Shown one piece after another: positions 1-64,000 of a stretch of DNA of 64,000 nucleotides. Numbering within the stretch: position 1 is the stretch's first letter; each line of letters begins with the position of its first letter. The DNA is from Muribaculaceae bacterium (GTDB taxonomy: Bacteria > Bacteroidota > Bacteroidia > Bacteroidales > Muribaculaceae). Position numbers and translations under genes: made by a program. The stretch covers positions 1 to 64,000 of the forward strand of contig JAMPHP010000004.1 of NCBI GenBank assembly GCA_023663365.1, given 5' to 3'. A model generated the notes under the pieces. That model did no database searches. It saw only the letters and a program-made list of their open reading frames with translations, and was not told where the DNA came from.

Positions 1-215
1 GCTACTTAGGAAGAGACTAAGGGAGAGGGCCAACTCTTCCGACCACTAGAACCTGCCAGGGGTGACGCATATTATATAACATCGATAACATGAGGTTTAC
101 GCCCTGCGGGCTTCAACCTCACGCTAAGATTGCACGACCTGCCAAGGCAGGTCTACTGACGACATGAGTTTTATGCACCGGCATTTTCCGGCTTGCGCCG
201 GGCTCTAAATCTTTA
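1..215. other. Intergenic stretch with three hairpins, no gene seen
   Basis: No convincing reading frame is visible here. Three short inverted repeats stand out: GAGGTT/AACCTC at 92-120 with an inner GCCC/GGGC stem, GACCTGCC/GGCAGGTC at 136-153 with a two-base loop, and CCGGC/GCCGG at 188-201. They lie just downstream of the minus-strand gene ending at 216 and could help end its transcript, but no T-run follows any of them on either strand. The left part may belong to a feature cut by the window edge. Confidence 0.4.
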
Positions 216-2693
216 TCAAATGCTGATTTTGCGCGTTGTGGATGAGGATTTCTCCAGATAGATACCATTGGGGAGGCTTATCTGCGAGCGCACACCATGG
301 TAGACCTCAACGCCCTGAAGGTTGTAGACAGTCACAATGGGATCCACATCATCCACTTCAATGTCTTCTACGCCGGCGTAGAGCGGGTTAGGCAGGTCTT
401 CTATGATTTTATCTTCCGCAATCCTCACTTGGCTGGCGGTGATTTCGTCAAGATAGCATCCAGAGTAGGGAGCACCTTCAGGCGCTGCGTATTTGCGCCC
501 TATGGGCACATGCACTTCTTTAGGATATGCAAAATATTTATCGAGTTTGGTAGGTTCGCCGGCATAGCGGTAGAGATATAATACATCTACGTCACCAAAG
601 CAGCCTGACCCGACCGAAGTCACGTCTTCTCCCAATATGATTTTCTTGAACTCCTTGCCTGTGTTGAAAGTGAACTGCGGAATATCTCCTGAGGGAATCC
701 GGACTTCATCAATACGGCATTTTATGAACGGGTCCTCATCAAAAGTACATGGCTTCTTGCCCAGCTGGAGAAGTTCAAGCGTTGTACCTCGTATAATCTC
801 TGAACCGATTTTATCAACAGCAATTTTGGCGGATTTAAGGTTAGGACAACCGGCAAACGCCCTCTCCCCGATGGATGCCGACGGAGCATTCGGATCGTCC
901 ACATCGCCCATCACAAGGCTTTTGATCGAACCGCAACCCTTAAAAATATTATCGCGGACCGATACTCCGGGCTCAAGGACAAGATCCTCAACCGGTTTTT
1001 CGTTGACATAAAGTAATCCCCCCTTACCAAAAAGGTTGTAATCAACAACGCCGACTTCTGAAGCGCGACTGGTCACCACTTCCATATTGAGGAAAGCCTT
1101 CAGATCGGTGATGTGTACGTTTAAGGGGTTCGGTTGCTTGAAAGCCCCGGTGTCCCCCAAAATAGCCCCTTCAACTTTTGTAATACTCGTGGGGAGGTAA
1201 AGATCTGTAAAGGCATCACAGCCTTTAAATGAATATCCCGGCAACTCGGTGACACCCTCGCCGAGTGTCAGTGTCTCCAATGCAGAACAGGCAGCGAATG
1301 TGTTTTCGGGCAGCGCGCCGGCTGTCGTAAACGATGCGGTCTTCAAATTTTTGCAGTTGTAAAAGATGCCAACTCCCAGTTTAGTGTTTTTATTGTGATA
1401 GTTGACCTCAGTGAGTCCGCTATTACGAAATGCCCAGTGCTGAATCTCTTCAATATTATCGGGCAAATCAATCCGACTCAGCGAAGTACAGCCATCAAAG
1501 GCACAATATTCGATATTACGGATAGTGGCAGGGAGTTGGACTTCAGCAAGTTCGGTACAGTTTTGGAACATGGATTCACCGACCTCGCTAATTCCCTCGG
1601 GGATTGAGGCTCCGGTGATTTTTTTGGCATGCGCGAGCGAGAACGGCTGGATTTTTGTGAGAGGGTATTGCTTGCTGTCGAAAGTGACCTGCGGGCTTAT
1701 CATGGCTTTGGTCGCAGTGCTGTAGGCATAGGTCAGCCAGGCCTGCTCGTTCTTTTGGTCAACGCGGTAGAGCAAATCGTCTTCCCTTACAAATTTTGTA
1801 TAGGGTTCCCGCTGTTCATACCAATTCTTGGTAAAATCACTGTAATAGGGCTGATCATCGACGCACTCTACATGATAGGCAGAATTGCTGTTTGAGAAGG
1901 CTTTCCACGCTTCGCGGAAGTTCTCGGAGTAACGTATTGTGGTTGTTCGCGGAATAGCATACACCTCCACACGACTTAAAGACATTTTAGGCGCCCTTGG
2001 AGCCATTATATATACATAGGACGGGGCGAATCCGGTCAGGCCATTTTTAGGGTCCTCGCTACAACCCAAAGAATAGTCGCCAAGTACTCTGATGGCCGAA
2101 CCAAGATATATGTTTCTGAGGTTGGGACACATGTGAAATGCCATTTCTCCGATTTCCTCCACGTTAGGCGCTATGACGTTGATTATTGAACCGCAGCTGT
2201 GGAAGGCATAGGGGGAAATATAGGTGGCATCATCGGGCAGAACCAGGTCAGTCACCACTTCACCGTTTACCACCAGTTTAGTTTTATTCCACCGACCGAA
2301 GTTATCATAGAAGAACGGACTGTGCTGACGTCCGAACTTAATCATGCAGTAAGCGGATATGTCGGATATATGCACTTCGCTGAAGGTGCACATGCCGAAG
2401 CCTTCGCATTCTTCAATCGTTGGAGGAATGACGAGGATGCCTTTACCACGGGCAAGCACCCCTTCCCCGATGGCAGTGACGGGATAGGTCTTACCCTCAT
2501 GTTGGATATAGGCTGGAATTTCATAGTATTCGTTCGTCGACTTTAGCCATGATACAAGAGTTGCCTTTTCGGTATCCGGATTGATTTCGTAGATGTTTAA
2601 ATCATACGTCACGCTCTCAGCGCTGGCACTGATAGAGCCGGCCATGAGTGTGATCAGGCAGATTACAAGCATCTTAAGTTTGATGTAATTCAT
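216..2693 (-). CDS. BspA-like leucine-rich-repeat surface protein
   Basis: The 825-residue protein has an N-terminal signal peptide (about residues 1-25, ending ASA-E). A long series of BspA/LRR_5-type repeats follows, recognisable by recurring blocks such as AFxGCxSLxxIxLPxxIxxI. It ends in a short C-terminal domain with VYNLQGVEV and LPNGIYL, resembling the sorting domains of Bacteroidetes secreted proteins. Such proteins are usually exported and cell-surface attached; ligand and role here are unknown. The ATG at 2693 directly precedes the signal peptide. A structured transcript with its own terminator ends 54 bp upstream, so this gene may depend on read-through. Base composition is richer in AT than most neighbours. 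Family call firm; function open. Confidence 0.85.
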   Translation of the reverse strand: MNYIKLKMLVICLITLMAGSISASAESVTYDLNIYEINPDTEKATLVSWLKSTNEYYEIPAYIQHEGKTYPVTAIGEGVLARGKGILVIPPTIEECEGFGMCTFSEVHISDISAYCMIKFGRQHSPFFYDNFGRWNKTKLVVNGEVVTDLVLPDDATYISPYAFHSCGSIINVIAPNVEEIGEMAFHMCPNLRNIYLGSAIRVLGDYSLGCSEDPKNGLTGFAPSYVYIMAPRAPKMSLSRVEVYAIPRTTTIRYSENFREAWKAFSNSNSAYHVECVDDQPYYSDFTKNWYEQREPYTKFVREDDLLYRVDQKNEQAWLTYAYSTATKAMISPQVTFDSKQYPLTKIQPFSLAHAKKITGASIPEGISEVGESMFQNCTELAEVQLPATIRNIEYCAFDGCTSLSRIDLPDNIEEIQHWAFRNSGLTEVNYHNKNTKLGVGIFYNCKNLKTASFTTAGALPENTFAACSALETLTLGEGVTELPGYSFKGCDAFTDLYLPTSITKVEGAILGDTGAFKQPNPLNVHITDLKAFLNMEVVTSRASEVGVVDYNLFGKGGLLYVNEKPVEDLVLEPGVSVRDNIFKGCGSIKSLVMGDVDDPNAPSASIGERAFAGCPNLKSAKIAVDKIGSEIIRGTTLELLQLGKKPCTFDEDPFIKCRIDEVRIPSGDIPQFTFNTGKEFKKIILGEDVTSVGSGCFGDVDVLYLYRYAGEPTKLDKYFAYPKEVHVPIGRKYAAPEGAPYSGCYLDEITASQVRIAEDKIIEDLPNPLYAGVEDIEVDDVDPIVTVYNLQGVEVYHGVRSQISLPNGIYLEKSSSTTRKISI

Positions 2694-2746
2694 GACGCTG
2701 TTTTTATTTAGATTATACTGATCGGTTTATATTGATATAGCCTATT

Positions 2747-2780
2747 AAAAATAAAATCACTTTCCGATGCCGGAAAGTGA
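2747..2780 (-). terminator. Intrinsic terminator ahead of the BspA-like gene
   Basis: On the minus strand a perfect 10-bp stem, TCACTTTCCG/CGGAAAGTGA with loop GCAT, is followed by TTTTATTTTT. It lies between the promoter at 3013-3044 and the start codon at 2693, so it either ends an independent small RNA or acts as an attenuator for the surface-protein gene. Confidence 0.85.
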
Positions 2781-3006
2781 TGTGTACTTTTTCAAATATA
2801 TGAAAGTTGCGTTCCCGGAATAAAGAGAGATGCCTGTCCGGGTATAAGTCCACCCCGGGGGCAAGTCTCAAAATTCTGCAAGACGGGACGCAGATATGTC
2901 GGTTTTGTATGGGAAAAGAGCCGTCCCTCCACTTTCAACCACATTGGGGTTGAATTGCCATGGTGGAGTAATTTCCCTCAGAGGACACTCGGAGAGGCCT
3001 CTGATT
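2747..3006 (-). ncRNA. Structured leader or small RNA of about 260 nt, unassigned
   Basis: A perfect promoter at 3013-3044 should start transcription near 3006, and a strong terminator ends at 2747. The intervening RNA has several consistent helices (minus strand, given by plus coordinates): 2998-3003 with 2979-2984 (CAGAGG/CCTCTG), 2963-2968 with 2927-2932 (CTCCAC/GTGGAG), nested 2948-2954 with 2934-2940 (TTCAACC/GGTTGAA), and 2922-2927 with 2885-2890 (GGGACG/CGTCCC, sharing one base with the previous stem). I do not recognise it as tmRNA, RNase P RNA, SRP RNA or a standard riboswitch. It could be a free small RNA or a cis-regulatory leader of the BspA-like gene. Ends are inferred from promoter and terminator. 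Confidence 0.6.
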
Positions 3007-3012
3007 GCACTG

Positions 3013-3044
3013 CAAAGTTAAAACAAATATTTGTGAAGTGCAAA
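3013..3044 (-). promoter_or_regulatory. Bacteroidetes-type promoter
   Basis: Read on the minus strand, TTTG at 3044-3041 is followed by exactly 20 bp and then TAACTTTG at 3020-3013. This is a full match to the -33/-7 consensus of the phylum. It points away from the adhesin-like gene at 3171 and towards the structured RNA and the BspA-like gene. Confidence 0.85.
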
Positions 3045-3113
3045 AAAAGTTCAGGCTATTAAACCTAAAAGGCGGGCCCGGGGGGGCTTGCACGGAAATC
3101 TGACACGGTATGG

Positions 3114-3148
3114 AAAAAGCGGCCCGCTACCGGGATGGTGCGGGCCGC
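3114..3148 (-). terminator. Intrinsic terminator of the adhesin-like gene
   Basis: Minus-strand stem GCGGCCCGC/GCGGGCCGC (3140-3148 with 3119-3127) with a 12-nt loop is followed by five T. It begins 22 bp after the stop codon of the gene ending at 3171. Confidence 0.85.
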
Positions 3149-3170
3149 TCTGTGAAGTGTGTATGCGCTA

Positions 3171-5762
3171 TCAGCGGATGATGGTCTTGTATGTGTGGCC
3201 GCCTTTGCGGACGATTACCATGGTGCCGGGGGCGGGGTTGGCAATGCGGAGTCCCTGGAGGTTGTAGTACTCTGGCTCAGCATCGTCAGTCACTTCTACG
3301 CTTTCGACGCCAGTGGTCACACGGAGGCTTTCAATCTTGAAATCGTTGACGTATAGGTTGTAGTGGTTCTTGGAGCTGGTGGCATGAACGCCGATGCACC
3401 ATTCACCTGCTGCTGAGCGAGCCTCAGCAGGAAGCTCAACATCGGCACTGAGTGTCTCGAAAGAGCCGCGGTGTGTGTAGTTCTTCTTGGAGAGCACGGG
3501 CACGGTCATGGCTTCGGGAGTGCGATCGCGGCCAAGACACACTTCAAAACTTTCGGTGTCGTACTCTGTGGCAACGCCAAGCGACACTCTCACTTCGGAG
3601 CTTTCGCCGAAGTCTACCAAGGGCAGGATAATCCAGTCGTCGGCATCGTTGTCGGAGCTATAGGCATACTTGAATGCGGGCTGTCCGTTTGCCGAAGCGA
3701 AGGACCAGATACCAAAGTTATAACCTTGAGGATCGCTTGCTGCTTTGTCGCCATTTTCATCGAAAGTGAGGCAAAGGTCGAAGTTTTCCTGCGATGCAGC
3801 GAAGTTGAAAGGCAGTGCCCCGGTGACGATGGCGTCAGCCTTGGCCACAACGCTCTCCGACACGAGTTCGCTATCCTCTGTGCCTGTCGAGGCCTGGAAT
3901 GAGATGGTGTGCTCGCCCTCGCTGAGGGGGAGAGCCACGGGCACGTCGGCACCGGCAGCGCAGCCGTCGATGGTAGTTTCGATTTCGCCGTCGACATAGA
4001 CCTTGAGGCTAAGTTCGCCTTCGATGGCATCGCCGCTCATAAATGTGGCGGGCATGGTCACGGTGGCGGTGTAGTCGAGGCCTGCCACGGCGCTCTCCTT
4101 GATTGCAGGCACGGCGGGCAGCTGCGCGCTCGGTGCAATTGCTTCTATGCGGATGTCTTTGATATATAGGAAGCCCTGGTCGGCCGAGCTGGTGGCGTGT
4201 ATGCCGAGCACCCACTTTCCGGCCTGAGGTACTGCGGCTTCAGCCGTGAATACGGCGAAGTCGCCGGTCTGCTGAAAGTTGGTCTTTTCCATCACGGGCA
4301 CAGTCATGGCAGCAACAGTGCGCTGAGTACCGAGTTTGAGCTCGAAGCTCTCGTTGTAGGATCCGGTCTTTACGCTTACCGATACTTTCACGGCAGTATT
4401 GTCAGCGAAGTCGACCATAGGCAGTATCACCCAGTCGTCGGCCTGATTTCGGCTGTGATAGGTGTAGCAGAACGCACCGTCGGAGATGGTCCACACGCCA
4501 TTGTTGCTGAATTTCTCTCCGTCGCCATTGGCGTCGATGATGATGCATTCGTCTTTATTTGTGTCGGAGGGTGTGAAAGTGAACGGGAGCTCGAAGGTAG
4601 GCTCGGTGGCTTCAACGCTTTCTTCTACCGAAGCGCTTTCCTCACCATCGAGCACAGCGCAGAAAGCCACGGTGTGCTCACCGGGGGTAAGGGTGGTCGA
4701 TACGGGCACATCAGCTCCGGCAGCGCAGTCGGTGATGGTGGTGGTGACGGTGCCATCGACGGCCAGCTTAAGGTTCATTTTGCCGGTGATTTCCTTGCCA
4801 TTGGTATCGACAGCGGGCATGGTGACGGTGGCGCTGTATACCAGTGCTTCCATCGAGCTCGACTTTATGGCCGGGGCTGCAGGCGTGATGACTATCTTTT
4901 CGGCAGTGACTTTCTCGGTGACGAGGTCACTCGTCTGCTCGCCGAGCACGGCTGCATAGCCAATGGTGTGCTCACCGGCTTCGAGGGTGAGAGCCACGGG
5001 CACGTCGGCACCGGCAGTGCAGTCGGTCTTTGTGTCGGCAAGAGAGCCGTCGACGTAGACCTTGAGGTTCATAGTGCCGTCGATAGCGGCGCCTTCGGTA
5101 TCGGTGGCGGGCATGGCTACGGTGGCGGTGTAGTTGAGGCCGGCAACAGCGCTGCTCTTCACCACAGGATTAGCGGGCACTACGAGCTTGATTTCTTCTC
5201 CGGCCTCGATCTTGAAGTCGGTGATGTAAATCCAACCCATGAAAGCGGGACTGGAGGCATGGAAGCCGAGGCACCAATCGCCGGCAGCCGGCACGGTAAC
5301 ATCAGCGGTAAGAGTAGCCCATTTATTGGAGGTCGTATATGATTTTTTGGAGAGCACTGCAGTGGTCATTGCTTCGGCGGTCTGAGCCTGTCCGAGACAC
5401 ACTTCAAAGTCCTCTTTATCGGTATAGGTTTGAATCCGGAACGAAACTTTTACATTAGTGCAGTCGCCGAAGTTGACCAAAGGGAGAAACAACCAGTCAT
5501 TGGCTTGTTTTTCCATACTGTAGAGATACTTATAAGTATCCATATACACACCGGTCGATGATTCATACTTGGTTTCAAAAGACCAGAGGCCATTTTTGGA
5601 CTGTGCATCGCCGTTGGCGTCGACTATCACCACAGAGCCGTCGTCGATAGCGGCCTGCGAGGGCGTGAAGCTGAATGGGAGCGAGAAGTCGGTAGCCGAA
5701 GCAGATACCGTGGCTGCAAGCAGAAGCGGGAATAGGCTTTTTCGCAAGATTGAATTAGTCAT
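3171..5762 (-). CDS. Secreted protein with three jelly-roll (choice-of-anchor J / cleaved-adhesin-like) units
   Basis: The chosen ATG at 5762 begins a clear signal peptide (MTNSILRKSLFPLLLAA); an ATG 48 bp further upstream is in frame but would bury it. The protein is then 863 residues. Three repeated units of roughly 150 residues each open with PFxFTxSxxxxDxxxxxDANGD and contain NGxWSF, DDWxxLPxVDF, and VLxKxxY or a variant, as in choice-of-anchor J or cleaved-adhesin domains. Between them lie Ig-like spacers with TATVTMPA and AGADVPV. The C-terminus (YYNLQGLRI, GTMVIV, KTIIR) is sorting-domain-like. Export to the surface is inferred; the ligand is unknown. The two inter-unit spacers are close copies at DNA level, so internal recombination is possible. 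Confidence 0.8.
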   Translation of the reverse strand: MTNSILRKSLFPLLLAATVSASATDFSLPFSFTPSQAAIDDGSVVIVDANGDAQSKNGLWSFETKYESSTGVYMDTYKYLYSMEKQANDWLFLPLVNFGDCTNVKVSFRIQTYTDKEDFEVCLGQAQTAEAMTTAVLSKKSYTTSNKWATLTADVTVPAAGDWCLGFHASSPAFMGWIYITDFKIEAGEEIKLVVPANPVVKSSAVAGLNYTATVAMPATDTEGAAIDGTMNLKVYVDGSLADTKTDCTAGADVPVALTLEAGEHTIGYAAVLGEQTSDLVTEKVTAEKIVITPAAPAIKSSSMEALVYSATVTMPAVDTNGKEITGKMNLKLAVDGTVTTTITDCAAGADVPVSTTLTPGEHTVAFCAVLDGEESASVEESVEATEPTFELPFTFTPSDTNKDECIIIDANGDGEKFSNNGVWTISDGAFCYTYHSRNQADDWVILPMVDFADNTAVKVSVSVKTGSYNESFELKLGTQRTVAAMTVPVMEKTNFQQTGDFAVFTAEAAVPQAGKWVLGIHATSSADQGFLYIKDIRIEAIAPSAQLPAVPAIKESAVAGLDYTATVTMPATFMSGDAIEGELSLKVYVDGEIETTIDGCAAGADVPVALPLSEGEHTISFQASTGTEDSELVSESVVAKADAIVTGALPFNFAASQENFDLCLTFDENGDKAASDPQGYNFGIWSFASANGQPAFKYAYSSDNDADDWIILPLVDFGESSEVRVSLGVATEYDTESFEVCLGRDRTPEAMTVPVLSKKNYTHRGSFETLSADVELPAEARSAAGEWCIGVHATSSKNHYNLYVNDFKIESLRVTTGVESVEVTDDAEPEYYNLQGLRIANPAPGTMVIVRKGGHTYKTIIR

Positions 5763-5794
5763 AATGTGTGTTGGTATTGTGTAAGCTGATAAGC

Positions 5795-5827
5795 ACAGAC
5801 CCGGAAGCACGGTGCTCCCGGGTCTGT
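5795..5827 (-). terminator. Hairpin between two secreted-protein genes, likely terminator
   Basis: A perfect 10-bp inverted repeat ACAGACCCGG/CCGGGTCTGT, extended inside by GAGCAC/GTGCTT, lies just downstream of the gene ending at 5850 on the minus strand. No clean T-run follows, so termination may be partial. Confidence 0.55.
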
Positions 5828-5849
5828 CGATATCGGGAAATGAATTTTA

Positions 5850-7061
5850 TCAGAGGATAACCTTGGCGGTCTTGTTGCCTACCTTCACGATGTAGATGCC
5901 GGAAGTGAGGCTTACGGGCACGGAAGCGGAGCCGCTGTAGACGCAGGCACCCGATGTGCTGAATACCTGAGCGTTGAGGCCTTCGGCACCGTTGATTATG
6001 ATTGCACCGCCGGCAGTGGTGATGGTGAAGTCGGCTTCAGAAACCACTACGTCCTCAACACCTGCGAGCTCGCCGATTACGTGCTTGGGGGTGTTGTAGC
6101 GGTAGTTGATAGCGCGCACGTTGTCGGTGTCGTAGAAGTCGTGATGCTCTTCTACTACGGCTATCACTTCGTAGGCATATACGTAGTCGGTGTCGGTGTC
6201 GCCGGTGGTGTCGATCACGAAGGAGTTCTCTTTCACGCGGTGCATCGAAGCGCCGTAGTCTACCATGTCGCCGGCCTCGAGCTCAGCGGATACTTCGAAG
6301 CTGTTAATCCAGTATGCAGCGTATCCGTTGCCGTAGAACATCACGCGTGTGCGGTCGTGGCAGTACGCACGGATTTCGTCGAGGTCGTCGGGGTCGGTGA
6401 AGTCGCTTTCGTTGGGGAAGGAAAGTACTTCCTCGAAGTCCTTGAACTTAGCCTGGGCAAGGGTGGTGTAGTGCTTGTCGAGATTGTAGACGGGCTTGTA
6501 GTCGATGTTCTTCTCGTCGAACCAGTTGGTGTTCCATGCCCATACAGCGAAGCCGCCGGATACGCTCGTTGTCTCAGCGGCGAGGCTTGCTTTCACGGTG
6601 ATTGTCTTGTCGCCCATGCCGGAGAGGTTGTAGTCGGGCGACACGAGGTATGCACCACCGAAAACATCGGAGTTGTCGCTGCCTGAGAAATAGAGGTACG
6701 TGTCGATGCCGAGAGCTTTATCCATGTAGAGGGGGAATTTCGCCCACCATCCGGGGCAGCCGGGGATGTTGTCCCATTGGTTGCCATGCTCTTCGCTGGA
6801 GGTGATCGTACCTTTCGACTCGATATGGCTGAAGTCGGTTGATGCAAGCACAAAGTGCTCGTCGGCAGTTGCTTTGTGCATCTTGTAGACGATTACTTCG
6901 AAGGCATTGCAGGGCTCTTCGGAGTCGTCGTAAGTCCATTCGATTTTTACTTTGCCGTCCTCTTTGGTTTCAGAGGTTATCACAGGAGTGGAGAGCCAAT
7001 AGGCATTGGCACTTGCAACACCGAGAGTTGCACAAGCAAGACAGAGTAAAGTTTTCTTCAT
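5850..7061 (-). CDS. Secreted protein with C-terminal sorting-like domain, function unknown
   Basis: The 403-residue product starts with a lipid-free signal peptide (MKKTLLCLACATLGVASANA). Residues about 25-330 look like beta-rich extracellular domains; an early TPVITSETKEDGKVKIEWTY stretch is fibronectin-like, and no catalytic motif was recognised. The last 80 residues contain NAQVFSTSGACVYSG and LTSGIYIVKVGNKTAKVIL, the pattern of type A sorting domains used by the Bacteroidetes type IX pathway. A good promoter lies at 7162-7191, leaving a leader of roughly 95 nt. It is the first of three consecutive secreted-protein genes on this strand. Confidence 0.7.
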   Translation of the reverse strand: MKKTLLCLACATLGVASANAYWLSTPVITSETKEDGKVKIEWTYDDSEEPCNAFEVIVYKMHKATADEHFVLASTDFSHIESKGTITSSEEHGNQWDNIPGCPGWWAKFPLYMDKALGIDTYLYFSGSDNSDVFGGAYLVSPDYNLSGMGDKTITVKASLAAETTSVSGGFAVWAWNTNWFDEKNIDYKPVYNLDKHYTTLAQAKFKDFEEVLSFPNESDFTDPDDLDEIRAYCHDRTRVMFYGNGYAAYWINSFEVSAELEAGDMVDYGASMHRVKENSFVIDTTGDTDTDYVYAYEVIAVVEEHHDFYDTDNVRAINYRYNTPKHVIGELAGVEDVVVSEADFTITTAGGAIIINGAEGLNAQVFSTSGACVYSGSASVPVSLTSGIYIVKVGNKTAKVIL

Positions 7062-7161
7062 TTAGTTGTTTTTAAATAGTTCATGAAAAGATTAGCCGTG
7101 CCGATTTCAAAAAGCGGTAAAAACGGTGCGTGAACGGCACGTCGCAGTACTTTTTCCGATG

Positions 7162-7191
7162 CAAAAATAGGCAATAAATTCAATTATCCAA
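7162..7191 (-). promoter_or_regulatory. Promoter of the secreted-protein gene at 7061
   Basis: On the minus strand TTG at 7191-7189 is followed by 19 bp and TATTTTTG at 7169-7162, matching the phylum consensus. Confidence 0.7.
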
Positions 7192-7269
7192 AATTCGGAG
7201 GTGCTTTTAAGAGAATTTTAGGACAAAAAGCAGTACTTTTGTATAAGCAAGCACACGAAAAAGAGCAAA

Positions 7270-7830
7270 ATGCAGAGAATATTCGAGCAGATGCGCCGCC
7301 ACAGCCCTATCTCCGAGGCCACCGAAGCGTACGTGGCCTCCAAGCTCACGCCCTGCCGCTTCGCCAAGCGCGAGAGGCTGGTGAGCGAGGGGTGCTATGC
7401 TCATGCGGCGTTCTTCATCGAGCGTGGCATGACGCGCTCTTTCTGGATGGTCGACGGCGAGGAAATCACCACGTCGTTCTCGACCGAGGGCACTCTCGTG
7501 TTCAGCATGGACGAAATCTACAGCGGCAAGCCCAGCGAGGAATATGTGGAGGCTATAGAAGATATAGAGGCCTACCGCATCAGCGCCGACGATCTCAGGG
7601 CCATGGTGCGCGACAATGCCGAGCTCTCGGCATGGTGGTGCGCCATCCATCAATATGAGTACAGGCGCCTTCACCGCTCGCACAAGGAGCGGCTCACACT
7701 GCCTGCACGTGAGCGCTACGAGGCCTTCAGGGAGCAGTTCCCCGATGTGTGCCGCCGTGCTCTGCGCCGCCACATAGCCTCCTACCTCGGCATCACGCTC
7801 TCTACTTTGAGCCGACTGAGCGGAATTTGA
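7270..7830 (+). CDS. Crp/Fnr family transcriptional regulator
   Basis: This 186-residue protein matches the Bacteroidetes Crp-like regulators that combine a cyclic-nucleotide-binding-like barrel with a short C-terminal helix-turn-helix. The barrel covers about residues 20-115 (CRFAKRERLVSEGCYAHAAFFIERGMTR begins it). The recognition region is at the very end (RRALRRHIASYLGITLSTLSRL). The effector is unknown; the residues that bind cAMP in E. coli Crp are not evident. A -7-like TACTTTTG at 7234-7241 precedes it. The next gene is an acyltransferase with its own -7 box, so a functional link is only positional. Confidence 0.85.
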   Translation: MQRIFEQMRRHSPISEATEAYVASKLTPCRFAKRERLVSEGCYAHAAFFIERGMTRSFWMVDGEEITTSFSTEGTLVFSMDEIYSGKPSEEYVEAIEDIEAYRISADDLRAMVRDNAELSAWWCAIHQYEYRRLHRSHKERLTLPARERYEAFREQFPDVCRRALRRHIASYLGITLSTLSRLSGI

Positions 7831-7904
7831 CCTGCGACAACTTTTTTATGGAAGTCATTGCCTAACTTTGTGGCCTCGAACCAAAACTACACATTATCTC
7901 GACA

Positions 7905-9053
7905 ATGGCATCAACCGACACACTCACCCCGGCCGCAAAACCACGCTACGAGCTCCTCGACGGGCTCCGCGGTGTGGCCGCACTGATGGTGATTCTCTAC
8001 CACGTAGGCGAGGCTTTCGCCACCTCGCCGCAGACTCAGGTAATCAATCACGGCTATCTCGCCGTCGACTTTTTCTTCGTACTCTCGGGCTTCGTGATAG
8101 GCTATGCCTACGATGGCCGCTGGCAGCGCGGGCTCACGGCCGGCCGCTTCATGCTTCAGCGCATAGTGCGCCTTCAGCCCATGGTGATAGTGGGTGTGCT
8201 GCTTGGCGTGCTCGCTTTCGCGGTGCAGGGATGTGAGAAATGGGATGGCAGCGCTGTGAGCACCGGTGCCGTAGTGCTCTCGCTGGTGCTGGGCCTGCTG
8301 ATGCTTCCGTCGCTGCCGGGCAGCCTTCCGGAGGTTCGCGGCAACGGAGAGATGTTTCCTCTCAACGGCCCCTCGTGGTCGCTGTTCTTCGAGTATATAG
8401 GCAGTGTGATGTATGCCGTGGTGCTTCACCGCCTGCCCCGGCGCGTGCTGGCGGTGTTCACGGCACTTGCCGGTGCCGGGCTTGCGTGGATGGCCATTGG
8501 CAACGCTTCGGGCTACTATCACACCGGCGTGGGTTGGACCGCCGCCGACCATGGCTTCTGGCTCGGGCTGCTGCGCATGACCTTCTCTTTCTCGGCCGGC
8601 CTGCTGATGAGCCGAGGCTTCAGGCCCATGCGCATCCGCGGTGCTTTCTGGATATGCAGCGCCTTGATTGCGGCAGTGCTCTCGGTGCCCTACGTGTGCC
8701 CCGACATGCCGGTGCTCAACGGTGTGTATGATGCCGTGTGCACGCTCGTGGTATTTCCGCTCATTGTATATATAGGTGCTTCGGGGCGCACCACCGACCC
8801 CCACTCGGCGCGCACATGCGAGTTCCTTGGAGCCATCTCCTATCCTCTGTATATCATCCACTACCCCTTCATGTATCTTTTCTATTGGTGGGTATGGTCG
8901 GGCAACATCCCCTTTGCGCACGCTTGGCCCATGGCTGCCGCCGTGGCTGTCGTGTCGATAGCCCTGGCATGGCTCTTCCTTAAATACTACGACGAGCCTG
9001 TGCGGCGCTATCTGTCACGCAAGTTCACTCGAAAGGAAGGCGGAAGGCTTTGA
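7905..9053 (+). CDS. Acyltransferase 3 family membrane protein
   Basis: The 382-residue protein has the family hallmarks. An N-terminal LLDGLRGVAALMVILYHVGE carries the invariant arginine and histidine. FFVLSGFVIGYAY comes next, then about ten hydrophobic segments, and late in the protein SYPLYIIHYPF. Such enzymes transfer acetyl or succinyl groups to sugars or other extracytoplasmic molecules; the substrate here cannot be told. A TAACTTTG -7 box at 7863-7870 gives a short leader. Its 3' end overlaps the convergent metalloprotease gene by 29 bp, so the two transcripts are antisense at their tails. Confidence 0.9.
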   Translation: MASTDTLTPAAKPRYELLDGLRGVAALMVILYHVGEAFATSPQTQVINHGYLAVDFFFVLSGFVIGYAYDGRWQRGLTAGRFMLQRIVRLQPMVIVGVLLGVLAFAVQGCEKWDGSAVSTGAVVLSLVLGLLMLPSLPGSLPEVRGNGEMFPLNGPSWSLFFEYIGSVMYAVVLHRLPRRVLAVFTALAGAGLAWMAIGNASGYYHTGVGWTAADHGFWLGLLRMTFSFSAGLLMSRGFRPMRIRGAFWICSALIAAVLSVPYVCPDMPVLNGVYDAVCTLVVFPLIVYIGASGRTTDPHSARTCEFLGAISYPLYIIHYPFMYLFYWWVWSGNIPFAHAWPMAAAVAVVSIALAWLFLKYYDEPVRRYLSRKFTRKEGGRL

Positions 9054-9765
9054 GCTTCTTTGCGAGCTCGCTCTCGCGGCCCCGGCAGTAGCTGTTGCAC
9101 AGGCGGTGGAAAGCCTCGGAGTGGTTCATCTCGGTGAGGTGAGCCAGCTCGTGGTATATGACGAAGTCGGAGAGCTCTTCGGGCATGAATATGAGGTTGG
9201 CCGAGAGCGAGATGCGCCCCTGCGAAGTGCATGAGCCGTGGCGCGAGTGCGTGCTTCGCACTGTCCATGCCGCCGGCGATGCGCCGACCTCGGCTGCCAG
9301 GCGGCGGGCTCGAGGCACTATGTAGCGGGCGGTGGCGTGGCGGGCGGCATTGAGCAAGTTGTTCTTTATACCAAGCTGCACCGCGGGCTCTGCCAGGCGG
9401 CTGTCGTCGACGCGGTCGGATACTGCGATGGCATAATTGGCGAGCTTGCCGCGGAGGGCTTTGTCGGTGCGGGCCACGATGTTGAAGTCGGCTCCCGAAG
9501 CAATGGGCATCCTCACAATCTCGAAGTCGACCAAAGGAGCGTCGATGATGGTGCCGACATTGAAGGTAGCCGTCGGGCGCAACGCCAGCAGCCGGCTGTG
9601 CATCTTGGTCATAAAGTCCTCAAAGTGCGCTGCGGTGCAGTGTGCGGGCACGGTGACGCATAGCTCAGGGCCATGCCAGCGGGCCGTGATGCGCATAGTG
9701 GTGCCATGCACCTTGAGGTGCACGAGTCCTATGCCCGGGTAGATAAATCGGGTAGTACGAAGCAT
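9025..9765 (-). CDS. YgjP-type (DUF45) zinc metallopeptidase
   Basis: The start is the ATG at 9765, which shares its A with the TGA stop of the NAD kinase gene (TGATG), implying coupled translation. The product is 246 residues. The zinc site is YHELAHLTEMNHSEAFH: histidines 205 and 209 with Glu206 in HExxH, and His215 as third ligand, typical of the YgjP/DUF45 family related to M48 proteases. No signal peptide or membrane segment is seen, so a cytosolic enzyme is likely. Substrates of this family are mostly unknown. It overlaps the convergent acyltransferase gene. Confidence 0.88.
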   Translation of the reverse strand: MLRTTRFIYPGIGLVHLKVHGTTMRITARWHGPELCVTVPAHCTAAHFEDFMTKMHSRLLALRPTATFNVGTIIDAPLVDFEIVRMPIASGADFNIVARTDKALRGKLANYAIAVSDRVDDSRLAEPAVQLGIKNNLLNAARHATARYIVPRARRLAAEVGASPAAWTVRSTHSRHGSCTSQGRISLSANLIFMPEELSDFVIYHELAHLTEMNHSEAFHRLCNSYCRGRESELAKKLKAFRLPFE

Positions 9766-10631
9766 CACTCCCCGCCCCAGTGAAGTTTCTCGCGCAGGGT
9801 ATCGGCGAATGTGTGGCCGGCATGCTGCATGACAAGGATGGAGAATGGCGCACGGGCAAGGCGCACCTCGGTGCCGACATCGAGGAGCACCGAGCGACCG
9901 TCGAGGGCGAGGCGTATGTGGCGGGCGCGGCCCGTAGGAATTATCGACACGGGCACTTCCATACCCACCACCAGCGGGCGCATGGCAAGCGAGTGTGCGG
10001 CCACGGGCGAGAGCACGCACACATCGAGCGTGGGGTCGACTATGGGGCCGCCGACCGAGAGGTTGTAGGCGGTGCTGCCGGTGGAGGTGCACACGATGAG
10101 GCCGTCGGCGCGATAGTCGGTGAGCGGCATCGTGCCTATGCTCACGGCGGCGTTGATCATCGAGGCCGACTCTTCCTTCATGATGGCCACTTCATTGAGC
10201 GCCACCTGCCCCACTTCGGGCGGGAGCTGCGGCGTGAGCACTCGGATTGCCGAGCGGCGCTCTATGCGCAGATAGTCGCCGGCTATGAGCTCGGGGAGCT
10301 GCGGGAGCTGGTCGATGGAGAGCGCGGCGAGGTAGCCGAGGTGGCCGGTATTGACACCTACGATGGGAATCTCACGGCCGCCGAGCCACTGCACGGTGCG
10401 CAGGAAGGTGCCGTCGCCGCCAAGGCTCACGGCAAGAGCGGCATCGACGGGAGCGCCCTCTTCGGCACAGGTCACGGCCGAGAGCGAGGCCGGGATTGCT
10501 TCGCCGAGGTGGCGGTAGAGCTTGGGGTGCATCACCACAGTGTCGCCACGGTCGGCAAGGACACGGAGGAAAGCAGCCACCATGTCGAAAGCGCCGTACT
10601 GGCGCTTGCTTCCGTATATTGCAATCTTCAT
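9765..10631 (-). CDS. nadK: NAD kinase
   Basis: This 288-residue enzyme phosphorylates NAD to NADP using ATP or polyphosphate. Diagnostic motifs are GGDGTFLRT at residues 71-79 (the GGDG motif), GVNTGHLGYLA, the conserved NE in LNEVAI, and TGSTAYNLSVGGPI. Length is normal for the family. Its ATG at 10631 overlaps the stop of the upstream 129-residue gene (ATGA), and its stop overlaps the metallopeptidase start, so the three form a tight operon divergent from pdxJ. Confidence 0.97.
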   Translation of the reverse strand: MKIAIYGSKRQYGAFDMVAAFLRVLADRGDTVVMHPKLYRHLGEAIPASLSAVTCAEEGAPVDAALAVSLGGDGTFLRTVQWLGGREIPIVGVNTGHLGYLAALSIDQLPQLPELIAGDYLRIERRSAIRVLTPQLPPEVGQVALNEVAIMKEESASMINAAVSIGTMPLTDYRADGLIVCTSTGSTAYNLSVGGPIVDPTLDVCVLSPVAAHSLAMRPLVVGMEVPVSIIPTGRARHIRLALDGRSVLLDVGTEVRLARAPFSILVMQHAGHTFADTLREKLHWGGE

Positions 10632-11017
10632 ATCTCGAGGTATCTGAATAAATGATCGAGTCGGCGGCGGGCGGTGTCGGAGTCGGCATCGCGGGCCGAG
10701 CGTGTGTCTATCACGGTGTAGCCGTAGCGCTCAAGCGAGCGGCCCACACCCTCGGCGCTGCGGTGGCTCACGCGCAGATCGAACACCACGGGGAAACCGG
10801 CATCGGCACCGTCGGGGTCGGCATCGTCGAAAGTGTCGGGAGCGCCCATCGACGTGACGTTGAGGTTGAGCACGTGAGCATCGCAGTCTTCCACGGCACG
10901 TGCTATGCGCGACGCTGAGTAATCCTCTCTGCTACAGCCCACCAGCAGCCTGGCGCTCTCGGCAACAGGCGGGAAAAGATATGTATCTTCGGGAAAATTA
11001 TTGCTATTCGGGCTCAA
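10628..11017 (-). CDS. Small ACT-like protein upstream of nadK
   Basis: The frame opens with TTG at 11017; the first in-frame ATG lies about 57 residues inside, after conserved-looking sequence, so TTG is preferred. The 129-residue product contains YSASRIARAVEDCDAHVLNL and later VVFDLRVSHRS with VGRSLERYGYTVIDT. This resembles the C-terminal ACT-like domain of CBS-domain proteins that in Bacteroidetes often precede nadK (remembered, not searched). The usual N-terminal CBS pair is absent. It would be a ligand-sensing remnant or a stand-alone sensor for the operon. It overlaps nadK by four bases. Confidence 0.6.
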   Translation of the reverse strand: MSPNSNNFPEDTYLFPPVAESARLLVGCSREDYSASRIARAVEDCDAHVLNLNVTSMGAPDTFDDADPDGADAGFPVVFDLRVSHRSAEGVGRSLERYGYTVIDTRSARDADSDTARRRLDHLFRYLEI

Positions 11018-11137
11018 AATCTTTCGCGGTTTTATAAATTCTGACTATTTTTGCAGAGTCAAAAATAAGATGCCTATGGCATCCGCTCTTTAAGGAACTA
11101 CAAAAATACGAATTTTTCCGCGTATATTCACCATCTG

Positions 11138-11854
11138 ATGACAAACCTCAGCGTTAATATAAATAAAATCGCCACACTGCGCAATGCCCGCGGCGAAAAC
11201 CGCCCCGACGTGGAGCAGGTGGCACTCGACATCGAATCGTTCGGCGCCGACGGCATCACCGTGCACCCCCGCCCCGACGAGCGGCATATCAAGCGCGCCG
11301 ACGTATACCGCCTCCGCCCGGCCCTTCGGTGCGAATTTAACATCGAGGGCTACCCCTCGCCGGAGTTCGTCGACCTCGTGCTCAAGACCCGCCCCACACA
11401 GGTGACCCTCGTGCCCGATGCCCCCGATGCCCTCACGTCGTCGGCCGGGTGGGACGTGGCCGCCAATGCCGACTTCCTCGCCGGACTCGTGGAGCGCTTC
11501 AAGGAAGCCGGCGTGCGCAGCTCCATCTTCGTCGATGCCGACCCTGAGATAATCCGTGCGGCAGCTGCCACCGGAGCCGACCGCATCGAGCTCTACACCA
11601 AGCCCTACGCCGATGCCTATGCCTACGACCCCGAAAAAGCCGTGGCACCCTTTGTGGAAGCGGCCACAGCGGCGCGCAAGCTCGGCCTCGGCGTGAATGC
11701 CGGCCACGACCTCAACCTCGACAATCTCGCCTTCTTCAGTAGCCGCATCCCCTTCCTGAGCGAGGTGTCGATAGGCCACGCACTCATCTGCGACGCCCTT
11801 TACCTCGGCCTCGAGGAGACCGTGAAGCGCTATAAAGCTGCTCTTATCCACTGA
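11138..11854 (+). CDS. pdxJ: Pyridoxine 5'-phosphate synthase
   Basis: The 238-residue TIM-barrel enzyme condenses 3-amino-2-oxopropyl phosphate with 1-deoxyxylulose 5-phosphate, the last ring-forming step of vitamin B6 synthesis. Motifs are [17 protein letters not shown] near the N-terminus, [22 protein letters not shown], and near the end [12 protein letters not shown] and SIGHALI. The start ATG gives the canonical N-terminus. It is divergent from nadK and 26 bp ahead of the exbB-like gene; the grouping with TonB-system genes is positional. Confidence 0.97.
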
Positions 11855-11880
11855 TTTTACCCATCTTATCCACTCTGACG

Positions 11881-12525
11881 ATGACCGAAACAACCGCCGC
11901 CCCCTCGATGTCGCTTTGGGACCTGTGTCTGCAAGGCGGCTGGACCATGATACCCCTCGCACTGCTCCTGCTGTGGTGCATATATGTGTTTGTAGAGCGC
12001 TACCTGGTGATAAAAGCCGCCGGGCATGAGGACGAGAACTTCATGAAGCGCATCCGCGGCTATATCCTCGAGGGTGAGACCGGCAGCGCCCTCAACCTCT
12101 GCTATGCCACCCCCACCCCCTACGCACGCCTCATTGCAAAAGGCATCTCGCGCATAGGCCGACCCATGAACGATGTGCTCGTGGCCATCGAGAACACCGG
12201 CAACCTCGAGATTGCCACCCTCAGCCGCGGGCTGCCATGGCTCGCCACAACAGCCGCCGGAGCCCCGATGATAGGCTTCCTCGGCACCGTGATAGGCATG
12301 GTGCAGGCGTTCTACGCCATCGCGCAGGCAGGCTCCTCGGCAACCATCGACTCCTTCGCCGACGGCATCTACGCCGCACTCGTCACCACCGTGGCAGGTC
12401 TCATAGTGGGCATCGTGGCGCTTTTCGCCTACAACTTCCTGGTGGCTCGCATAAACAAAATCATGAACCAGCTCGAGGCACGGACCATGGACTTCATGGA
12501 CCTCCTCAACGAACCCGCGGCATAA
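11881..12525 (+). CDS. exbB: MotA/TolQ/ExbB proton channel family protein
   Basis: This 214-residue inner-membrane protein has three hydrophobic segments: near residues 17-38, and two in the second half. The second of these contains GLPWLATTAAGAPMIGFLGTVIGMVQAF, the signature of the ExbB/TolQ channel. With ExbD it uses proton motive force to energise TonB. Its stop overlaps the start of the exbD-like gene (TAATG), and a TonB-like gene follows, so this is a complete energiser operon. TolQ-type function is the alternative; the TonB neighbour favours ExbB. Confidence 0.92.
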   Translation: MTETTAAPSMSLWDLCLQGGWTMIPLALLLLWCIYVFVERYLVIKAAGHEDENFMKRIRGYILEGETGSALNLCYATPTPYARLIAKGISRIGRPMNDVLVAIENTGNLEIATLSRGLPWLATTAAGAPMIGFLGTVIGMVQAFYAIAQAGSSATIDSFADGIYAALVTTVAGLIVGIVALFAYNFLVARINKIMNQLEARTMDFMDLLNEPAA

Positions 12526-12986
12526 TGGCACTCAAACGACATCAAGACATGCTGGCCTCCTTCTCGATGGCCTCGATGACCGATGTGGTGTTTCTGCTGC
12601 TGGTGTTCTTCATGGTCACATCGGCATTCGTATTCCCCACCGCGCTCGATATCGACCTTCCGCAGAGCACACAGCAGACGCCCGTAAAGCCCACCACGCG
12701 CGTGTTTGTCGATGCCGAGGGTGCCTACTATGTATCGGCACCCGACTCCGAAGCGCCCGTGCCCGTGGCGCAGGATTCGCTGGCTCTCTACCTCGGAGCC
12801 ATAGCCCCGGCAGACTCCCTCGGAGCCGTGGCAGTGTATGCCGATGCCGAAGTGGCCTACGGCAAAGTGGTGGAAGTGCTCAACATAGGCGCGGCAAACT
12901 CAATAAAGATGGTACTGGCCACACGCCCCACCTCTCTGGCAGAGGCTGAGGCCACCGCAGCCGACACACCCGCGACAGCGCAATGA
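12525..12986 (+). CDS. exbD: ExbD/TolR family protein
   Basis: The ATG at 12525 overlaps the exbB stop, giving a 153-residue product. It has the classic N-terminus: a short cytosolic lead, MASMTDVVFLLLVFFMVTSAF as the single membrane helix with the conserved aspartate near its start, and DIDLPQS on the periplasmic side. The periplasmic domain ends in an alanine- and threonine-rich tail. An upstream in-frame extension would lie inside exbB and was rejected. Overlaps the next gene by four bases. Confidence 0.93.
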   Translation: MALKRHQDMLASFSMASMTDVVFLLLVFFMVTSAFVFPTALDIDLPQSTQQTPVKPTTRVFVDAEGAYYVSAPDSEAPVPVAQDSLALYLGAIAPADSLGAVAVYADAEVAYGKVVEVLNIGAANSIKMVLATRPTSLAEAEATAADTPATAQ

Positions 12987-13777
12987 AAAATCCACGCATA
13001 GCAGCAGCCATAGTCACCGCAGCAGCTTTTCTGCTGCTCCTGCTTGCCCTCATAGCGGGCAGGCTGAGAGTGAGCGCATCGCAGTGGCCGCCGCTTGCAC
13101 GCACCACCGAGCTGGTGGAAATCGACGAGGAGTTCGTGGACCTCTTCGAGCCTACACCTCGCCCGGCCAACCCGGCACCGGCCTACGCCGCGGCAGAAGC
13201 CGTGCGCGAGTCGACACCCGCCGAAGCCGACGGCAGCGACCTCGACGATGCCGGTGATGCCGCCGCACCGCTCCCTACCGTGGTGAGCGAGCGCCCCTCG
13301 GCAGTACAGAAGCCCAAGAAAGAAACCCCACAAAAAAGCGGCCCCGACAAAAAAGCCCTCGAGGAAGAGCGCGCGCGCCGCAAAGCACGCCAAGGAGTGT
13401 CGAACGCCTTCAAAAACACCACCGAACCTGCCGACAACACCGCCTCGAAAGGCAGTGAGAAAGGCGACACCGGCACCCCCGACGGCGGTGCATCCGACCT
13501 CAACGGCACAGGCTCGGGCAGTGTGGGCGGTGGATGGATCATGCCACGCTATGCAAAAGTGAGCTCGCACCGCACAGGCAGCATTGAGCTGCGCGCCATC
13601 GTCGACAAGGAAGGCCGTGCCATCAGCGTGGAGCTCGAAGGCGGAAAAGCGCCGGCATCGGGCGACCCCGCCCTGGTGTCCCGTTGCATTGCCGAAGTGA
13701 AGCGTCACCGCTTCACCCGCAACGATGACCGCGCCCCCGAGCGCTCAACCGCACGGATTATCTACAACTTCAAGTGA
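12983..13777 (+). CDS. TonB-like energy transducer
   Basis: The 264-residue protein has one N-terminal membrane helix (about residues 8-28). A proline-, lysine- and glutamate-rich linker follows (KPKKETPQKS, KKALEEERARRKARQG), as needed to span the periplasm. The C-terminal domain has IVDKEGRAISVELEGG and CIAEVKRHRFTRN, recalling TonB_C-type folds though diverged. It overlaps exbD by four bases (ATGA), which supports the assignment. It would couple ExbBD to outer-membrane receptors such as that at 53974-55830. A TolA-like role is possible. Confidence 0.8.
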   Translation: MKNPRIAAAIVTAAAFLLLLLALIAGRLRVSASQWPPLARTTELVEIDEEFVDLFEPTPRPANPAPAYAAAEAVRESTPAEADGSDLDDAGDAAAPLPTVVSERPSAVQKPKKETPQKSGPDKKALEEERARRKARQGVSNAFKNTTEPADNTASKGSEKGDTGTPDGGASDLNGTGSGSVGGGWIMPRYAKVSSHRTGSIELRAIVDKEGRAISVELEGGKAPASGDPALVSRCIAEVKRHRFTRNDDRAPERSTARIIYNFK

Positions 13778-13784
13778 AGAAATA

Positions 13785-13884
13785 TATACCCGATAAGGTA
13801 TAAATAATGATGAGTTCAATGATTTTATACCCTTTATGGTGTAAAATAAATTGAATTTGTTATCTTTGCACCCAAAAGGGTATA
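13785..13884 (+). promoter_or_regulatory. Three evenly spaced operators and promoter of the hip locus
   Basis: Three copies of TATACC-N6-GGTATA lie at 13785-13802 (perfect), 13826-13843 (GGTGTA in the right half) and 13867-13884 (TGCACC in the left half). Start-to-start distance is exactly 41 bp both times, about four helical turns, so the sites face the same side of the DNA. A perfect -7 box TATCTTTG at 13861-13868 abuts and slightly overlaps the third site, and the middle site covers the expected -33 region. This fits autorepression by the HipB-like protein encoded immediately downstream, in parallel with E. coli HipB, which binds palindromic operators. Confidence 0.8.
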
Positions 13885-13886
13885 TT

Positions 13887-14090
13887 ATGACTCAATTGGC
13901 ACATTACATAAAGGAAAAGCGAAAGGAATTTGGCCTCACGCAAGTAGATTTATCTCAGAAGTCGGGGGTGGGTCTGCGCTTTGTTCGTGAAATGGAGCAA
14001 GGAAAAGCTTCATTGAGGCTCGACAAAGTAAATCAGGTCTTGGCTCTCTTTGGGGCAGAAATGACTCCTGCAAAAAAATCTGAATCATGA
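13887..14090 (+). CDS. hipB: HipB-like helix-turn-helix antitoxin
   Basis: The ATG at 13887 gives a 67-residue Xre/HipB protein; an upstream TTG-type extension would run through the operators and promoter and was rejected. The helix-turn-helix is LTQVDLSQKSGVGLRFVREMEQGKASLRLDKVNQVLALFG. Such proteins repress their own operon and, in hip systems, help neutralise the HipA-type kinase. The stop overlaps the next start by four bases. The three operators just upstream are its likely binding sites. Confidence 0.88.
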   Translation: MTQLAHYIKEKRKEFGLTQVDLSQKSGVGLRFVREMEQGKASLRLDKVNQVLALFGAEMTPAKKSES

Positions 14091-14425
14091 AGCGGGCTAA
14101 AGTATTGGTGGAAAATTTATTGGCCGGAATTTTGACCGAAGATGATATGGGCTACGAGTTTCAGTACACTTCCGAGTATCTTTCGTCGGAAAAGGCTGAA
14201 GCAGTAAGTCTGACGATGCCATTGTCCGACAAACCGTATAAGAGCAATGTGTTGTTTCCTTTTTTCGACGGACTTATTCCGGAAGGTTGGCTGCTTGATA
14301 TTGCCGAACAATGTTGGAAGATTTCTGCCAGAGATCGATTCTCGCTGTTAGTTGCATGCTGCAAGGACTGCATAGGGAATGTGAGTGTGATTCCATTCGA
14401 TGGAAAGGAGGAGATAGATGGGTAA
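14087..14425 (+). CDS. HipS-like protein (separate HipA N-terminal subdomain)
   Basis: The 112-residue product matches the N-terminal 'couple_hipA' part of HipA: LAGILTEDDMGYEFQYTSEYL, AVSLTMPLSDKPY, then FPFFDGLIPEGWLLDIA, and SLLVACCKDCIGNVSV. In classical HipA this is fused to the kinase core; here a separate gene supplies it. In the E. coli O127 HipBST system the equivalent small protein HipS, not HipB, is the antitoxin, so that role is plausible here. It overlaps the kinase gene by eight bases. No frameshift scar is needed: both genes have their own start and intact motifs. Confidence 0.82.
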   Translation: MKRAKVLVENLLAGILTEDDMGYEFQYTSEYLSSEKAEAVSLTMPLSDKPYKSNVLFPFFDGLIPEGWLLDIAEQCWKISARDRFSLLVACCKDCIGNVSVIPFDGKEEIDG

Positions 14426-15353
14426 GTGTCTTTATTGCTACAAGCCTCTCGATGAGGGAGAAGTGGATTATCATAAGGCTTGCGCACGCAAGATATTTGA
14501 ATCCTCGGTTGTTCCGACGCTTCCTTATTCCCGTGACAAGATAAAAGAGTTGGCCCGGGAGATTGTGTCGGCAAACACCACAGTGACCGGTGTTCAAGCA
14601 AAATTGTCGCTTGATATTGCCCGGGATGCGAAAAAAGAGCCGAAGCGCTTCACCATCGTAGGATTATGGGGACGCTTTATTCTGAAACCACAGACCGAAC
14701 GTTTCGCTAATCTGCCCGAAAATGAAGATTTGACAATGCACTTGGCGGAGACGGCCGGGATAAAGACCGTTCCGCACTCTCTGGTCAGATTTGCCGACGG
14801 TGAACTGTGCTACATAACCCGAAGAGTTGACCGAACAAAGAAAGGCAATAAGATTGCAATGGAGGATATGTGTCAGTTGTCGGAGCGATTGACGGAGGAT
14901 AAATATAAAGGGTCTTATGAGCGGATTGCCAAACTTATTCTTCAGTACTCATCAGCACCATTATTGGATGTTGTCAATTTTTGGGAGGTCGTTGTTTTTT
15001 CGTGGCTGACAGGAAATGCCGACATGCATTTGAAAAACTTCTCGCTTTTCAGACCCTCGACAGCTTATATGCTGACTCCGGCCTATGATTTGATTTCTAC
15101 TGCCATTGTGATGCCCGAAGATGATGAGGAATTGGCACTCACTCTCAATGGAAAGAAGAAAAAGATAAAACGAAGTGATTTTGAGAAAGCCATGCGCGAC
15201 AATGGCATGGATGAAAAGGCTATCGCCAATCTATTCAATAAGTTCGTGAAAGTGCTCCCTAAGTGGCGTTCAATCATCGAAGAATCTTTTCTGCCGGAGG
15301 ACAGGCAGAAAGAGTATATAGAACTGATTGAGCGAATGTCCGCAAGATTATAA
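14418..15353 (+). CDS. HipT-like Ser/Thr kinase toxin with N-terminal zinc-finger-like motif
   Basis: The 311-residue kinase core of the HipA family. Residues 4-22 hold Cys4, Cys7, His19 and Cys22, a small zinc-knuckle-like motif. TVTGVQAK at 55-62 is the glycine-rich loop that in HipA/HipT carries the autophosphorylated serine(s); here both positions are threonine. Lys90 (FILKPQ) should bind ATP, GNADMHLKNFS at 199-209 gives the catalytic Asp202, and PAYDL at 221-225 the metal-binding Asp224. HipA phosphorylates GltX and HipT TrpS; the target here is unknown. The gene is AT-richer than its flanks, consistent with horizontal acquisition. Confidence 0.87.
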   Translation: MGKCLYCYKPLDEGEVDYHKACARKIFESSVVPTLPYSRDKIKELAREIVSANTTVTGVQAKLSLDIARDAKKEPKRFTIVGLWGRFILKPQTERFANLPENEDLTMHLAETAGIKTVPHSLVRFADGELCYITRRVDRTKKGNKIAMEDMCQLSERLTEDKYKGSYERIAKLILQYSSAPLLDVVNFWEVVVFSWLTGNADMHLKNFSLFRPSTAYMLTPAYDLISTAIVMPEDDEELALTLNGKKKKIKRSDFEKAMRDNGMDEKAIANLFNKFVKVLPKWRSIIEESFLPEDRQKEYIELIERMSARL

Positions 15354-15384
15354 GTTCACGGCGTGCCGGACTTCTATGGTAAAC

Positions 15385-15415
15385 TTGTGCATCTAAGCCT
15401 TTTGTGCTATCTTTG
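15385..15415 (+). promoter_or_regulatory. Promoter of the 50-residue membrane peptide gene
   Basis: TTG at 15385-15387, a 20-bp spacer and TATCTTTG at 15408-15415 match the Bacteroidetes consensus. Predicted leader length to the ATG at 15441 is about 20 nt. Confidence 0.75.
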
Positions 15416-15440
15416 CGTGTAGTAAGCCTCGTGTGCCGCC

Positions 15441-15593
15441 ATGAAAAGTGTGAAGCATATATTCGGTTGGATAGCAGTGTCTCCGCTGCTTCTGCTTGCA
15501 CTGATAGTGGTAATCCTCGATTGGATTTTCCACAGTCTTGCTATGCCTCGCTACACCTATTGGCGAATATTCTCTAAACCACCAAACCATTAA
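15441..15593 (+). CDS. Small single-pass membrane protein (50 aa), unknown
   Basis: A short frame with ATG at 15441 encodes 50 residues. The first eight are basic and amphipathic (MKSVKHIF), residues about 9-32 form one strongly hydrophobic helix (PLLLLALIVVILDWIF), and the tail is basic and aromatic (PRYTYWRIFSKPPNH). The canonical promoter 26 bp upstream supports expression. No family was recognised. It lies 88 bp after the hip kinase gene and could be an independent small membrane regulator, a type I toxin-like peptide, or a Bacteroidales-specific orphan. Confidence 0.6.
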   Translation: MKSVKHIFGWIAVSPLLLLALIVVILDWIFHSLAMPRYTYWRIFSKPPNH

Positions 15594-15618
15594 GCCGGTG
15601 CAATTATTGCTGCATTAG

Positions 15619-15650
15619 TTTGGATTGTAAGTCGGTTTTTTCTACCTTTG
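15619..15650 (+). promoter_or_regulatory. Probable lrgAB promoter, upstream of the inserted element
   Basis: TTTG at 15619-15622, 20 bp, then TACCTTTG at 15643-15650. The next gene on this strand starts at 15837, so the 160-bp element at 15669-15828 lies entirely within the predicted leader. Confidence 0.7.
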
Positions 15651-15668
15651 CAGCGTCAATCCAATTAA

Positions 15669-15828
15669 GAGGGTGTATAAAAATTATTGTTAAATTTTAA
15701 GTGCCGTATTTTTGAGCTAATCCGCTCTGAATAAGAGGGAGCATAGCTTCCTATGCGACCGATTATGAAGAGTGGAGGAGCCAAAAAGACGGCATACAAA
15801 GCTATTATTAAACTTTGACAACACCCTC
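15669..15828 (+). mobile_element. MITE-like element, 160 bp, with terminal inverted repeats
   Basis: The element begins GAGGGTGT and ends ACACCCTC, a perfect 8-bp terminal inverted repeat. Similarity between the arms continues inward (TGCCGT-TTTTTG in both arms), and the centre is the hairpin GCATAG-CTTC-CTATGC, so the whole unit is one long imperfect palindrome. The flanks both show TAA directly at the ends, a possible 3-bp target duplication (or 2-bp TA). It encodes no protein. This is the build of a non-autonomous MITE mobilised by a transposase elsewhere; the parent family cannot be named from here. Confidence 0.65.
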
Positions 15829-15836
15829 TAAATCCC

Positions 15837-16256
15837 ATGAAACTCAAAGACTTCATGGGATTATTATTTTTTATGAACTATCTATTGCAATTCGGCGTAC
15901 TCTTCGCCTTCCTCGCCGCGGGCGAGTTTGTGGTTTGGCTCACGGGGATACCGGTGCCATCGAGCATCATCGGTATGCTCCTGCTCACGGCTTCGCTCAA
16001 AGCGGGCATCGTGAAGCCAGCCCATGTGGAGCGGCTGTCCAACTTTCTGGTGCATAACCTCGGTTTCTTCTTTGTACCCGCCGGCGTGGGGCTGATGAAC
16101 TGTCTGGGCATAATCGCCGACCAATGGCTGCCTATCGTGGGCGCTTCGGTGGGCAGTACTATCATAATAATCGCCGTGACGGGCCGCACGCACCGCAGTG
16201 TGCGCCGCCTGCTCTCACGCAAAAAAACTGCCGCGTATGGACTTTCTGAGGAATGA
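15837..16256 (+). CDS. lrgA: LrgA/CidA family holin-like protein
   Basis: The 139-residue protein has four hydrophobic helices. Motifs typical of CidA/LrgA are FLAAGEFVVWLTGIPVPSSIIGMLLL in the first half and FFVPAGVGLMN in the middle. Together with LrgB it is thought to affect murein hydrolase activity or export of small metabolites such as pyruvate. ATG at 15837 and another at 15873 are both possible starts; the first is used because it follows the element boundary by eight bases and has no competing frame. The lrgB start lies inside its 3' end (20-bp overlap), so the pair is co-translated. Confidence 0.88.
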   Translation: MKLKDFMGLLFFMNYLLQFGVLFAFLAAGEFVVWLTGIPVPSSIIGMLLLTASLKAGIVKPAHVERLSNFLVHNLGFFFVPAGVGLMNCLGIIADQWLPIVGASVGSTIIIIAVTGRTHRSVRRLLSRKKTAAYGLSEE

Positions 16257-16929
16257 GGTGCTCCTGATTGCGCTCACGTTCATGTCGTATATGGGCGCGG
16301 GACTGCTCCAGCGGCGCTTCGGTATCAAGCTGCTCAACCCTATCCTTGTGTCGATTGTCGTGCTTATTCTCTTTCTGAAGAGCGTAGGCATCGACTATGA
16401 AAGCTACCGTGAGGGTGGCAAGTATATAGAGTTTTGGCTCAAACCGGCGGTGGTGGCTCTGGGCCTGCCTCTCTACCGGCAGCTCTCTTCGATAAAGAAG
16501 CAATTGCTGCCGCTACTGATATCGGAGGTGGCGGGCTGTGTGGCGGGTATAGTGTCGGTGGTGGCCATCGCCCATCTGCTTGGAGCCTCACATGAGATTA
16601 TAATGTCGCTTGCCCCCAAGGCCGTGACCACGCCTATCGCCATGGAGATTTCGGCCACGGTGGGCGGTATACCGGCACTTACGGCCGCCGTGGTGGTGTG
16701 CACGGGTATATTCGGCGGCATGGCAGGCTTCAAAATCATCAAGCTGAGCCGCATCAAGAGCCCTATTGCCCAGGGGCTTTCGATAGGCACCGCCGCCCAT
16801 GCCGTGGGCACTTCGGCGGCCATGGAGCGCGGCGAGCGCTACGGAGCGTTCTCGTCGCTGGGGCTTACTATCAACGGACTTCTCACAGCTCTTCTCACTC
16901 CCTTTATCCTGCACCTTATCGGGGTGTGA
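16237..16929 (+). CDS. lrgB: LrgB/YohK family membrane protein
   Basis: ATG at 16237 starts a 230-residue polytopic protein; 13 residues of upstream extension (MCAACSHAKK) are read from inside lrgA and look spurious. Family motifs are LLNPILVSIV, FWLKPAVVALGLPLYRQL, LAPKAVTTPIAMEIS, GGIPALTAAVVV and GTAAHAVGTSAAME. It works with LrgA, for example in pyruvate uptake in Bacillus PftAB. Its stop overlaps the convergent CNNM/CorC gene by 14 bp. Confidence 0.92.
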   Translation: MDFLRNEVLLIALTFMSYMGAGLLQRRFGIKLLNPILVSIVVLILFLKSVGIDYESYREGGKYIEFWLKPAVVALGLPLYRQLSSIKKQLLPLLISEVAGCVAGIVSVVAIAHLLGASHEIIMSLAPKAVTTPIAMEISATVGGIPALTAAVVVCTGIFGGMAGFKIIKLSRIKSPIAQGLSIGTAAHAVGTSAAMERGERYGAFSSLGLTINGLLTALLTPFILHLIGV

Positions 16930-18190
16930 GCGCTGCGATTTTATCTACTCGTGCACCGTCCATATCCACCACTTCGAGCCTGAAGCCATGCCACTCGGCC
17001 ACGTCGCCCACTGCGGGCACGCGCTGCAGGAAGTTCATCATAAGGCCGCCCATGGTGGTATAGGGCTCGGGGGTGTATAGATCCTCGCGGTCGAAAGCGG
17101 CGAGGAAGTCGTAGACGGGCATCTGGCCGCTCACGAGCCATTCGTCGCTGTCGGGGCGCTTCATGAGCATCTGCTCATCGTCGGGGCTTCCGGGGCAATC
17201 GCCCACAAGGCCGTCGAGGATGTCGCGGAGAGTGACCACACCGCAGAAGTCGCCGTACTCATCGCAGACCAATGCGGAGTAGACGCGCTCACGCCTGAAG
17301 GTGTCGAGAGCGTCGTAGACCGACATGCTGTTGGGGATGAAGAAGGCCGGCGAAAGAAGGTCGGCAATCCGCAGCGAGCAGTCGAATACTTTCAGGATAA
17401 GCTGCTTGAGCGAGATAATACCTTTGACGGTCTTGCGGTCGCGGTCGTAGACGGGATATGCGGAGTGCAGCTCGCCCGACACTATACCTCGCACGGTGTC
17501 GCAGTCCATGTCGACGGAGAGACACACCACGTCCTTTCGGACGGTCATTATCGAGCTAACGCGCAGGTCGCCCAGCACGAGCGCCCGCTCCATGATGTCC
17601 TGCTCCACTTCCCTTACTTCGCCCGCCTCGGTGCCTTCTCTGATAAGCGATTTTATTTCTTCCTCGGTGACGGCAGAGGCATTACGGTCGAGGCGCAGCA
17701 ACCGTGTGATGCCCTTTGTCGATACCGACAGAAGCCACACGGCGGGATATGCGATTTTCGACAGGAGCTTCATCAGCGGGGCCACGGCCTTGGCTATGGA
17801 GTCGGCGCTGCCGAGGCCTATACGCTTGGGCACGAGTTCGCCCACTACGATAGAGAGATAGGTAACAGCGGCCACGATGATGGTCTTCGACACGGTGGTG
17901 GCGTAGGCGGCCTTCACACCGCGCGCAATGAGCCAATCGGCCACATCGGCGGCGATGGTGGCGCCTGAGAAAAGACCCGTGAGGATACCGATCAGAGTTA
18001 TGCCTATCTGCACCGTAGAGAGGAAGCGGTCGGGCTCGCCGGCGAGCTCAAGAGCAGCCTTGGCCTTTGAGCTTCCGGCCTTTGCATCGGCGCTGAGCTT
18101 GGATTTACGGGCAGAAATCAGTGCCACCTCCGACATGGAGAAGACACCGTTGAGCATAATGAGGCAGATGATTATAATAAGGTCGGTCAT
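16916..18190 (-). CDS. CNNM/CorC (HlyC) family membrane protein
   Basis: The 424-residue protein shows the three-part build of this family. An N-terminal DUF21 domain has four membrane segments (MLNGVFSMSEVALISARKSK, then ISLI-type helices to about residue 170). A CBS pair comes next, around residues 205-340 (VSSIMTVRKDVVCL, AYPVYDRDRKTVKGIISLKQL, CDEYGDFCGVVTLRDIL). A C-terminal CorC_HlyC domain ends it (YTTMGGLMMNFLQRVPAVGD). Homologues handle Mg2+ or Co2+ export and homeostasis; in Flavobacteria the related GldE is linked to gliding. 'Haemolysin' in older annotations is not supported by anything here. Confidence 0.9.
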   Translation of the reverse strand: MTDLIIIICLIMLNGVFSMSEVALISARKSKLSADAKAGSSKAKAALELAGEPDRFLSTVQIGITLIGILTGLFSGATIAADVADWLIARGVKAAYATTVSKTIIVAAVTYLSIVVGELVPKRIGLGSADSIAKAVAPLMKLLSKIAYPAVWLLSVSTKGITRLLRLDRNASAVTEEEIKSLIREGTEAGEVREVEQDIMERALVLGDLRVSSIMTVRKDVVCLSVDMDCDTVRGIVSGELHSAYPVYDRDRKTVKGIISLKQLILKVFDCSLRIADLLSPAFFIPNSMSVYDALDTFRRERVYSALVCDEYGDFCGVVTLRDILDGLVGDCPGSPDDEQMLMKRPDSDEWLVSGQMPVYDFLAAFDREDLYTPEPYTTMGGLMMNFLQRVPAVGDVAEWHGFRLEVVDMDGARVDKIAALTPR

Positions 18191-18240
18191 AATGCAATAT
18201 CTATACCATTAATAACCGACCGGGGCTGCCGATGGTTCGA

Positions 18241-19020
18241 TCAGCCGCTTACCTGCACCGGTATGCCGGTGCGGTCGGTGATTCGTGCGGCTATATCATC
18301 GAGCTCGACACGGGGCACACGCTTGAGCTGCGTGGCGGGCGTGGGGCGGTCGATGGTGTAGAGCATGACCTCGGCGGGCGATATTCTGCGGTAAGCCTCG
18401 ATGAGCGCGTCGACTTCGGCGTCGGTGCTGTTATCGACAGTTTTGCCGTCGTACTCTCCACGGCATATCATGGTCTGCACGATGGCATCTTTGCCAAAGG
18501 CGGCTATGCGCTCTATGGTGTCGGCGAGGCTATATCCGGGAGCCGGCCTGTCGAGCATAGCCACGGTGCCCTCGATGGCACTGTCGAGCTTGAGGATGTT
18601 GTTGTCGACTTTTGCCAGAGCGCGGCACACTGCTTCGCTGCCGAGGCGGGTGGCATTGGAAAGCACGCTGATTTTCACGCGGGGGAAATATTTGTCGCGC
18701 AGGGCTATAGTATCGTCGATCACGCCTTCAAAGTCGGGATGCAGAGTGGGCTCGCCGTTACCTGAGAAAGTGATTACGTCGAGCCGCTCTCCGGCATCTC
18801 TCATAGCCGAGAGCTTTGCCTCGAGGTCGGCAGCCACCTCTGAGCGCGAAGGAAGGCCCGTGGTGCCATGGCCCTGTGCATTGAAGCCGGCCTCGCAGTA
18901 GAGGCAGTCGAATGAGCAAATCTTGCCGTCGTCGGGCATGAGGTTTATGCCGAGCGAAGTGCCGAGGCGGCGTGAGTGGATAGGGCCGAATACGGTGGAA
19001 TGAAAAAGGACGGTCTGCAC
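18241..19020 (-). CDS. Radical SAM protein (TYW1/COG0731-like)
   Basis: The 259-residue protein has a radical-SAM cluster motif, Cys35-x3-Cys39-x2-Cys42 (CSFDCLYCEAG), followed by the glycine-rich ITFSGNGEPTLHPDF and ISVLSNAT. This order and length match the COG0731 group, related to wyosine-synthase-like enzymes; the true substrate is not known. The start is a GTG at 19020 that shares one base with the stop of the permease gene upstream, so the two are probably co-transcribed. Confidence 0.85.
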   Translation of the reverse strand: MQTVLFHSTVFGPIHSRRLGTSLGINLMPDDGKICSFDCLYCEAGFNAQGHGTTGLPSRSEVAADLEAKLSAMRDAGERLDVITFSGNGEPTLHPDFEGVIDDTIALRDKYFPRVKISVLSNATRLGSEAVCRALAKVDNNILKLDSAIEGTVAMLDRPAPGYSLADTIERIAAFGKDAIVQTMICRGEYDGKTVDNSTDAEVDALIEAYRRISPAEVMLYTIDRPTPATQLKRVPRVELDDIAARITDRTGIPVQVSG

Positions 19021-20255
19021 TATTTTTCCAAAGTGTATTTACGGGTGAATATACGTGAAATCTGGGCCACAAGGAAGCCGAGTATAATGACCGTGAGCAG
19101 GAGGAGTGCCATATCGGACCACTCCACTTTCACGGGATAGACATCGATGGTGAGCGCCGAGGGGTCGGCGGCGAGTTTGATGATGCCGAAATGCTCCTGC
19201 GCCAATGATAATGCCAGGCCCAGGGCGGTGCCCACAATGCCGCCGGCCGCAGTGATGAGCCATCCGAGAGCCACGAAGATATTCTCCACGGTGTTTCGTG
19301 AGGCTCCCAGCGCACGGAGTGTGCTCATATTGTCGCGCTTCTCAATGACCATGAGGCTAAGCGTGGACACTATATTGAAAGATGCAATGATGAGGATGAA
19401 GACGAGCATGAGGAAGGTGACCCACTTCTCCACTGAAATCATCCTGAAAGTCTCGGCCTGCTGCATGTCGCGGTCGAGCACCTCGAAACCTTCGGGCAGC
19501 TTGCTGCGGAGCACATCGGCAAGTTCGCTTGCATCTGTACCGTCGGCGGCAAGCACCTCGAGCGAAGTGGCCTCGGCACTGTCGTACTCCAGCAGCGAGC
19601 GGAGCCTGTCGATAGGCACGAACACGTAGTCGGCATCGTACTCGGGCTGGTCCACTCGGAATACACCGCTCACCACCACGGGCATACGGCGGTATGCCGC
19701 CGCAGGATTGGCCGGGTTAATGCGACCGAGCCGGCGCGGTGTGTAAATATCGGCCCATGAGTAGGCCGAGGGTCGCAGGCCTGTGTTCATAGCCACACCC
19801 ACGGCAATCTGCGCTGCCGCGATTGAGTCGGGATTAGGGCTGTCGGCGGTGTATACGCCGTCGATAATGAGCTTGTCGAGGTCGAGAGCGCGCCCTGCCT
19901 TATCGGGCTCCAAGCCCCGCAGAATGACCGGCGCCTGCTCGTCGTCGGCCACGAGCAGTGCCCGCTCCTGCAGCATAGGCATGGCCACGGCCACCTGTGG
20001 CAGAGCCTCAAGGACATCGGCGAGCGAGTCGGCTTGTGCAAAAGTCTTTGCGCCCACGGCCACAATCCTGGCATCGGGGTCGACAGCTGCCAGATGCCTG
20101 CGGGCAAGGTCGGTAAAACCGTTGAACACCGAGAGCACCACGGCTATGGCCATGGTTGCCACGGCCACTCCGGCTATCGAAATGACAGAAATAACATTTA
20201 CTACCTTGTGCGATTTTTTTGCCAAGAGGTAGCGGCCGGCAATGCGCAAAATCAC
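19020..20255 (-). CDS. LolC/LolE-type ABC transporter permease
   Basis: The 411-residue protein begins (GTG at 20255, overlapping the rbfA stop as GTGA) with RYLLAKKSHKVVNVISVISIAGVAVATMA, the conserved opening of LolC/E and FtsX-family permeases. After one helix comes a large extracytoplasmic domain (about residues 50-265). Three C-terminal helices complete the MacB/FtsX fold, including LVFILIIASFNIVSTLSLMVIEK and MSTLRALGAS. The role is release of lipoproteins from the inner membrane, with an ATPase partner that is not in this window. Confidence 0.9.
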   Translation of the reverse strand: MILRIAGRYLLAKKSHKVVNVISVISIAGVAVATMAIAVVLSVFNGFTDLARRHLAAVDPDARIVAVGAKTFAQADSLADVLEALPQVAVAMPMLQERALLVADDEQAPVILRGLEPDKAGRALDLDKLIIDGVYTADSPNPDSIAAAQIAVGVAMNTGLRPSAYSWADIYTPRRLGRINPANPAAAYRRMPVVVSGVFRVDQPEYDADYVFVPIDRLRSLLEYDSAEATSLEVLAADGTDASELADVLRSKLPEGFEVLDRDMQQAETFRMISVEKWVTFLMLVFILIIASFNIVSTLSLMVIEKRDNMSTLRALGASRNTVENIFVALGWLITAAGGIVGTALGLALSLAQEHFGIIKLAADPSALTIDVYPVKVEWSDMALLLLTVIILGFLVAQISRIFTRKYTLEK

Positions 20256-20587
20256 TTTTCGAGCAGCGAGTCGATATTTGCTATGTAGTCGAGCGAATCA
20301 TCGAGATAGAACTGCAGCTCGGGCACTTTGCGGAGCTGGAAGCGAACTTTCTGAGCGAGTTCGTAGCGCACGGTCTTAGCCGAAGCATTGATGCTCTCAA
20401 TCATCTCGGGTGCCTTCTCGGAGGGGAACACCGAGAGATATGCACGTGCAATGGAAAGGTCGGGCGATACGCGCACGGCGCTCACCGACACTATCACGCC
20501 GTGAGTTTTGGCGGTCTGCTGACGGAAGATTTCGCTGAGCTCTTTCTGGAGCAGACGCGATATTTTTGCTTGGCGGGTTGATTCCAT
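20252..20587 (-). CDS. rbfA: Ribosome-binding factor A
   Basis: The 111-residue protein is full length for RbfA, a 30S maturation factor with a KH-type fold. It has RQAKISRLLQKELSEIFRQ at the N-terminus, VSVSAVRVSPDLSIARAYLSVFP in the centre, and VRYELAQKVRFQLRKVPELQFYLDDSLDYI at the C-terminus, all canonical. It heads a minus-strand operon with the LolC/E-type permease and the radical SAM gene, overlapping the former by four bases. Confidence 0.96.
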   Translation of the reverse strand: MESTRQAKISRLLQKELSEIFRQQTAKTHGVIVSVSAVRVSPDLSIARAYLSVFPSEKAPEMIESINASAKTVRYELAQKVRFQLRKVPELQFYLDDSLDYIANIDSLLEK

Positions 20588-20613
20588 ACTTAAATCTTTT
20601 TACTTTCAGGACC

Positions 20614-20640
20614 TGTCGGACTTGTCAGACTTGTCGGACC
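20614..20640. repeat. Three tandem copies of a 9-bp unit
   Basis: TGTCGGACT, TGTCAGACT and TGTCGGACC follow one another without gaps between yggS and rbfA. Slippage-type array; no function evident. Confidence 0.6.
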
Positions 20641-20684
20641 GATCGGATTTCGTTTTAGATATTAACGTCTGAGAAGGCCTAAAG

Positions 20685-21359
20685 TTAGTACTCCCTCTCT
20701 CCGAAAATGGCAGTGCCTACTCTCACGAGCGTGGCACCGTGAGCAATAGCCAGCGGATAGTCGTGGCTCATTCCCATCGAAAGAGCGTCGAAACCCCTCA
20801 GGTCGGGGCACATATCTTTTGCCTCAGCCATCAAGGCGGCAATCTCGGCGAAGTCGGCCTCGACACGGGCCGTGTCGTCGGTATTGGAGGCCATTCCCAT
20901 CAGACCGCAGATATGAGTCGCTTTCAGGGTCTCGAAAGCTCTGCGCCTGAAAAAATCGCGCAGCTCCTCGGGCAGAAATCCCGTCTTTGTCTCTTCGCGC
21001 GCCACATGCACCTGCAAAAGCACACGGCTCACTATGCCTGCTTTCTCCGACTCGGCATCGACAAGGCGGAGCAAGCGCTCCGAGTCGATGCTCTCGATCA
21101 GAGCCACGCGTCGGGTGGCCACAAGGCGGCGCACTTTGTTGGACTGCAGGTGCCCTATGAAGTGCCAACGGATGTCATCAGGCAGACTGTCCATCTTCTC
21201 CACAATCTCCTGCACGCGACTCTCGCCGAAGAGTCGCTGCCCGGCATCGTAAGCCTCACGGAGAGCCTCCACGGGGTGAAACTTGCTTACAGCGACAAGC
21301 TCCACACCCTCAGGGAGTGTGGAGCCTATCCGTGCTATAGCGTGGGCTATTTGCGGCAT
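20685..21359 (-). CDS. YggS-type PLP homeostasis protein
   Basis: The 224-residue protein belongs to the PLPBP/YggS family, which carries pyridoxal phosphate and balances B6 and amino-acid pools rather than catalysing a known reaction. The PLP lysine is in VELVAVSKFHP. Other conserved blocks are FGESRVQEI, WHFIGHLQSNKVR, VHVAREETKTGF, and near the end LSMGMSHDYPLAIAHGATLVRVGTAIFG. Its start shares a base with the stop of the DUF4494 gene. The window also holds pdxJ, but 9 kb away and unlinked. Confidence 0.95.
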   Translation of the reverse strand: MPQIAHAIARIGSTLPEGVELVAVSKFHPVEALREAYDAGQRLFGESRVQEIVEKMDSLPDDIRWHFIGHLQSNKVRRLVATRRVALIESIDSERLLRLVDAESEKAGIVSRVLLQVHVAREETKTGFLPEELRDFFRRRAFETLKATHICGLMGMASNTDDTARVEADFAEIAALMAEAKDMCPDLRGFDALSMGMSHDYPLAIAHGATLVRVGTAIFGEREY

Positions 21360-21793
21360 TATTCCTTCACTTTCATCTTGTAGACATCCATGAGGGCAGT
21401 CTCGTTGATCTGCACAATCTCGTAGTCGGCCATGGTGCCTTTCATGCCTTCCTCGAAGTTTTCGAGCGCGTGCTTGAAGTTGGCGGCCTGGACGAGAATT
21501 TGCGAAATTGACTTCTTCTCGGCCGCCGTCTTTTCGTCGATGGTGATGAAAGCCACCTTCACGAGGTACCAGCGGTCGCCGGTTTCGTCCCAGAAAATTT
21601 CAGCAATCTTGGTGGGCTTAATCGCAGCCACAGTAAACTCGCCGGAAATGAAAGGCCTCTGCTCCTCTGTGATACGGCTCTCGGCCTCGGTGAAGGAGAG
21701 AGCATCGACAAGATACGGTTCGCTAACTTTCTTTACGGCTCCATTCTCCTGGATTTTTTCGTACTTTACTTTACATTCAAACCAATTAGACAT
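21359..21793 (-). CDS. DUF4494 domain protein
   Basis: The 144-residue protein matches the DUF4494 family found in Bacteroidetes: NWFECKVKYEK at the start, VSEPYLVDALSFTEAESRI, IKPTKIAEIFWDETGDRWYLVKVAFITIDE, then a C-terminal helical part with FKHALENFEEGMKGTMADYEI. No signal peptide or membrane segment. Function is unknown. It sits between the sirtuin gene (11-bp gap) and yggS (overlapping), so it is part of the transcript running down from ftsZ. Confidence 0.85.
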   Translation of the reverse strand: MSNWFECKVKYEKIQENGAVKKVSEPYLVDALSFTEAESRITEEQRPFISGEFTVAAIKPTKIAEIFWDETGDRWYLVKVAFITIDEKTAAEKKSISQILVQAANFKHALENFEEGMKGTMADYEIVQINETALMDVYKMKVKE

Positions 21794-21804
21794 ACTTTTT
21801 CAAG

Positions 21805-22506
21805 TTAAGAGTTATGAGATATGAGTTGCTCGGCGAGCCTGGCGAGGCCTGCCGAAGCGGTGGCGCGAATCACGGTGACACCTGCGGGCACAGCCGATGG
21901 ATTGGGGTCGATGTAGTAGATGGGAGTGCCGGGGCGCACATAGTGCAGCAGTCCTGCGGCAGGATACACGGCAAGACTTGTGCCTACAATCACGAATATA
22001 TCGGCCTCAGCCACGAGCTCGGTGGCGGGCTCGAACATAGGCACGGCCTCCTGAAAGAACACGATGTGGGGGCGCACATGCACGCCGTCGATCACTGTAT
22101 CGGGCGTGGTGGCGCTGTCGTAGCTCTCAAGGCGGAATACCCTCTCGGAGCTGTCGAGAGCCCTCACCTTGGTGAGCTCGCCGTGGAGGTGAAGCACCTT
22201 GGAGCTGCCGGCACGCTCGTGGAGGTCGTCGACGTTCTGAGTGATTACATATACATCGAACCGGTCCTCGAGCTCGCGCAGGATTTCGTGCGCACGGTTT
22301 GGCTTGACCTTTGCCAAGGCAGCGCGGCGCTCATTGTAGAAGCGGTGCACCAGCGCGGGGTCGCGCCTGAAGCCGTCGGCCGAGGCCACGTCCATCACGG
22401 GGTACTGCTCCCACAGGCCCCCGGCATCGCGGAAGGTGGAAATACCACTCTCGGCGCTGATACCGGCACCGCTCGACACCACGAGTTTCGGTTTACTACT
22501 TGTCAT
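21805..22506 (-). CDS. Sir2-family NAD-dependent deacylase without the zinc cysteines
   Basis: The 233-residue sirtuin has the NAD site SSGAGISAESGISTFRD, TQNVDDLHERAG with the catalytic HGE in LHLHGELTK, and VGTSLAVYPAAGLL. HRFYNERRAAL holds the Tyr-x-x-Arg pattern of class III enzymes that remove succinyl or malonyl groups. The stretch after HGELTK, which normally carries four zinc-binding cysteines, has none (VRALDSSERVFRLES follows). The gene overlaps the end of ftsZ by 11 bp, so it is likely translated with it. Confidence 0.92.
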   Translation of the reverse strand: MTSSKPKLVVSSGAGISAESGISTFRDAGGLWEQYPVMDVASADGFRRDPALVHRFYNERRAALAKVKPNRAHEILRELEDRFDVYVITQNVDDLHERAGSSKVLHLHGELTKVRALDSSERVFRLESYDSATTPDTVIDGVHVRPHIVFFQEAVPMFEPATELVAEADIFVIVGTSLAVYPAAGLLHYVRPGTPIYYIDPNPSAVPAGVTVIRATASAGLARLAEQLISHNS

Positions 22507-23860
22507 CGGGCGAGAAGAAAATAAGGTTGGACGGTTTTGAGCCCTTTACGGCAGTGCCGGGCTTGTCGGCTTCGGCGCTGTTTGCCTGCCTGATAGATGC
22601 TATCGTTTCCTTGCGCTTGTCGCGACGGAAAGCTGGAGAGCGCTCCACCATCTCGATAGTCTCGTCGTCGTCGAGCTGCTCGGGGGTGAGCACATAGTAG
22701 TTCTGAGTCTCCTGTCGGCGGGTGAAGTCCTCGACCTTATCCTTGCCATAGGCAGCCGATATACGCTCGTCGACAGCGCTCTCGTCGATTTCACGGGGCT
22801 CATGCTCGCTTCCGGGAATCACTTCCACGCGCTTACCGCCGGTCTCGACCGACACGTCGAAGCCCGAGGCAAGGATTGTGAACTTGATTTTGTTTCCGAG
22901 CGAGTCGTCGTAGCCCCAACCGAACTTGATGTGCACGCGCTTGTTGATTTCGGCCACGAGCTGGTTTGCCTCGGTGGCTTCGGTGACGCGGAATGAAGGC
23001 TCGATGTCGTGCGAGATGTAGAAGGCGAAAAGGAGCTCTTTTGCCGTCATGATGTCGGTGTCGCACAGCAGAGGCGAGTGGAGGGCATTCCTGATAGCCT
23101 GCGACATACGCTCTCCGCGCGCACCTTCGCCGTACCCCACGGAGATGAGAGCCGTGCGTCCGTCGCGCAGGCAGGTGTCCACGTCACGCATATCGATGTT
23201 GATATTGGCGAGGGTTGTCACCATGTCGGAGATTGTGCGTGCTGCCGTGGTTAGGATATCGTCGGCCTTGGAGAAGGCTACATCCCAATCGAGGTCGGGG
23301 TATATGCTGCCGAGGCGGTCGTTGTTTATCACGAGCATGGCATCGACATTCTGCTGGAGGCGCGCGGCACCGTCGATGGCGCTGCTGATTTTGTTCATGC
23401 CTTCGAAGAAGAATGGAATGGTGACTATGCCTACCGTGAGGATGCCTCTCTTCTTAGCCACACCTGCCACCACGGGGGCGCCACCGGTGCCTGTGCCACC
23501 GCCCATACCGGCTGTCACGAAAACCATCTTGACATTTGGAGTGAGCAGTTTCTCTATCTCGGGCACACTCTCGAGAGCCGCCTGCTCGCCTACTTCGGGC
23601 TTACCACCGGCACCGAGGCCTCCGCAAAGCTGCGGGCCCAAGAGCACCTTAGTGCCTACTGCGAGAGGCTCGAGAGCCTGACGGTCGGTGTTGAGCACTA
23701 CGAAATCGACTCCACGAACGCCTTGCTCGTGCATGTAGGCCACGGCGTTGCATCCGCCGCCGCCCACACCCATGGCGATGATAGTGGGGCCGTCGGAGGC
23801 AGTGGTATCGACCTGATTGTGATATTTCTCTATGAGGTTGAAATCTTCGGGATCAGCCAT
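22496..23860 (-). CDS. ftsZ: Cell division protein FtsZ
   Basis: The 454-residue tubulin-like GTPase forms the division ring. GVGGGGCNAV lies near residue 32, the tubulin signature AGMGGGTGTGGAPV at 117-130, and NNDRLGSIYPD and the T7 region DMRDVDTCLRDG follow. A long charged linker leads to the C-terminus. The final residues (GSKPSNLIFFSPDDK) do not closely match the usual FtsZ tail. The gene is the last cell-division gene of the dcw cluster, directly after ftsA, and its end overlaps the sirtuin gene. Confidence 0.97.
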   Translation of the reverse strand: MADPEDFNLIEKYHNQVDTTASDGPTIIAMGVGGGGCNAVAYMHEQGVRGVDFVVLNTDRQALEPLAVGTKVLLGPQLCGGLGAGGKPEVGEQAALESVPEIEKLLTPNVKMVFVTAGMGGGTGTGGAPVVAGVAKKRGILTVGIVTIPFFFEGMNKISSAIDGAARLQQNVDAMLVINNDRLGSIYPDLDWDVAFSKADDILTTAARTISDMVTTLANINIDMRDVDTCLRDGRTALISVGYGEGARGERMSQAIRNALHSPLLCDTDIMTAKELLFAFYISHDIEPSFRVTEATEANQLVAEINKRVHIKFGWGYDDSLGNKIKFTILASGFDVSVETGGKRVEVIPGSEHEPREIDESAVDERISAAYGKDKVEDFTRRQETQNYYVLTPEQLDDDETIEMVERSPAFRRDKRKETIASIRQANSAEADKPGTAVKGSKPSNLIFFSPDDK

Positions 23861-23904
23861 TTCTTATATATGGAGGTTGAGAGGGGTTAAATGAGTCTTA
23901 AAAA

Positions 23905-25509
23905 TTAATCTTCGTCGTCTTCTTCGTCGACCGGACTTTTGAAGATTTTGCAGAAGCCTTCACGAAGCTTGTTGATGGCGATTGTGGCTTTGCTGTAGCC
24001 GTTGTCGCCACCCTCAACGCCGGTGTCGGGATCATCGCCGAGAGCATCCTCATCGTTCTCATCGTCGATGTTGTCGTCGTATTCTTCTTCGTCGTCTTCA
24101 AAGACGTCGAACTCGTCCTTTTCCTGCGGCTCTTCTTTCTTGGGCTTGCGTCCGAGGCCGAAAATGCCACGGCGGACGGGCTGCTCTTCGGGCTCGTCGA
24201 CGGGCTCATCCTCATCGTCGTTGAGGAGGTCCTCATCGTCCTCGGCGGGCGGTTTACGCGGGCCTTCCTGCTGCTTTGTGGCCGCAGTGCGGGGCGTGCG
24301 CACTTCTTCTTCCTCTTCGGTGAAATCATCATCGGCATCGTCGATGTCGTCGACAACTTCGGACTTCGGTGGCACGGGCACTGCCGAGAGGCACTCCCAG
24401 CGGGAGCGCCGGGCTCCGGCGGCAAGGAGAGCCACGATGTCGATATTGTCGGCATTGTTTCGCCCGGGCACACGGAATGCGATGTCGGCGGGCATCTCTG
24501 CCACGCGCACCGGCATCTTGCACTGAGTGCCAAGCTGTGTGGCGAAGTCGGGGAGCTTGGCACCACCGCCCACGAGCACTATGCGCGAGAGGCTGTCGGC
24601 GCTGTAGCCCGAGTGCTCGATCTGGTTGAGGATGTTGGCTGCAATCTCGCCTACACGAGCCCTCACGTAGCCGAGCTTCTCTTCGGCGTTGGGGTTGTCG
24701 GCGATGTCGCGGTCGGAGAGCGTCGGGAGGGCAAGCTTGTAGTTTTCGGCGGCCTCTTCGGTCATGCCCAGGCCTGCCATGAGGTCGAGCGTGATCAGGC
24801 GCGAACCCATGGGGATGGTGCTGAGGAAGGCCAGAGTGCCATCCTTGTACACCGATACCGTGGTGGTCTCGGCACCGAAGTCGACCAGCGCGCAGCCGAG
24901 CTCACGCTCATCGGATGTGAGCACGAGCTCACCGATGGCGAGCGGACGAATTTCGTAGACGGCGTTCTCACGCTCCACGGTGTCGAACTTGAGCCTGTCG
25001 AGGCTCTGGCGTGTCTCCTTGCCGCAGGTGAGCATCATGAACTCACCCCGCAGCGTCTCGCCGAAGAAGCCCACGGCCTTTCTGGTGCCCACGTTGTTGA
25101 CGTAGAACATACGCGGCACCATGGCCTCTATATTTTTATCGCCGACAAAGTCGCGCGTAGCTTCATATTCAAGCCTCTGCACATGGTTCTCGGTGATTTC
25201 GCTCTCGCGCGGCAGGCGGAGAGTGGCCTGAGCCGGAGTAGCCGACAGCGAACGCCCGCCGAGGCTTATCGACATAGCCTCAATCCTTCGCGGCGACACC
25301 TGAGGAGAATTTTCGAGGCGGCGTACAATCTCGTTGACAGCCGCCGACACCTCGCGAATATTCTGGATGCGGCCATAGCGGACGTTGTTGACGCCCGGCA
25401 TTTCCTCCACGGCGAGTACTACGAGCCTTCCGTCGGGCCCGACGGCGGCCACGGCACCTTTAATCTTCGAAGAGGCTATTTCGATAGCGACGATAGTTCT
25501 TTGTTCCAT
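23905..25509 (-). CDS. ftsA: Cell division protein FtsA with long acidic linker
   Basis: The actin-like FtsA tethers FtsZ to the membrane. Motifs are VAIEIASSKIKGAVAAVG (phosphate 1), ALVDFGAETTTVSVYKDG (phosphate 2) and SRIVLVGGGAKLPDF (adenosine). The core ends near residue 380. The last 155 residues are highly acidic and apparently disordered (EEEEEV, DDEDEP, EDDEEEYDDN). They end in a short amphipathic segment, INKLREGFCKIFKS, the expected membrane-targeting helix. At 534 residues it is well above the roughly 420 of E. coli FtsA. The gene lies between ftsQ and ftsZ. Confidence 0.95.
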   Translation of the reverse strand: MEQRTIVAIEIASSKIKGAVAAVGPDGRLVVLAVEEMPGVNNVRYGRIQNIREVSAAVNEIVRRLENSPQVSPRRIEAMSISLGGRSLSATPAQATLRLPRESEITENHVQRLEYEATRDFVGDKNIEAMVPRMFYVNNVGTRKAVGFFGETLRGEFMMLTCGKETRQSLDRLKFDTVERENAVYEIRPLAIGELVLTSDERELGCALVDFGAETTTVSVYKDGTLAFLSTIPMGSRLITLDLMAGLGMTEEAAENYKLALPTLSDRDIADNPNAEEKLGYVRARVGEIAANILNQIEHSGYSADSLSRIVLVGGGAKLPDFATQLGTQCKMPVRVAEMPADIAFRVPGRNNADNIDIVALLAAGARRSRWECLSAVPVPPKSEVVDDIDDADDDFTEEEEEVRTPRTAATKQQEGPRKPPAEDDEDLLNDDEDEPVDEPEEQPVRRGIFGLGRKPKKEEPQEKDEFDVFEDDEEEYDDNIDDENDEDALGDDPDTGVEGGDNGYSKATIAINKLREGFCKIFKSPVDEEDDED

Positions 25510-25541
25510 TGGGTATTTGAAGAGGTTAAAAGAGAAGAGAG

Positions 25542-26396
25542 TCAGGCATCGCCCGCTTGCTCCTCCGGCGTTGACTTTGCTACTGTTTCGTTGTCGTTGA
25601 TGTCGAGAATACCGGTCTGCTCACTCTCGATAGGCAGCGGCACAGGGGCGAGCTGCTTGTTGCGGCGTGTGGCCACCACCTGTCCGCGCCACTTCACGGC
25701 CACGGTGTCGTAGGTATCCCATCCCTTTACGGGCGCCACGCTCCGGTAGAAGGAGCGGAGCATGGCAAACTTCTCGCTCACCCTTGAGGTGTCGCCGAAG
25801 TTCACCACATGTCCCACGATGGTGGGGATGAGGATTATGTTGCCGTCGGCTTCTTGAGTGACGGTTGCAATCATGGCACCGGCCTTTCGATGCGAGGCGA
25901 TGTAGTCGAGCAGGGGCAGCAGCCTTTGGGCGGGATATACGGAGTCGAATGAGCCTACGAGCACGGGCACGTCGATGTGGTAGCGCAGCTCCGCGGAGAT
26001 GCGTTTGCCCCCGGCGTTGATGTAGTAGGAGGGCTTACCGGGCTCGAACACGCGGGCTACGGGCACCATGGGAGTGACGTCGATTTTCACACGACCGTCG
26101 GAAAGGAGTGTGGCGTTGGCATCCTGCAGTTTGTCGGATGCCTTGAGGCGCTGCTCGAGGGAGTGCAGGTCGAAGCCCTCGCGGCGGCAGTAGCGGAGAG
26201 TGTCGGGGTCGATGCCGCTCTCGAGCACTACATCGCGCACGCTCACGAAGCGCGACTGCGGGTCGGAAAGCACCACCTCCATGCCCGTGAGGGTGTCGGC
26301 GGCGGCCATACGCGTGCTCACCGTCATGGCGAAGCCCATATAGGCCACCATGATGATGGTAAGGACGCACATTATGACAGATTTCCGGCTCATCAT
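25542..26396 (-). CDS. ftsQ: Cell division protein FtsQ/DivIB
   Basis: A 284-residue bitopic protein: a short basic N-terminus, one membrane helix (VIMCVLTIIMVAYMGFAMTV), then a periplasmic part with a POTRA-like start (VVLSDPQSRFVSVRDVVLESGIDPDTL) and a FtsQ-type domain (ARVFEPGKPSYYINAGGKRIS). Sequence similarity of FtsQ is always low; position between murC and ftsA is strong support. Two adjacent ATGs (26396 and 26393) could start it; the second overlaps the murC stop. Confidence 0.9.
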   Translation of the reverse strand: MMSRKSVIMCVLTIIMVAYMGFAMTVSTRMAAADTLTGMEVVLSDPQSRFVSVRDVVLESGIDPDTLRYCRREGFDLHSLEQRLKASDKLQDANATLLSDGRVKIDVTPMVPVARVFEPGKPSYYINAGGKRISAELRYHIDVPVLVGSFDSVYPAQRLLPLLDYIASHRKAGAMIATVTQEADGNIILIPTIVGHVVNFGDTSRVSEKFAMLRSFYRSVAPVKGWDTYDTVAVKWRGQVVATRRNKQLAPVPLPIESEQTGILDINDNETVAKSTPEEQAGDA

Positions 26397-27760
26397 TTCG
26401 TGATTTCAGCCACCAGGAGGGGCACCTTGAGGTTAAGGTCGCCGGCTCCGGCGGTCAATAATATTTCAAAGTTACGATTTTTCATCGTATCGACAAAATC
26501 TTCCTTAGAAATCATGAGCTTGGAGGGGCATTTGACCTTGTCGAAGATGATTTTTGAGCTCACGCCGGGGATAGGCTCCTCGCGCGCGGGGTATATGTCG
26601 ATGAGCACCACTTCGTCGGCAAGCGACAGTGCTTCGGCAAACTGGCCGGCGAAGTCGCGTGTGCGGGTGTAGAGGTGCGGCTGGAAGGCTACCGTGAGCT
26701 TGCGGCCGGGATAGAGGGCACGCACCGACTCTATGCTGCGGCTGAGCTCGTCGGGGTGATGGGCGTAGTCGTCGATCACTACCCTGCCCTCGGGTCCGCG
26801 CTCCTTGAGGTGAAACTCGAAGCGGCGCTCCACGCCAGGATACGATGCCATGGCATCGCGCGCGAGCTCGGGCGTGAGTGTGCCGGTGAGCCACACGGCG
26901 GCGAGCGCCGACACGGCATTGTCAACGTTGATGTCGACGGGCACGCCGAGCTCAATGTCGGTGATTGTGCCGTCGGGGTGCACGAAGTCGAAAAGGATGG
27001 TGCCGTCGCCGGTGCGGACGTTAGCGGCATGGAAATCGCCGTCGGTGCGGCCGAAGGTGTAAACTTTGACACCCTCCGGCACACGCGGCGCGAGCTTGAT
27101 GCCCGTGCGCATCACCAGAAAGCCGTCGGGGCGGATGAGCTCGGTGAAGTGAGCGAAGCTCTCGAGGTAAGCCTCTTCGGTTCCGTAGATGTCGAGGTGG
27201 TCGGGGTCGGTGGCATTGACCACGGCGATGTAGGGCGTGAGCTGATGGAAGGACCGGTCGTACTCGTCGGCCTCAATCACGCTGTAGGGCGAGGTGGCGC
27301 TGAGCATGAGGTTGCTGTCGTAGCCCTTGAGGATGCCGCCGAGGAAGGCGTTGCAGCCCACGGGGCCTGAGTGCAGGATGTGTGCCGCCATCGAGGACGT
27401 GGTGGTCTTGCCGTGCGTACCCGAGAAGCACAGGCTGCGGCTGTTGCGGGTGACCTGACCGAGCACCCATGCGCGCTTGCGCACCTCGAAGTCGTGCCCG
27501 CGGAAGAAGCTCAGCGGCACATTGGCCTCGGGCACGGCCGGGGTATAGACCACCAGCGTGCCCTCGGGCTTGCGGAAAGCCTCGGGCACGGCATCCATGC
27601 TGTCGGCATAGCTCACAAAGGCACCTTCGGCCTCAAGCTCGGCAGTGAGCGCCGAGGGTGTGCGGTCGTAGCCCGCCACAGGCAGGCCGAGCGACATATA
27701 GTATCGGGCAAGCGCGGCCATACCTATACCGCCGATGCCCACAAAGTAGACTCTTTCCAT
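26393..27760 (-). CDS. murC: UDP-N-acetylmuramate--L-alanine ligase
   Basis: The 455-residue cytosolic ligase adds L-Ala to UDP-MurNAc. It has VYFVGIGGIGMAALARYY for UDP binding, the ATP loop GTHGKTTTSSMAAHIL, EADEYDRSF, and DDYAHHPDEL in the C-terminal domain, all MurC-specific. It lies 19 bp after murG and overlaps ftsQ. Length is normal. Confidence 0.97.
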   Translation of the reverse strand: MERVYFVGIGGIGMAALARYYMSLGLPVAGYDRTPSALTAELEAEGAFVSYADSMDAVPEAFRKPEGTLVVYTPAVPEANVPLSFFRGHDFEVRKRAWVLGQVTRNSRSLCFSGTHGKTTTSSMAAHILHSGPVGCNAFLGGILKGYDSNLMLSATSPYSVIEADEYDRSFHQLTPYIAVVNATDPDHLDIYGTEEAYLESFAHFTELIRPDGFLVMRTGIKLAPRVPEGVKVYTFGRTDGDFHAANVRTGDGTILFDFVHPDGTITDIELGVPVDINVDNAVSALAAVWLTGTLTPELARDAMASYPGVERRFEFHLKERGPEGRVVIDDYAHHPDELSRSIESVRALYPGRKLTVAFQPHLYTRTRDFAGQFAEALSLADEVVLIDIYPAREEPIPGVSSKIIFDKVKCPSKLMISKEDFVDTMKNRNFEILLTAGAGDLNLKVPLLVAEITK

Positions 27761-27779
27761 TGCGTTTTTTCAAAAATAA

Positions 27780-28904
27780 TCAGGATATCGCGGCCACAAT
27801 GGCTTCGACAATCTTGCGGTCGCTGTCGGGCAGTGCCATGGCCGAGATATTGGCCGAGAGGAGCTCGAGCGTGCTGCTGTTTTCTACCACAGTGCAAATC
27901 TCGCGCCAAAGACTGTCGGCGGCATCGGCATCGAGCACCATACCGGCGGCCCCGCGCGTGGCCAAAGCTTCGGCATTGTGGCGCTGATGGTCCTCGGCTA
28001 CATTTGGCGAGGGCACCAGGATGCAGGGCTTGCCGAGATCCTCGAGCTCGCTGATGGTGCCGGCACCGGCACGCGCCACCACCAGGTCGGCGGCACGGTA
28101 GACCAGCGGCATATCGCTCACAAACTCGGTGAGCTGCACATTGGCAGGCAGTATGTCGGCCACAGCCTCGAGGCAGCTCTTGTGGTGCGATGCACCGCAC
28201 TGCCACAGAATCTGAAAATCGGTCTTTGCGGCCTTGCCCGAGCGCACGGCCTCTATCATCACTTCGTTGATAGTACGAGCCCCAAGGCTTCCGCCGGTGA
28301 CGAACACCAGCCTGCGCCCGGCATCGAAGCCCAGCGCCTCCTTGGCCTCGGCAGCCGTGGCCGACACTTCAAAGAGGGCCTTGCGCACGGGGTTGCCCGT
28401 CATCACAATCTTATCGGCGGGGAAGAACTTCTCCATGCCGGGGTATGCCACGCATATCACGGCGGCATCCTTAGCCAGAAGTTTGTTGGTGACTCCGGCG
28501 TAGCTGTTCTGCTCCTGCAGCACGGTAGGCACGCCGGCGCGCTGAGCGGCCTTGAGAGTGGGGCCACTGGCATAACCTCCCACCCCCACGGCCACGGCGG
28601 GCTTGAAATCGGCCACTATGCGGCGGGCCATGCGTATGCTCTTGAAGAGGCGCAGCAACACACGGAAGTTGCGCCACAGGTGCTTGCGGTCGAAGCCGCT
28701 CACGGGCAGGCCGATGATGCGATAGCCGGCGGCAGGCACACGCTGCATCTCCATGCGGTTGTCGGCACCGACGAATAGAATTTCACTGCCGGGATATTGA
28801 CGCATCACGGCATCGGCGATGGAAATCGCCGGGAATATATGGCCGCCGGTACCACCGCCGCTCACGAGCACCCTCAGGGGAGCCTTTGCTCTATGCTGTT
28901 CCAT
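27780..28904 (-). CDS. murG: UDP-GlcNAc--undecaprenyl-PP-MurNAc-pentapeptide GlcNAc transferase
   Basis: The 374-residue GT28 enzyme makes lipid II from lipid I at the inner face of the membrane. N-terminal VSGGGTGGHIFPAISIADAV, then VGVGGYASGPTLKAA, VLQEQNSYAGVTNKLLAK, TGNPVR, and in the C-terminal half VTGGSLGARTINE and VARAGAGTISELEDLGKPCILVPSP are all canonical. Located between ftsW and murC. Confidence 0.97.
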   Translation of the reverse strand: MEQHRAKAPLRVLVSGGGTGGHIFPAISIADAVMRQYPGSEILFVGADNRMEMQRVPAAGYRIIGLPVSGFDRKHLWRNFRVLLRLFKSIRMARRIVADFKPAVAVGVGGYASGPTLKAAQRAGVPTVLQEQNSYAGVTNKLLAKDAAVICVAYPGMEKFFPADKIVMTGNPVRKALFEVSATAAEAKEALGFDAGRRLVFVTGGSLGARTINEVMIEAVRSGKAAKTDFQILWQCGASHHKSCLEAVADILPANVQLTEFVSDMPLVYRAADLVVARAGAGTISELEDLGKPCILVPSPNVAEDHQRHNAEALATRGAAGMVLDADAADSLWREICTVVENSSTLELLSANISAMALPDSDRKIVEAIVAAIS

Positions 28905-28924
28905 TATTGATTGTCTATTTTGCG

Positions 28925-30271
28925 TTATTTCTCTTCAACAACTGAAGACATCACGGGGTTTAGACTCCGGGCATCTTCGGGCAGAGAATTTTGCTCCTGC
29001 TTCTGCTCGGCCTTGGTGTCGGTGACACGCACGGCATGGCGTGCCACACTGAGCATGATGCCGAAGGCGATTGAGGTGACTATCACCGATATGCCGCCCT
29101 TGGAAATCAGAGGCAGCGGCTGGCCCGACACCGGGAATACGCCCGACACGATGGCCATGTGGTAAAGTGCCTGAAATACTATCACGAAGGAGCAGCCCAT
29201 CACGAGCACACCCGGCATGGTGTGCTTGAAGCACATGGTGAGCTTGGCGCTTCGGCCAAGAATCCACATATACACTATCAGGATACCGAGCCCCACGAAG
29301 AGGCCGAGCTCCTCAATGATGATGGCGAAGATATAGTCGGAGAAAGCCAGAGGCAGGCGTGCATTCTCGCGCGAGCGGCCTATTCCCACACCGGTGAGGC
29401 CGCCGTGAGCCTGAGCGATGAAGCTCAGCTGCTCCTGCTGGTGGTCGACGTCGAAGTCATCGAGGTGCTTGTTGGGGCGCTTCCAGTAGCTGGTGCGGTC
29501 GTTCCACACGTTGCCACGGCCGCTTGCGCCGCCCACAGAGCCTTCGCCGTTGAGCTGAATGACGCGCTCCTGCTGAGGTGTGAGCACCACATTCTCCTTC
29601 ACGTGAGTCTTGGCCAGATAGCCGGCGCCGCCGACCACGCCGCCAATGGCGAGGGCTATGAGGAATTTCTTCCATCCCATGCCACCCACGAGCATCATGG
29701 CGTAGCATATACTCACCACGAGGATAGTGTTCGACAGACCCTGCGAGAAAAGCAGACCCGCGCAGAAGAACATGAAGCCGAGGCAGAGCACGAGACCCCG
29801 CGTGGTGACATCGCGCTTGCCGGGCATCTGCGTCTTCGACAGGATATATGCCGTGCCGAGAGCCGCCGAGAGCTTCAGGAACTCCGCCGGCAGGATGGTG
29901 ACACCGGCGATGGTGATTGCTCGCATGGCACCGTTGACCTTCGTGCCGCCGAAGTATACGGCTATCATCAGTATCAGACTCAGCCCCACAAAGCAGGGGA
30001 TGGCCTTATAAATAATGCGGTAGTGTATGCGCTGCAGGAGCAGCATCGCCAGCAGACCGGCCACGATAAACATGCCGTGCCTGAGCACGGGGCTGAAGAT
30101 GCCGTCGTCGGTCACTTCCTGAATAGAGGCAGAGAAGAGCTCTATCACGGCCACTATCACGAGCAGGATGTAGGTGCCCCAGATGTGGTGGTCGGTGCGC
30201 ACACGGGTCTTGGCGGGAGCTGCGGCCACGGGCGCGGCCTGAGCGCTTTCGAGGGAGATAGTATTTTCCAT
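28925..30271 (-). CDS. ftsW: Septal peptidoglycan polymerase FtsW (SEDS family)
   Basis: The 448-residue protein has about ten membrane segments and the SEDS motifs, including RAITIAGVTILPAEFLKL and AHGGLTGVGIGRSRENARLPLAFSDYIFAIIIEELG, plus VSGQPLPLISKGGIS. It polymerises lipid II with the FtsI transpeptidase encoded upstream in the same cluster. The N- and C-terminal tails are longer than in E. coli and charged. Confidence 0.95.
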   Translation of the reverse strand: MENTISLESAQAAPVAAAPAKTRVRTDHHIWGTYILLVIVAVIELFSASIQEVTDDGIFSPVLRHGMFIVAGLLAMLLLQRIHYRIIYKAIPCFVGLSLILMIAVYFGGTKVNGAMRAITIAGVTILPAEFLKLSAALGTAYILSKTQMPGKRDVTTRGLVLCLGFMFFCAGLLFSQGLSNTILVVSICYAMMLVGGMGWKKFLIALAIGGVVGGAGYLAKTHVKENVVLTPQQERVIQLNGEGSVGGASGRGNVWNDRTSYWKRPNKHLDDFDVDHQQEQLSFIAQAHGGLTGVGIGRSRENARLPLAFSDYIFAIIIEELGLFVGLGILIVYMWILGRSAKLTMCFKHTMPGVLVMGCSFVIVFQALYHMAIVSGVFPVSGQPLPLISKGGISVIVTSIAFGIMLSVARHAVRVTDTKAEQKQEQNSLPEDARSLNPVMSSVVEEK

Positions 30272-30279
30272 CCGTATTG

Positions 30280-31647
30280 TTATTTCTTATCGGTTAGTCG
30301 ATGTACTTCGGCTTTGAACTTGCGGCCACGGTCCTCGTAGGAGGAGAAGAGGTCGAAGCTGGCGCAGCAGGGCGACAGCAGCACGGTGTCGCCCGGGGCC
30401 GCAAAGTCTCGACATGCCGCCACGGCATCTTCGAGCGAGTGAGTGTCGGCTATGGCGGGCACCTTGCCGGTGAAGAAGTCAATGATTTTGGCATTGTCCT
30501 TACCCATAGCCACTATGGCCTTGACTTTCTGCTGCACCAAGGGCAGGATTTCGCTGTAGTCGTTGCCCTTGTCCTTACCGCCGAGGATGAGCACGGTGGG
30601 GCGGGTCATGGCCTCGAGGGCATAGTAGCAGGAGTTTACGTTGGTGGCCTTGGAATCGTTGATCCACTTCACGCCATCGTGCTCGCACACGGGCTCGAGG
30701 CGGTGCTCCACTCCGCTGAAGTCGGAGAGCGCCTCGCGGATAGCGTCCTTGCTCACATCGCACACACAGGCCGAGAGGCCTGCGGCCATGGAGTTGAACA
30801 CATTGTGCAGGCCGTTGAGAGCCAGGTCGGCACGAGGCATGGCCATGCTCTCGACGGGGGTGTTGAACACGAGCTCGTTCTCGGCATCGATGTATGCCGC
30901 CGACCCTTCTTCGGGTGTCTCGGAGAAGGGCAGCATACGTGCTTCGGTGCACACGTGGCGAAGCTGCTCGGTGATCACGGGGTCGTCGTTCCAGAATATG
31001 AAGGTGTCGGTGGGCGTCATGTTGCGGAGGATGCGGAACTTGGCGTTGACGTAGTTCTGCATCTTGTAGTCGTAGCGGTCGAGATGGTCGGGAGTGATAT
31101 TGAGCAGCACGGCGATATTGGCCTTGAAGTCGTACATATTGTCGAGCTGGAAGCTGCTGAGCTCCACAACGTAGACCTCGTGGGGGTCGCGCGCCACCTG
31201 ATATGCGAGGCTCATGCCCACATTGCCCGCCAGCGAGGCATCTACCCCGGCGTGGGTGAGGATGTGATGGATGAGCATGGTGGTGGTGGTCTTGCCGTTA
31301 GAGCCGGTGATGCACACCATCTTGGAGTCGGTGTATCGACCGGCGAACTCTATCTCGCTGATGATGGGTATATGCTTGGCCACAGCCTCGAGCACCACGG
31401 GTGCGTCGAGAGGAATACCGGGACTCTTCACAATCTCGTCGGCGGCAAGGATGCGGTCCATGGAGTGGCCGCCTTCCTCAAAGGCTATGCCCTCCTCTAC
31501 CAGACGGCTGCGGTAGCGCTCGGCTATGTGGCCGCTGTCGCTCAGAAACACATCCATGCCCTTGTCTTTAGCCAGAATGGCGGCACCGAAGCCGCTCTCG
31601 CCCGCGCCGAGTACGACCAGACGTTTTTTTGCATTATCAGCGTTCAT
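30280..31647 (-). CDS. murD: UDP-N-acetylmuramoyl-L-alanine--D-glutamate ligase
   Basis: The 455-residue ligase adds D-Glu. LVVLGAGESGFGAAILAK at the N-terminus, EIVKSPGIPLDAP, the ATP loop ITGSNGKTTTTMLI, VVELSSFQLD, NITPDHLDRYD, and in the third domain VKWINDSKATN and LILGGKDKGND identify MurD. It lies seven bases before ftsW start and after mraY. Confidence 0.97.
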   Translation of the reverse strand: MNADNAKKRLVVLGAGESGFGAAILAKDKGMDVFLSDSGHIAERYRSRLVEEGIAFEEGGHSMDRILAADEIVKSPGIPLDAPVVLEAVAKHIPIISEIEFAGRYTDSKMVCITGSNGKTTTTMLIHHILTHAGVDASLAGNVGMSLAYQVARDPHEVYVVELSSFQLDNMYDFKANIAVLLNITPDHLDRYDYKMQNYVNAKFRILRNMTPTDTFIFWNDDPVITEQLRHVCTEARMLPFSETPEEGSAAYIDAENELVFNTPVESMAMPRADLALNGLHNVFNSMAAGLSACVCDVSKDAIREALSDFSGVEHRLEPVCEHDGVKWINDSKATNVNSCYYALEAMTRPTVLILGGKDKGNDYSEILPLVQQKVKAIVAMGKDNAKIIDFFTGKVPAIADTHSLEDAVAACRDFAAPGDTVLLSPCCASFDLFSSYEDRGRKFKAEVHRLTDKK

Positions 31648-31653
31648 CGTATA

Positions 31654-32901
31654 TTATCTGATTTTAAGAGTTACGAAAGTGATGGCGGCCAGGATGATGC
31701 CTATGATCCAGAAGCGGGTCACAATCTTCTGCTCGGCGATGGCGCGTGCGGGGCGCTGGATGAGAGCCGCCACCGTGCCGGCATCCTTCTGGAAGTGGTG
31801 GTGCAGAGGCGTCATCTTGAAGATGCGGCCGCCGCCGGTGCGCTTGAAGTAGGCCACCTGAAGAATCACCGAAAGGTCCTCGATATAGAAAAGGGCGCAG
31901 AGGATGGGCAGCAGCAGCTCCTTGTGGATAAGGATGGCAAAGACGGCAATCACGCCGCCGAGCATGAGGCTGCCGGTGTCGCCCATGAATACCTGCGCGG
32001 GCGAGGCGTTGTACCACAGGAAGCCTATGAGGGCTCCTATGAAGGCGGCCATATACACCACAAGCTCCTCACTGCCGGGCACATACATGATGTTGAGGTA
32101 CGACGAGTATATGATGTTGCCGCCAAGATATGCCATGGCGGCCAGTGCCACGCCCGCTATTGCCGAGAGGCCTGCCGTCATACCGTCGAGGCCGTCGTTG
32201 AGGTTGGCGCCGTTGCTGGTGGCCGACACTATGAAGAGTGTGATGAAGATAAAGACGATCCAGCCTGCGGTGTCGGCCCAATCGCCCATCCAGCCGGTGA
32301 GCCAGGAGTAGTTGAAGTTGTTGTTCTTGACAAAGGGAATGGTGGTCTGCGGCGATTTCACGGTCTCGTCCTGATATACAACCTCTTCCACGCGGTTTGT
32401 CTCGGCGCTGATCACCTCGGTATTCTCCACAATCACCATCGAGGGGTTGAGATACATCGTGAGGCCTACCACCAGAGCAATGCCTATCTGGCCGATAATC
32501 TTGTACTTGCCTTTCATGCCATCCTTATTGTGCTTGCGGAGCTTGAGGTAGTCGTCGAGAAAACCTATCAGGCCGAGCCACACCGTGGACAGGAGCATCA
32601 GGAGCATATAGATGTTGGAGAGATTGCCCACCAGCAGGCAGGGGAGCACAATGGCGGCAAGGATGATGAGGCCGCCCATGGTGGGTGTGCCGCGCTTCTT
32701 GAGCTGCCCCTCGAGGTCGAGGTCGCGCACAATCTCACCAATCTGCATCTTCTGCAGGCGGTTGATGATGCTACGCCCCATGAAAATGGCGAGCAGAAGC
32801 GCCAGCACGAAGGCTGTGCCGGAGCGGAAGGTGATGTAGTTCATCAGGCGCGCACCGGGGAAGGCGCTTTCCTGAAGTAATGTGAATATGTAGTACAGCA
32901 T
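31654..32901 (-). CDS. mraY: Phospho-MurNAc-pentapeptide translocase
   Basis: The 415-residue integral membrane enzyme makes lipid I. It has the aspartate pair in GFLDDYLKLRKHN, NLNDGLDGMTAG, the nucleotide-site GFLWYNASPAQVFMGDTGSL, and the C-terminal MTPLHHHFQK. About 60 residues beyond the E. coli length sit mostly in one extracytoplasmic loop (residues about 150-190, TEVISAETNRVEEVV and following), as in other Bacteroidetes MraY proteins. Between murE and murD. Confidence 0.96.
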   Translation of the reverse strand: MLYYIFTLLQESAFPGARLMNYITFRSGTAFVLALLLAIFMGRSIINRLQKMQIGEIVRDLDLEGQLKKRGTPTMGGLIILAAIVLPCLLVGNLSNIYMLLMLLSTVWLGLIGFLDDYLKLRKHNKDGMKGKYKIIGQIGIALVVGLTMYLNPSMVIVENTEVISAETNRVEEVVYQDETVKSPQTTIPFVKNNNFNYSWLTGWMGDWADTAGWIVFIFITLFIVSATSNGANLNDGLDGMTAGLSAIAGVALAAMAYLGGNIIYSSYLNIMYVPGSEELVVYMAAFIGALIGFLWYNASPAQVFMGDTGSLMLGGVIAVFAILIHKELLLPILCALFYIEDLSVILQVAYFKRTGGGRIFKMTPLHHHFQKDAGTVAALIQRPARAIAEQKIVTRFWIIGIILAAITFVTLKIR

Positions 32902-32919
32902 TTCTGAAAATCGTTACAT

Positions 32920-34404
32920 CTATTTACCATTCAGTGCTTTCTCGACCTCCTCGCGGTCGTCGAAGTGATAGTCGACTCCGGCGATGGTCTGAGTGGTCTC
33001 GTGGCCTTTACCCGCCACCAGGATAATATCGCCGGGCTCCGCCTCGGCCACCGCTCTTGCTATGGCCTCGCGGCGGTCGACGATGGTGAGTGTGCGCTCG
33101 CGTGCTGCGGCATCGAGGCCGGCGAGCATGTCGGCGAGGATAGCCTGCGGCTCCTCGTCGCGCGGATTGTCGGAGGTGAGGATGAGGAGATCGGAGCGCT
33201 CGGCTGCTGCGCGCGCCATCAGCGGGCGCTTGCCGTGGTCGCGGTTGCCACCGGCACCGCACACAGCAATCACCCGACCTCCGCGGGCCACTTCATTTAT
33301 GGTGTCGAGCACGTTGATGAGGGCATCGGGGGTGTGGGCGTAGTCCACGATGGCAGTCACACCCGAAGGTGAGCGGAAGGGCTGGAAGCGGCCGGCCACA
33401 GGCACAAGGCTGCTCATGAGCACCGGGAGCTCGTCGGCGGGCACGCCAAGGAGCGATGCCGCGCCATAGACGGCGGCGAGGTTGGCGGCATTGAAGCGCC
33501 CCACAAAGCGGGTCTCCACCTGAGTGCCGTTGAAGTCGAGGAGCATACCGTCGATGCGATCCTCGACGATGCGCACGCGGAAGTCGGCGATGTCGCGGGT
33601 GGAGTAAGTGGTCTTGCGGCGGGCGGGAGTGTTCTGCAGCATCACCATGCCGTTGCGGTCGTCGGCGTTTGTGAGGGCGAAAGCCTCGGCAGGGAGCATG
33701 TCGAAGAACGACTTCTTGGCCTTGAGGTAGGCATCGAAGGTCTTGTGATAGTCGAGGTGGTCGCGCGTGAGATTGGTGAAGATGCCTCCGGCGAAAGTGA
33801 GCCCGGCGATGCGGTGCTGGTCGGCGGCATGGCTGCTCACCTCCATGGAGGCGAAGGTGCAACCGGCATCGACCATGCGGCGGAGCAAGGCGTTGAGGAG
33901 CACGGGGTCGGGGGTGGTGTGCTCAGCGGGCACGGCATCGCCGTCGACGATGTTGGCCACCGTGGAGATAAGGCCGGCCTTAAGCCCCCGCAGGCGCGCC
34001 AGCTCATAGAGCAGCGTGGCGATGGTGGTCTTGCCGTTGGTGCCGGTCACGCCCACGAGCGTGAGCTCGTCGGAGGGATCGCCGAAGAAGCGCGAGGCAA
34101 GGCGGCCGAGGGCTTCGCGGCTGTCGGGCACCACGATCAGCTCCACGCCTTCGGGGAGCTCCACGGCCTGCTCGGCCACCACCACCGAGGCACCGGCGGC
34201 AACAGCCTTGCCTATGAACTGATGGCCATCGACGGCCACGCCGCGGACGGCTACGAAGAGCGTGCCGGGGCGCACCATGCGCGAGTCGGCGGTGACGGCA
34301 CACACGGCGGTGTCGTCGGGGAGCGAAGATGTGGTGCGCGGAGCACTTATGGCATCGCGGAGAATATCGAGAGTGGCGGAGCGGCCGCCGTAAATATCTG
34401 TCAT
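32920..34404 (-). CDS. murE: UDP-MurNAc-tripeptide synthetase, meso-DAP type
   Basis: The 494-residue ligase adds the third residue of the stem peptide. ATP loop GVTGTNGKTTIATLLYELA, TTPDP, SSHAADQHRI, NLTRDHLDYHKTFDAYLKAK, and late DNPRDEEP are all present. The DNPR motif is the known marker for meso-diaminopimelate specificity, which predicts DAP-type peptidoglycan. The order in the cluster is ftsI, murE, mraY. No separate murF gene is seen inside the cluster in this window. Confidence 0.96.
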   Translation of the reverse strand: MTDIYGGRSATLDILRDAISAPRTTSSLPDDTAVCAVTADSRMVRPGTLFVAVRGVAVDGHQFIGKAVAAGASVVVAEQAVELPEGVELIVVPDSREALGRLASRFFGDPSDELTLVGVTGTNGKTTIATLLYELARLRGLKAGLISTVANIVDGDAVPAEHTTPDPVLLNALLRRMVDAGCTFASMEVSSHAADQHRIAGLTFAGGIFTNLTRDHLDYHKTFDAYLKAKKSFFDMLPAEAFALTNADDRNGMVMLQNTPARRKTTYSTRDIADFRVRIVEDRIDGMLLDFNGTQVETRFVGRFNAANLAAVYGAASLLGVPADELPVLMSSLVPVAGRFQPFRSPSGVTAIVDYAHTPDALINVLDTINEVARGGRVIAVCGAGGNRDHGKRPLMARAAAERSDLLILTSDNPRDEEPQAILADMLAGLDAAARERTLTIVDRREAIARAVAEAEPGDIILVAGKGHETTQTIAGVDYHFDDREEVEKALNGK

Positions 34405-34437
34405 GTCTGTTTCTTGTTCTAATTACGTCAATTTACG

Positions 34438-36642
34438 TCAATCGTGTCGGAGCTCAAGACGCACCTTAGTGCCTGGCGAAGCCTCGGAGCCTGCCTCGGG
34501 AGTCTGCGCGCACACATAGCCCACGCCATGAAAAGCCACGGCATAGCCGGCAGCCTCCAGCGTAGAGAGAGCCTCGCGCAGGCTCACGCCCTTCACGTCG
34601 GGCACATGGCCGCGGCTGCGGGCCTCATCGGGCCTGCGAATGGCACGTGTGGGGCCGAGGGCGAGGTCGGCATGGAGAGTGGCATGGCTCTGCCTGTTGA
34701 ACGACGAATATACCGTGGGCACCTTGCCCTCGCTGTCGGGCTCGGCAGCCATCACGGGGTCGTCGGCGAGCATACCGCGTGCATTGAGCTTAAGCGCGAG
34801 ATTCTTGAGCACCACGCCCGAGCTCACGGCGGGACCGCGGTATGGCACCTTGGGGTCGCTGATGAGCACTATACAGGTGTATTTGGGATTTTCATAGGGG
34901 AAGAAGCCGCAGAAAGTCACGCGGTAGTGCCCCTCGAGGTAACCGCCTTTGAAGGGCGGCAGATCGAGCTTCTTGCCGTTCTTGTCGAAGCGCGGACGCT
35001 TGTCCTCGAGGGCAATCTTGCAGGTGCCTGTCTTACCGGCGATTTCCACCACATCGTTGCGCAGACTCTTGGCCGTGCCACCCTGCTCCCACACCACGCC
35101 ACGCATCATCTTGCGGAGGATGGCGGCATTCTCAGGCGATATCATCTGCTCGCGCACATAGCTCACGGGAATCACGGAGTCGCGGCCGTCGGGGGTGCGG
35201 AGCCCCTTCACCAGACGCGGGCGCACGAAGCGACCGTCGTTGGCCACGGCATTGTAGAAGGCGCAAGTGTAGAGCGGCGGTATCATGGTGCAGTAGCCGA
35301 ATACCATGCGCGAAAGGTCGAGGCGACCGCCCGTGTTATTCTTCACACGGGGGAAGTAGGGCGGAATTTCGCGGGCTATGCCGGTGTTGAGGCGGTCGAA
35401 GAAACCGAGCTCGGCGAGGTCGCTGCGGAACTGCTGCGGATTGTGCTCATAGTGAGGCATGGTCATCTTCACCATGCCGATGTTCGACGAGTACTCTATG
35501 AAGCGGCTCACCGGCAGCGAGCCCGGCGAGTGAGTGTCGGATATGCTGCGCTTGCCCAGATAGGGGAAGCTGCGGCCTATGGGGTACTCGCGTGTGATCG
35601 GTTTGGCAAAGCCCTTCTCGAGGGCCACGGCCATAGTCATCACCTTCATCACCGAGCCGGGCTCGTAGGCCTGCACGGCACGGTTGAGAGCTTCTATGTA
35701 GCGAGGCTTGCGCGAGGTGCTGTCGCGCTCGAGGTTGGAGATGGCTTTTATATCGCCTGTGGCCACCTCCATGAGAATGGCGGTGCCCCAGTCGGCCTTG
35801 GCGTCGATGAGCATCTGGCCGAGCTCGGCCTCGAGTATATCCTGCATGGTGATGTCGATGGTGGTGGTGACATCGAAACCGTTGATTGCCGGGCGCTCGT
35901 CGGCATAGCGTGTGCCGCGGGTCGACACCACCTTGCGCTTGACACCGGGCACGCCGAAAAGCAGGGTGTCGAGGGCACGCTCGAGACCCGAGCGGCCATG
36001 CACCTCGGGGTCGTCGGCCGTCTGCCCCACGCGGCCTATACTCAGGCGCGCCATGCTGCCGAAGGGGTAGGAGCGCTTCATCACCATGTCAGACTTCAGA
36101 CCGGTGCAGTTGCTGCTGCGGAAAGCGCGGAAGAAGGGGAAGGTCTTCACGCGGCGCAGCATCTCCTCGGGCACACCCTTGGCGATGACGAAGTTGCGTG
36201 TGCGCTTCGACTTCTTCGGCTCTATGGCCTTAGTCATGCGGTCGATCCACTGCGAGCGCGTATATCGGGGGAAGGCCACCGCCAGCGAGTCGGCAATCAT
36301 AGGGATAGAGTCCACGAACTCCGCAATCTTGAAGCGCGAGGCCCGCAGGTCGAGCATGATGTCCACGTAGTAGAGATTGGTGGCAAGGATGGAGCCGTCG
36401 GAGGCCAGGATCTCGCCACGGTCGGGATATGTCACCACCGAGTCGGCCAGGGTCGATGCCGCCATGCGATTCCAGTCGGAGGCATGTATCACCGTGGTGC
36501 GGACGAGCATCACGGCAATAGCCACCGCCAGGATAGCGGTAGCCACAAAGATAATACCGAAACGCCCGACCACAAAGGTCTGCTTGGGCGTGATGCGCTC
36601 ATCGGCGCTTTTCTTGCTGCGGGGCGAGGAGTTGTCGGACAT
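34438..36642 (-). CDS. ftsI: Septal transpeptidase FtsI/PBP with C-terminal PASTA domain
   Basis: The 734-residue class B penicillin-binding protein has an N-terminal membrane helix (FGIIFVATAILAVAIAVMLV), a dimerisation domain, and then the transpeptidase motifs. These are SxxK in YEPGSVMKVMTM, SxN in EYSSNIGMVKM, and KTG in IAGKTGTCKIAL. The last 65 residues form one PASTA domain (VPDVKGVSLREALSTLEAAGYAV). It cross-links septal peptidoglycan together with FtsW. The start lies seven bases after ftsL. Confidence 0.95.
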   Translation of the reverse strand: MSDNSSPRSKKSADERITPKQTFVVGRFGIIFVATAILAVAIAVMLVRTTVIHASDWNRMAASTLADSVVTYPDRGEILASDGSILATNLYYVDIMLDLRASRFKIAEFVDSIPMIADSLAVAFPRYTRSQWIDRMTKAIEPKKSKRTRNFVIAKGVPEEMLRRVKTFPFFRAFRSSNCTGLKSDMVMKRSYPFGSMARLSIGRVGQTADDPEVHGRSGLERALDTLLFGVPGVKRKVVSTRGTRYADERPAINGFDVTTTIDITMQDILEAELGQMLIDAKADWGTAILMEVATGDIKAISNLERDSTSRKPRYIEALNRAVQAYEPGSVMKVMTMAVALEKGFAKPITREYPIGRSFPYLGKRSISDTHSPGSLPVSRFIEYSSNIGMVKMTMPHYEHNPQQFRSDLAELGFFDRLNTGIAREIPPYFPRVKNNTGGRLDLSRMVFGYCTMIPPLYTCAFYNAVANDGRFVRPRLVKGLRTPDGRDSVIPVSYVREQMISPENAAILRKMMRGVVWEQGGTAKSLRNDVVEIAGKTGTCKIALEDKRPRFDKNGKKLDLPPFKGGYLEGHYRVTFCGFFPYENPKYTCIVLISDPKVPYRGPAVSSGVVLKNLALKLNARGMLADDPVMAAEPDSEGKVPTVYSSFNRQSHATLHADLALGPTRAIRRPDEARSRGHVPDVKGVSLREALSTLEAAGYAVAFHGVGYVCAQTPEAGSEASPGTKVRLELRHD

Positions 36643-36649
36643 CGGATGC

Positions 36650-36988
36650 TTATTTCGATTTTTGTTCTACAATTTCAGGACGTCGGTCGGGGATTGTGAG
36701 GCCCAGGCGCAGCGAGTCGACAAGATGCAACATCGCCGACTCACGTGTGAGGGTCATATAGCGCGACCGCTCTTTCTGCTTCTCGGTGCTCATCACGTTG
36801 ATCTGGCGGTTGAGCCGGTCGACAGTGTTCTGACTGGTGGCGCACTCGAAGCGCAGCGCAATCATCACAATAGCGGCAAGCACAATCATGCAGGTCGAGA
36901 AAAAGTGCTTCATGAAGAAGCGGCTCGACACCACATCGCCTTGAATCACACTGCGGACACCGCCGCCTATCTTTGCGAGAACACCCAT
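36650..36988 (-). CDS. ftsL: FtsL-like division protein
   Basis: A 112-residue bitopic protein with one central membrane helix (FFSTCMIVLAAIVMIAL) followed by a coiled-coil-like segment (NTVDRLNRQINVMSTEKQKERSRYMTLT). Sequence is poorly conserved, as for all FtsL proteins; size, topology and position between rsmH and ftsI make the call. The 99-bp gap to rsmH contains an AT-rich inverted repeat (TTATAATTTTCAA and its complement) and an A/T run. Confidence 0.85.
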   Translation of the reverse strand: MGVLAKIGGGVRSVIQGDVVSSRFFMKHFFSTCMIVLAAIVMIALRFECATSQNTVDRLNRQINVMSTEKQKERSRYMTLTRESAMLHLVDSLRLGLTIPDRRPEIVEQKSK

Positions 36989-37087
36989 GGGGAGAAGTTA
37001 TGAGTTTTGAGATATGAGGTATGAGTTAAATGTTTTTTTTTTTGCTGAGAGCCTGAAACTTATAATTTTCAATTTATAATTTGAAAA

Positions 37088-38002
37088 TTATAATTTCTCC
37101 GCGACTCTGAGCTTGGCGCTGCGGGAGCGCGGATTGGCGAGCACCTCGGCCTCGTCGGGCACTATGGGCTTGGAGCCGAGCGCTTTCATGGGAGCCGTTG
37201 AGCGGCCGAAGAAATCCTTCTGCACCTCGCCGCTCACCGAGCCGCCGCGCATGAAGTTCTTCACCATGCGGTCCTCAAGCGAGTGATAGGTGATTACCGC
37301 CAGACGGCCTCCGGGCCTGAGCACCTCCACCGACGCCTCGAGGAAGGCCTCAAGCGCCTCCATCTCGCCGTTGACGGCTATGCGCAGCGCCTGAAAGACC
37401 TGCGCGAGCTCCTTCTTGCGGTTGGCCGGACTCACGAAGCGCCCCGCCAAATCGGCCAGCTGACCGGTGGTGAGTACGCCACCGTCGGAGCGGGCGGCCA
37501 CCAGCGCCTTGGCAAGGCGGCGTGCCTGCTTGAACTCACCGTAGACCTTGAAAATGGTGGTGAGCTCATCTTCCGAGGCCGAAGCAACAAGGTCGGCAGC
37601 CGTGCGACCACCGTCCTTATTCATGCGCATGTCCAGAGGACCGTCGGCACGGAACGAAAAGCCGCGGGCAGCCTCGTCGAAGTGATGCGACGACACCCCG
37701 AGGTCGGCCAGAATACCATCCACCTTACCCGTGATGCCATAGTAGTCGCAGTAGTTGAGCAGATAGCGAAAGTTGCCGTGCACCGCCGTGAAAGCATCAT
37801 CGACAAAAGCCCTGGCGATGGCGTCGGAGTCCTGATCGATGCTGTAGAGATGACCGCCGGTGCCTCGCAACTGCGCCAGGATGGCACCCGAGTGACCGCC
37901 GCCACCCAAGGTGGCATCAATATAAACACCGCCGGGCCGGAGAGCCAAAGCCTCCAGACTCTGCGGCAACAAAGCCGGAATATGATAAACGTTCTGGTCC
38001 AT
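37088..38002 (-). CDS. rsmH: 16S rRNA (cytosine-1402-N4)-methyltransferase
   Basis: The 304-residue SAM-dependent enzyme, formerly MraW. Motifs are HIPALLPQSLEAL, YIDATLGGGGHSGAIL (SAM site), DGILADLGVSSHHFDEAARGFSFRADGPLDMRM, FQALRIAVNGEMEALE and VITYHSLEDRMVKNFM. It is the first gene of the dcw cluster here. In many bacteria mraZ lies directly ahead of it, but no such gene is visible in the interval up to 38245. Confidence 0.97.
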   Translation of the reverse strand: MDQNVYHIPALLPQSLEALALRPGGVYIDATLGGGGHSGAILAQLRGTGGHLYSIDQDSDAIARAFVDDAFTAVHGNFRYLLNYCDYYGITGKVDGILADLGVSSHHFDEAARGFSFRADGPLDMRMNKDGGRTAADLVASASEDELTTIFKVYGEFKQARRLAKALVAARSDGGVLTTGQLADLAGRFVSPANRKKELAQVFQALRIAVNGEMEALEAFLEASVEVLRPGGRLAVITYHSLEDRMVKNFMRGGSVSGEVQKDFFGRSTAPMKALGSKPIVPDEAEVLANPRSRSAKLRVAEKL

Positions 38003-38197
38003 AGTAAATTACACCACCCCGCGACAAGAGCTGAAACACAGAGTGAAATCCGATGTAAAATTAGTGAAAATCGACGGAAATTTGCATATCAAAACTAAAA
38101 TAAATCGCCACGGGATAAAAAAAGTTATCAACACCCGCTCCGAGTGCTGATACGCGGACAATTGAGTGTTTACATTTGCAAACTCACACGCCCGCAC

Positions 38198-38228
38198 TTG
38201 CCGGAGACAAAGCCAATGAGTAATTTTG
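38198..38228 (+). promoter_or_regulatory. Promoter of the EamA transporter gene
   Basis: TTG at 38198-38200, exactly 20 bp, TAATTTTG at 38221-38228. It decides the start: transcription should begin near 38235, so the ATG at 38246 is used rather than the in-frame ATGs at 38144 and 38216. Confidence 0.75.
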
Positions 38229-38245
38229 TGCCCAAAACCACGAAC

Positions 38246-39181
38246 ATGAACCCGAAAGTCAAAGGATATATACTCGGCGCCATCGCCGCCGCCACCTACG
38301 GCACCAACCCCCTCTTCGCACTCCCGCTCTATGCCGAAGGCATGGATGCCGACTCCGTGCTCTTCTTCCGCTACGTGCTGGCGCTGCCCGTGATAGCCCT
38401 CATGCTGAAAGTACGCGGCCACAGCTTCGGCACCCGCAGCCGCGAGGTGCCGCGCCTTGCCCTCTCGGGCATCCTGGTGGCGCTGTCGTCGCTGACACTC
38501 TTCGAGAGCTACAACTACATGGATGCCGGCATCGCCTCCACCCTGCTCTTCGTGTACCCTCTTATGGTGGCCGGCATCATGACTATATTCTTCGGCGAGC
38601 GGCTCACCCTCAGCACCGTGCTGTGCAACATCCTCGCACTCGGCGGCATAGGCCTGCTCTTCAAGGCCTCCGACGGTGCCACCCTCTCGCTCACGGGCAC
38701 GGCACTGGTGATGGCCTCGTCGCTGGTCTACGCACTCTACATAGTGATAGTCAACCGCCCGGGCCTGCGCGAGATACCCACCCTCAAGATCATCTTCTAC
38801 GTGCTGTGCACGGGCACACTGCTCTTCGGTGCCAAAATCCTCGCCGGCGGCGGCTCTTTCAGCACACCGTCGCACTGGTATATGTGGGGCTGCGTGCTCG
38901 CTCTGGCCGTGCTACCCACGGTGGTATCCTTCCTTTGCACCACCGCGGCCATACAGTATATCGGCCCCACCCCGACGGCCATCCTCGGTGCCCTCGAGCC
39001 ACTCACCGCCGTGGTGATAGGCATCAGCATCTTCGGCGAGACCATGACAGGCCGCGACTGGCTCGGGCTCGTCCTCATCGTCACCGCCGTGACACTCGTG
39101 GTGGCCGGAGGAAAAATAAGTCAGGCGCTGGTCCGCTTCCGTAAGCTTTTCCCGCGCCTGACTCGTAAAAATTCCAAATAA
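38246..39181 (+). CDS. EamA/DMT family transporter
   Basis: The 311-residue inner-membrane protein has ten hydrophobic helices in two EamA halves: GYILGAIAAATYGTNPLF with LFFRYVLALPVIAL in the first, and TALVMASSLVYALYIVIVNRP with YIGPTPTAILGALEPLTAVVIGISIFGE in the second. Members export or import amino acids, purines or other small metabolites; the substrate is unknown. The last 22 codons contain a perfect 10-bp inverted repeat that appears to serve as the terminator of the convergent metK gene, whose stop lies only three bases from this stop. Confidence 0.9.
   Translation: MNPKVKGYILGAIAAATYGTNPLFALPLYAEGMDADSVLFFRYVLALPVIALMLKVRGHSFGTRSREVPRLALSGILVALSSLTLFESYNYMDAGIASTLLFVYPLMVAGIMTIFFGERLTLSTVLCNILALGGIGLLFKASDGATLSLTGTALVMASSLVYALYIVIVNRPGLREIPTLKIIFYVLCTGTLLFGAKILAGGGSFSTPSHWYMWGCVLALAVLPTVVSFLCTTAAIQYIGPTPTAILGALEPLTAVVIGISIFGETMTGRDWLGLVLIVTAVTLVVAGGKISQALVRFRKLFPRLTRKNSK
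39112..39163 (-). terminator. Terminator of metK embedded in the neighbouring coding region
   Basis: On the minus strand AGTCAGGCGC (39163-39154) and GCGCCTGACT (39128-39119) form a perfect 10-bp stem, followed by TATTTTTCC. The stem lies wholly inside the 3' end of the EamA gene, 22 bp past the metK stop. Confidence 0.7.
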
Positions 39182-39184
39182 ATC

Positions 39185-40471
39185 TTAGATACCGAAGGCT
39201 GCCTTGACGGCATCCACGGCATCGAGCTTCTCCCATGTGAAGAGCTCCACCTCTCGGGTGAAGGGCTCTTCGTAGTGCGAGGCGAAGGTCTTGGTGACGG
39301 TGCGCGGCACACGGCCTACGTGGCCGTAGGAAGCCGTTTCGCGATAGATGGGATTGCGGAGCTTGAGGCGCTGCTCGATGGCGTAGGGGCGCATATCGAA
39401 GAGCTCGGCCACCTTCTCGGCGATGGCTTCGTCGGAGAGTGCCACGTGTGCCGTGCCATAGGTGTTCACATTGATGCTCACGGGCTCGGCCACACCGATG
39501 GCATAGGCCACCTGCACGAGCATACGGTCGGCCACACCTGCGGCCACGAGGTTCTTGGCGATATGGCGTGCGGCGTAGGCTGCCGAGCGGTCGACCTTCG
39601 AGGGGTCCTTACCCGAGAAAGCACCGCCGCCGTGGGCTCCGTGGCCACCGTAGGTATCCACAATGATCTTGCGACCGGTGAGGCCGGTGTCGCCGTGGGG
39701 GCCACCGATCACAAACTTTCCGGTGGGGTTGACGTGGAGCGTGAAGTCGCCGTCGAGCAGCGGGCGCAGCTCTTCGGGAAGCGCGGCACGGGTGCGGGGG
39801 ATGAGGATGTCGCGCACATCGCGGCGGATGGTGTCGAGCATACGGCTGTCGGCCTCGTCCTGACTGATACCCTGTGCCTTGGCATCGATAAACTCATCGT
39901 GCTGAGTCGATACCACGATAGTGTCGATGCGGCACGGACGGCCTGCTTCATCGTACTCTACCGTGACCTGACTCTTGGCATCGGGGCGGAGGTAAGTCAT
40001 GTCGACACCCTCGCGGCGGATGTCGGCAAGGGTCATCAGGAGTGCATGGCTCAGCGCGAGGCTCAGCGGGATGAAGAGAGGAGTCTCGTTGGTGGCGTAG
40101 CCGAACATCATGCCCTGGTCGCCGGCGCCCTGTGCTTCCTGCTCGGCGCGCTCCACACCGCGGTTGATATCCTGGCTCTGCTCGTGCACGGCAAGGAGCA
40201 CGCCGCACGAATTGCCGTCGAAGCGGAGCTCCGAGCGGTCGTAGCCTATCTCGTTGATCACACGGCGGGCTGTCTCCTGCATGTCGATGTAGGCATCGCT
40301 CTTGATTTCGCCGGCAACGACTACCTGGCCTGTGGTGACGAGAGTCTCGCAGGCGACTTTCGACTGCGGGTCGCGGGCGAGAAATTCATCGAGGATAGCA
40401 TCGGAAATCTGGTCGGCAACTTTATCGGGATGTCCTTCCGACACCGACTCTGAGGTGAAGAGATGTTTCAT
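39185..40471 (-). CDS. metK: S-adenosylmethionine synthetase
   Basis: The ATG at 40471 gives 428 residues beginning [21 protein letters not shown], the canonical N-terminus; the 39 upstream in-frame residues come from the riboswitch and terminator region and are rejected. Other motifs are [32 protein letters not shown] and [21 protein letters not shown]. The enzyme makes SAM from methionine and ATP. It should be controlled by its own product: a SAM-II-like aptamer and a strong terminator lie between its promoter (40676-40706) and the start codon. Confidence 0.97.
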
Positions 40472-40502
40472 TTTATTGCTTTGCTTGAGTTGGCTTATTA
40501 AT

Positions 40503-40541
40503 AAAAAAAGCGATAGCGCCGGGTGCCCCGAGTGCTGTCGC
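40503..40541 (-). terminator. Attenuator hairpin ahead of metK
   Basis: On the minus strand GCGACAGC pairs with GCTATCGC (one C-A mismatch), enclosing a perfect CGGG-GCA-CCCG stem, followed directly by seven T. It lies about 60 bp downstream of the aptamer and 32 bp before the metK start, so it can act as the off-switch. Confidence 0.85.
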
Positions 40542-40599
40542 AACCAAAAATAAACCGTATCCATGAAGCCGGCACCCTGCGCGGGCACACGACCGTGAT

Positions 40600-40652
40600 A
40601 GCGATTTTAGCATTTTTTCGGGTGGTTGCAAGCAGCCAAATCTGTCCACCGA
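40600..40652 (-). promoter_or_regulatory. SAM-II-like riboswitch in the metK leader
   Basis: On the minus strand GGTGG (40650-40646) pairs with CCACC (40625-40621), enclosing ACAGATTTGGCTGCTTGCAA. The 3' side continues CGAAAAAATGCTAAAATCGC. This matches the known SAM-II layout of a short stem, an inner GATTT and TTGCAA directly before the stem's 3' strand, and a trailing AAATG-x-GCTAAAA tail that folds back as a pseudoknot. The position is right: 24 nt after the -7 box and upstream of a terminator before metK. SAM-II is known mainly from Alphaproteobacteria and some Bacteroidetes. Identification is by eye. Confidence 0.7.
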
Positions 40653-40675
40653 AAGGCGCCGGGCCTTTTCGAGCG

Positions 40676-40706
40676 CAAAGGTAGGCATTGAGCGCGACAT
40701 ACGCAA
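40676..40706 (-). promoter_or_regulatory. metK promoter
   Basis: On the minus strand TTG at 40706-40704, 20 bp, TACCTTTG at 40683-40676. Predicted transcript start near 40669, giving a leader of about 200 nt that carries the riboswitch and terminator. Confidence 0.8.
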
Positions 40707-40734
40707 GCCGCAAGCGCTTTTTTTGCAAAATTTA

Positions 40735-42858
40735 TCACTGAAGCACACCCTTCACACGGCCTATGGCGCGGGCTATGGCGATGATGCCGCTCGGATAGCG
40801 CTCCTTCAGGGTGTCGTAGGCGGTGTCGGGGTGCTGCTGCAGCTCGGCAACAACGTCCTCGTACTCGCGTCGGCTGATGAAAGTGCCGAAAGTGGTGATG
40901 AGTCCGCCCTCAATCAACTGGGCTATGTGCGAGTGCACGGTGCCTATCTTCACTCCTTTTGTCGATGCAATCTCGCCAAGGGGTATGCCGGCATTGAAGA
41001 GGATGAGCGTCTCGCGCAGACTGGTGCCGGAGGGCGATGATGCCGACAGCCCCTCGAACTTGCGCACGGCGCCTATGAAACGCTTGCCGAAGCGCACGGC
41101 CTTGCGCTCGCCCACGCCGTTGACCTGCATGAAGTCGTCGATGGTGGCCGGGCGGCGGGTGGCCATGTCGAGAAGCGTGGCGTCGCTGAATATCATATAC
41201 GGCGGTATGCCCTCCTTGCGGGCAAGGTCGGTGCGGACCGTCTTGAGCTGCTCGAAGAGCTGCTGCACGGGGTCGAGCTGCTGCGGTGCGGGCGCTTCCT
41301 TGGCCTTACGGCCACGCGCTGCGGGCTGTGGTGGCACATAGGTGGAGAGTGTGAGCTGCGCCTCGCCACGAAGCACCCTCATGCCGAAGTGTGTGGGCCG
41401 GAGGTGGTTGCCGTCGTCGTAGGCCACCTCGAATACACCCAGCTGTATCATCTGCTGGATATAGTCGATCCACTGCGCGCGGGAGAGGTCGGCACCCACG
41501 CCGAAGGTACGGATGGTGTGGTAGCCGCGGCGCACGATGTCGGAGTTGCGCATACCGCGCAGGATATCCACCAGCGTGAACACGCCTATGGCCGAGCCGC
41601 CGGTGCGCATCACGGCGCTGAGAGCCTTCTGCGCGAGCACCGTGCCGTCGAAGCGCGAGGGCGGGTTGCGGCAGATGTCGCAGTTGCCGCAGTCGCAGTC
41701 GCGCTCCTCGCTGAAGTAGCTCAGCAGGATGCGCCGCCGGCACACCTTGGCCTCGGCGTATGCCTCCATGCGAGCCAGCTTCTCGAGGTTGACAGCCTGG
41801 CGGCCCGACTCCTCGGCAAACTTGCGCAGCGTGACGATGTCGCCGTAGGAATAGAAGAGCACAGCCTCGGCGGGCAGGCCGTCGCGCCCGGCGCGGCCTA
41901 TCTCCTGATAGTAGCTCTCTATGGTGGAGGGCAGATTGTTGTGCACCACCCAGCGGATGTTGCTCTTGTCGATGCCCATGCCGAAGGCTACGGTGGCGCA
42001 CACCACCTGCACGCGGCCGTCGAGGAAGGCATGGAGTGTGCGGTCGCGATCGGCAGCGCTCATGCCGGCATGGTAGCAGGCCGAGCGCAGACCCATGGCC
42101 GAGAGCGCGGCATGCGTCTTCTCGGCGCCGTCGCGACTCAGGCAGTAGGCTATACCGCTGTCCTGAGGGTACTTGCGCACCATATCGGCTATAAAGCGCA
42201 TACGCTGCTTCGCACCCGGATTGGAATATGCCCGCAGCGATATGTTGGGGCGGTCGAAGCTGCCCGTGTGGCAGTAGGGGTCGCGCAGATGGAGCTGCCG
42301 CACAATGTCGTCGCGCGTGAGGCGGTCGGCGGTGGCTGTGAGGGCTATCACGGGCACTGCGGGCATCTCGTCCTTGAGGCGAGAGAGCGCCGTGTAGTCG
42401 GGGCGGAAGTCGTGCCCCCACTGCGATATGCAGTGAGCCTCGTCGATGGCGAATAGACTGATGCGCAGCGATTTCCACCAGTCGAAGGTTTGAAGCAGTC
42501 GCTCCGGCGACACGTAGATGAGCTTAAGCCGACCAGCGCGCGCGGCATCCATCACCGAGCGGTTGTAGGCCTCGTCCTGATTGGAGTGAATGGCAGCGGC
42601 GGGTATACCGTTTGCCACCAGAGCCTGCGTCTGGTCCTGCATAAGCGCTATCAGCGGCGACACCACCACCGCCACGCCCTCCGGGGCAAGGAGGGCGGGC
42701 AGCTGGTAGCATATCGACTTACCGCCACCTGTGGGCATGAGCACCACGGCATCGCGGCCCGAGCAGAGGGCTTCTATCACCTCATACTGCCCGGGGCGGA
42801 AGGAGCGGTAGCCATAGAACTTGGCAAGCAGACTCAGAGCACGCTCTTTCATCGGCAT
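40735..42858 (-). CDS. recQ: ATP-dependent DNA helicase RecQ (HRDC type with C-terminal HTH)
   Basis: The 707-residue SF2 helicase has motif I MPTGGGKSICYQLPAL, DEAHCISQWGHDFRPDY, and motif VI IGRAGRDGLP. A zinc site follows (CRRRILLSYF to CDCGNCDIC), then winged-helix and HRDC domains (ATRRPATIDDFMQVNGVGERKAVRFG). Beyond HRDC are about 100 residues with a helix-turn-helix-like segment (GEIASTKGVKIGTVHSHIAQL), seen in the longer RecQ forms of Bacteroidetes. It unwinds DNA in recombination and fork repair. It begins one base after the stop of the secreted nuclease gene. A second recQ is at 61291-63276. Confidence 0.95.
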   Translation of the reverse strand: MPMKERALSLLAKFYGYRSFRPGQYEVIEALCSGRDAVVLMPTGGGKSICYQLPALLAPEGVAVVVSPLIALMQDQTQALVANGIPAAAIHSNQDEAYNRSVMDAARAGRLKLIYVSPERLLQTFDWWKSLRISLFAIDEAHCISQWGHDFRPDYTALSRLKDEMPAVPVIALTATADRLTRDDIVRQLHLRDPYCHTGSFDRPNISLRAYSNPGAKQRMRFIADMVRKYPQDSGIAYCLSRDGAEKTHAALSAMGLRSACYHAGMSAADRDRTLHAFLDGRVQVVCATVAFGMGIDKSNIRWVVHNNLPSTIESYYQEIGRAGRDGLPAEAVLFYSYGDIVTLRKFAEESGRQAVNLEKLARMEAYAEAKVCRRRILLSYFSEERDCDCGNCDICRNPPSRFDGTVLAQKALSAVMRTGGSAIGVFTLVDILRGMRNSDIVRRGYHTIRTFGVGADLSRAQWIDYIQQMIQLGVFEVAYDDGNHLRPTHFGMRVLRGEAQLTLSTYVPPQPAARGRKAKEAPAPQQLDPVQQLFEQLKTVRTDLARKEGIPPYMIFSDATLLDMATRRPATIDDFMQVNGVGERKAVRFGKRFIGAVRKFEGLSASSPSGTSLRETLILFNAGIPLGEIASTKGVKIGTVHSHIAQLIEGGLITTFGTFISRREYEDVVAELQQHPDTAYDTLKERYPSGIIAIARAIGRVKGVLQ

Positions 42859-42859
42859 C

Positions 42860-45283
42860 TTAGCGGATGAGCACGGTGCGCGAGAAGTCGCCCACCACCA
42901 CTATATAGAATGTGCCGGGAGTGAGTGCATCGAAGCTGTGGAGGCCTTCGCCGAGCACGCCGTAGTGCAGGGTGGTGCCGTCGAGGGCGTAGATGCCTGC
43001 GAGAGCACCTTCGGGAGCCTCTACATTGACATAGAGGGAGCCGCCATGGCTATAGGCATCCCAGGTGTGGCGCTCGGCCATGGGGTCGTCGACACCGGTG
43101 GCATTGTCGGTGAGGCTCACATCGTCGAGCAACCAACGCTTGCCCGAGAGCTGGCGCAGGCGCGCACGCACCTTGCCGATGGCACCCACGCGCACCTTGA
43201 ACTCGCGGTAGGTCTTATCGCTGACGGTCACATCGCCGGCGTTCTCCCAGGTCTCACCGCCGTCGGTGGAATATTCCACGGCAATCTTGCAGGCCTCGTC
43301 GGAGCCGAACACGCGGGCGAAGAAGCTGAGCTCGCCGATGCCGCGGTCGCGGTCGGCATCCATCTGGGCGATACCGCCGCCGTTCTTACCGAGGCGGAGG
43401 CACTGCTTGCCGCCGTGGGCGGGATCCTGGTTGGTGGTGCCGATGATGGTCTCGTAGAGAGTCCAGGCACATGCCGAACCGTTGTAGTGCTTGGTGGTGT
43501 ACGAGCCTGCGTCGGAGCCGTCGTATTCGGGCTCGAAGTCCTCGAAGAAAGTCTTCTGCTCGGAAGCCACACCTGCGGCGTGGGCTTCGTCGAACTCATA
43601 TTTACCCCACACGGCGGTGATGTCGGTGTCGAAGTTGCCTGCCGCGGCGCTGTTGAGGCGCATGTAGAGGCGGTTTTCGTCGGGCGAGAGTGTGAGCGAT
43701 GTGCTCCAGTTGCTGTGGTCCACCGAGATTTCAAAGGGGGTGAGCACGCTCACGGTGAAGTCGCTGTCGACATAGTCGGTGGAGATGAGGATTTCGGCAG
43801 CCTCGGAGGGCTCTCCGGGGATGGTGGCGAAGTAGAGGTCGCCGTCGAAGAGGAAGTCGATGGAGGGCACGGCATCGGCTGTGCGCACATCCATGTGCAC
43901 GCTGGTGTAGTTCTGCGAGGTGATGATGTAGCGGTACTCGTTGGAGGGAGTCAGCCCGGTCACGGTGTAGCGTCCCGCGCGTGCGTTGACTTTGCGGGGA
44001 TAGCCGTCGATGCTGCCGTCGTCGTCGGCCACGTCGAGGGTGTAGTTGCCGTCGGCATCATCATCGCCCACATATACCCACGAGGCAACAAACGATTCGG
44101 CAGTAACCTCCTCGGCCTCATTGAGTGGCACACCGCCGGTCGATTTGGCGGAGAGAGCCACTGTGCTCTTGAGGCCGCCGGCGCTCACCACGAGAGTGCC
44201 CGTGAAGGTGCCTGTAGTTGAGGGGCGGAAGGTGACGGTGACATCGGCACCGGCATTGGCTGCCGAGGCGCTCAGGCTGGCGGGCGACACCGAGAAGCCC
44301 GCACCTGTGGCGCTGATGGTCACGGCGGAGGTCATGCCGGTGGTGAGCACGCTCACCTGACGGCTCACTGACACATTAGGAGCTGTGACACCCATATTGA
44401 GCGAGGAGCCGTCGACGGGTCGGTTGATCACGGGGTCGGGAGCGGAAGCGCTCGATGTCCAGCTCTGGTCCTTCTTGTTGCCCCATATATACTCAACCAT
44501 GTCGGGGTAGTCGATGAAGGGGTTGCGGTTGCCCTGCTTGGCGTAGACCGCTTCCTGGCGGTCGAGCTCCTTCTTGCTCACGGGATCCTGGCGGTGCCAC
44601 TTCAGGAGCAGCTCCACGGCCCATGTCTTGAAGGCGGGATAGCTGTTGTTGGCCAGCATATCGCTGCTCCACGAGGCTATACGGTCGTTGTAGCGGGCGG
44701 CCATATAGAAATATGAGCGGGCGAAGTCGCCTTTGTACTCATCGTCGGGCTCGAACACCTGGCCAGAATAGCCGGGGAAGGTGCTGCTTGCCACCTTTCC
44801 GAGACCTTTGACGCCGTTCTTGGAGCCCACCTCACCACCGGAGCACTCGCCGAAGGGAAGGTTGCTGCGCTTGCTGTTGACCCAGCCGTCGGTAGGATAG
44901 AGGTGGAAAGCGTCGGAATACATAGGCTTTGCCTTGCTGAACCAGCTCTTGGGGAAAGAGTGCTCGCGGTTGTAGCAGTCGCCGATGGTCTTGTAGTTGC
45001 CGCACTGCTCACCGCCGGGAGTCCAGTGCTTGGTGGAGTACATATCCCAAATTTTACCGTCCTCGGGGTGGATGTCGGTGCTTTTGAAGAGATTCCACAG
45101 GCCGTCGTACGACACGGAGTTGAACCCGGCAGAAGTGGCCTGCCGCAGCGATGTGAGCAGCGATGCGCCGCCTTTGTTCTCGCATGAGCTGTAGTAGCCC
45201 GCAGGGACTGCGCCGTAGGCCGCCCATGCCATGGCGGCCACAGCTGTGAAAGTGATAAATCTAAGGTTCTCGAAGAATTTCAT
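42860..45283 (-). CDS. Secreted endonuclease I family protein with Ig-like and jelly-roll domains
   Basis: The ATG at 45283 starts a signal peptide (MKFFENLRFITFTAVAAMAW); 16 upstream in-frame residues are dropped. The 807-residue protein has an endonuclease-I domain at about 25-270, with CYNREHSFPKSWF (residues 103-115) and DAFHLYPTDGWVNSKRSNLP (124-143). These hold the catalytic histidine and metal ligands of the NucM/EndA fold. An Ig-like module follows (ISATGAGFSVSPASLSAS), then a fibronectin-like part and a jelly-roll domain, and a sorting-like end (LAGIYALDGTTLHYG, FSRTVLIR). It likely degrades extracellular DNA for nutrients. Encoded between proA and recQ. Confidence 0.9.
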   Translation of the reverse strand: MKFFENLRFITFTAVAAMAWAAYGAVPAGYYSSCENKGGASLLTSLRQATSAGFNSVSYDGLWNLFKSTDIHPEDGKIWDMYSTKHWTPGGEQCGNYKTIGDCYNREHSFPKSWFSKAKPMYSDAFHLYPTDGWVNSKRSNLPFGECSGGEVGSKNGVKGLGKVASSTFPGYSGQVFEPDDEYKGDFARSYFYMAARYNDRIASWSSDMLANNSYPAFKTWAVELLLKWHRQDPVSKKELDRQEAVYAKQGNRNPFIDYPDMVEYIWGNKKDQSWTSSASAPDPVINRPVDGSSLNMGVTAPNVSVSRQVSVLTTGMTSAVTISATGAGFSVSPASLSASAANAGADVTVTFRPSTTGTFTGTLVVSAGGLKSTVALSAKSTGGVPLNEAEEVTAESFVASWVYVGDDDADGNYTLDVADDDGSIDGYPRKVNARAGRYTVTGLTPSNEYRYIITSQNYTSVHMDVRTADAVPSIDFLFDGDLYFATIPGEPSEAAEILISTDYVDSDFTVSVLTPFEISVDHSNWSTSLTLSPDENRLYMRLNSAAAGNFDTDITAVWGKYEFDEAHAAGVASEQKTFFEDFEPEYDGSDAGSYTTKHYNGSACAWTLYETIIGTTNQDPAHGGKQCLRLGKNGGGIAQMDADRDRGIGELSFFARVFGSDEACKIAVEYSTDGGETWENAGDVTVSDKTYREFKVRVGAIGKVRARLRQLSGKRWLLDDVSLTDNATGVDDPMAERHTWDAYSHGGSLYVNVEAPEGALAGIYALDGTTLHYGVLGEGLHSFDALTPGTFYIVVVGDFSRTVLIR

Positions 45284-45308
45284 TGCAATAGATGTTGTGT
45301 GCGGAGTG

Positions 45309-46538
45309 TCAGGAGCGGGTCTGGCCTGCACCTGTGATAAGATATTTATAAGTGGTTATTTCTCTGAGTGCCATGGGGCCGCGTGCGTGCAGCTTCTGTG
45401 TGGATATGCCTATCTCGGCACCGAAGCCGAACTGGCCGCCGTCGGTGAAAGCCGTCGATACATTGGCATATACACAAGCGGCATCGACGCTGTCGAGGAA
45501 GAGTCGCGTGGCCTCGGCGCTCTCAGCTATTATGCACTCGCTGTGGTGCGAGCCGTAGCGGTCGATGAAAGCGATAGCCTCGTCGATGTCGGCCACGGTG
45601 CCCACGGTGAGCTTGTAGTCGAGCCACTCGCGGCCGAAGTCGTCGGCGCCGGCGTGCCGGAGCAGAGGGTAGGCGCCGTCGAGGGCGGCGTATGCCTCCT
45701 CGTCGGCATATATCTCCACGCCCTTGTCGGCCAGCGGGTAGCAGAGGGCTGCCAGCGAGCTCAGGCGGCTGCGGTCAATCAGGAGGCAGTCGAGGGAGTT
45801 GCACACGCCGGGGCGGCGGGTCTTGGCATTGAACACTATGTCGCGGCCCGTGGCAGTGTCGCCGGAGCTGTGGAAGTAGGTGTGGCACACCCCGGCGCCT
45901 GTCTCGATGACGGGCACGCGTGCATTGTCGCGCACGAAGTCGATGAGGCGTCGGCTGCCGCGCGGGATTATGAGGTCGATTTCGCCGCGGGCCTCGAGGA
46001 GCTCGCGTGCGGCATCGTGGCCACCCTGCACGAGCACGGCGGCATCGGTGTCGACACCAGCTGCGGCAAGGGTGTCGCGTATGATTTCGATGGCCTTGGC
46101 ATCGCTGTGGGCCGCTTCGTGGCCGCCCTTGAGCACGCAGGCGCTGCCGGCCTTGAAGCAGAGTGCGAAGATGTCGAAAATCACATTGGGGCGCGCCTCG
46201 AAGATGGCGCCTATCACGCCGAAGGGCACCGACACGCGGCGGATGAGCATACCGTTGGGGCGGGTGGTGCTGTCGAGAGTGATGCCTAAGGGCGAGGGCA
46301 GCTCTGCCACGGCGCGGATGCCGGCGGCGATGTCGGCCACCCGCGCTTCGGTGAGCTGCAGGCGGTCGTAGCGCGGGTCGGCGGAGTCCATGGCCGCACA
46401 GTCGGCGGCATTGGCCTCGAGGAGCTCGCCTCTGCGCTGTTCAAGGGCGTCGGCCAGAGCCCGAAGCACTGCGTCGACACTCCCGGGAGCGAGCCCGGCG
46501 ATGGCCCGCGATGCTATTCTTGAAGTTTTGAATGTCAT
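45309..46538 (-). CDS. proA: Gamma-glutamyl phosphate reductase
   Basis: The ATG at 46538 overlaps the proB stop by four bases; upstream in-frame residues come from proB. The 409-residue enzyme reduces glutamyl-5-phosphate to the semialdehyde in proline synthesis. Motifs are RRVSVPFGVIGAIFEARPNVIFDIFALCFKAGSACVLKGG, LIIPRGSRRLIDFVRDN and the catalytic-cysteine region AKTRRPGVCNSLDCLLID. Near the end FTDGGQFGFGAEIGISTQKLHARGP is also typical. Confidence 0.96.
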   Translation of the reverse strand: MTFKTSRIASRAIAGLAPGSVDAVLRALADALEQRRGELLEANAADCAAMDSADPRYDRLQLTEARVADIAAGIRAVAELPSPLGITLDSTTRPNGMLIRRVSVPFGVIGAIFEARPNVIFDIFALCFKAGSACVLKGGHEAAHSDAKAIEIIRDTLAAAGVDTDAAVLVQGGHDAARELLEARGEIDLIIPRGSRRLIDFVRDNARVPVIETGAGVCHTYFHSSGDTATGRDIVFNAKTRRPGVCNSLDCLLIDRSRLSSLAALCYPLADKGVEIYADEEAYAALDGAYPLLRHAGADDFGREWLDYKLTVGTVADIDEAIAFIDRYGSHHSECIIAESAEATRLFLDSVDAACVYANVSTAFTDGGQFGFGAEIGISTQKLHARGPMALREITTYKYLITGAGQTRS

Positions 46539-47629
46539 TTCTGATTGCTTGATGTGTCTACATATAGATAGTCGGCATGGATGAGCGGCTTCACGCCGGC
46601 CACGCCTGTAAGGCTCCGTGCCTGCGCGGCATCGAGCGAACTGCGGCCCCACGCTATCACAGTGCCGTCGGGGGCTGCCACGGTGACTATATCGTCGGCA
46701 TCGAAGTCGCCCTCAATGCTCTCCACGCCCACGGCAAGGAGGCTTGCTCCGCGACGGAGCGCTTCGGCGGCGCCGTCGTTGACACGCATCACGCCCTTGG
46801 CAAAGGCATCGCTGTGGGCTATCCACTTCTTCACGCCAGAAGCGGCACTGGCCGAGGCCGCGAAGAGTGTATGCGGCACCGAGGTGGTGTCTATGCCTGC
46901 CAGAGGAGGAAGCACGCCCTCGCGCTTGCCGTTTGCCACCACCACGTCAATGCCCTCGGAAGCCACACGCATGGCTATGCGGCACTTCGACACCATGCCT
47001 CCGCGGCCGAGGCTCGAGCGCGATGCCGCCACGTGCTCCGAGGGGTCGTCGCCGGGCTCTACGCGCGCGATGAGGGTGGATGCGGGGTCGGCGGGATCGC
47101 CTGTGTAGAGGCCGTCGATATTGCTGAGGATGATGAGGCGGTCGGCGCTCATCATGGTGGCGATGAGGCCCGAGAGCTCATCGTTGTCGGTGAACATAAG
47201 CTCGGTGAGCGACACCGTATCGTTCTCGTTCACTATCGGTATCACGCCATGGGCGAGCATGGCGCTCATGCAGTGCTGCTGGTTGAGGTAGCCTGCACGG
47301 CGTGCGAAGTTCTCCTTGGTGGCGAGCACCTGGCCGCAGTGTATGCCGTGCTCGCGGAAGAACTCGTAGTAGCGGTTTATGAGCTTCGCCTGGCCTACGG
47401 CGCTGAAAAGCTGCCGTGCCGAAAGGTCGTCGAGGCGCGTGGTGTCGACTGCTCCGCGCAGTTCGCCACGTCCCGAGGCCACAGCGCCCGACGACACCAG
47501 TATCACCTCGATACCGGCACGCCTGAGCTCGGCGACCTGGTCGACAATGGCACTCATGCGCGTGATGTCGAGCATACCGTCGGGCCGGGTGAGCACGTTG
47601 CTGCCTATTTTTATTACGACTCTTTTCAA
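46535..47629 (-). CDS. proB: Glutamate 5-kinase with PUA domain
   Basis: The 364-residue kinase starts with TTG at 47629, giving the expected N-terminus MKRVVIKIGSNVL; no ATG lies nearby. Amino-acid-kinase motifs are VILVSSGAVASGRGEL, IPIVNENDTVS, LSNIDGLYTGDP and GRGGMVSKCRIAMRVASEGIDVVVANG. The C-terminal 100 residues form a PUA domain (GAAEALRRGASLLAVGVESIEGDFDADDIV). It performs the first, feedback-inhibited step of proline synthesis and is translationally coupled to proA. Confidence 0.96.
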   Translation of the reverse strand: MKRVVIKIGSNVLTRPDGMLDITRMSAIVDQVAELRRAGIEVILVSSGAVASGRGELRGAVDTTRLDDLSARQLFSAVGQAKLINRYYEFFREHGIHCGQVLATKENFARRAGYLNQQHCMSAMLAHGVIPIVNENDTVSLTELMFTDNDELSGLIATMMSADRLIILSNIDGLYTGDPADPASTLIARVEPGDDPSEHVAASRSSLGRGGMVSKCRIAMRVASEGIDVVVANGKREGVLPPLAGIDTTSVPHTLFAASASAASGVKKWIAHSDAFAKGVMRVNDGAAEALRRGASLLAVGVESIEGDFDADDIVTVAAPDGTVIAWGRSSLDAAQARSLTGVAGVKPLIHADYLYVDTSSNQK

Positions 47630-47639
47630 AATTGGTCTT

Positions 47640-47665
47640 TCTCCTTGGTTTATCTCCTTGGTTTA
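47640..47665. repeat. Tandem duplication of a 13-bp unit
   Basis: TCTCCTTGGTTTA occurs twice without a gap between dnaX and proB. Probably a slippage event; it lies upstream of the proB TTG start and slightly lengthens the spacer. Confidence 0.6.
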
Positions 47666-47673
47666 CCCTGAGG

Positions 47674-49422
47674 CTACACGAGCCTCATCTTATACTTGGC
47701 CATCATCTCCGACACCGCCGGATTGGCGGCGAGGAGGTGCTCAAGCACCTGCTGTTCGGTCCAGAAGGCCGGCGGGATGTCGCCCTCGCACACTTTCACG
47801 GTTATGCTCACGCCGTCGTTGGAGAGAGCGTCGGCCAGGCGACCGGTGATTTGCCTCTCGAACTTACGCACGGCCTCGGCCTGCATCTCGGTGCCGACAG
47901 CCAGCTCCAGCACCATGGGCGAAGGATGCTCGGGCTTGATGGCCAGCAGGATGCCCGTGAGCATGGGCTGATCGGTGAAGGAGCGCGACACACGGCTCCA
48001 GGCGCTGTCGAGATCGGCTTCGGTGAAGTTGCGGTCGCGGCGCGGCACTGCCGTTGCTGCGGCTGCTGGAGTGGAGTCCGTTGCTGCCGGATGCTCGTTG
48101 CGCTTGTTCATCGACAGACCGCCGAGCGAGTAGGCCGTGCGCCGTGGCGAGGCCTCCTGTGCCGGAGCTGCCGCGGCAGTCCTCACCGGTGCAGGTGCTG
48201 CCGGAGTAGCCTGCGCCGCGGCCGGTGCCGGCTGTTGCGCAGGGTATTGCGGGATAGCCGCCGTCGACTTGGCAAAGTCTTCGAGCGGCATCAAAAGCCC
48301 CCCGTCGCTTCCGCATTCATCGGGCGAGGGGCCGGCTGGTTGGCACAGTCTGATGAGCGTCAACTCTATTAAGAACTGTTTGTTGCTTGCCTGCCGGAAA
48401 TTGAAATCAGCGTCGTTGCACAGCTGCATGGCGCGGTAGAGGAAGTCGGGAGCCACCTTGGCAGCCTGCGCCGCCATGGTCTGCCGCACATCGTCGGGAG
48501 CCTCGAGGAGGCATATCGTGGCCGGATTGGCGGCCACCATCACATCGCGCAGATAGAGCGCCAGGCCGTTGATGAAAAACTGCGAGTCGAAGCCCTTCTC
48601 GCGCACCTCCTTATATATAAGCAAAGCCGCGGGCACATCCTGCGCCACGAAAGCCTCGAAGAGGCGGTCGAAGTAGGAGCTGTCGAGCACGTTGAGATTT
48701 TCGACAGCGGCGCTGTAGGTCACATTGCCCTGCGAGCTGGCCGCCACCTGGTCGAAGATAGAGAGAGCGTCGCGCATACCGCCGTCGGCCTTGCGGGCGA
48801 TGAGGTTGAGGGCGGCGCTCTCCACTGCTATACCCTCCTGAGCGGCCACGCGCTCAAGATGGCTCACGATGTCGGCTATGGATATACGGCTGAAGTCGTA
48901 GATCTGGCAGCGAGAGAGGATGGTGGGGATGATTTTGTGCTTTTCGGTGGTGGCAAGGATGAAAACGGCATGAGCCGGCGGCTCCTCGAGAGTCTTGAGG
49001 AAGGCATTGAATGCCGACTGCGAGAGCATGTGCACCTCATCGACGATAAACACGCGGTAGCGACCCACTGCCGGGGGCACCATCACCTGGTCGATGAGAT
49101 CACGGATAGCCTCGACGCCATTGTTGGAGGCGGCATCGAGCTCCACGATGTTGAGCGAGCGGTTTTCATTGAATTGCCGACACGAATCGCATTCATTGCA
49201 CGCCTCGCCCTGTGCGGTGCGATTGGTGCAATTGATGGTTTTGGCAAAAATACGGGCGCACGACGTCTTGCCCACACCTCGTGATCCGCAGAAGAGGTAG
49301 GCATGGGCGAGGCGGTCGGAGGCGATGGCATTCTTGAGTGTGGATGTGAGAGCGTTCTGCCCCACCACACTGTCGAAAGTCGCCGGCCTGTATTTTCGAG
49401 CCGATACGATGTACTGTTCCAT
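47674..49422 (-). CDS. dnaX: DNA polymerase III subunits gamma/tau
   Basis: The 582-residue clamp-loader ATPase: RKYRPATFDSVVGQ, Walker A FCGSRGVGKTSCARIFAK, a four-cysteine zinc module ending CNECDSC, Walker B VFIVDEVHMLSQSAFNAFLKTLEEPP, and sensor I FILATTEKHKIIPTILSRC. After the ATPase and collar domains (about residue 360) comes an Ala/Pro-rich linker (PAQQPAPAAAQATPAAPAP) and a tau-like C-terminal domain. No slippery A-run for frameshifting to gamma was noticed. It heads the minus-strand series dnaX, proB, proA, nuclease, recQ, and a TAAATTTG box at 49465-49472 may be its -7 element. Confidence 0.95.
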   Translation of the reverse strand: MEQYIVSARKYRPATFDSVVGQNALTSTLKNAIASDRLAHAYLFCGSRGVGKTSCARIFAKTINCTNRTAQGEACNECDSCRQFNENRSLNIVELDAASNNGVEAIRDLIDQVMVPPAVGRYRVFIVDEVHMLSQSAFNAFLKTLEEPPAHAVFILATTEKHKIIPTILSRCQIYDFSRISIADIVSHLERVAAQEGIAVESAALNLIARKADGGMRDALSIFDQVAASSQGNVTYSAAVENLNVLDSSYFDRLFEAFVAQDVPAALLIYKEVREKGFDSQFFINGLALYLRDVMVAANPATICLLEAPDDVRQTMAAQAAKVAPDFLYRAMQLCNDADFNFRQASNKQFLIELTLIRLCQPAGPSPDECGSDGGLLMPLEDFAKSTAAIPQYPAQQPAPAAAQATPAAPAPVRTAAAAPAQEASPRRTAYSLGGLSMNKRNEHPAATDSTPAAAATAVPRRDRNFTEADLDSAWSRVSRSFTDQPMLTGILLAIKPEHPSPMVLELAVGTEMQAEAVRKFERQITGRLADALSNDGVSITVKVCEGDIPPAFWTEQQVLEHLLAANPAVSEMMAKYKMRLV

Positions 49423-49542
49423 GTCGAAAAATTATGCCCGCAGCGTTTGAGCCAAGGGCAACTGCAAATTTAAGCATTTTTTCGCGACATTCCACCCATC
49501 GCTTATTAAAAACTTATCAATTTTTTCGTAACTTCGCCGGAT

Positions 49543-49620
49543 AAATTCAGCGGGATAGCGAGCAATCGCGATTTCTGCACTTCGGTTTAAGGGTTGTCCG
49601 TCAACAACCCTTCTTTTTTT
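49543..49620 (+). ncRNA. Small RNA candidate of about 78 nt
   Basis: A strong plus-strand terminator ends at 49620, but no plus-strand gene precedes it. A near-consensus -7 box, TAACTTCG, lies at 49529-49536 (one mismatch; the -33 box is weak). The interval contains a stem GCGA-GCAA-TCGC with a GNRA loop at 49558-49569 and a possible UUCG-loop hairpin at about 49578-49585. It may be a trans-acting small RNA; no known family was recognised. It sits between divergently oriented dnaX and the restriction-modification island. Confidence 0.45.
49589..49620 (+). terminator. Intrinsic terminator on the plus strand
   Basis: Perfect 9-bp stem AAGGGTTGT/ACAACCCTT with loop CCGTCA, followed by a run rich in T (CTTTTTTT). 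The reverse direction has no T-run, so it is specific to a plus-strand transcript. Confidence 0.8.
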
Positions 49621-49635
49621 TCTTGAAAATACAGG

Positions 49636-49662
49636 CCATCCAAAGACGACCGAGGCCGATTA
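49636..49662. repeat. Left direct repeat bounding the R-M island
   Basis: This 27-bp sequence matches 52907-52933 at 24 of 27 positions; the last 16 bases, CGACCGAGGCCGATTA, are identical. The four-gene DpnII-type operon lies exactly between the two copies. This is what a site-specific or duplicating insertion would leave. Confidence 0.75.
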
Positions 49663-49685
49663 GACTACAAAGAGAAACTCATCAC

Positions 49686-50558
49686 CTAAAAGGGTAAATC
49701 GTCACCAAAAGAATCTATCGGCTCGCAAACATATTCTGAAAGCGGCAAATATGATAAATCGTGAAGTTTGTTTTTGTACAAATTGAGTATATGAGGATCT
49801 TCAATCTCTGAGTATCTCGCTTTCGAAAGGCTTGCATAATCTTCTTCTTTCTCTATGCCAAGAAATCTTCTACCGCATAGTCTTGCAGCAATTCCCGTTG
49901 TCGACGAACCAGCAAAGGGGTCAAGAATCCAATCTCTCTCAGAAGTACTGGCTAAAATGATACGAGTAAGTAATGCCAACGGCTTCTGCGTAGGATGTTT
50001 TCCACAAGACTTTTCCCACCGAGCAATAGCAGGAAGGCGCCAGACATCAGTCATCTGTTTGCCGTCATTTATTGCTTTCATTAACTCATAGTTGTACTTG
50101 TGTGGAACCTTAGGACATTTACGCGCCCACACGATAAACTCAGTTGAGTATGTAAAAAAGCGGCAAGAAATATTTGGCGGCGGGTTAGTTTTTGCCCACG
50201 TGATTACATTAAGGATTTTAAAACCAAGTTCTGCAAGAAGAGCAGCTATCGAGAATATATTATGATGAGTGCCTGAAACCCATATAGTTCCATTATCCTT
50301 TAGCTTGTCTCTACATAATGATAGCCATTCACGATTAAACGCCATAATTGATTCAGGTGTTCCACCTTTATCCCAATCGCCTTTATCCACACATACAACT
50401 TTCCCTGCTTGATAGCTAATCCCTCCATTCGACAGGAAGTAAGGGGGATCGGCAAATATCATATTAAACTTAAAATCAAACTGTGGGAGCACATCGAAGC
50501 TATCCCCTTTTACAATGGCGAAAGCTCTGTCTGTGGATTTAAAGAATGGCGTTATCAT
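49686..50558 (-). CDS. dpnA: DpnIIB/DpnA-type adenine methyltransferase (beta class)
   Basis: The 290-residue N6-adenine methyltransferase has motif IV before motif I: DPPY at residues 37-40 and DPFAGSSTTG at 213-222, the beta-class order. It also has FADPPYFLSNGGIS, VDKGDWDKGG, NVITWAKTNPPPN, FFTYSTEFIVWARK, NDGKQMTDVW and GKHPTQKP, closely matching the second methylase of DpnII-type systems, which also modifies single-stranded GATC DNA. It is the last gene of the island operon, six bases after the extra nuclease-like gene, and is AT-richer than the surrounding chromosome. Confidence 0.9.
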   Translation of the reverse strand: MITPFFKSTDRAFAIVKGDSFDVLPQFDFKFNMIFADPPYFLSNGGISYQAGKVVCVDKGDWDKGGTPESIMAFNREWLSLCRDKLKDNGTIWVSGTHHNIFSIAALLAELGFKILNVITWAKTNPPPNISCRFFTYSTEFIVWARKCPKVPHKYNYELMKAINDGKQMTDVWRLPAIARWEKSCGKHPTQKPLALLTRIILASTSERDWILDPFAGSSTTGIAARLCGRRFLGIEKEEDYASLSKARYSEIEDPHILNLYKNKLHDLSYLPLSEYVCEPIDSFGDDLPF

Positions 50559-50564
50559 AATCCA

Positions 50565-51095
50565 TTAAACAGGAGATGGAACCGGAAGGCCAAGCTTGTG
50601 AAGGGGTATGTATTGAAAATAATACTGACACCCGACAGAGATGATATAATCCAATGTATCTTTATAACGAGGATGTTTAAACCAATCGTCAAGGATATAC
50701 ATGTATTTCACCTCTATATTCAACGGAAAGAACAGTTTCTGATATTGCTTCTTTTTGAAGTCGCAAGTTTGCAACTTTTCATCCACGCTACCACCCCCAT
50801 GTTGAGTTTTTACCTCTATGATATGAGCAGTATTATTCGAAATAACATATATCCCATTGTCGGGGAGCAATCTCGCAGATATATGCTCTCGCCAATTAAT
50901 ACCTCTTGGCTCCAGAAACTTTGAGTAGAGCTCATGCTTCTGAAATACCTGTCCAACTTCCTGACCTTGAAAATATACCGAGTTACCCGAAACAGAGTAA
51001 CCATTCTGTTGACTCAAAAATAACTTTAAATCAACTTTTGCTTCATAAATTAATCCGGTACGAGTATTCGCTCCACCGGTACCTCCAACTTTCAT
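50565..51095 (-). CDS. PD-(D/E)XK nuclease-like protein within the R-M operon
   Basis: A 176-residue protein with a canonical nuclease core: Pro78-Asp79 (LLPDNGIYV), then Glu94-x-Lys96 (HIIEVKTQ), and a downstream conserved-looking helix (CDFKKKQYQKLFF). It starts GGTGGANTRTGLIYEAKVDLK and contains a glycine-rich GGGSVDEKL just after the active site. It overlaps the DpnII endonuclease gene by four bases (ATGA) and precedes dpnA, so it is an integral member of the operon. It is not part of the classical three-gene DpnII set. It may be a second restriction enzyme or an auxiliary nuclease; function unknown. Confidence 0.75.
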   Translation of the reverse strand: MKVGGTGGANTRTGLIYEAKVDLKLFLSQQNGYSVSGNSVYFQGQEVGQVFQKHELYSKFLEPRGINWREHISARLLPDNGIYVISNNTAHIIEVKTQHGGGSVDEKLQTCDFKKKQYQKLFFPLNIEVKYMYILDDWFKHPRYKDTLDYIISVGCQYYFQYIPLHKLGLPVPSPV

Positions 51096-51913
51096 TTCAC
51101 TTTCTCAATAAAGCTGTTTATATTTGTAAGATTATAAATGTTCGGCACATGCTCAAAAGCTTCTTCGAGCTTATTGCGAGCGGAGCTCCAACCAATTCCA
51201 TCAGTAATCCAAACGAACTCAAAACCGGGAACTGCATTGATTTTGGGGGCAAGTTCCGAATAGGCTCTTGCCACTTCATTAAGTTTTGAACCGCCACCAG
51301 TGTAGAAGTTCGCTTCGATAAGATATATCTTTTGTTTAGTACGGATCACAAAGTCGAAGCGCTTATTATCCGCTCCAAGAGCTTTAACAATATCCGGGAA
51401 CTCGGTGTAATATACTTCTTGCTCGAACTGAATTCCATTTTTCCTAAAAATACCGGCTACGAGACCTTCCATAATATGGCCGCCTCTATTCTTGCGAGCA
51501 TTAGAGTCAAGTCCTACTTCTACGCCAAACACATAATCGACCAAATTCTTAATCTGCTTTGCTTGAAAAACCTTAGTCAATCCGGTCTCATTGAGAAAGA
51601 CCGAGACTTGCTCTGGTGATTTGAAATAGTCCGACACCAAGCATATATTTCCGTTTTCGTCAATAGCTTTCTTCCGATCTTTTGCGCGAACAGCAATAAG
51701 AACATCTAACACAGAAAACACCTTTGGATTTTCATCCCAAAGTCGCTTAACTGCCGCGTCCATATCATCTTGACCTATCAAATAGTTAAGTTGATTAAGC
51801 TTAATTGAAATGGCTTCTACATTTGAAAACACTTTATGGAAATCCACATAATCACCAAGTGAGAAATGGGTTTCCTTCAACGGTTTCATGAAAGCGTCAA
51901 ATTCGTCACTCAT
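51092..51913 (-). CDS. dpnB: DpnII/MboI-type restriction endonuclease (GATC)
   Basis: The 273-residue protein matches the DpnII endonuclease family. The helical N-terminal part is followed by NARKNRGGHIMEGLVAGIF (about 138-156) and a nuclease core with Asp187 (KRFDFVIRT), Glu200 and Asn202 (IYLIEANFY). GGSKLNEVARAYSEL begins at residue 207. The family cuts before unmodified GATC. Two cognate adenine methylases flank it in the operon. It starts two bases after the dpnM stop. Confidence 0.92.
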   Translation of the reverse strand: MSDEFDAFMKPLKETHFSLGDYVDFHKVFSNVEAISIKLNQLNYLIGQDDMDAAVKRLWDENPKVFSVLDVLIAVRAKDRKKAIDENGNICLVSDYFKSPEQVSVFLNETGLTKVFQAKQIKNLVDYVFGVEVGLDSNARKNRGGHIMEGLVAGIFRKNGIQFEQEVYYTEFPDIVKALGADNKRFDFVIRTKQKIYLIEANFYTGGGSKLNEVARAYSELAPKINAVPGFEFVWITDGIGWSSARNKLEEAFEHVPNIYNLTNINSFIEKVK

Positions 51914-51915
51914 AA

Positions 51916-52854
51916 TTATCGTAAAACGTTGTGTAGAGTGCCATGGGCACCCTGACAGTTTGCATAATTTCTTATTAATAGCTCAGTCAGTGCTCCTCGC
52001 TTTGCAGGATTCGCATTTATACACCGCTTTGCAACAACTCTTTCTATCGTAAAATCGTGATACAATTCATCAAAAAAATTATCATCGTTATTACGATTTC
52101 TGCAATCTGAATTGCTTAAAATCTCAAAGCACCCTTCCTCTGACAATTCAGCAAAATAAGTATGTAATCTTCGCTGTTCATTGTCATTGAAGGCTTCTTT
52201 TACGTAAGAATTGAAACTTGAGGTAGCATCTAAAGGTCGATATGGTGGATCAAAATAAAAAAATGTATATCCATCTACGAACTCTCGAGTTTGAGCAAAA
52301 TCACCTTTTAAGATTTCAACTTTCTGTAGTAGTTCACTATCAGATACAATAAGTTCCGCATCACAAATTGTCGGGTTTAAATAACGGCCAAACGGCACAT
52401 TAAATCCACCTTTTGAATTTTCTCTATACAGCCCATTGAAGCATGTTCTATTAAGGAAGATCATATAGGTGGCATCTTCAATCCGGGTAAGTGTTGGATT
52501 ATTGAACCGATTACGAATTTCAAGATAAAAATTTTTCTGCGCTTCATGTTCCTTACATTCGCGAAATTTACTTTGAATCGCATTCAATGAGTTGATTAAT
52601 TCATAAGGCTCATCTCTAATTATGCGGTACGTATTTATGAGATGCGAATTAATGTCATTTATTATAGCTCTTTCAATATTGGGATAGTTCTGGAGCATAA
52701 AAAAGAGCATAGCGCCTCCACCTACAAATGGTTCTATGTAGGTTACTCCTCTCTGTCTGCTGAAGTTTTCAGGGAGGAATGAATCAATGGTGGGGAGCAA
52801 TTGAGTCTTGCCACCAGCCCATTTAAGAAAAGGCTTACCCTTAACTTTTTTCAT
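51916..52854 (-). CDS. dpnM: Dam/DpnM-type adenine methyltransferase (alpha class)
   Basis: The 312-residue enzyme methylates adenine in GATC. Motif I region KPFLKWAGGKTQLLP starts at residue 7, YIEPFVGGGAMLF is at 39-51, and DPPY at 202-205, the alpha-class order with DPPY late. RTCFNGLYRENSKGGFNVPFG is also typical of Dam-like proteins. It is the first gene of the operon, as needed for host protection before the nuclease appears, with a promoter at 52884-52914 and a leader of about 20 nt. Confidence 0.94.
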   Translation of the reverse strand: MKKVKGKPFLKWAGGKTQLLPTIDSFLPENFSRQRGVTYIEPFVGGGAMLFFMLQNYPNIERAIINDINSHLINTYRIIRDEPYELINSLNAIQSKFRECKEHEAQKNFYLEIRNRFNNPTLTRIEDATYMIFLNRTCFNGLYRENSKGGFNVPFGRYLNPTICDAELIVSDSELLQKVEILKGDFAQTREFVDGYTFFYFDPPYRPLDATSSFNSYVKEAFNDNEQRRLHTYFAELSEEGCFEILSNSDCRNRNNDDNFFDELYHDFTIERVVAKRCINANPAKRGALTELLIRNYANCQGAHGTLHNVLR

Positions 52855-52883
52855 TATTTGTTGGCAGTAGTTTTATCACTTTG

Positions 52884-52914
52884 CAAAAATAATGTTTTTT
52901 TTCTTACCCTCCAA
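52884..52914 (-). promoter_or_regulatory. Promoter of the DpnII-type operon
   Basis: On the minus strand TTG at 52914-52912, 20 bp, TATTTTTG at 52891-52884. The -33 box lies inside the right direct repeat, so the island's promoter spans the insertion boundary. Confidence 0.75.
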
Positions 52915-52933
52915 AACCGACCGAGGCCGATTA
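52907..52933. repeat. Right direct repeat bounding the R-M island
   Basis: Partner of 49636-49662 (24 of 27 identical). This copy overlaps one arm and the tail of the DUF362 gene's terminator hairpin, which suggests that the terminator was the original insertion target. Confidence 0.75.
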
Positions 52934-52954
52934 TCGGCGGATAATCGGCCTCGG
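52913..52954 (-). terminator. Terminator of the DUF362 gene
   Basis: A perfect 15-bp inverted repeat, CCGAGGCCGATTATC/GATAATCGGCCTCGG, with a four-base loop spans 52921-52954. On the minus strand it is followed by TCGG and TTTT. It begins 23 bp after the stop codon at 52977. Confidence 0.75.
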
Positions 52955-52976
52955 CAGTTCGGTGTGTGCGCGGTGC

Positions 52977-53957
52977 TTACTTGAGCTCCACGAGTTTGTA
53001 GTTCTGCGAGCCTATGCCGATCTGCTCGGCATAGTCGAGGGTGTGGGTGCCGTGGCGCGAGTTGATGCGCTCGATGAGGTCGGCTTTACCGGGGTCGTCG
53101 GAGTTGAATACCATGTCGACACATGCACGGTCGAGGGCTACGGGGTCGAGCGAAGCGAAGATGCCGAGGTCGCCCATCTTGGGTGCTGCGGGGTTGCCGT
53201 CGCAGTCGCAATCGACCGAGAGGCGATTGGCTACGTTGATATACAGAATCTTGTCGCCGGTGTGGTTTATTACGGCCTTGGCAGCCTCGGCCATTGACTC
53301 AAGGAAGTCGTCCTGCGGCGCTACGCACTGCCACACGGAGTCGACATTGGCGGTCTTGCCTGCGCTGTGGATGTAGGTTTTGCCGGCTGAGGAGCCGATG
53401 CCGATGGAAATGTTTTTGATAGCACCTCCGAAGCCGCCCATGGCGTGGCCTTTGAAGTGCGAGAGCACCACGGTGAAGTCGTAGCCGGGGTAGCTCTTGC
53501 CCACGATGTCGTAGGCGAGGTGCTTGCCGCCCTCGAGGGGGAGGATGGTGTCGCCCTCGGCATCCATGATGTCGACGGGGGCGATGGCTGTAAATCCGTG
53601 CTCCTCGGCGGCCTTACGGTGTGCTTCGGTGGTGTTTCGGTTGCCGGCGTATGCGGTGTTGCACTCGATGATAGTGGCGCCGAGGCTCTGCACGAGGGGG
53701 CGGATGAGGGCGGTGTCGAGGTGGTTCGACTTATTGGACTCGCCCGTGGAGAGCTTCACGGCCACATTGCTGCCTTCGGCTTTGCGGCCGAGGGCTTCGT
53801 AGATTTTCACGAGGTTCTCAGGGGTGATGTCGCGGATGTAGTAGACGGTCGATACGTCGGTGGAATCGGCCACTTCGGCGGCTTGCTCGCCGGTGGCCTT
53901 TGCGCCGCAGGAGCTCAGCATGGCACCGGCAGCGAGGATTGCAATTAATTTCTTCAT
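52977..53957 (-). CDS. DUF362 lipoprotein
   Basis: The 326-residue protein begins with a lipoprotein signal (MKKLIAILAAGAMLSSCG; lipobox cysteine 17). The DUF362 domain covers most of the rest: VAVKLSTGESNKSNHLDTALIRPLV, SLGATIIECNTAY, LSHFKGHAMGGFGGAIKNISIG, and DPVALDRACVDMVF. DUF362 proteins are often linked with iron-sulphur ferredoxin domains; none is present here. It is downstream of, and possibly co-transcribed with, the TonB-dependent receptor gene 16 bp away. Exact role unknown. Confidence 0.85.
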   Translation of the reverse strand: MKKLIAILAAGAMLSSCGAKATGEQAAEVADSTDVSTVYYIRDITPENLVKIYEALGRKAEGSNVAVKLSTGESNKSNHLDTALIRPLVQSLGATIIECNTAYAGNRNTTEAHRKAAEEHGFTAIAPVDIMDAEGDTILPLEGGKHLAYDIVGKSYPGYDFTVVLSHFKGHAMGGFGGAIKNISIGIGSSAGKTYIHSAGKTANVDSVWQCVAPQDDFLESMAEAAKAVINHTGDKILYINVANRLSVDCDCDGNPAAPKMGDLGIFASLDPVALDRACVDMVFNSDDPGKADLIERINSRHGTHTLDYAEQIGIGSQNYKLVELK

Positions 53958-53973
53958 ATATGTATTGTATTAT

Positions 53974-55830
53974 TTAAATTCTAATGCGGAAGCCTCCGAA
54001 GCCTGTGAGGCCGGGCATGTCGTAGCCTCGGTTGATGACATAATGACAGTTGGCGATATTCTCGAGGCGGACAAAGAGCTGCACGTAGTCCGAGAGGTCG
54101 AAGGTAGCCTTGGCATTGACCAGCGCGTAGTTCTGGCGGGCTATGCCTTCGTCGACATACAGCCCGGCCACGCCCTTTAGCTCTGCCGAGAGAAGGAAGT
54201 TCTCCGAGGCCTGCCATTCGGCACCGAGGTAGTACTGGTTGCGCGGAGCTCCGGCAAGGTTTGCCAGCGAGGTGTGCAGATAGCTGTACGAGGCGTTGAG
54301 ATGCAGGATCGGGAGCACCCTGTAGCGTGCCGACACTTCGATGCCTTTGTTGATGAAAGAGCCCGTGTTGAGGTTCTTCATGTTGAGGGTCTGTATCATA
54401 TTGCTGCCGCGGGCGAAGTAGGCAGTCACGTCGAAGTCGAGGCCGAAGCCGAAGGCCTTGCCCACCGACACCTCGTAGTTCCACATCCGCTCGGGCCGGA
54501 GGTCGGGGTTGGCCATGCGGTAGAGGTAGAGCTCGCGGAATGAAGGATTGCGGTAGCCCGATGCAGCGGAGGCCTTGACGGTGACATCACCGGGGATATT
54601 GAGCGCGAAGCCACCCTGGGGCACCCATCGCGTGCCGAACTTATCGGAGTTGGCCATGCGCACGCCGCCATTGAGCACCAGCACGCGGCCGAAGAGCTGC
54701 TGCGAGTAGGTGATGTAGGGCGAGTACTCGGTGATGCTCTTGCGCGAGAAGGTGCCGAGGTTGTCGGGGCCGAGCGGTCGGCCTCCCGACATGGGTATTT
54801 TGCCCGAATATGTGGCGAAGTCGAAGCCTATCGTTGCCGACGCCCCCTGCCACGGGCGCACGTTCTGGTACAGGAGCACGCCGAGGCGGTCGTCGACACT
54901 GTGGAAGTGGCGCGGGTCGTCGATGAAGTGGTTGCCGTAGTTGTAGTAGACACGCGCCACACCGTCGGTGCTGCCGTAGACGTTGCTCACCACGGCCGAG
55001 GCCTCGCCGCGGGTGATGCTCTGGTAGTAGACGTCGGTCGAGGCGGGGTCGGAGAGCGTGGGATAGATGGGGTCGTGCGCCTTGAAGTTCATCAGGGTGA
55101 AGTCGACGTAAGCCTTCCAGTAGTTGCTGATATCGTAGCCCACCTTGCCGTAGCCGCTCCACTGCTTGAAGTCGAAGCCCTCGACATTGCCGTCGGTGCG
55201 GTCGTACGACACCGATGCCAGTGCCGAGAAAGCCCCGTAGCGCGCAGTGCCCGAGAGAGTGGTCTGCCAGGTGTTGAACGAGCCGTACTCCGAGGTGAGG
55301 GAGCCGTGCACGCCGTCGGCCTTGGCCTTGCGGGTGATCACATTGATGGTGCCGGCCATGGCATTGGAGCCATAGAGCACCGATGCGGGGCCACGAAGCA
55401 CTTCCACGCGCTCCACATAGTCCTTGGTGTAGAAATCAGCCACATGGTGCGAGTAGATGCCGGCAAACTGGGGCTGGCCGTCGAGCATCATCAGCACGGC
55501 GCTGGCGCGGTCGCCGCCTATGCCGCGCATCTTGATATGGCCCGAACCGCCGTTGCTCGACACTCCGAAGCCGAGGATGCCTCGTTCCGTGACGAAAAGG
55601 CTCGGCACGCGCCCCGACACTATCGACAGCAGTTGCGACGACCCGGCTTCCTCAAGCTCGGCACGGCCTACCACCGACACCGTGTAGGGCATCAGGCGTG
55701 CGGGCACGGCGGCATTGGAGCCGGTCACAAGCAGCTCGTCGAGCTGTCGGTTGAGCGAGTCGGGCTCCGAGGCTGCCGCAGGAGCAAGGGCAAAGGATAG
55801 CAGGAATATGGCGAAGATGATATTGCGCAT
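53974..55830 (-). CDS. TonB-dependent outer-membrane receptor
   Basis: ATG at 55830 starts a signal peptide (MRNIIFAIFLLSFALAPAAA); an upstream in-frame ATG at 55878 is less likely. The 618-residue protein has the plug domain (LDELLVTGSNAAVPARLMPYTVSVV, DRASAVLMMLDGQPQ, VERVEVLRGPASVLYGSNAMAGTINVIT). A beta-barrel follows with many alternating strands, ending in an aromatic-rich terminal strand (TGFGGFRIRI). The size and lack of a carboxypeptidase-like N-terminal extension resemble cobalamin, haem or siderophore receptors rather than SusC. The substrate is unknown; a DUF362 lipoprotein follows. Confidence 0.92.
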   Translation of the reverse strand: MRNIIFAIFLLSFALAPAAASEPDSLNRQLDELLVTGSNAAVPARLMPYTVSVVGRAELEEAGSSQLLSIVSGRVPSLFVTERGILGFGVSSNGGSGHIKMRGIGGDRASAVLMMLDGQPQFAGIYSHHVADFYTKDYVERVEVLRGPASVLYGSNAMAGTINVITRKAKADGVHGSLTSEYGSFNTWQTTLSGTARYGAFSALASVSYDRTDGNVEGFDFKQWSGYGKVGYDISNYWKAYVDFTLMNFKAHDPIYPTLSDPASTDVYYQSITRGEASAVVSNVYGSTDGVARVYYNYGNHFIDDPRHFHSVDDRLGVLLYQNVRPWQGASATIGFDFATYSGKIPMSGGRPLGPDNLGTFSRKSITEYSPYITYSQQLFGRVLVLNGGVRMANSDKFGTRWVPQGGFALNIPGDVTVKASAASGYRNPSFRELYLYRMANPDLRPERMWNYEVSVGKAFGFGLDFDVTAYFARGSNMIQTLNMKNLNTGSFINKGIEVSARYRVLPILHLNASYSYLHTSLANLAGAPRNQYYLGAEWQASENFLLSAELKGVAGLYVDEGIARQNYALVNAKATFDLSDYVQLFVRLENIANCHYVINRGYDMPGLTGFGGFRIRI

Positions 55831-55971
55831 AGTGTGATATAATGAGGCTTCTTGGTTATAGGCCACAAAGTTACGCACTTAACACAAAATATGCAATACC
55901 ATTATCACAGCGCGGCCTACCATTTTTGCGGATAGTGGGCCAACAAATTATGTTATATGAGTATTTTTTCT

Positions 55972-55979
55972 TACTTTTG
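55972..55979 (+). promoter_or_regulatory. -7 box of the rod-like RNA
   Basis: TACTTTTG matches TAnnTTTG. No clear TTG box is seen at the expected distance (AT-rich sequence instead). Transcription would start near 55986. Confidence 0.5.
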
Positions 55980-55985
55980 CAACGT

Positions 55986-56200
55986 AGTCGGGAAACCCGA
56001 CTCGCAACATACTAAAACAAGAGGCGTTATGCCCATCAGCTTGAAGTAGATAAGCGTCGGAAACTTACTAATGTATGCAAGCGGTTGGCTTAACTGTCTC
56101 CACGTCATATGGCGTGGAGCTGTTATTTCCACATCTGCATACAAAGGTATCCGACCACCTTCTACTTTAAGGCGTGGCATAGCAGCCCACGCCTCTTTTT
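55986..56200 (+). ncRNA. Rod-shaped structured RNA, candidate 6S RNA
   Basis: The interval folds into one long interrupted rod: 56019-56027 with 56189-56197 (AAGAGGCGT/ACGCCTCTT), 56041-56050 with 56161-56170 (ten pairs, one G-U), 56056-56061 with 56150-56155 (GTCGGA/TCCGAC), and 56072-56079 with 56136-56143 (TGTATGCA/TGCATACA). An internal bubble of 18 and 16 nt comes next, then a terminal hairpin 56098-56104 with 56113-56119 (CTCCACG/CGTGGAG). A closing stem, central bubble and terminal hairpin in about 180 nt is the architecture of 6S RNA, which binds RNA polymerase. A 5' hairpin (AGTCGGG-AAA-CCCGACT) precedes the rod. It could instead be a leader of the barrel-protein gene. Confidence 0.6.
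56170..56200 (+). terminator. Intrinsic terminator of the rod-like RNA
   Basis: AGGCGTGG/CCACGCCT (8 bp, 9-nt loop) followed by CTTTTT. Its 3' arm is the same segment that closes the rod with 56019-56027, so the two pairings exclude each other. Confidence 0.75.
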
Positions 56201-56246
56201 CTTAAATGCGGGAGTCGGGCCATTCCCCTAAACAATCTAATCCTTT

Positions 56247-56939
56247 ATGAAAAAGGCAATTTATTTACTAATCACTTGCCTAAGCCTGGCTTTTGCGGCC
56301 AATGCTCAGCTCGGTGAAAAATTTACTTTTGGCCTGCGTGCCGGAATGGGAATAGGAGGTTTTTCATCCTCAGACCCCTATCGCCTGATTGGTGGCAACA
56401 AATCAAGCAATTGGGACATGGAGACAAAACAGCAGGTTACATACAACGTCGGTGCAATCTTCGACATACCCGTGTATCGCAAGTGGGGCCTTTCTGCACA
56501 GACCGGCCTATGGTTCACTGAGCGCCACACCAAGTTCAACGGCACCAACAGCCACAACTCCACCACCTGGCGCAATCTCGACCTTAAAGCCATGTATCTG
56601 CAGCTTCCCATACAAATTGGCTATCACTACAACTTCAAGGGAGTGAACGTGCAGGCTCTTTTTGGTCCATTCCTTGAATACCGTCTGGGAGATGGTAATT
56701 CCAAGGCTGTCAAGAAAAAAGACGAAAACAAAACAGATGCCTTCAGCAGCGACGACAATGCCTTCTCATGGGGCCTATCTTTCGGATTGGGCGCTGAGTA
56801 CCGTCACATCTACCTTGGTATTAAATATGACTTAGGTCTGACTAATTACTATGATGGAAGCAATAAAGACCGAAAAGACGACCAACAATTAGACCTCAAA
56901 GGGAATATGTTCTCCATAGTTCTCGGTTGGAATTTTTAA
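56247..56939 (+). CDS. Outer-membrane beta-barrel protein (porin-like, PorT family type)
   Basis: The 230-residue protein has a signal peptide (MKKAIYLLITCLSLAFAANA). The barrel has alternating strands: FTFGLRAGMGIGGF, VTYNVGAIFDIPVYRKWGLSAQTGLWFTERHT, YLQLPIQIGYHYNFKGVNVQALFGPFLEYRLG, FGLGAEYRHIYLGIKYDLGLTNYYDG and a terminal MFSIVLGWNF. This is the layout of the outer membrane beta-barrel (PorT-like) family common in Bacteroidetes; the function is unknown. No TAnnTTTG box lies between it and the terminator of the upstream RNA, so it may depend on read-through. A strong terminator follows. Confidence 0.85.
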   Translation: MKKAIYLLITCLSLAFAANAQLGEKFTFGLRAGMGIGGFSSSDPYRLIGGNKSSNWDMETKQQVTYNVGAIFDIPVYRKWGLSAQTGLWFTERHTKFNGTNSHNSTTWRNLDLKAMYLQLPIQIGYHYNFKGVNVQALFGPFLEYRLGDGNSKAVKKKDENKTDAFSSDDNAFSWGLSFGLGAEYRHIYLGIKYDLGLTNYYDGSNKDRKDDQQLDLKGNMFSIVLGWNF

Positions 56940-56975
56940 ATCGGTTTAAACAGCTGATTTAACAAAAACAGACTA

Positions 56976-57012
56976 CGGAGAGCGGATGTCGACTCACGGC
57001 ATCCGCTCTCCG
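56976..57012 (+). terminator. Terminator of the beta-barrel protein gene
   Basis: Perfect 13-bp stem CGGAGAGCGGATG/CATCCGCTCTCCG with an 11-nt loop, followed by CTGTTTATATTTTT. Confidence 0.85.
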
Positions 57013-57085
57013 CTGTTTATATTTTTGCGGATAGAGGCCAACCAGAGGCCCCGGCGATGCGTTCTATAGTAAAACATTCATCAGT

Positions 57086-58378
57086 ATGGATACGCCCGCA
57101 AAGAAAAAACTCGTGATTGTGGGAGGCGGTTTCGGCGGTCTCAACCTTGCCCGTAAAATCGACAAGGAGCAATGGGAAATCGTGATCGTGGACCGCAACA
57201 ACTATCACAGCTTCCCTCCACTCTTCTATCAGGTTGCCTCATCGGGGCTCGAGCCTTCAAGCATATCATTCCCCTTTCGCCGCGAACTGCACTCGCGGCA
57301 CTACCGCGGCTGCACGTTTCACTTCGGCACAGTGTCGGAGATTGATGCCGCAGAGCACTGCATCAGCACGCAGTACGAGACCGTGCACTACGACGCACTG
57401 GTGCTCGCCGCCGGCACCACCAACAACTTCTTCGGCATGAATGAGCTCGAGAAGCATGTGTTCACCCTCAAAAGCACTGCCGAGGCTATCCGCACCCGCA
57501 ACGAAGTGCTCGACCGCCTCGAGCGCGCCGAGCTGTGCACCGACGCAGCCCTCCGAGCCCGTATGCTCACCTTTGTGGTGGTGGGCGGTGGGCCGGCCGG
57601 TGTGGAGATAGCAGGCGCCCTGGGCGAGCTCAAGCGATATATCCTCAAGCGCGAATATCCGGGCATCGACCCCGCCGAGATGCGCGTGATTCTGGTAGAG
57701 GGCACCGACGCGCTGCTTCGCGCCATGGGCCCGAAATCGTCGGCCGATGCCCTCGAAGGACTTCGCCAGCTGATGGTGGAGGTGATGCTCGGCAAGACGA
57801 TGAAAGATTACTCCCACCGCCGCCTCACATTCGCTGACGGCTCCTGCATCGACACCGACACGGTGATATGGACGGCCGGCGTGACCGGTGTGCCGTTCAC
57901 CCTCAAAGGCACCGATGTGAAGCCCGCACGCGGTGCACGCTGGGAGGTCGACGAGTACTGCCGCGTGAAGGGCGTACCTGATGTATATGCCATCGGCGAC
58001 ATCGCCCTGATGCCCTGTGCCGACTATCCGCACGGACATCCGCAAGTGGCACAGGTGGCGCTTCAGCAAGGTGCCTGCCTGGCACGCAACCTGAGCGCTT
58101 CGGCCGGGCAAGCCAAGCCTTTCAGATACCGCGACAAGGGCTCCATGGCCACCATTGGCCGCAACCGTGCCGTGGTCGACACAGGCAAGATGCACCTTAG
58201 CGGACGCATGGCATGGTGGGCCTGGCTGGTGGTGCACCTTATGACCCTCCTCGGCATGAGGAACCGCACCGTGGTTTTCATCAACTGGATGTGGGGCTAC
58301 ATCAACTTCTCGGCCGGCCTGCGCCTGCTCATCCGCCCCGACCGCTACCCTCTCCGCCGATATTGGGATGAAGAATAG
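57086..58378 (+). CDS. ndh: Type II NADH:quinone oxidoreductase-like flavoprotein
   Basis: The 430-residue protein carries two Rossmann motifs: VIVGGGFGGLNLARKID (FAD, near the N-terminus) and FVVVGGGPAGVEIAGALGEL (NADH). It also has the FAD-binding DVYAIGDIALM and the quinone-site-like HPQVAQVALQQGACLARNL. A hydrophobic C-terminal region (MAWWAWLVVHLMTLLGMRNRTVVFINWMWGY) anchors it to the inner membrane. Ndh-2 oxidises NADH without pumping protons. A TATTTTTG box at 57020-57027 lies directly after the preceding terminator. Confidence 0.93.
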   Translation: MDTPAKKKLVIVGGGFGGLNLARKIDKEQWEIVIVDRNNYHSFPPLFYQVASSGLEPSSISFPFRRELHSRHYRGCTFHFGTVSEIDAAEHCISTQYETVHYDALVLAAGTTNNFFGMNELEKHVFTLKSTAEAIRTRNEVLDRLERAELCTDAALRARMLTFVVVGGGPAGVEIAGALGELKRYILKREYPGIDPAEMRVILVEGTDALLRAMGPKSSADALEGLRQLMVEVMLGKTMKDYSHRRLTFADGSCIDTDTVIWTAGVTGVPFTLKGTDVKPARGARWEVDEYCRVKGVPDVYAIGDIALMPCADYPHGHPQVAQVALQQGACLARNLSASAGQAKPFRYRDKGSMATIGRNRAVVDTGKMHLSGRMAWWAWLVVHLMTLLGMRNRTVVFINWMWGYINFSAGLRLLIRPDRYPLRRYWDEE

Positions 58379-58424
58379 CGCGGCATTACTACAAACGCCC
58401 CCCCCTTAAGCCTCAAACTGCCTC

Positions 58425-59471
58425 ATGGATAAAAAGAAAGAATTTGAAGAGATATTCCGCAGCTCATTTGCCGACAGCGCCGAGCGCTGCCGCTGGTTCT
58501 TCGACCGCGTGGTCGACGACCCTTCGGAGATAATCCTCGGCGAGAGCTCCGAGACCAAGGCTCAAGCCGCGCTGCTTATGCAGCCCTATGCCCTGCTCTA
58601 CCGCGGCGCGCTCCTGCGCACCGCCTACATAAGCTGTGTGGCCACACGCCCCGAGCAACGCTCGCGAGGGCTGGCAAGCGGTGTGCTGCGCATGGCACTC
58701 GCCCAAGCACGTGAGCGCGGCCTGTGCGCTTGCTCGCTCATCCCGGCCGAGAGCCACCTCTTCCACTTCTACCGCAAGCGCGGCTTCGCCCCGGTCTTTT
58801 ACACCGACGAGGACCGCTACACCCCCGTGCACCGCTTCGACGACAGCACCGGAGTGCCCGCCGAGCCTACCGCCGCACTCCTCCACGGCCTCGAGATGCG
58901 CCACGGATGCGGCATAGTGCACGCCGCCTCCGACTTCACCGAAATCGTGGCAGACACCCGCCTCGATGGCGGCGCCCACATCCTCGCACGCACCGACGGC
59001 ACGGGCAAGACCGCCATGCTCTTTGCCAACGAGAGCGACACCGAAGTGCGCGTGAAATGCCTCATGGCCGACACTCCCGCACTCGCCGAGAGTGTCCTTG
59101 CCGACCTCCGGCAAGCCGTGGGCTCCAAGGCTCTCACTGTGCACACACCGCCCGCCGACGGCTCGGCAGCGCATCTGCGGCCTTTCGGTATGCTCCGCAT
59201 CACCGACCCCATGCCACTGCTGCAGGCGCTGGCAGCATCCGCCCCATCGCTGCACACCACCATAGCGCTCACCGACAGCATCATAGCAGCCAACAGCGGC
59301 ATCTACACAATTGGCGGAGGCGAGGTAAGCCTTACGCCCCTCGACCCCGGCCGGCACGACCTCGACATAGACATCGAAGTGCTCACCGCTATCCTTTTCA
59401 GCAGCCACGCCACCGGCAGCCTCTTCGGCCTGCCCGCGCGCCGCCCCTACATGGCATTGATGCTCGAGTAG
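58425..59471 (+). CDS. GNAT family N-acetyltransferase with C-terminal extension
   Basis: Residues about 30-140 form a GNAT fold with the acetyl-CoA loop in YISCVATRPEQRSRGLASGVLRMAL and then LIPAESHLFHFYRKRGFAPVF. The remaining 200 residues form one or two further domains, ending in FSSHATGSLFGLPARRPYMALMLE. That arrangement is similar in outline to Eis-like or GNAT-SCP2-type acetyltransferases. The substrate is unknown. The gene lies 47 bp after ndh and 20 bp before the recJ promoter. Confidence 0.8.
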   Translation: MDKKKEFEEIFRSSFADSAERCRWFFDRVVDDPSEIILGESSETKAQAALLMQPYALLYRGALLRTAYISCVATRPEQRSRGLASGVLRMALAQARERGLCACSLIPAESHLFHFYRKRGFAPVFYTDEDRYTPVHRFDDSTGVPAEPTAALLHGLEMRHGCGIVHAASDFTEIVADTRLDGGAHILARTDGTGKTAMLFANESDTEVRVKCLMADTPALAESVLADLRQAVGSKALTVHTPPADGSAAHLRPFGMLRITDPMPLLQALAASAPSLHTTIALTDSIIAANSGIYTIGGGEVSLTPLDPGRHDLDIDIEVLTAILFSSHATGSLFGLPARRPYMALMLE

Positions 59472-59491
59472 CATTTCGAGAGAAGCGGCAT

Positions 59492-59522
59492 TTGCTTTTC
59501 TGCGAAAAAAAACGTAACTTTG
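59492..59522 (+). promoter_or_regulatory. recJ promoter
   Basis: TTG at 59492-59494, 20 bp, TAACTTTG at 59515-59522. It rules out the TTG codon at 59520 as a translation start because that lies in the -7 box. Confidence 0.8.
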
Positions 59523-59543
59523 CAGAAAGAACGCACTGATGCC

Positions 59544-61274
59544 ATGACCCGCAAATGGAACTATCCCTCACTGTCGACCGAAGAGCAGAAGCTCGGCGCC
59601 GAGCTCGCGCGCCGCTTTGCCAACTGCCCTCCGGTGAGCGACCTCCTTGTGCAGCGCGGCATCACCACCCTTGAGGCGGCAGAGCGTTTCTTCCACCCAT
59701 CGCTGCGCGACTTGCACGACCCCTTCCTCATGCCCGACATGGACAAGGCCGTGGAGCGCCTCAACCGTGCCATGGGCTCGAAGGAGAAAATCCTCGTATA
59801 TGGCGACTATGATGTGGACGGCACCACTGCCGTGGCGCTCGTCTACCGCTACCTCCAGAACTTCTACTCCGAGCTCGATTTCTACATCCCCACCCGCTAT
59901 GAGGAGGGCTACGGCATATCGCGCAAAATCATCGACCTTATCGCAGACCAGGGCGTGAAGCTCGTGATTATCCTCGACTGCGGCATCAAGGCCAACGAGG
60001 AGATTGCCTACGCCAAGGAGCTCGGCATCGACTTCATAATCTGCGACCACCATGTGCCCGACGCCGAGCTGCCACCCGCAGTGGCTATCCTCAACCCCAA
60101 GCTCGAGGGCTCCACTTATCCCTGCCCGCACCTTTCGGGCTGCGGAGTGGGATATAAGTTCATGCAGGCCTTCTCTATCAGCAACGGCATAGCCACCGCC
60201 GAGCTCGAGTGTATGCTCGACCTTGTGGCCGTGAGCATTGCCGCCGACATCGTGCCTATGGTCGACGAGAACCGCGTGCTCGCCTGCATGGGTCTCAAGC
60301 GCCTCAACACCAACCCCAACATGGGTCTGCGAGCCATTATCCGCACCTGCGGCCTTGGCGGCAAGGAAATCACTATCAACGATGTGGTGTTTAAAATCGG
60401 GCCGCGCATCAACGCTTCCGGCCGTATGCAAAGCGGCAGCGAGGCCGTGGAGCTTCTGGTGGCACGCGATGTGAAGGAGGCCAACCGGCGCTCCCTCGAG
60501 ATCGACCAGTACAACAAGGACCGCAAGGAGCTCGACAAGCGCATCACCGAGGAGGCCAACGCAATCCTCGAGGAGCGCGGCGAGGTGCACTCGCCCAAGA
60601 AGTCGATCGTGATCTACAACAAGGACTGGCACAAGGGCATCATCGGCATCGTGGCATCGCGCCTCACCGAGCTCTACTACAAGCCCTCGGTGGTGCTCAC
60701 GCTCTCCAACGGCCTCGCCACCGGCTCGTCGCGCTCGGTGCAAGGCTTCGATGTGTACAAAGCCATCGAGAGCACCCGCGACCTGCTCGAGAACTTCGGC
60801 GGCCACACCTACGCCGTGGGCCTCTCACTCCGTGAGGAGAACATACCGGAATTCACACGCCGCTTCGAGGACTATGTGGCGGCAAACATCCTGCCCGAGC
60901 AGCTCACCCCGCAGATCGACATCGACGCTTTCCTCTCGTTCTCGGAGATTACCCCCGAATTTGTGTCGACGCTGCGCCTATTCACCCCCTTCGGACCCGG
61001 CAACCGCATCCCCACCTTCTGCACACGCCGCGTGAAGGACTTCGGCACAAGCCGACTGGTGGGCCGCAATCTCGAGCACATCAAGCTCGAGCTCGTCGAC
61101 GACACCTCAGGCCGCGTGATCAACGGCATCGCCTTCAACATGGCATCCTACTTCGAGCACGTGCACTCGGGCCGCCCTTTCAACATCTGCTACACCATAG
61201 AGGAAAACAAGCACCACAACGCCGCTTCCACCCTTCAGCTCATGGTGAAGCAAATTCGTGTGGGCGAACTTTGA
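59544..61274 (+). CDS. recJ: Single-strand DNA exonuclease RecJ
   Basis: The ATG at 59544 gives 576 residues. DHH-family motifs are VYGDYDVDGTTAVALVYRYL, VKLVIILDCGIKANEEIAYA and IICDHHVPDAELPPAVAILNP, followed by CGVGYKFMQAF. The DHHA1 part has KIGPRINASGRMQSGSEAVELL and SIVIYNKDWHKGIIGIVASRL with GSSRSVQGFD. A C-terminal OB-type domain follows. It degrades single strands 5' to 3' and partners with RecQ in RecF-type repair; the recQ gene 16 bp downstream fits that. Confidence 0.96.
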   Translation: MTRKWNYPSLSTEEQKLGAELARRFANCPPVSDLLVQRGITTLEAAERFFHPSLRDLHDPFLMPDMDKAVERLNRAMGSKEKILVYGDYDVDGTTAVALVYRYLQNFYSELDFYIPTRYEEGYGISRKIIDLIADQGVKLVIILDCGIKANEEIAYAKELGIDFIICDHHVPDAELPPAVAILNPKLEGSTYPCPHLSGCGVGYKFMQAFSISNGIATAELECMLDLVAVSIAADIVPMVDENRVLACMGLKRLNTNPNMGLRAIIRTCGLGGKEITINDVVFKIGPRINASGRMQSGSEAVELLVARDVKEANRRSLEIDQYNKDRKELDKRITEEANAILEERGEVHSPKKSIVIYNKDWHKGIIGIVASRLTELYYKPSVVLTLSNGLATGSSRSVQGFDVYKAIESTRDLLENFGGHTYAVGLSLREENIPEFTRRFEDYVAANILPEQLTPQIDIDAFLSFSEITPEFVSTLRLFTPFGPGNRIPTFCTRRVKDFGTSRLVGRNLEHIKLELVDDTSGRVINGIAFNMASYFEHVHSGRPFNICYTIEENKHHNAASTLQLMVKQIRVGEL

Positions 61275-61290
61275 CTCCGCCTTTCCGGCA

Positions 61291-63276
61291 ATGACAAGCG
61301 ACATCCCCTACGGCTACTACGACTTCAGCGAGCCCGACAGCGCCGCCGAGCCGGCCGCCGACATCCACTCCGATGCCGACCCCCGCGATGTGCTTCGCCG
61401 GCACTGGGGCTACCCGGCCTTCCGCCCCATGCAGGAAGAGATTGTGCGCTCGGTGCTCGCCGGGCACGACACTTTCGGTCTCCTCCCCACGGGCGGCGGC
61501 AAGTCGATATGCTTTCAGGTGCCGGCGCTGATGCTGCCGGGCATCACAATTGTGATCACACCCTTGATCTCGCTGATGAAAGATCAGGTCGACAATCTCC
61601 GCAAGCGCCACATAGGAGCCGCCTGCCTGCACGCCGGCATGAGCCGCCACGAGTCGGACTACGCCATGGAGCGATGCCGCCGGGGGCGTGCGAAAATTCT
61701 CTACGTATCGCCCGAGCGCATAGCCGCAGGGCGCTTCCTCGACCTTATAGCGGGCTGGCAGGTGAGTCTCTGGGTGGTCGACGAGGCTCACTGCATATCG
61801 CAGTGGGGCTACGATTTCCGCCCATCCTACCTGCGCCTTGGCGAGCTGCGCGAGCGCTTCGCCGGCGTGCCTATCCTCGCACTCACGGCCTCGGCCACGC
61901 CCAAGGTTGCCGACGATATCGTGGCACGCCTTGCCATGAGCGATGTGCGCCGCTTCTCGCTGAGCTTCACACGCAGCAACATTTCTTTCCTGGTGCGACC
62001 GACCGACGACAAAATCGGCAAGACCATCGACATCCTCCGCGCCACCACAGGCTCAGCCATCGTCTACACCCGCTCGCGCCGCAAGGCTGCCGACGTGGCC
62101 TCGACTCTGGCCAAGCAGGGCATAGAGGCGCTGTTCTATCACGCAGGCCTCGAAGCTCACGAAAAAGCCGAGCGGCAAGACCGCTGGCAGAGCGGACACG
62201 CACGCGTGATGGTGGCCACCACAGCCTTCGGCATGGGCATCGACAAGCCCGACGTGAGGCTGGTGGTGCACTTCGACATCCCCTCGACCCTCGAGGAGTA
62301 CTATCAGGAAGCGGGCCGGGCCGGGCGCGACGGCAAGCCATCGGTGGCAGTGCTCCTCACCGGCTCTCACGACAAGGCCACGCTGGCACGCCGCCTGGCG
62401 CAGGCTTTCCCCGAGAAGGACTATATCCGCAAGGTCTACGACGAGATATGCCGCTACCTCACCCTGCCGATGGGCGAGGGCTTCGGTGCGATTTTCGACT
62501 TCAAGCCCGAAGCCATGTGCCTCAAATACAAGATGGAGCCCCGCTCTGTGCTCGGTGCCATAGGCATCTTGGCGCGCTCGGGCTACTTCGACTACATCGA
62601 GGAGATGGACATCGCCACGCAAGTGATGATACTGCTGCCCCGCCACGAGCTCTACGACTACGACTTCACACCCGTAGAAGAGGCTGTGATGAACTTCATG
62701 CTGCGCACCTATCCCGGCCTCTTCTCCGACCTCGTATTCATCAACGATGCCTTCGTGGCACAGGAAAGCGGCATCACCGCCGATGCCCTCCACGAAATCC
62801 TCAAGCAGTGGCGGCGCGAGCGTATAATATCGTATATTCCCCGCCGCGGCACCGCGCAGCTCTACTTCACCGCCAACCGCGTGCCCGGCAGCAGCCTCAC
62901 ATTCCCCCGCGAGGTCTATGAGGACAGGCGCGAAGCCATGCGCACGCAGATACAGGCCATGACCGACTTCGCATTCGACGGCAGCCGATGCCGCGTGGCC
63001 GGTATGCTGCGATACTTCGGCGAGGCCGACGCCCCCGACTGCGGCACCTGCGACGTATGCCGTGCCCGCCGCTCTGCTCCACCCTCATTCGACCCCGAAG
63101 CCTTCGAGCAGCGCCTCCCGCAGTTCTTCGCCGCCATAGCCCCTGCCATATGGCTCGACCCGCGCAGCCTCCGCCCCTACTATCCCCACACCTACTCCGA
63201 GCTCACCGAGCACATCGCCGCCATGGTAGCCGATGGGCGCCTCATCGCCGACGGCTTCCTCATCAGGGAGGCATGA
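61291..63276 (+). CDS. recQ: RecQ-family DNA helicase without HRDC domain
   Basis: The ATG at 61291 is preferred; an in-frame GTG at 61258 would overlap recJ by 17 bp. The 661-residue helicase has LLPTGGGKSICFQVPALML, WVVDEAHCISQWGYDFRPSYLRLG, TASATPKVADDIV, VATTAFGMGIDKPDVRLVVHFDIPSTLEEYYQEAGRAGRDG, then a winged-helix part. Zinc-type cysteines come late (CRVAGMLRYFGEADAPDC, CGTCDVC). No HRDC domain follows, unlike the recQ at 40735-42858, so the two are not recent duplicates. Co-transcription with recJ is likely. Confidence 0.94.
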   Translation: MTSDIPYGYYDFSEPDSAAEPAADIHSDADPRDVLRRHWGYPAFRPMQEEIVRSVLAGHDTFGLLPTGGGKSICFQVPALMLPGITIVITPLISLMKDQVDNLRKRHIGAACLHAGMSRHESDYAMERCRRGRAKILYVSPERIAAGRFLDLIAGWQVSLWVVDEAHCISQWGYDFRPSYLRLGELRERFAGVPILALTASATPKVADDIVARLAMSDVRRFSLSFTRSNISFLVRPTDDKIGKTIDILRATTGSAIVYTRSRRKAADVASTLAKQGIEALFYHAGLEAHEKAERQDRWQSGHARVMVATTAFGMGIDKPDVRLVVHFDIPSTLEEYYQEAGRAGRDGKPSVAVLLTGSHDKATLARRLAQAFPEKDYIRKVYDEICRYLTLPMGEGFGAIFDFKPEAMCLKYKMEPRSVLGAIGILARSGYFDYIEEMDIATQVMILLPRHELYDYDFTPVEEAVMNFMLRTYPGLFSDLVFINDAFVAQESGITADALHEILKQWRRERIISYIPRRGTAQLYFTANRVPGSSLTFPREVYEDRREAMRTQIQAMTDFAFDGSRCRVAGMLRYFGEADAPDCGTCDVCRARRSAPPSFDPEAFEQRLPQFFAAIAPAIWLDPRSLRPYYPHTYSELTEHIAAMVADGRLIADGFLIREA

Positions 63277-63301
63277 GGGCGCTTTTGCCTTTAATCGAGG
63301 A

Positions 63302-63371
63302 CTTTAAGGACTTTAAGGTCCTTAAAGAATACTCTAAAGCAGCACAAGAGTCGGCGGGGCCGGCTCTTGTG
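63302..63371. terminator. Two hairpins between convergent genes, likely bidirectional terminators
   Basis: CTTTAAGGAC/GTCCTTAAAG at 63302-63327 (10 bp, loop TTTAAG) and CACAAGAG/CTCTTGTG at 63343-63371 with an inner CGGC/GCCG stem. They separate recQ on the plus strand from the zinc-ribbon gene on the minus strand. T-runs are poor, so efficiency is uncertain. Confidence 0.55.
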
Positions 63372-63391
63372 TTATGGTATATGTAGGGTGC

Positions 63392-64000
63392 TTATTTGCC
63401 TTTGGCAACCTCTGTCTGCACGGCGTCGGCGAGCTCGGGGTCGATCATTATTCGGCCGCAGTACTCGCACACGATTACTTTCTTGTGCGACTTGATTTCG
63501 ATCTGCTTTTGGGGCGGAATGCGGTTGAAGCAGCCGCCGCAGGCGTTGCGGTCGACGATTACGATGCCAAGGCCGTTGTGAGCCTTGTCGCGGATGCGCT
63601 TGAAGGCAGCAAGGGTGCGGTCGTCGATTTCGGGCTCGAGCTCTTTTGACTTTGCCAGGAGGTTTTCCTCTTCGGAGCGAGTCTCGCTCACGAGCTTGTC
63701 GAGGTCGGCCTTCTTCTCCTCGAGAAGGTGAGTCTGGTCGGCGATGTTCTGCTCTGTTGCGGCGATTTCGGCGTTGAGGTTGTCAATCTGGCGGTTGCAC
63801 TCGCCGATGTTTTTCTCACCGAGCTGAATTTCGAGGGTTTCGTACTCGATTTCCTTGGTGAGGTTGTCGAACTCGTGGTTGTTGCGCACGTTGTCGAGCT
63901 GCTGCTTGTAGCGGTCGATGAGGATTTTCTTGTTCTCGATTTTGTTCTGCTCATCGACGCGGCGCGCCTTGAGGTCCTCGATTTCGCCCTGGTAGCGCGC
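63392..64000 (-). CDS. C4-type zinc-ribbon coiled-coil protein (partial, 5' end beyond window)
   Basis: The frame stays open to the right edge, so the start is outside the window; 202 residues are visible. Most of it is a heptad-like coiled coil rich in E, K, N and Q (DEQNKIENKKILIDRYKQQL, AEIAATEQNIADQTHLLEEK). The C-terminal part has CGGCFNRIPPQKQIEIKS and VIVCEYCGRIM, two CxxC pairs forming a zinc ribbon. This is the zf-RING_7/DUF164 type related to bacterial CdsZ-like proteins. A nucleic-acid or translation-related role is guessed for the family. A GTG at 63889 is in frame but internal. Confidence 0.85.
   Translation of the reverse strand, partial: ARYQGEIEDLKARRVDEQNKIENKKILIDRYKQQLDNVRNNHEFDNLTKEIEYETLEIQLGEKNIGECNRQIDNLNAEIAATEQNIADQTHLLEEKKADLDKLVSETRSEEENLLAKSKELEPEIDDRTLAAFKRIRDKAHNGLGIVIVDRNACGGCFNRIPPQKQIEIKSHKKVIVCEYCGRIMIDPELADAVQTEVAKGK

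What the first reader, a model, noticed from the sequence alone, without database searches (positions are those of the whole stretch)
13785..13884. Three operators spaced exactly 41 bp apart control a split hip locus
TATACC-N6-GGTATA occurs three times with identical 41-bp start-to-start spacing, and the -7 box TATCTTTG overlaps the third copy. Even spacing near four helical turns suggests cooperative binding or looping by a HipB-like dimer on one DNA face. The half-sites decay from site 1 (perfect) to sites 2 and 3 (one arm changed each), which would give graded affinity. E. coli HipB uses TATCC-N8-GGATA; this variant is distinct.
Basis: partly seen in the sequence, partly recalled or inferred. 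Interest (0 to 1): 0.72.

Follow-up and report, generated by a model that had tools for sequence, protein, structure and literature searches.

The report
Evenly spaced toxin-antitoxin operator triplets
Upstream of a three-gene toxin-antitoxin operon in a gut bacterium lie three copies of a probable repressor-binding site set 41 bases apart; the same spacing recurs in related bacteria even where the site's letters have changed, which suggests that the bound repressor complexes touch one another like pegs on a ruler.

Summary
Observation confirmed: TATACC-N6-GGTATA-like sites at 13785, 13826 and 13867, exactly 41 bp apart, upstream of a hipB-hipS-hipT operon (HipBST; host probably Muribaculaceae). 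Not chance: 81 of 106 loci (window included) carry three or more such sites 39-43 bp apart, 102 at least two; 0 of 2120 shuffles carry two. Spacing SD is 0.56 bp; the array's distance to hipB varies (SD 32 bp).

HipB is very likely the binder: its residue 31 (Arg versus Cys/Ser/Asn) covaries with operator base 5 (C versus T), and a hold-out set with Thr31 also has T. The period is clade-specific: 40-41 bp here, 48-51 in Pseudomonadota loci mostly with fused toxin, 70-73 or 60-62 in Bacteroidota loci nearer Legionella HipBST; one promoter has 71 and 61, about one helical turn apart.

'Graded decay' is not supported: the altered half-sites overlap the -7 box and the expected -33 position. Three evenly spaced HipBST operators are known from Legionella, so this is a new variant of a known kind. 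Binding and cooperativity are inferred, not shown.

The parts
13785..13802 (.). operator 1, perfect palindrome TATACC-N6-GGTATA
   Evidence: DNA similarity to relatives often starts near here
13826..13843 (.). operator 2, right arm GGTGTA; the arm lies where the -33 element is expected (19 bp before the -7 box)
   Evidence: the -33 assignment is inference from a recalled spacing
13867..13884 (.). operator 3, left arm TGCACC overlapping the -7 box and covering the predicted start of transcription
13861..13868 (+). -7 box TATCTTTG (consensus TAnnTTTG); predicted +1 near 13873
   Evidence: sequence; box at -12 to -5 in a flavobacterium according to PMC9723704 (passages); the start site here is inference
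13887..14087 (+). hipB, 67-aa helix-turn-helix protein; Arg31 and Glu35 in the recognition helix
   Evidence: TIGR03070 couple_hipB 4e-24, above cut-off; HTH_3
14087..14422 (+). hipS, HipA N-terminal subdomain as a separate protein (antitoxin by homology)
   Evidence: Couple_hipA 1e-26; HipS(Lp) 7vkb_B 4e-15
14418..15350 (+). hipT, HipA-like kinase (toxin by homology), overlaps hipS
   Evidence: HipA_C 1e-48; HipT(Lp) 8ezr_B 4e-56

Best explanation
The three palindromes are operators of the operon's own HipB. A HipB dimer, alone or as the HipB-HipS-HipT complex, sits on each 18-bp site; sites 2 and 3 cover the expected -33 position, the -7 box and the start of transcription, site 1 extends the array upstream. 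The 41-bp period places neighbouring complexes about four helical turns apart so that they touch, probably through HipT/HipS, giving cooperative autorepression that reads the ratio of antitoxin to toxin. Shown here: positions, spacing, conservation, promoter overlap, amino-acid/base covariation. Inferred: binding, contact between neighbours, cooperativity, toxin as co-repressor.
For: Array conserved: 81 of 106 loci with >=3 sites, 102 of 106 with >=2, 0 of 2120 dinucleotide shuffles with 2. Motif-free scan: best period 40-42 bp in 110 of 122 non-redundant loci. Inter-operator distance 40.8 +/- 0.56 bp (37-45 allowed), array-to-start distance SD 32 bp; mean information 1.7 bits in arms against 0.66 in spacers over 36 loci at 41/41. 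Covariation of HipB residue 31 with operator base 5: T is the majority in 8 of 8 non-Arg loci and in 1 of 112 Arg loci (Fisher 1e-11, not corrected for kinship); two independent changes on a HipT tree, both matched. Hold-out: 16 of 19 loci have Thr31, base 5 is T in 84 of 98 half-sites, best period 39-41 bp in 17 of 19. phmmer aligns residues 6-42 with 4-40 of the 434 repressor, so Arg31/Glu35 fall on 29/33. Published: HipB alone represses hipBST of E. coli O127 at high expression, and HipBST or HipBT already at leaky expression (PMC10627512); HipB(Lp) binds three evenly spaced operators (PMC10653801). The E. coli HipBST hexamer is 135 A across and partly dimerises in solution; 41 bp is about 139 A (my arithmetic).
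Against: No binding or expression data for this protein. The Legionella authors raise intermediate occupancy, in contrast to cooperativity. 41 bp is 3.9 turns at 10.5 bp per turn and the Pseudomonadota arrays (48-51 bp) about 4.7, so 'same face' is only approximate. Solitary hipB genes keep arrays without hipS/hipT, so toxin contact cannot be what maintains the spacing there unless the loss is recent. L105 has Arg31 with T at base 5. The Arg31 arm of the hold-out is weak: C in 5 of 12 half-sites of three loci.
Confidence: 0.82

Rival explanations
1. The spacing is a by-product of the promoter: site 2 must overlap the -33 box and site 3 the -7 box, so their distance is fixed by RNA polymerase, and the repressor molecules act independently.
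For: In 58 of 117 loci the last site overlaps TAnnTTTG, and the preceding right arm carries the -33-like G in 34 of 58 against 11 of 59.
Against: The pair further upstream has the same spacing: 39-42 bp in 93 of 93 loci with three or more sites, where 37-45 was allowed. In the phylum set, where the TAnnTTTG overlap was found once, the gaps are 40-42 bp. Other clades hold other fixed periods.
Confidence: 0.1
2. Three sites are graded: high affinity at site 1, lower at 2 and 3, giving stepwise filling.
For: In the window sites 1, 2, 3 have 0, 1, 2 mismatches; in the 34 family loci with exactly three sites, mean mismatches are 1.21, 1.06 and 1.82.
Against: The order differs elsewhere: in the phylum set site 2 is most often perfect (12 of 21 against 7 and 7). 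The changed letters lie over promoter boxes. No affinity difference was seen in Legionella.
Confidence: 0.12
3. The repeats are remnants of a mobile element or binding sites of another regulator.
For: The operon sits in different neighbourhoods: no aligned piece outside 13700-15450 to any of 80 named loci; plasmid copies exist.
Against: The loci were found through hipB or hipT, and in 102 of 106 the hipB start has at least two spaced sites upstream; operator letters track the HipB recognition helix. A detached pair (L221) and a duplicated array (L200) were seen beside such loci.
Confidence: 0.03

Closest known systems
Legionella pneumophila HipBST and its three operators (PMC10653801; passages read)
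   Same: Three-gene hipB-hipS-hipT, three evenly spaced 18-nt operators with six-nt inverted repeats, one overlapping the promoter, two asymmetric.
   Different: There 53-bp gaps (71 bp start to start if the gap excludes the 18-nt site: my reading), here 23-bp gaps (41). The Bacteroidota loci with TTACTG-N6-CAGTAA at 70-73 bp look like the nearer relatives of that system. The Legionella sequence itself was not fetched.
Escherichia coli K-12 hipBA
   Same: HipB repressor, several palindromic operators upstream of hipB; cooperative binding stated in PMC3376134 (passages).
   Different: Fused HipA; TATCC-N8-GGATA; four sites at 28/39/28 bp, not even.
Escherichia coli O127 HipBST (PMC10627512, PMC8262856; passages read)
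   Same: Same gene order, HipS as antitoxin, HipB as repressor.
   Different: The Legionella authors state that their operator motifs are absent there; its operators were not examined here.
Y4mF-type hipBA of Pseudomonadota plasmids
   Same: HipB relatives (39-48% identity) with three evenly spaced palindromes.
   Different: Toxin annotated as one fused HipA in 12 of 15 loci; motif TTTCCCGnnCGGGAAA or TCATCCCGATCGG; period 48-51 bp.

Membership tests
HipBST tripartite toxin-antitoxin system | separate HipS-like (Couple_hipA) and HipT-like (HipA_C) genes after hipB | tested here: met
HipBST tripartite toxin-antitoxin system | HipT is a kinase neutralised by HipS | not testable with these tools
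   homology only
HipBST tripartite toxin-antitoxin system | HipB represses the operon by binding upstream operators | tested here: inconclusive
   comparative evidence strong; no binding experiment
Legionella-type HipBST operator array | three evenly spaced 18-nt operators | tested here: met
Legionella-type HipBST operator array | 53-bp gaps between operators | tested here: not met
   gaps here are 23 bp
E. coli hipBA operators | TATCC-N8-GGATA, 28/39/28 spacing | tested here: not met

The most novel reading that the evidence does not exclude
HipB-family promoters carry a heritable ruler: three (sometimes four) operators at a clade-specific period of about 4, 5, 6 or 7 helical turns (40-41, 48-51, 60-62, 70-73 bp), set by the size of the repressor-toxin complex, which polymerises along the promoter; operator letters co-evolve with the recognition helix while the ruler stays. 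The clade with both 61- and 71-bp gaps, once within one promoter, changed its ruler by one helical turn.
Probability: 0.45. Interest if true: 0.7.

Novelty: new variant of a known kind. Interest (0 to 1): 0.56.

Why it matters
The Legionella authors named as open questions which HipB residues and operator sites set binding and specificity, and whether intermediate occupancy occurs. The loci gathered here offer natural variants for both: HipB proteins differing at residue 31 with matching operators, and arrays whose period differs by about one helical turn between relatives. They would make it testable whether toxin-antitoxin complexes polymerise on their promoter, and how strictly spacing sets repression.

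Tried and rejected
Rejected: promoter-only origin of the spacing, graded decay, mobile-element remnant (see rivals). A rule of exactly whole turns on one face was weakened by the 48-51 bp arrays; what remains is constancy within clades and the 61/71 step. Second array in the window's genome: 7 palindromes with <=1 mismatch (2 for the reversed control pattern), two of them in the hip locus, none of the other five in a 41-bp pair. Phage records hold no HipB relative at E <= 1e-5.

Scans that failed: L278, L282, L284, L289, L290 and L294 did not clear all 60 mononucleotide shuffles in the motif-free triple scan of 190 bp (a 72-bp period hardly fits); 5 of these 6 (not L290) showed a 61-73 bp gap with the motif. 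In the hold-out L318 and L326 gave no 40-bp period, L332 was reached by 45 of 60 shuffles and L316 by 1. L271 and L272 beat their 100 shuffles by one point only.

Literature: the HipBST search listed 18 papers, passages read in four. Searches for hipB with Bacteroides, operator and palindrom, Y4mF and HipB operator spacing listed nothing that by title treats these arrays; of those papers passages of one, PMC4803016, were read. A search for the 434 contacts found nothing. The library lacks most subscription papers, so absence from print is not shown. The structure prediction never finished and is not used.

Full report
What is there. Three 18-bp inverted repeats at 13785, 13826 and 13867 are spaced 41 and 41 bp; the last ends 2 bp before the hipB start codon at 13887. 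The operon is hipB (67 aa), hipS (112 aa, Couple_hipA) and hipT (311 aa, HipA_C); the best solved relatives by sequence are HipB(Lp), HipS(Lp) and HipT(Lp). Sites with at most two mismatches occur 6 times in 64 kb, three of them here; Markov windows never gave an even triple (0 of 200). The best-matching named relatives are mostly Muribaculaceae or unplaced Bacteroidales MAGs, so the host is probably of that family.

Conservation. A HipB search in 248 genomes of the family and HipT searches in 295 genomes of the order and 296 of the phylum gave the loci of the first count: 49 family loci (the window's own included; L053 dropped for a partial hipB match; weaker hits not read), and the best-ranked 28 order and 29 phylum loci. 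At <=3 mismatches, 34 of 49, 24 of 28 and 23 of 29 hold a chain of three or four sites 39-43 bp apart; 102 of 106 hold at least two; none of 2120 dinucleotide shuffles holds two. With further loci added and duplicates removed, a scan that knows no motif gave 40-42 bp as best period in 110 of 122. The distance between operators is 40.8 +/- 0.56 bp (37-45 allowed), while the last site of the chain starts 14 to 234 bp before the hipB start set by the profile. Of 80 named loci, 28 were scanned (mostly the more distant ones and named species): 22 have three or four sites, 28 at least two, among them Prevotella pectinovora and Pedobacter glucosidilyticus.

Unit of inheritance. Against the 80 named loci, DNA similarity to the window begins mostly near operator 1 or operator 2 (64 of 74 aligned pieces that start between 13700 and 13950 start at 13770-13789 or 13810-13829), ends by about 15350, and no piece lies outside 13700-15450. 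The array therefore travels with the genes. Relatives sit on plasmids, one typed as conjugative in Runella.

Promoter overlap. In 58 of 117 loci with two or more sites the last site overlaps a TAnnTTTG box; its left arm then reads TGCACC or TGTACC in 55 of 58 (the TG follows from the box). The right arm of the site before carries a G at its fourth position in 34 of these 58 against 11 of 59 others (Fisher 1e-5), where a -33 element would lie; at the first site the figures are 10 of 53 and 1 of 46, so part of the excess may be kinship. The imperfect arms are best read as a compromise with the promoter, not as graded decay. In the phylum set site 2 is most often perfect.

Who binds. Loci whose HipB has Cys, Ser or Asn at residue 31 (Asn or Ser at 35) have mostly T at operator base 5 (8 of 8); of Arg31 loci 1 of 112 (L105) has, and two more are ties. 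On a HipT tree of 96 rows the residue changed twice, and both times the operator changed with it; L120 had no HipT row, and the third operator change is L105. Two pairs cannot reach significance by themselves. As a hold-out, 20 intermediate loci were fetched after the prediction was written down; one locus with Thr31 (L296) had been seen before. Of 19 with a hipB, 17 had a best period of 39-41 bp (16 within the predicted 40-42; L332 did not beat its shuffles). Sixteen have Thr31-Lys35, with T at base 5 in 84 of 98 half-sites. The three Arg31 loci are weak: C in 5 of 12 half-sites overall; L325 has C in its three left arms in the motif-free scan, L318 failed. By phmmer residues 6-42 align with 4-40 of the 434 repressor, which puts Arg31 and Glu35 at positions 29 and 33; that these contact bases in 434 is recalled.

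Other rulers. Of 28 Pseudomonadota plasmid records, 15 were read (several near-identical): HipB relatives, 12 with an annotated fused HipA, and three palindromes at 48-51 bp in 15 of 15. Four of the 10 Bacteroidota plasmids were read: 40-41 bp in all four, L272 marginal. Nineteen Bacteroidota loci with a more distant HipT (one of them 56% identical to a Legionella adelaidensis protein, and 36% to the window's) have TTACTG-N6-CAGTAA sites with 21 gaps of 70-73 bp and 8 of 60-62; nine other gaps involve stray or missing sites; 57 sites against 7.7 in mononucleotide shuffles. L289 holds a 71 and a 61 gap in one promoter, with two of its three sites imperfect. The twentieth locus, L296, has TATATG-N6-CATATA at 40/40. 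E. coli K-12 hipBA has 28/39/28. In turns of 10.5 bp the periods are about 3.9, 4.7, 5.8 and 6.8; a repeat of 10.2 bp gives 4.0, 4.8, 6.0 and 7.0 (my arithmetic).

Mechanism. HipB alone represses hipBST of E. coli O127 at high expression, and HipBST or HipBT at leaky expression; the complex is 135 A across and partly dimerises. Complexes on operators 41 bp (about 139 A) apart would just reach each other. I therefore favour cooperative, toxin-assisted autorepression by touching neighbours. Shown: anatomy, conservation, covariation. Inferred: binding, touching, cooperativity.

Known or new. Three evenly spaced HipBST operators were described in Legionella. New here, as far as the searches named in Tried and rejected go: the 41-bp array across Bacteroidota, the residue-31 code, and the set of clade-specific periods.

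Noticed in passing
L006, L008, L015, L024, L041, L050, L052; L246 (Phocaeicola vulgatus ATCC 8482); L273: hipB with two or three spaced operators but no recognisable hipS/hipT within about 1.5 kb (in L246 only fragments remain; in L273 none is annotated, in an incomplete gene table): solitary hipB genes that keep their arrays. They might silence an incoming hipBST with the same operators.
   Followed up: partly
L200:570-720 and L221:2469-2530: A second operator array before a truncated hipB (L200) and a detached operator pair after hipT (L221).
   Followed up: partly
window 15664-15834: Element of about 160-170 bp with 13-bp imperfect terminal inverted repeats; near copies at 93-98% identity in three further places of the genome plus partial ones: MITE-like.
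   Followed up: partly
L067, L068, L086, L087, L251: Four operators instead of three, 39-41 bp apart.
   Followed up: no
L049, L063, L066, L075, L077: Sister group (support 89) of the Cys/Ser31 clade with mixed operators (ACC in one arm, GAT in the other at some sites), a possible transitional state.
   Followed up: no
window 14418-14500: HipT begins with a cysteine pair and further Cys/His (CLYCYKPL...YHKACARKIF), a possible metal-binding N-terminal ribbon.
   Followed up: no
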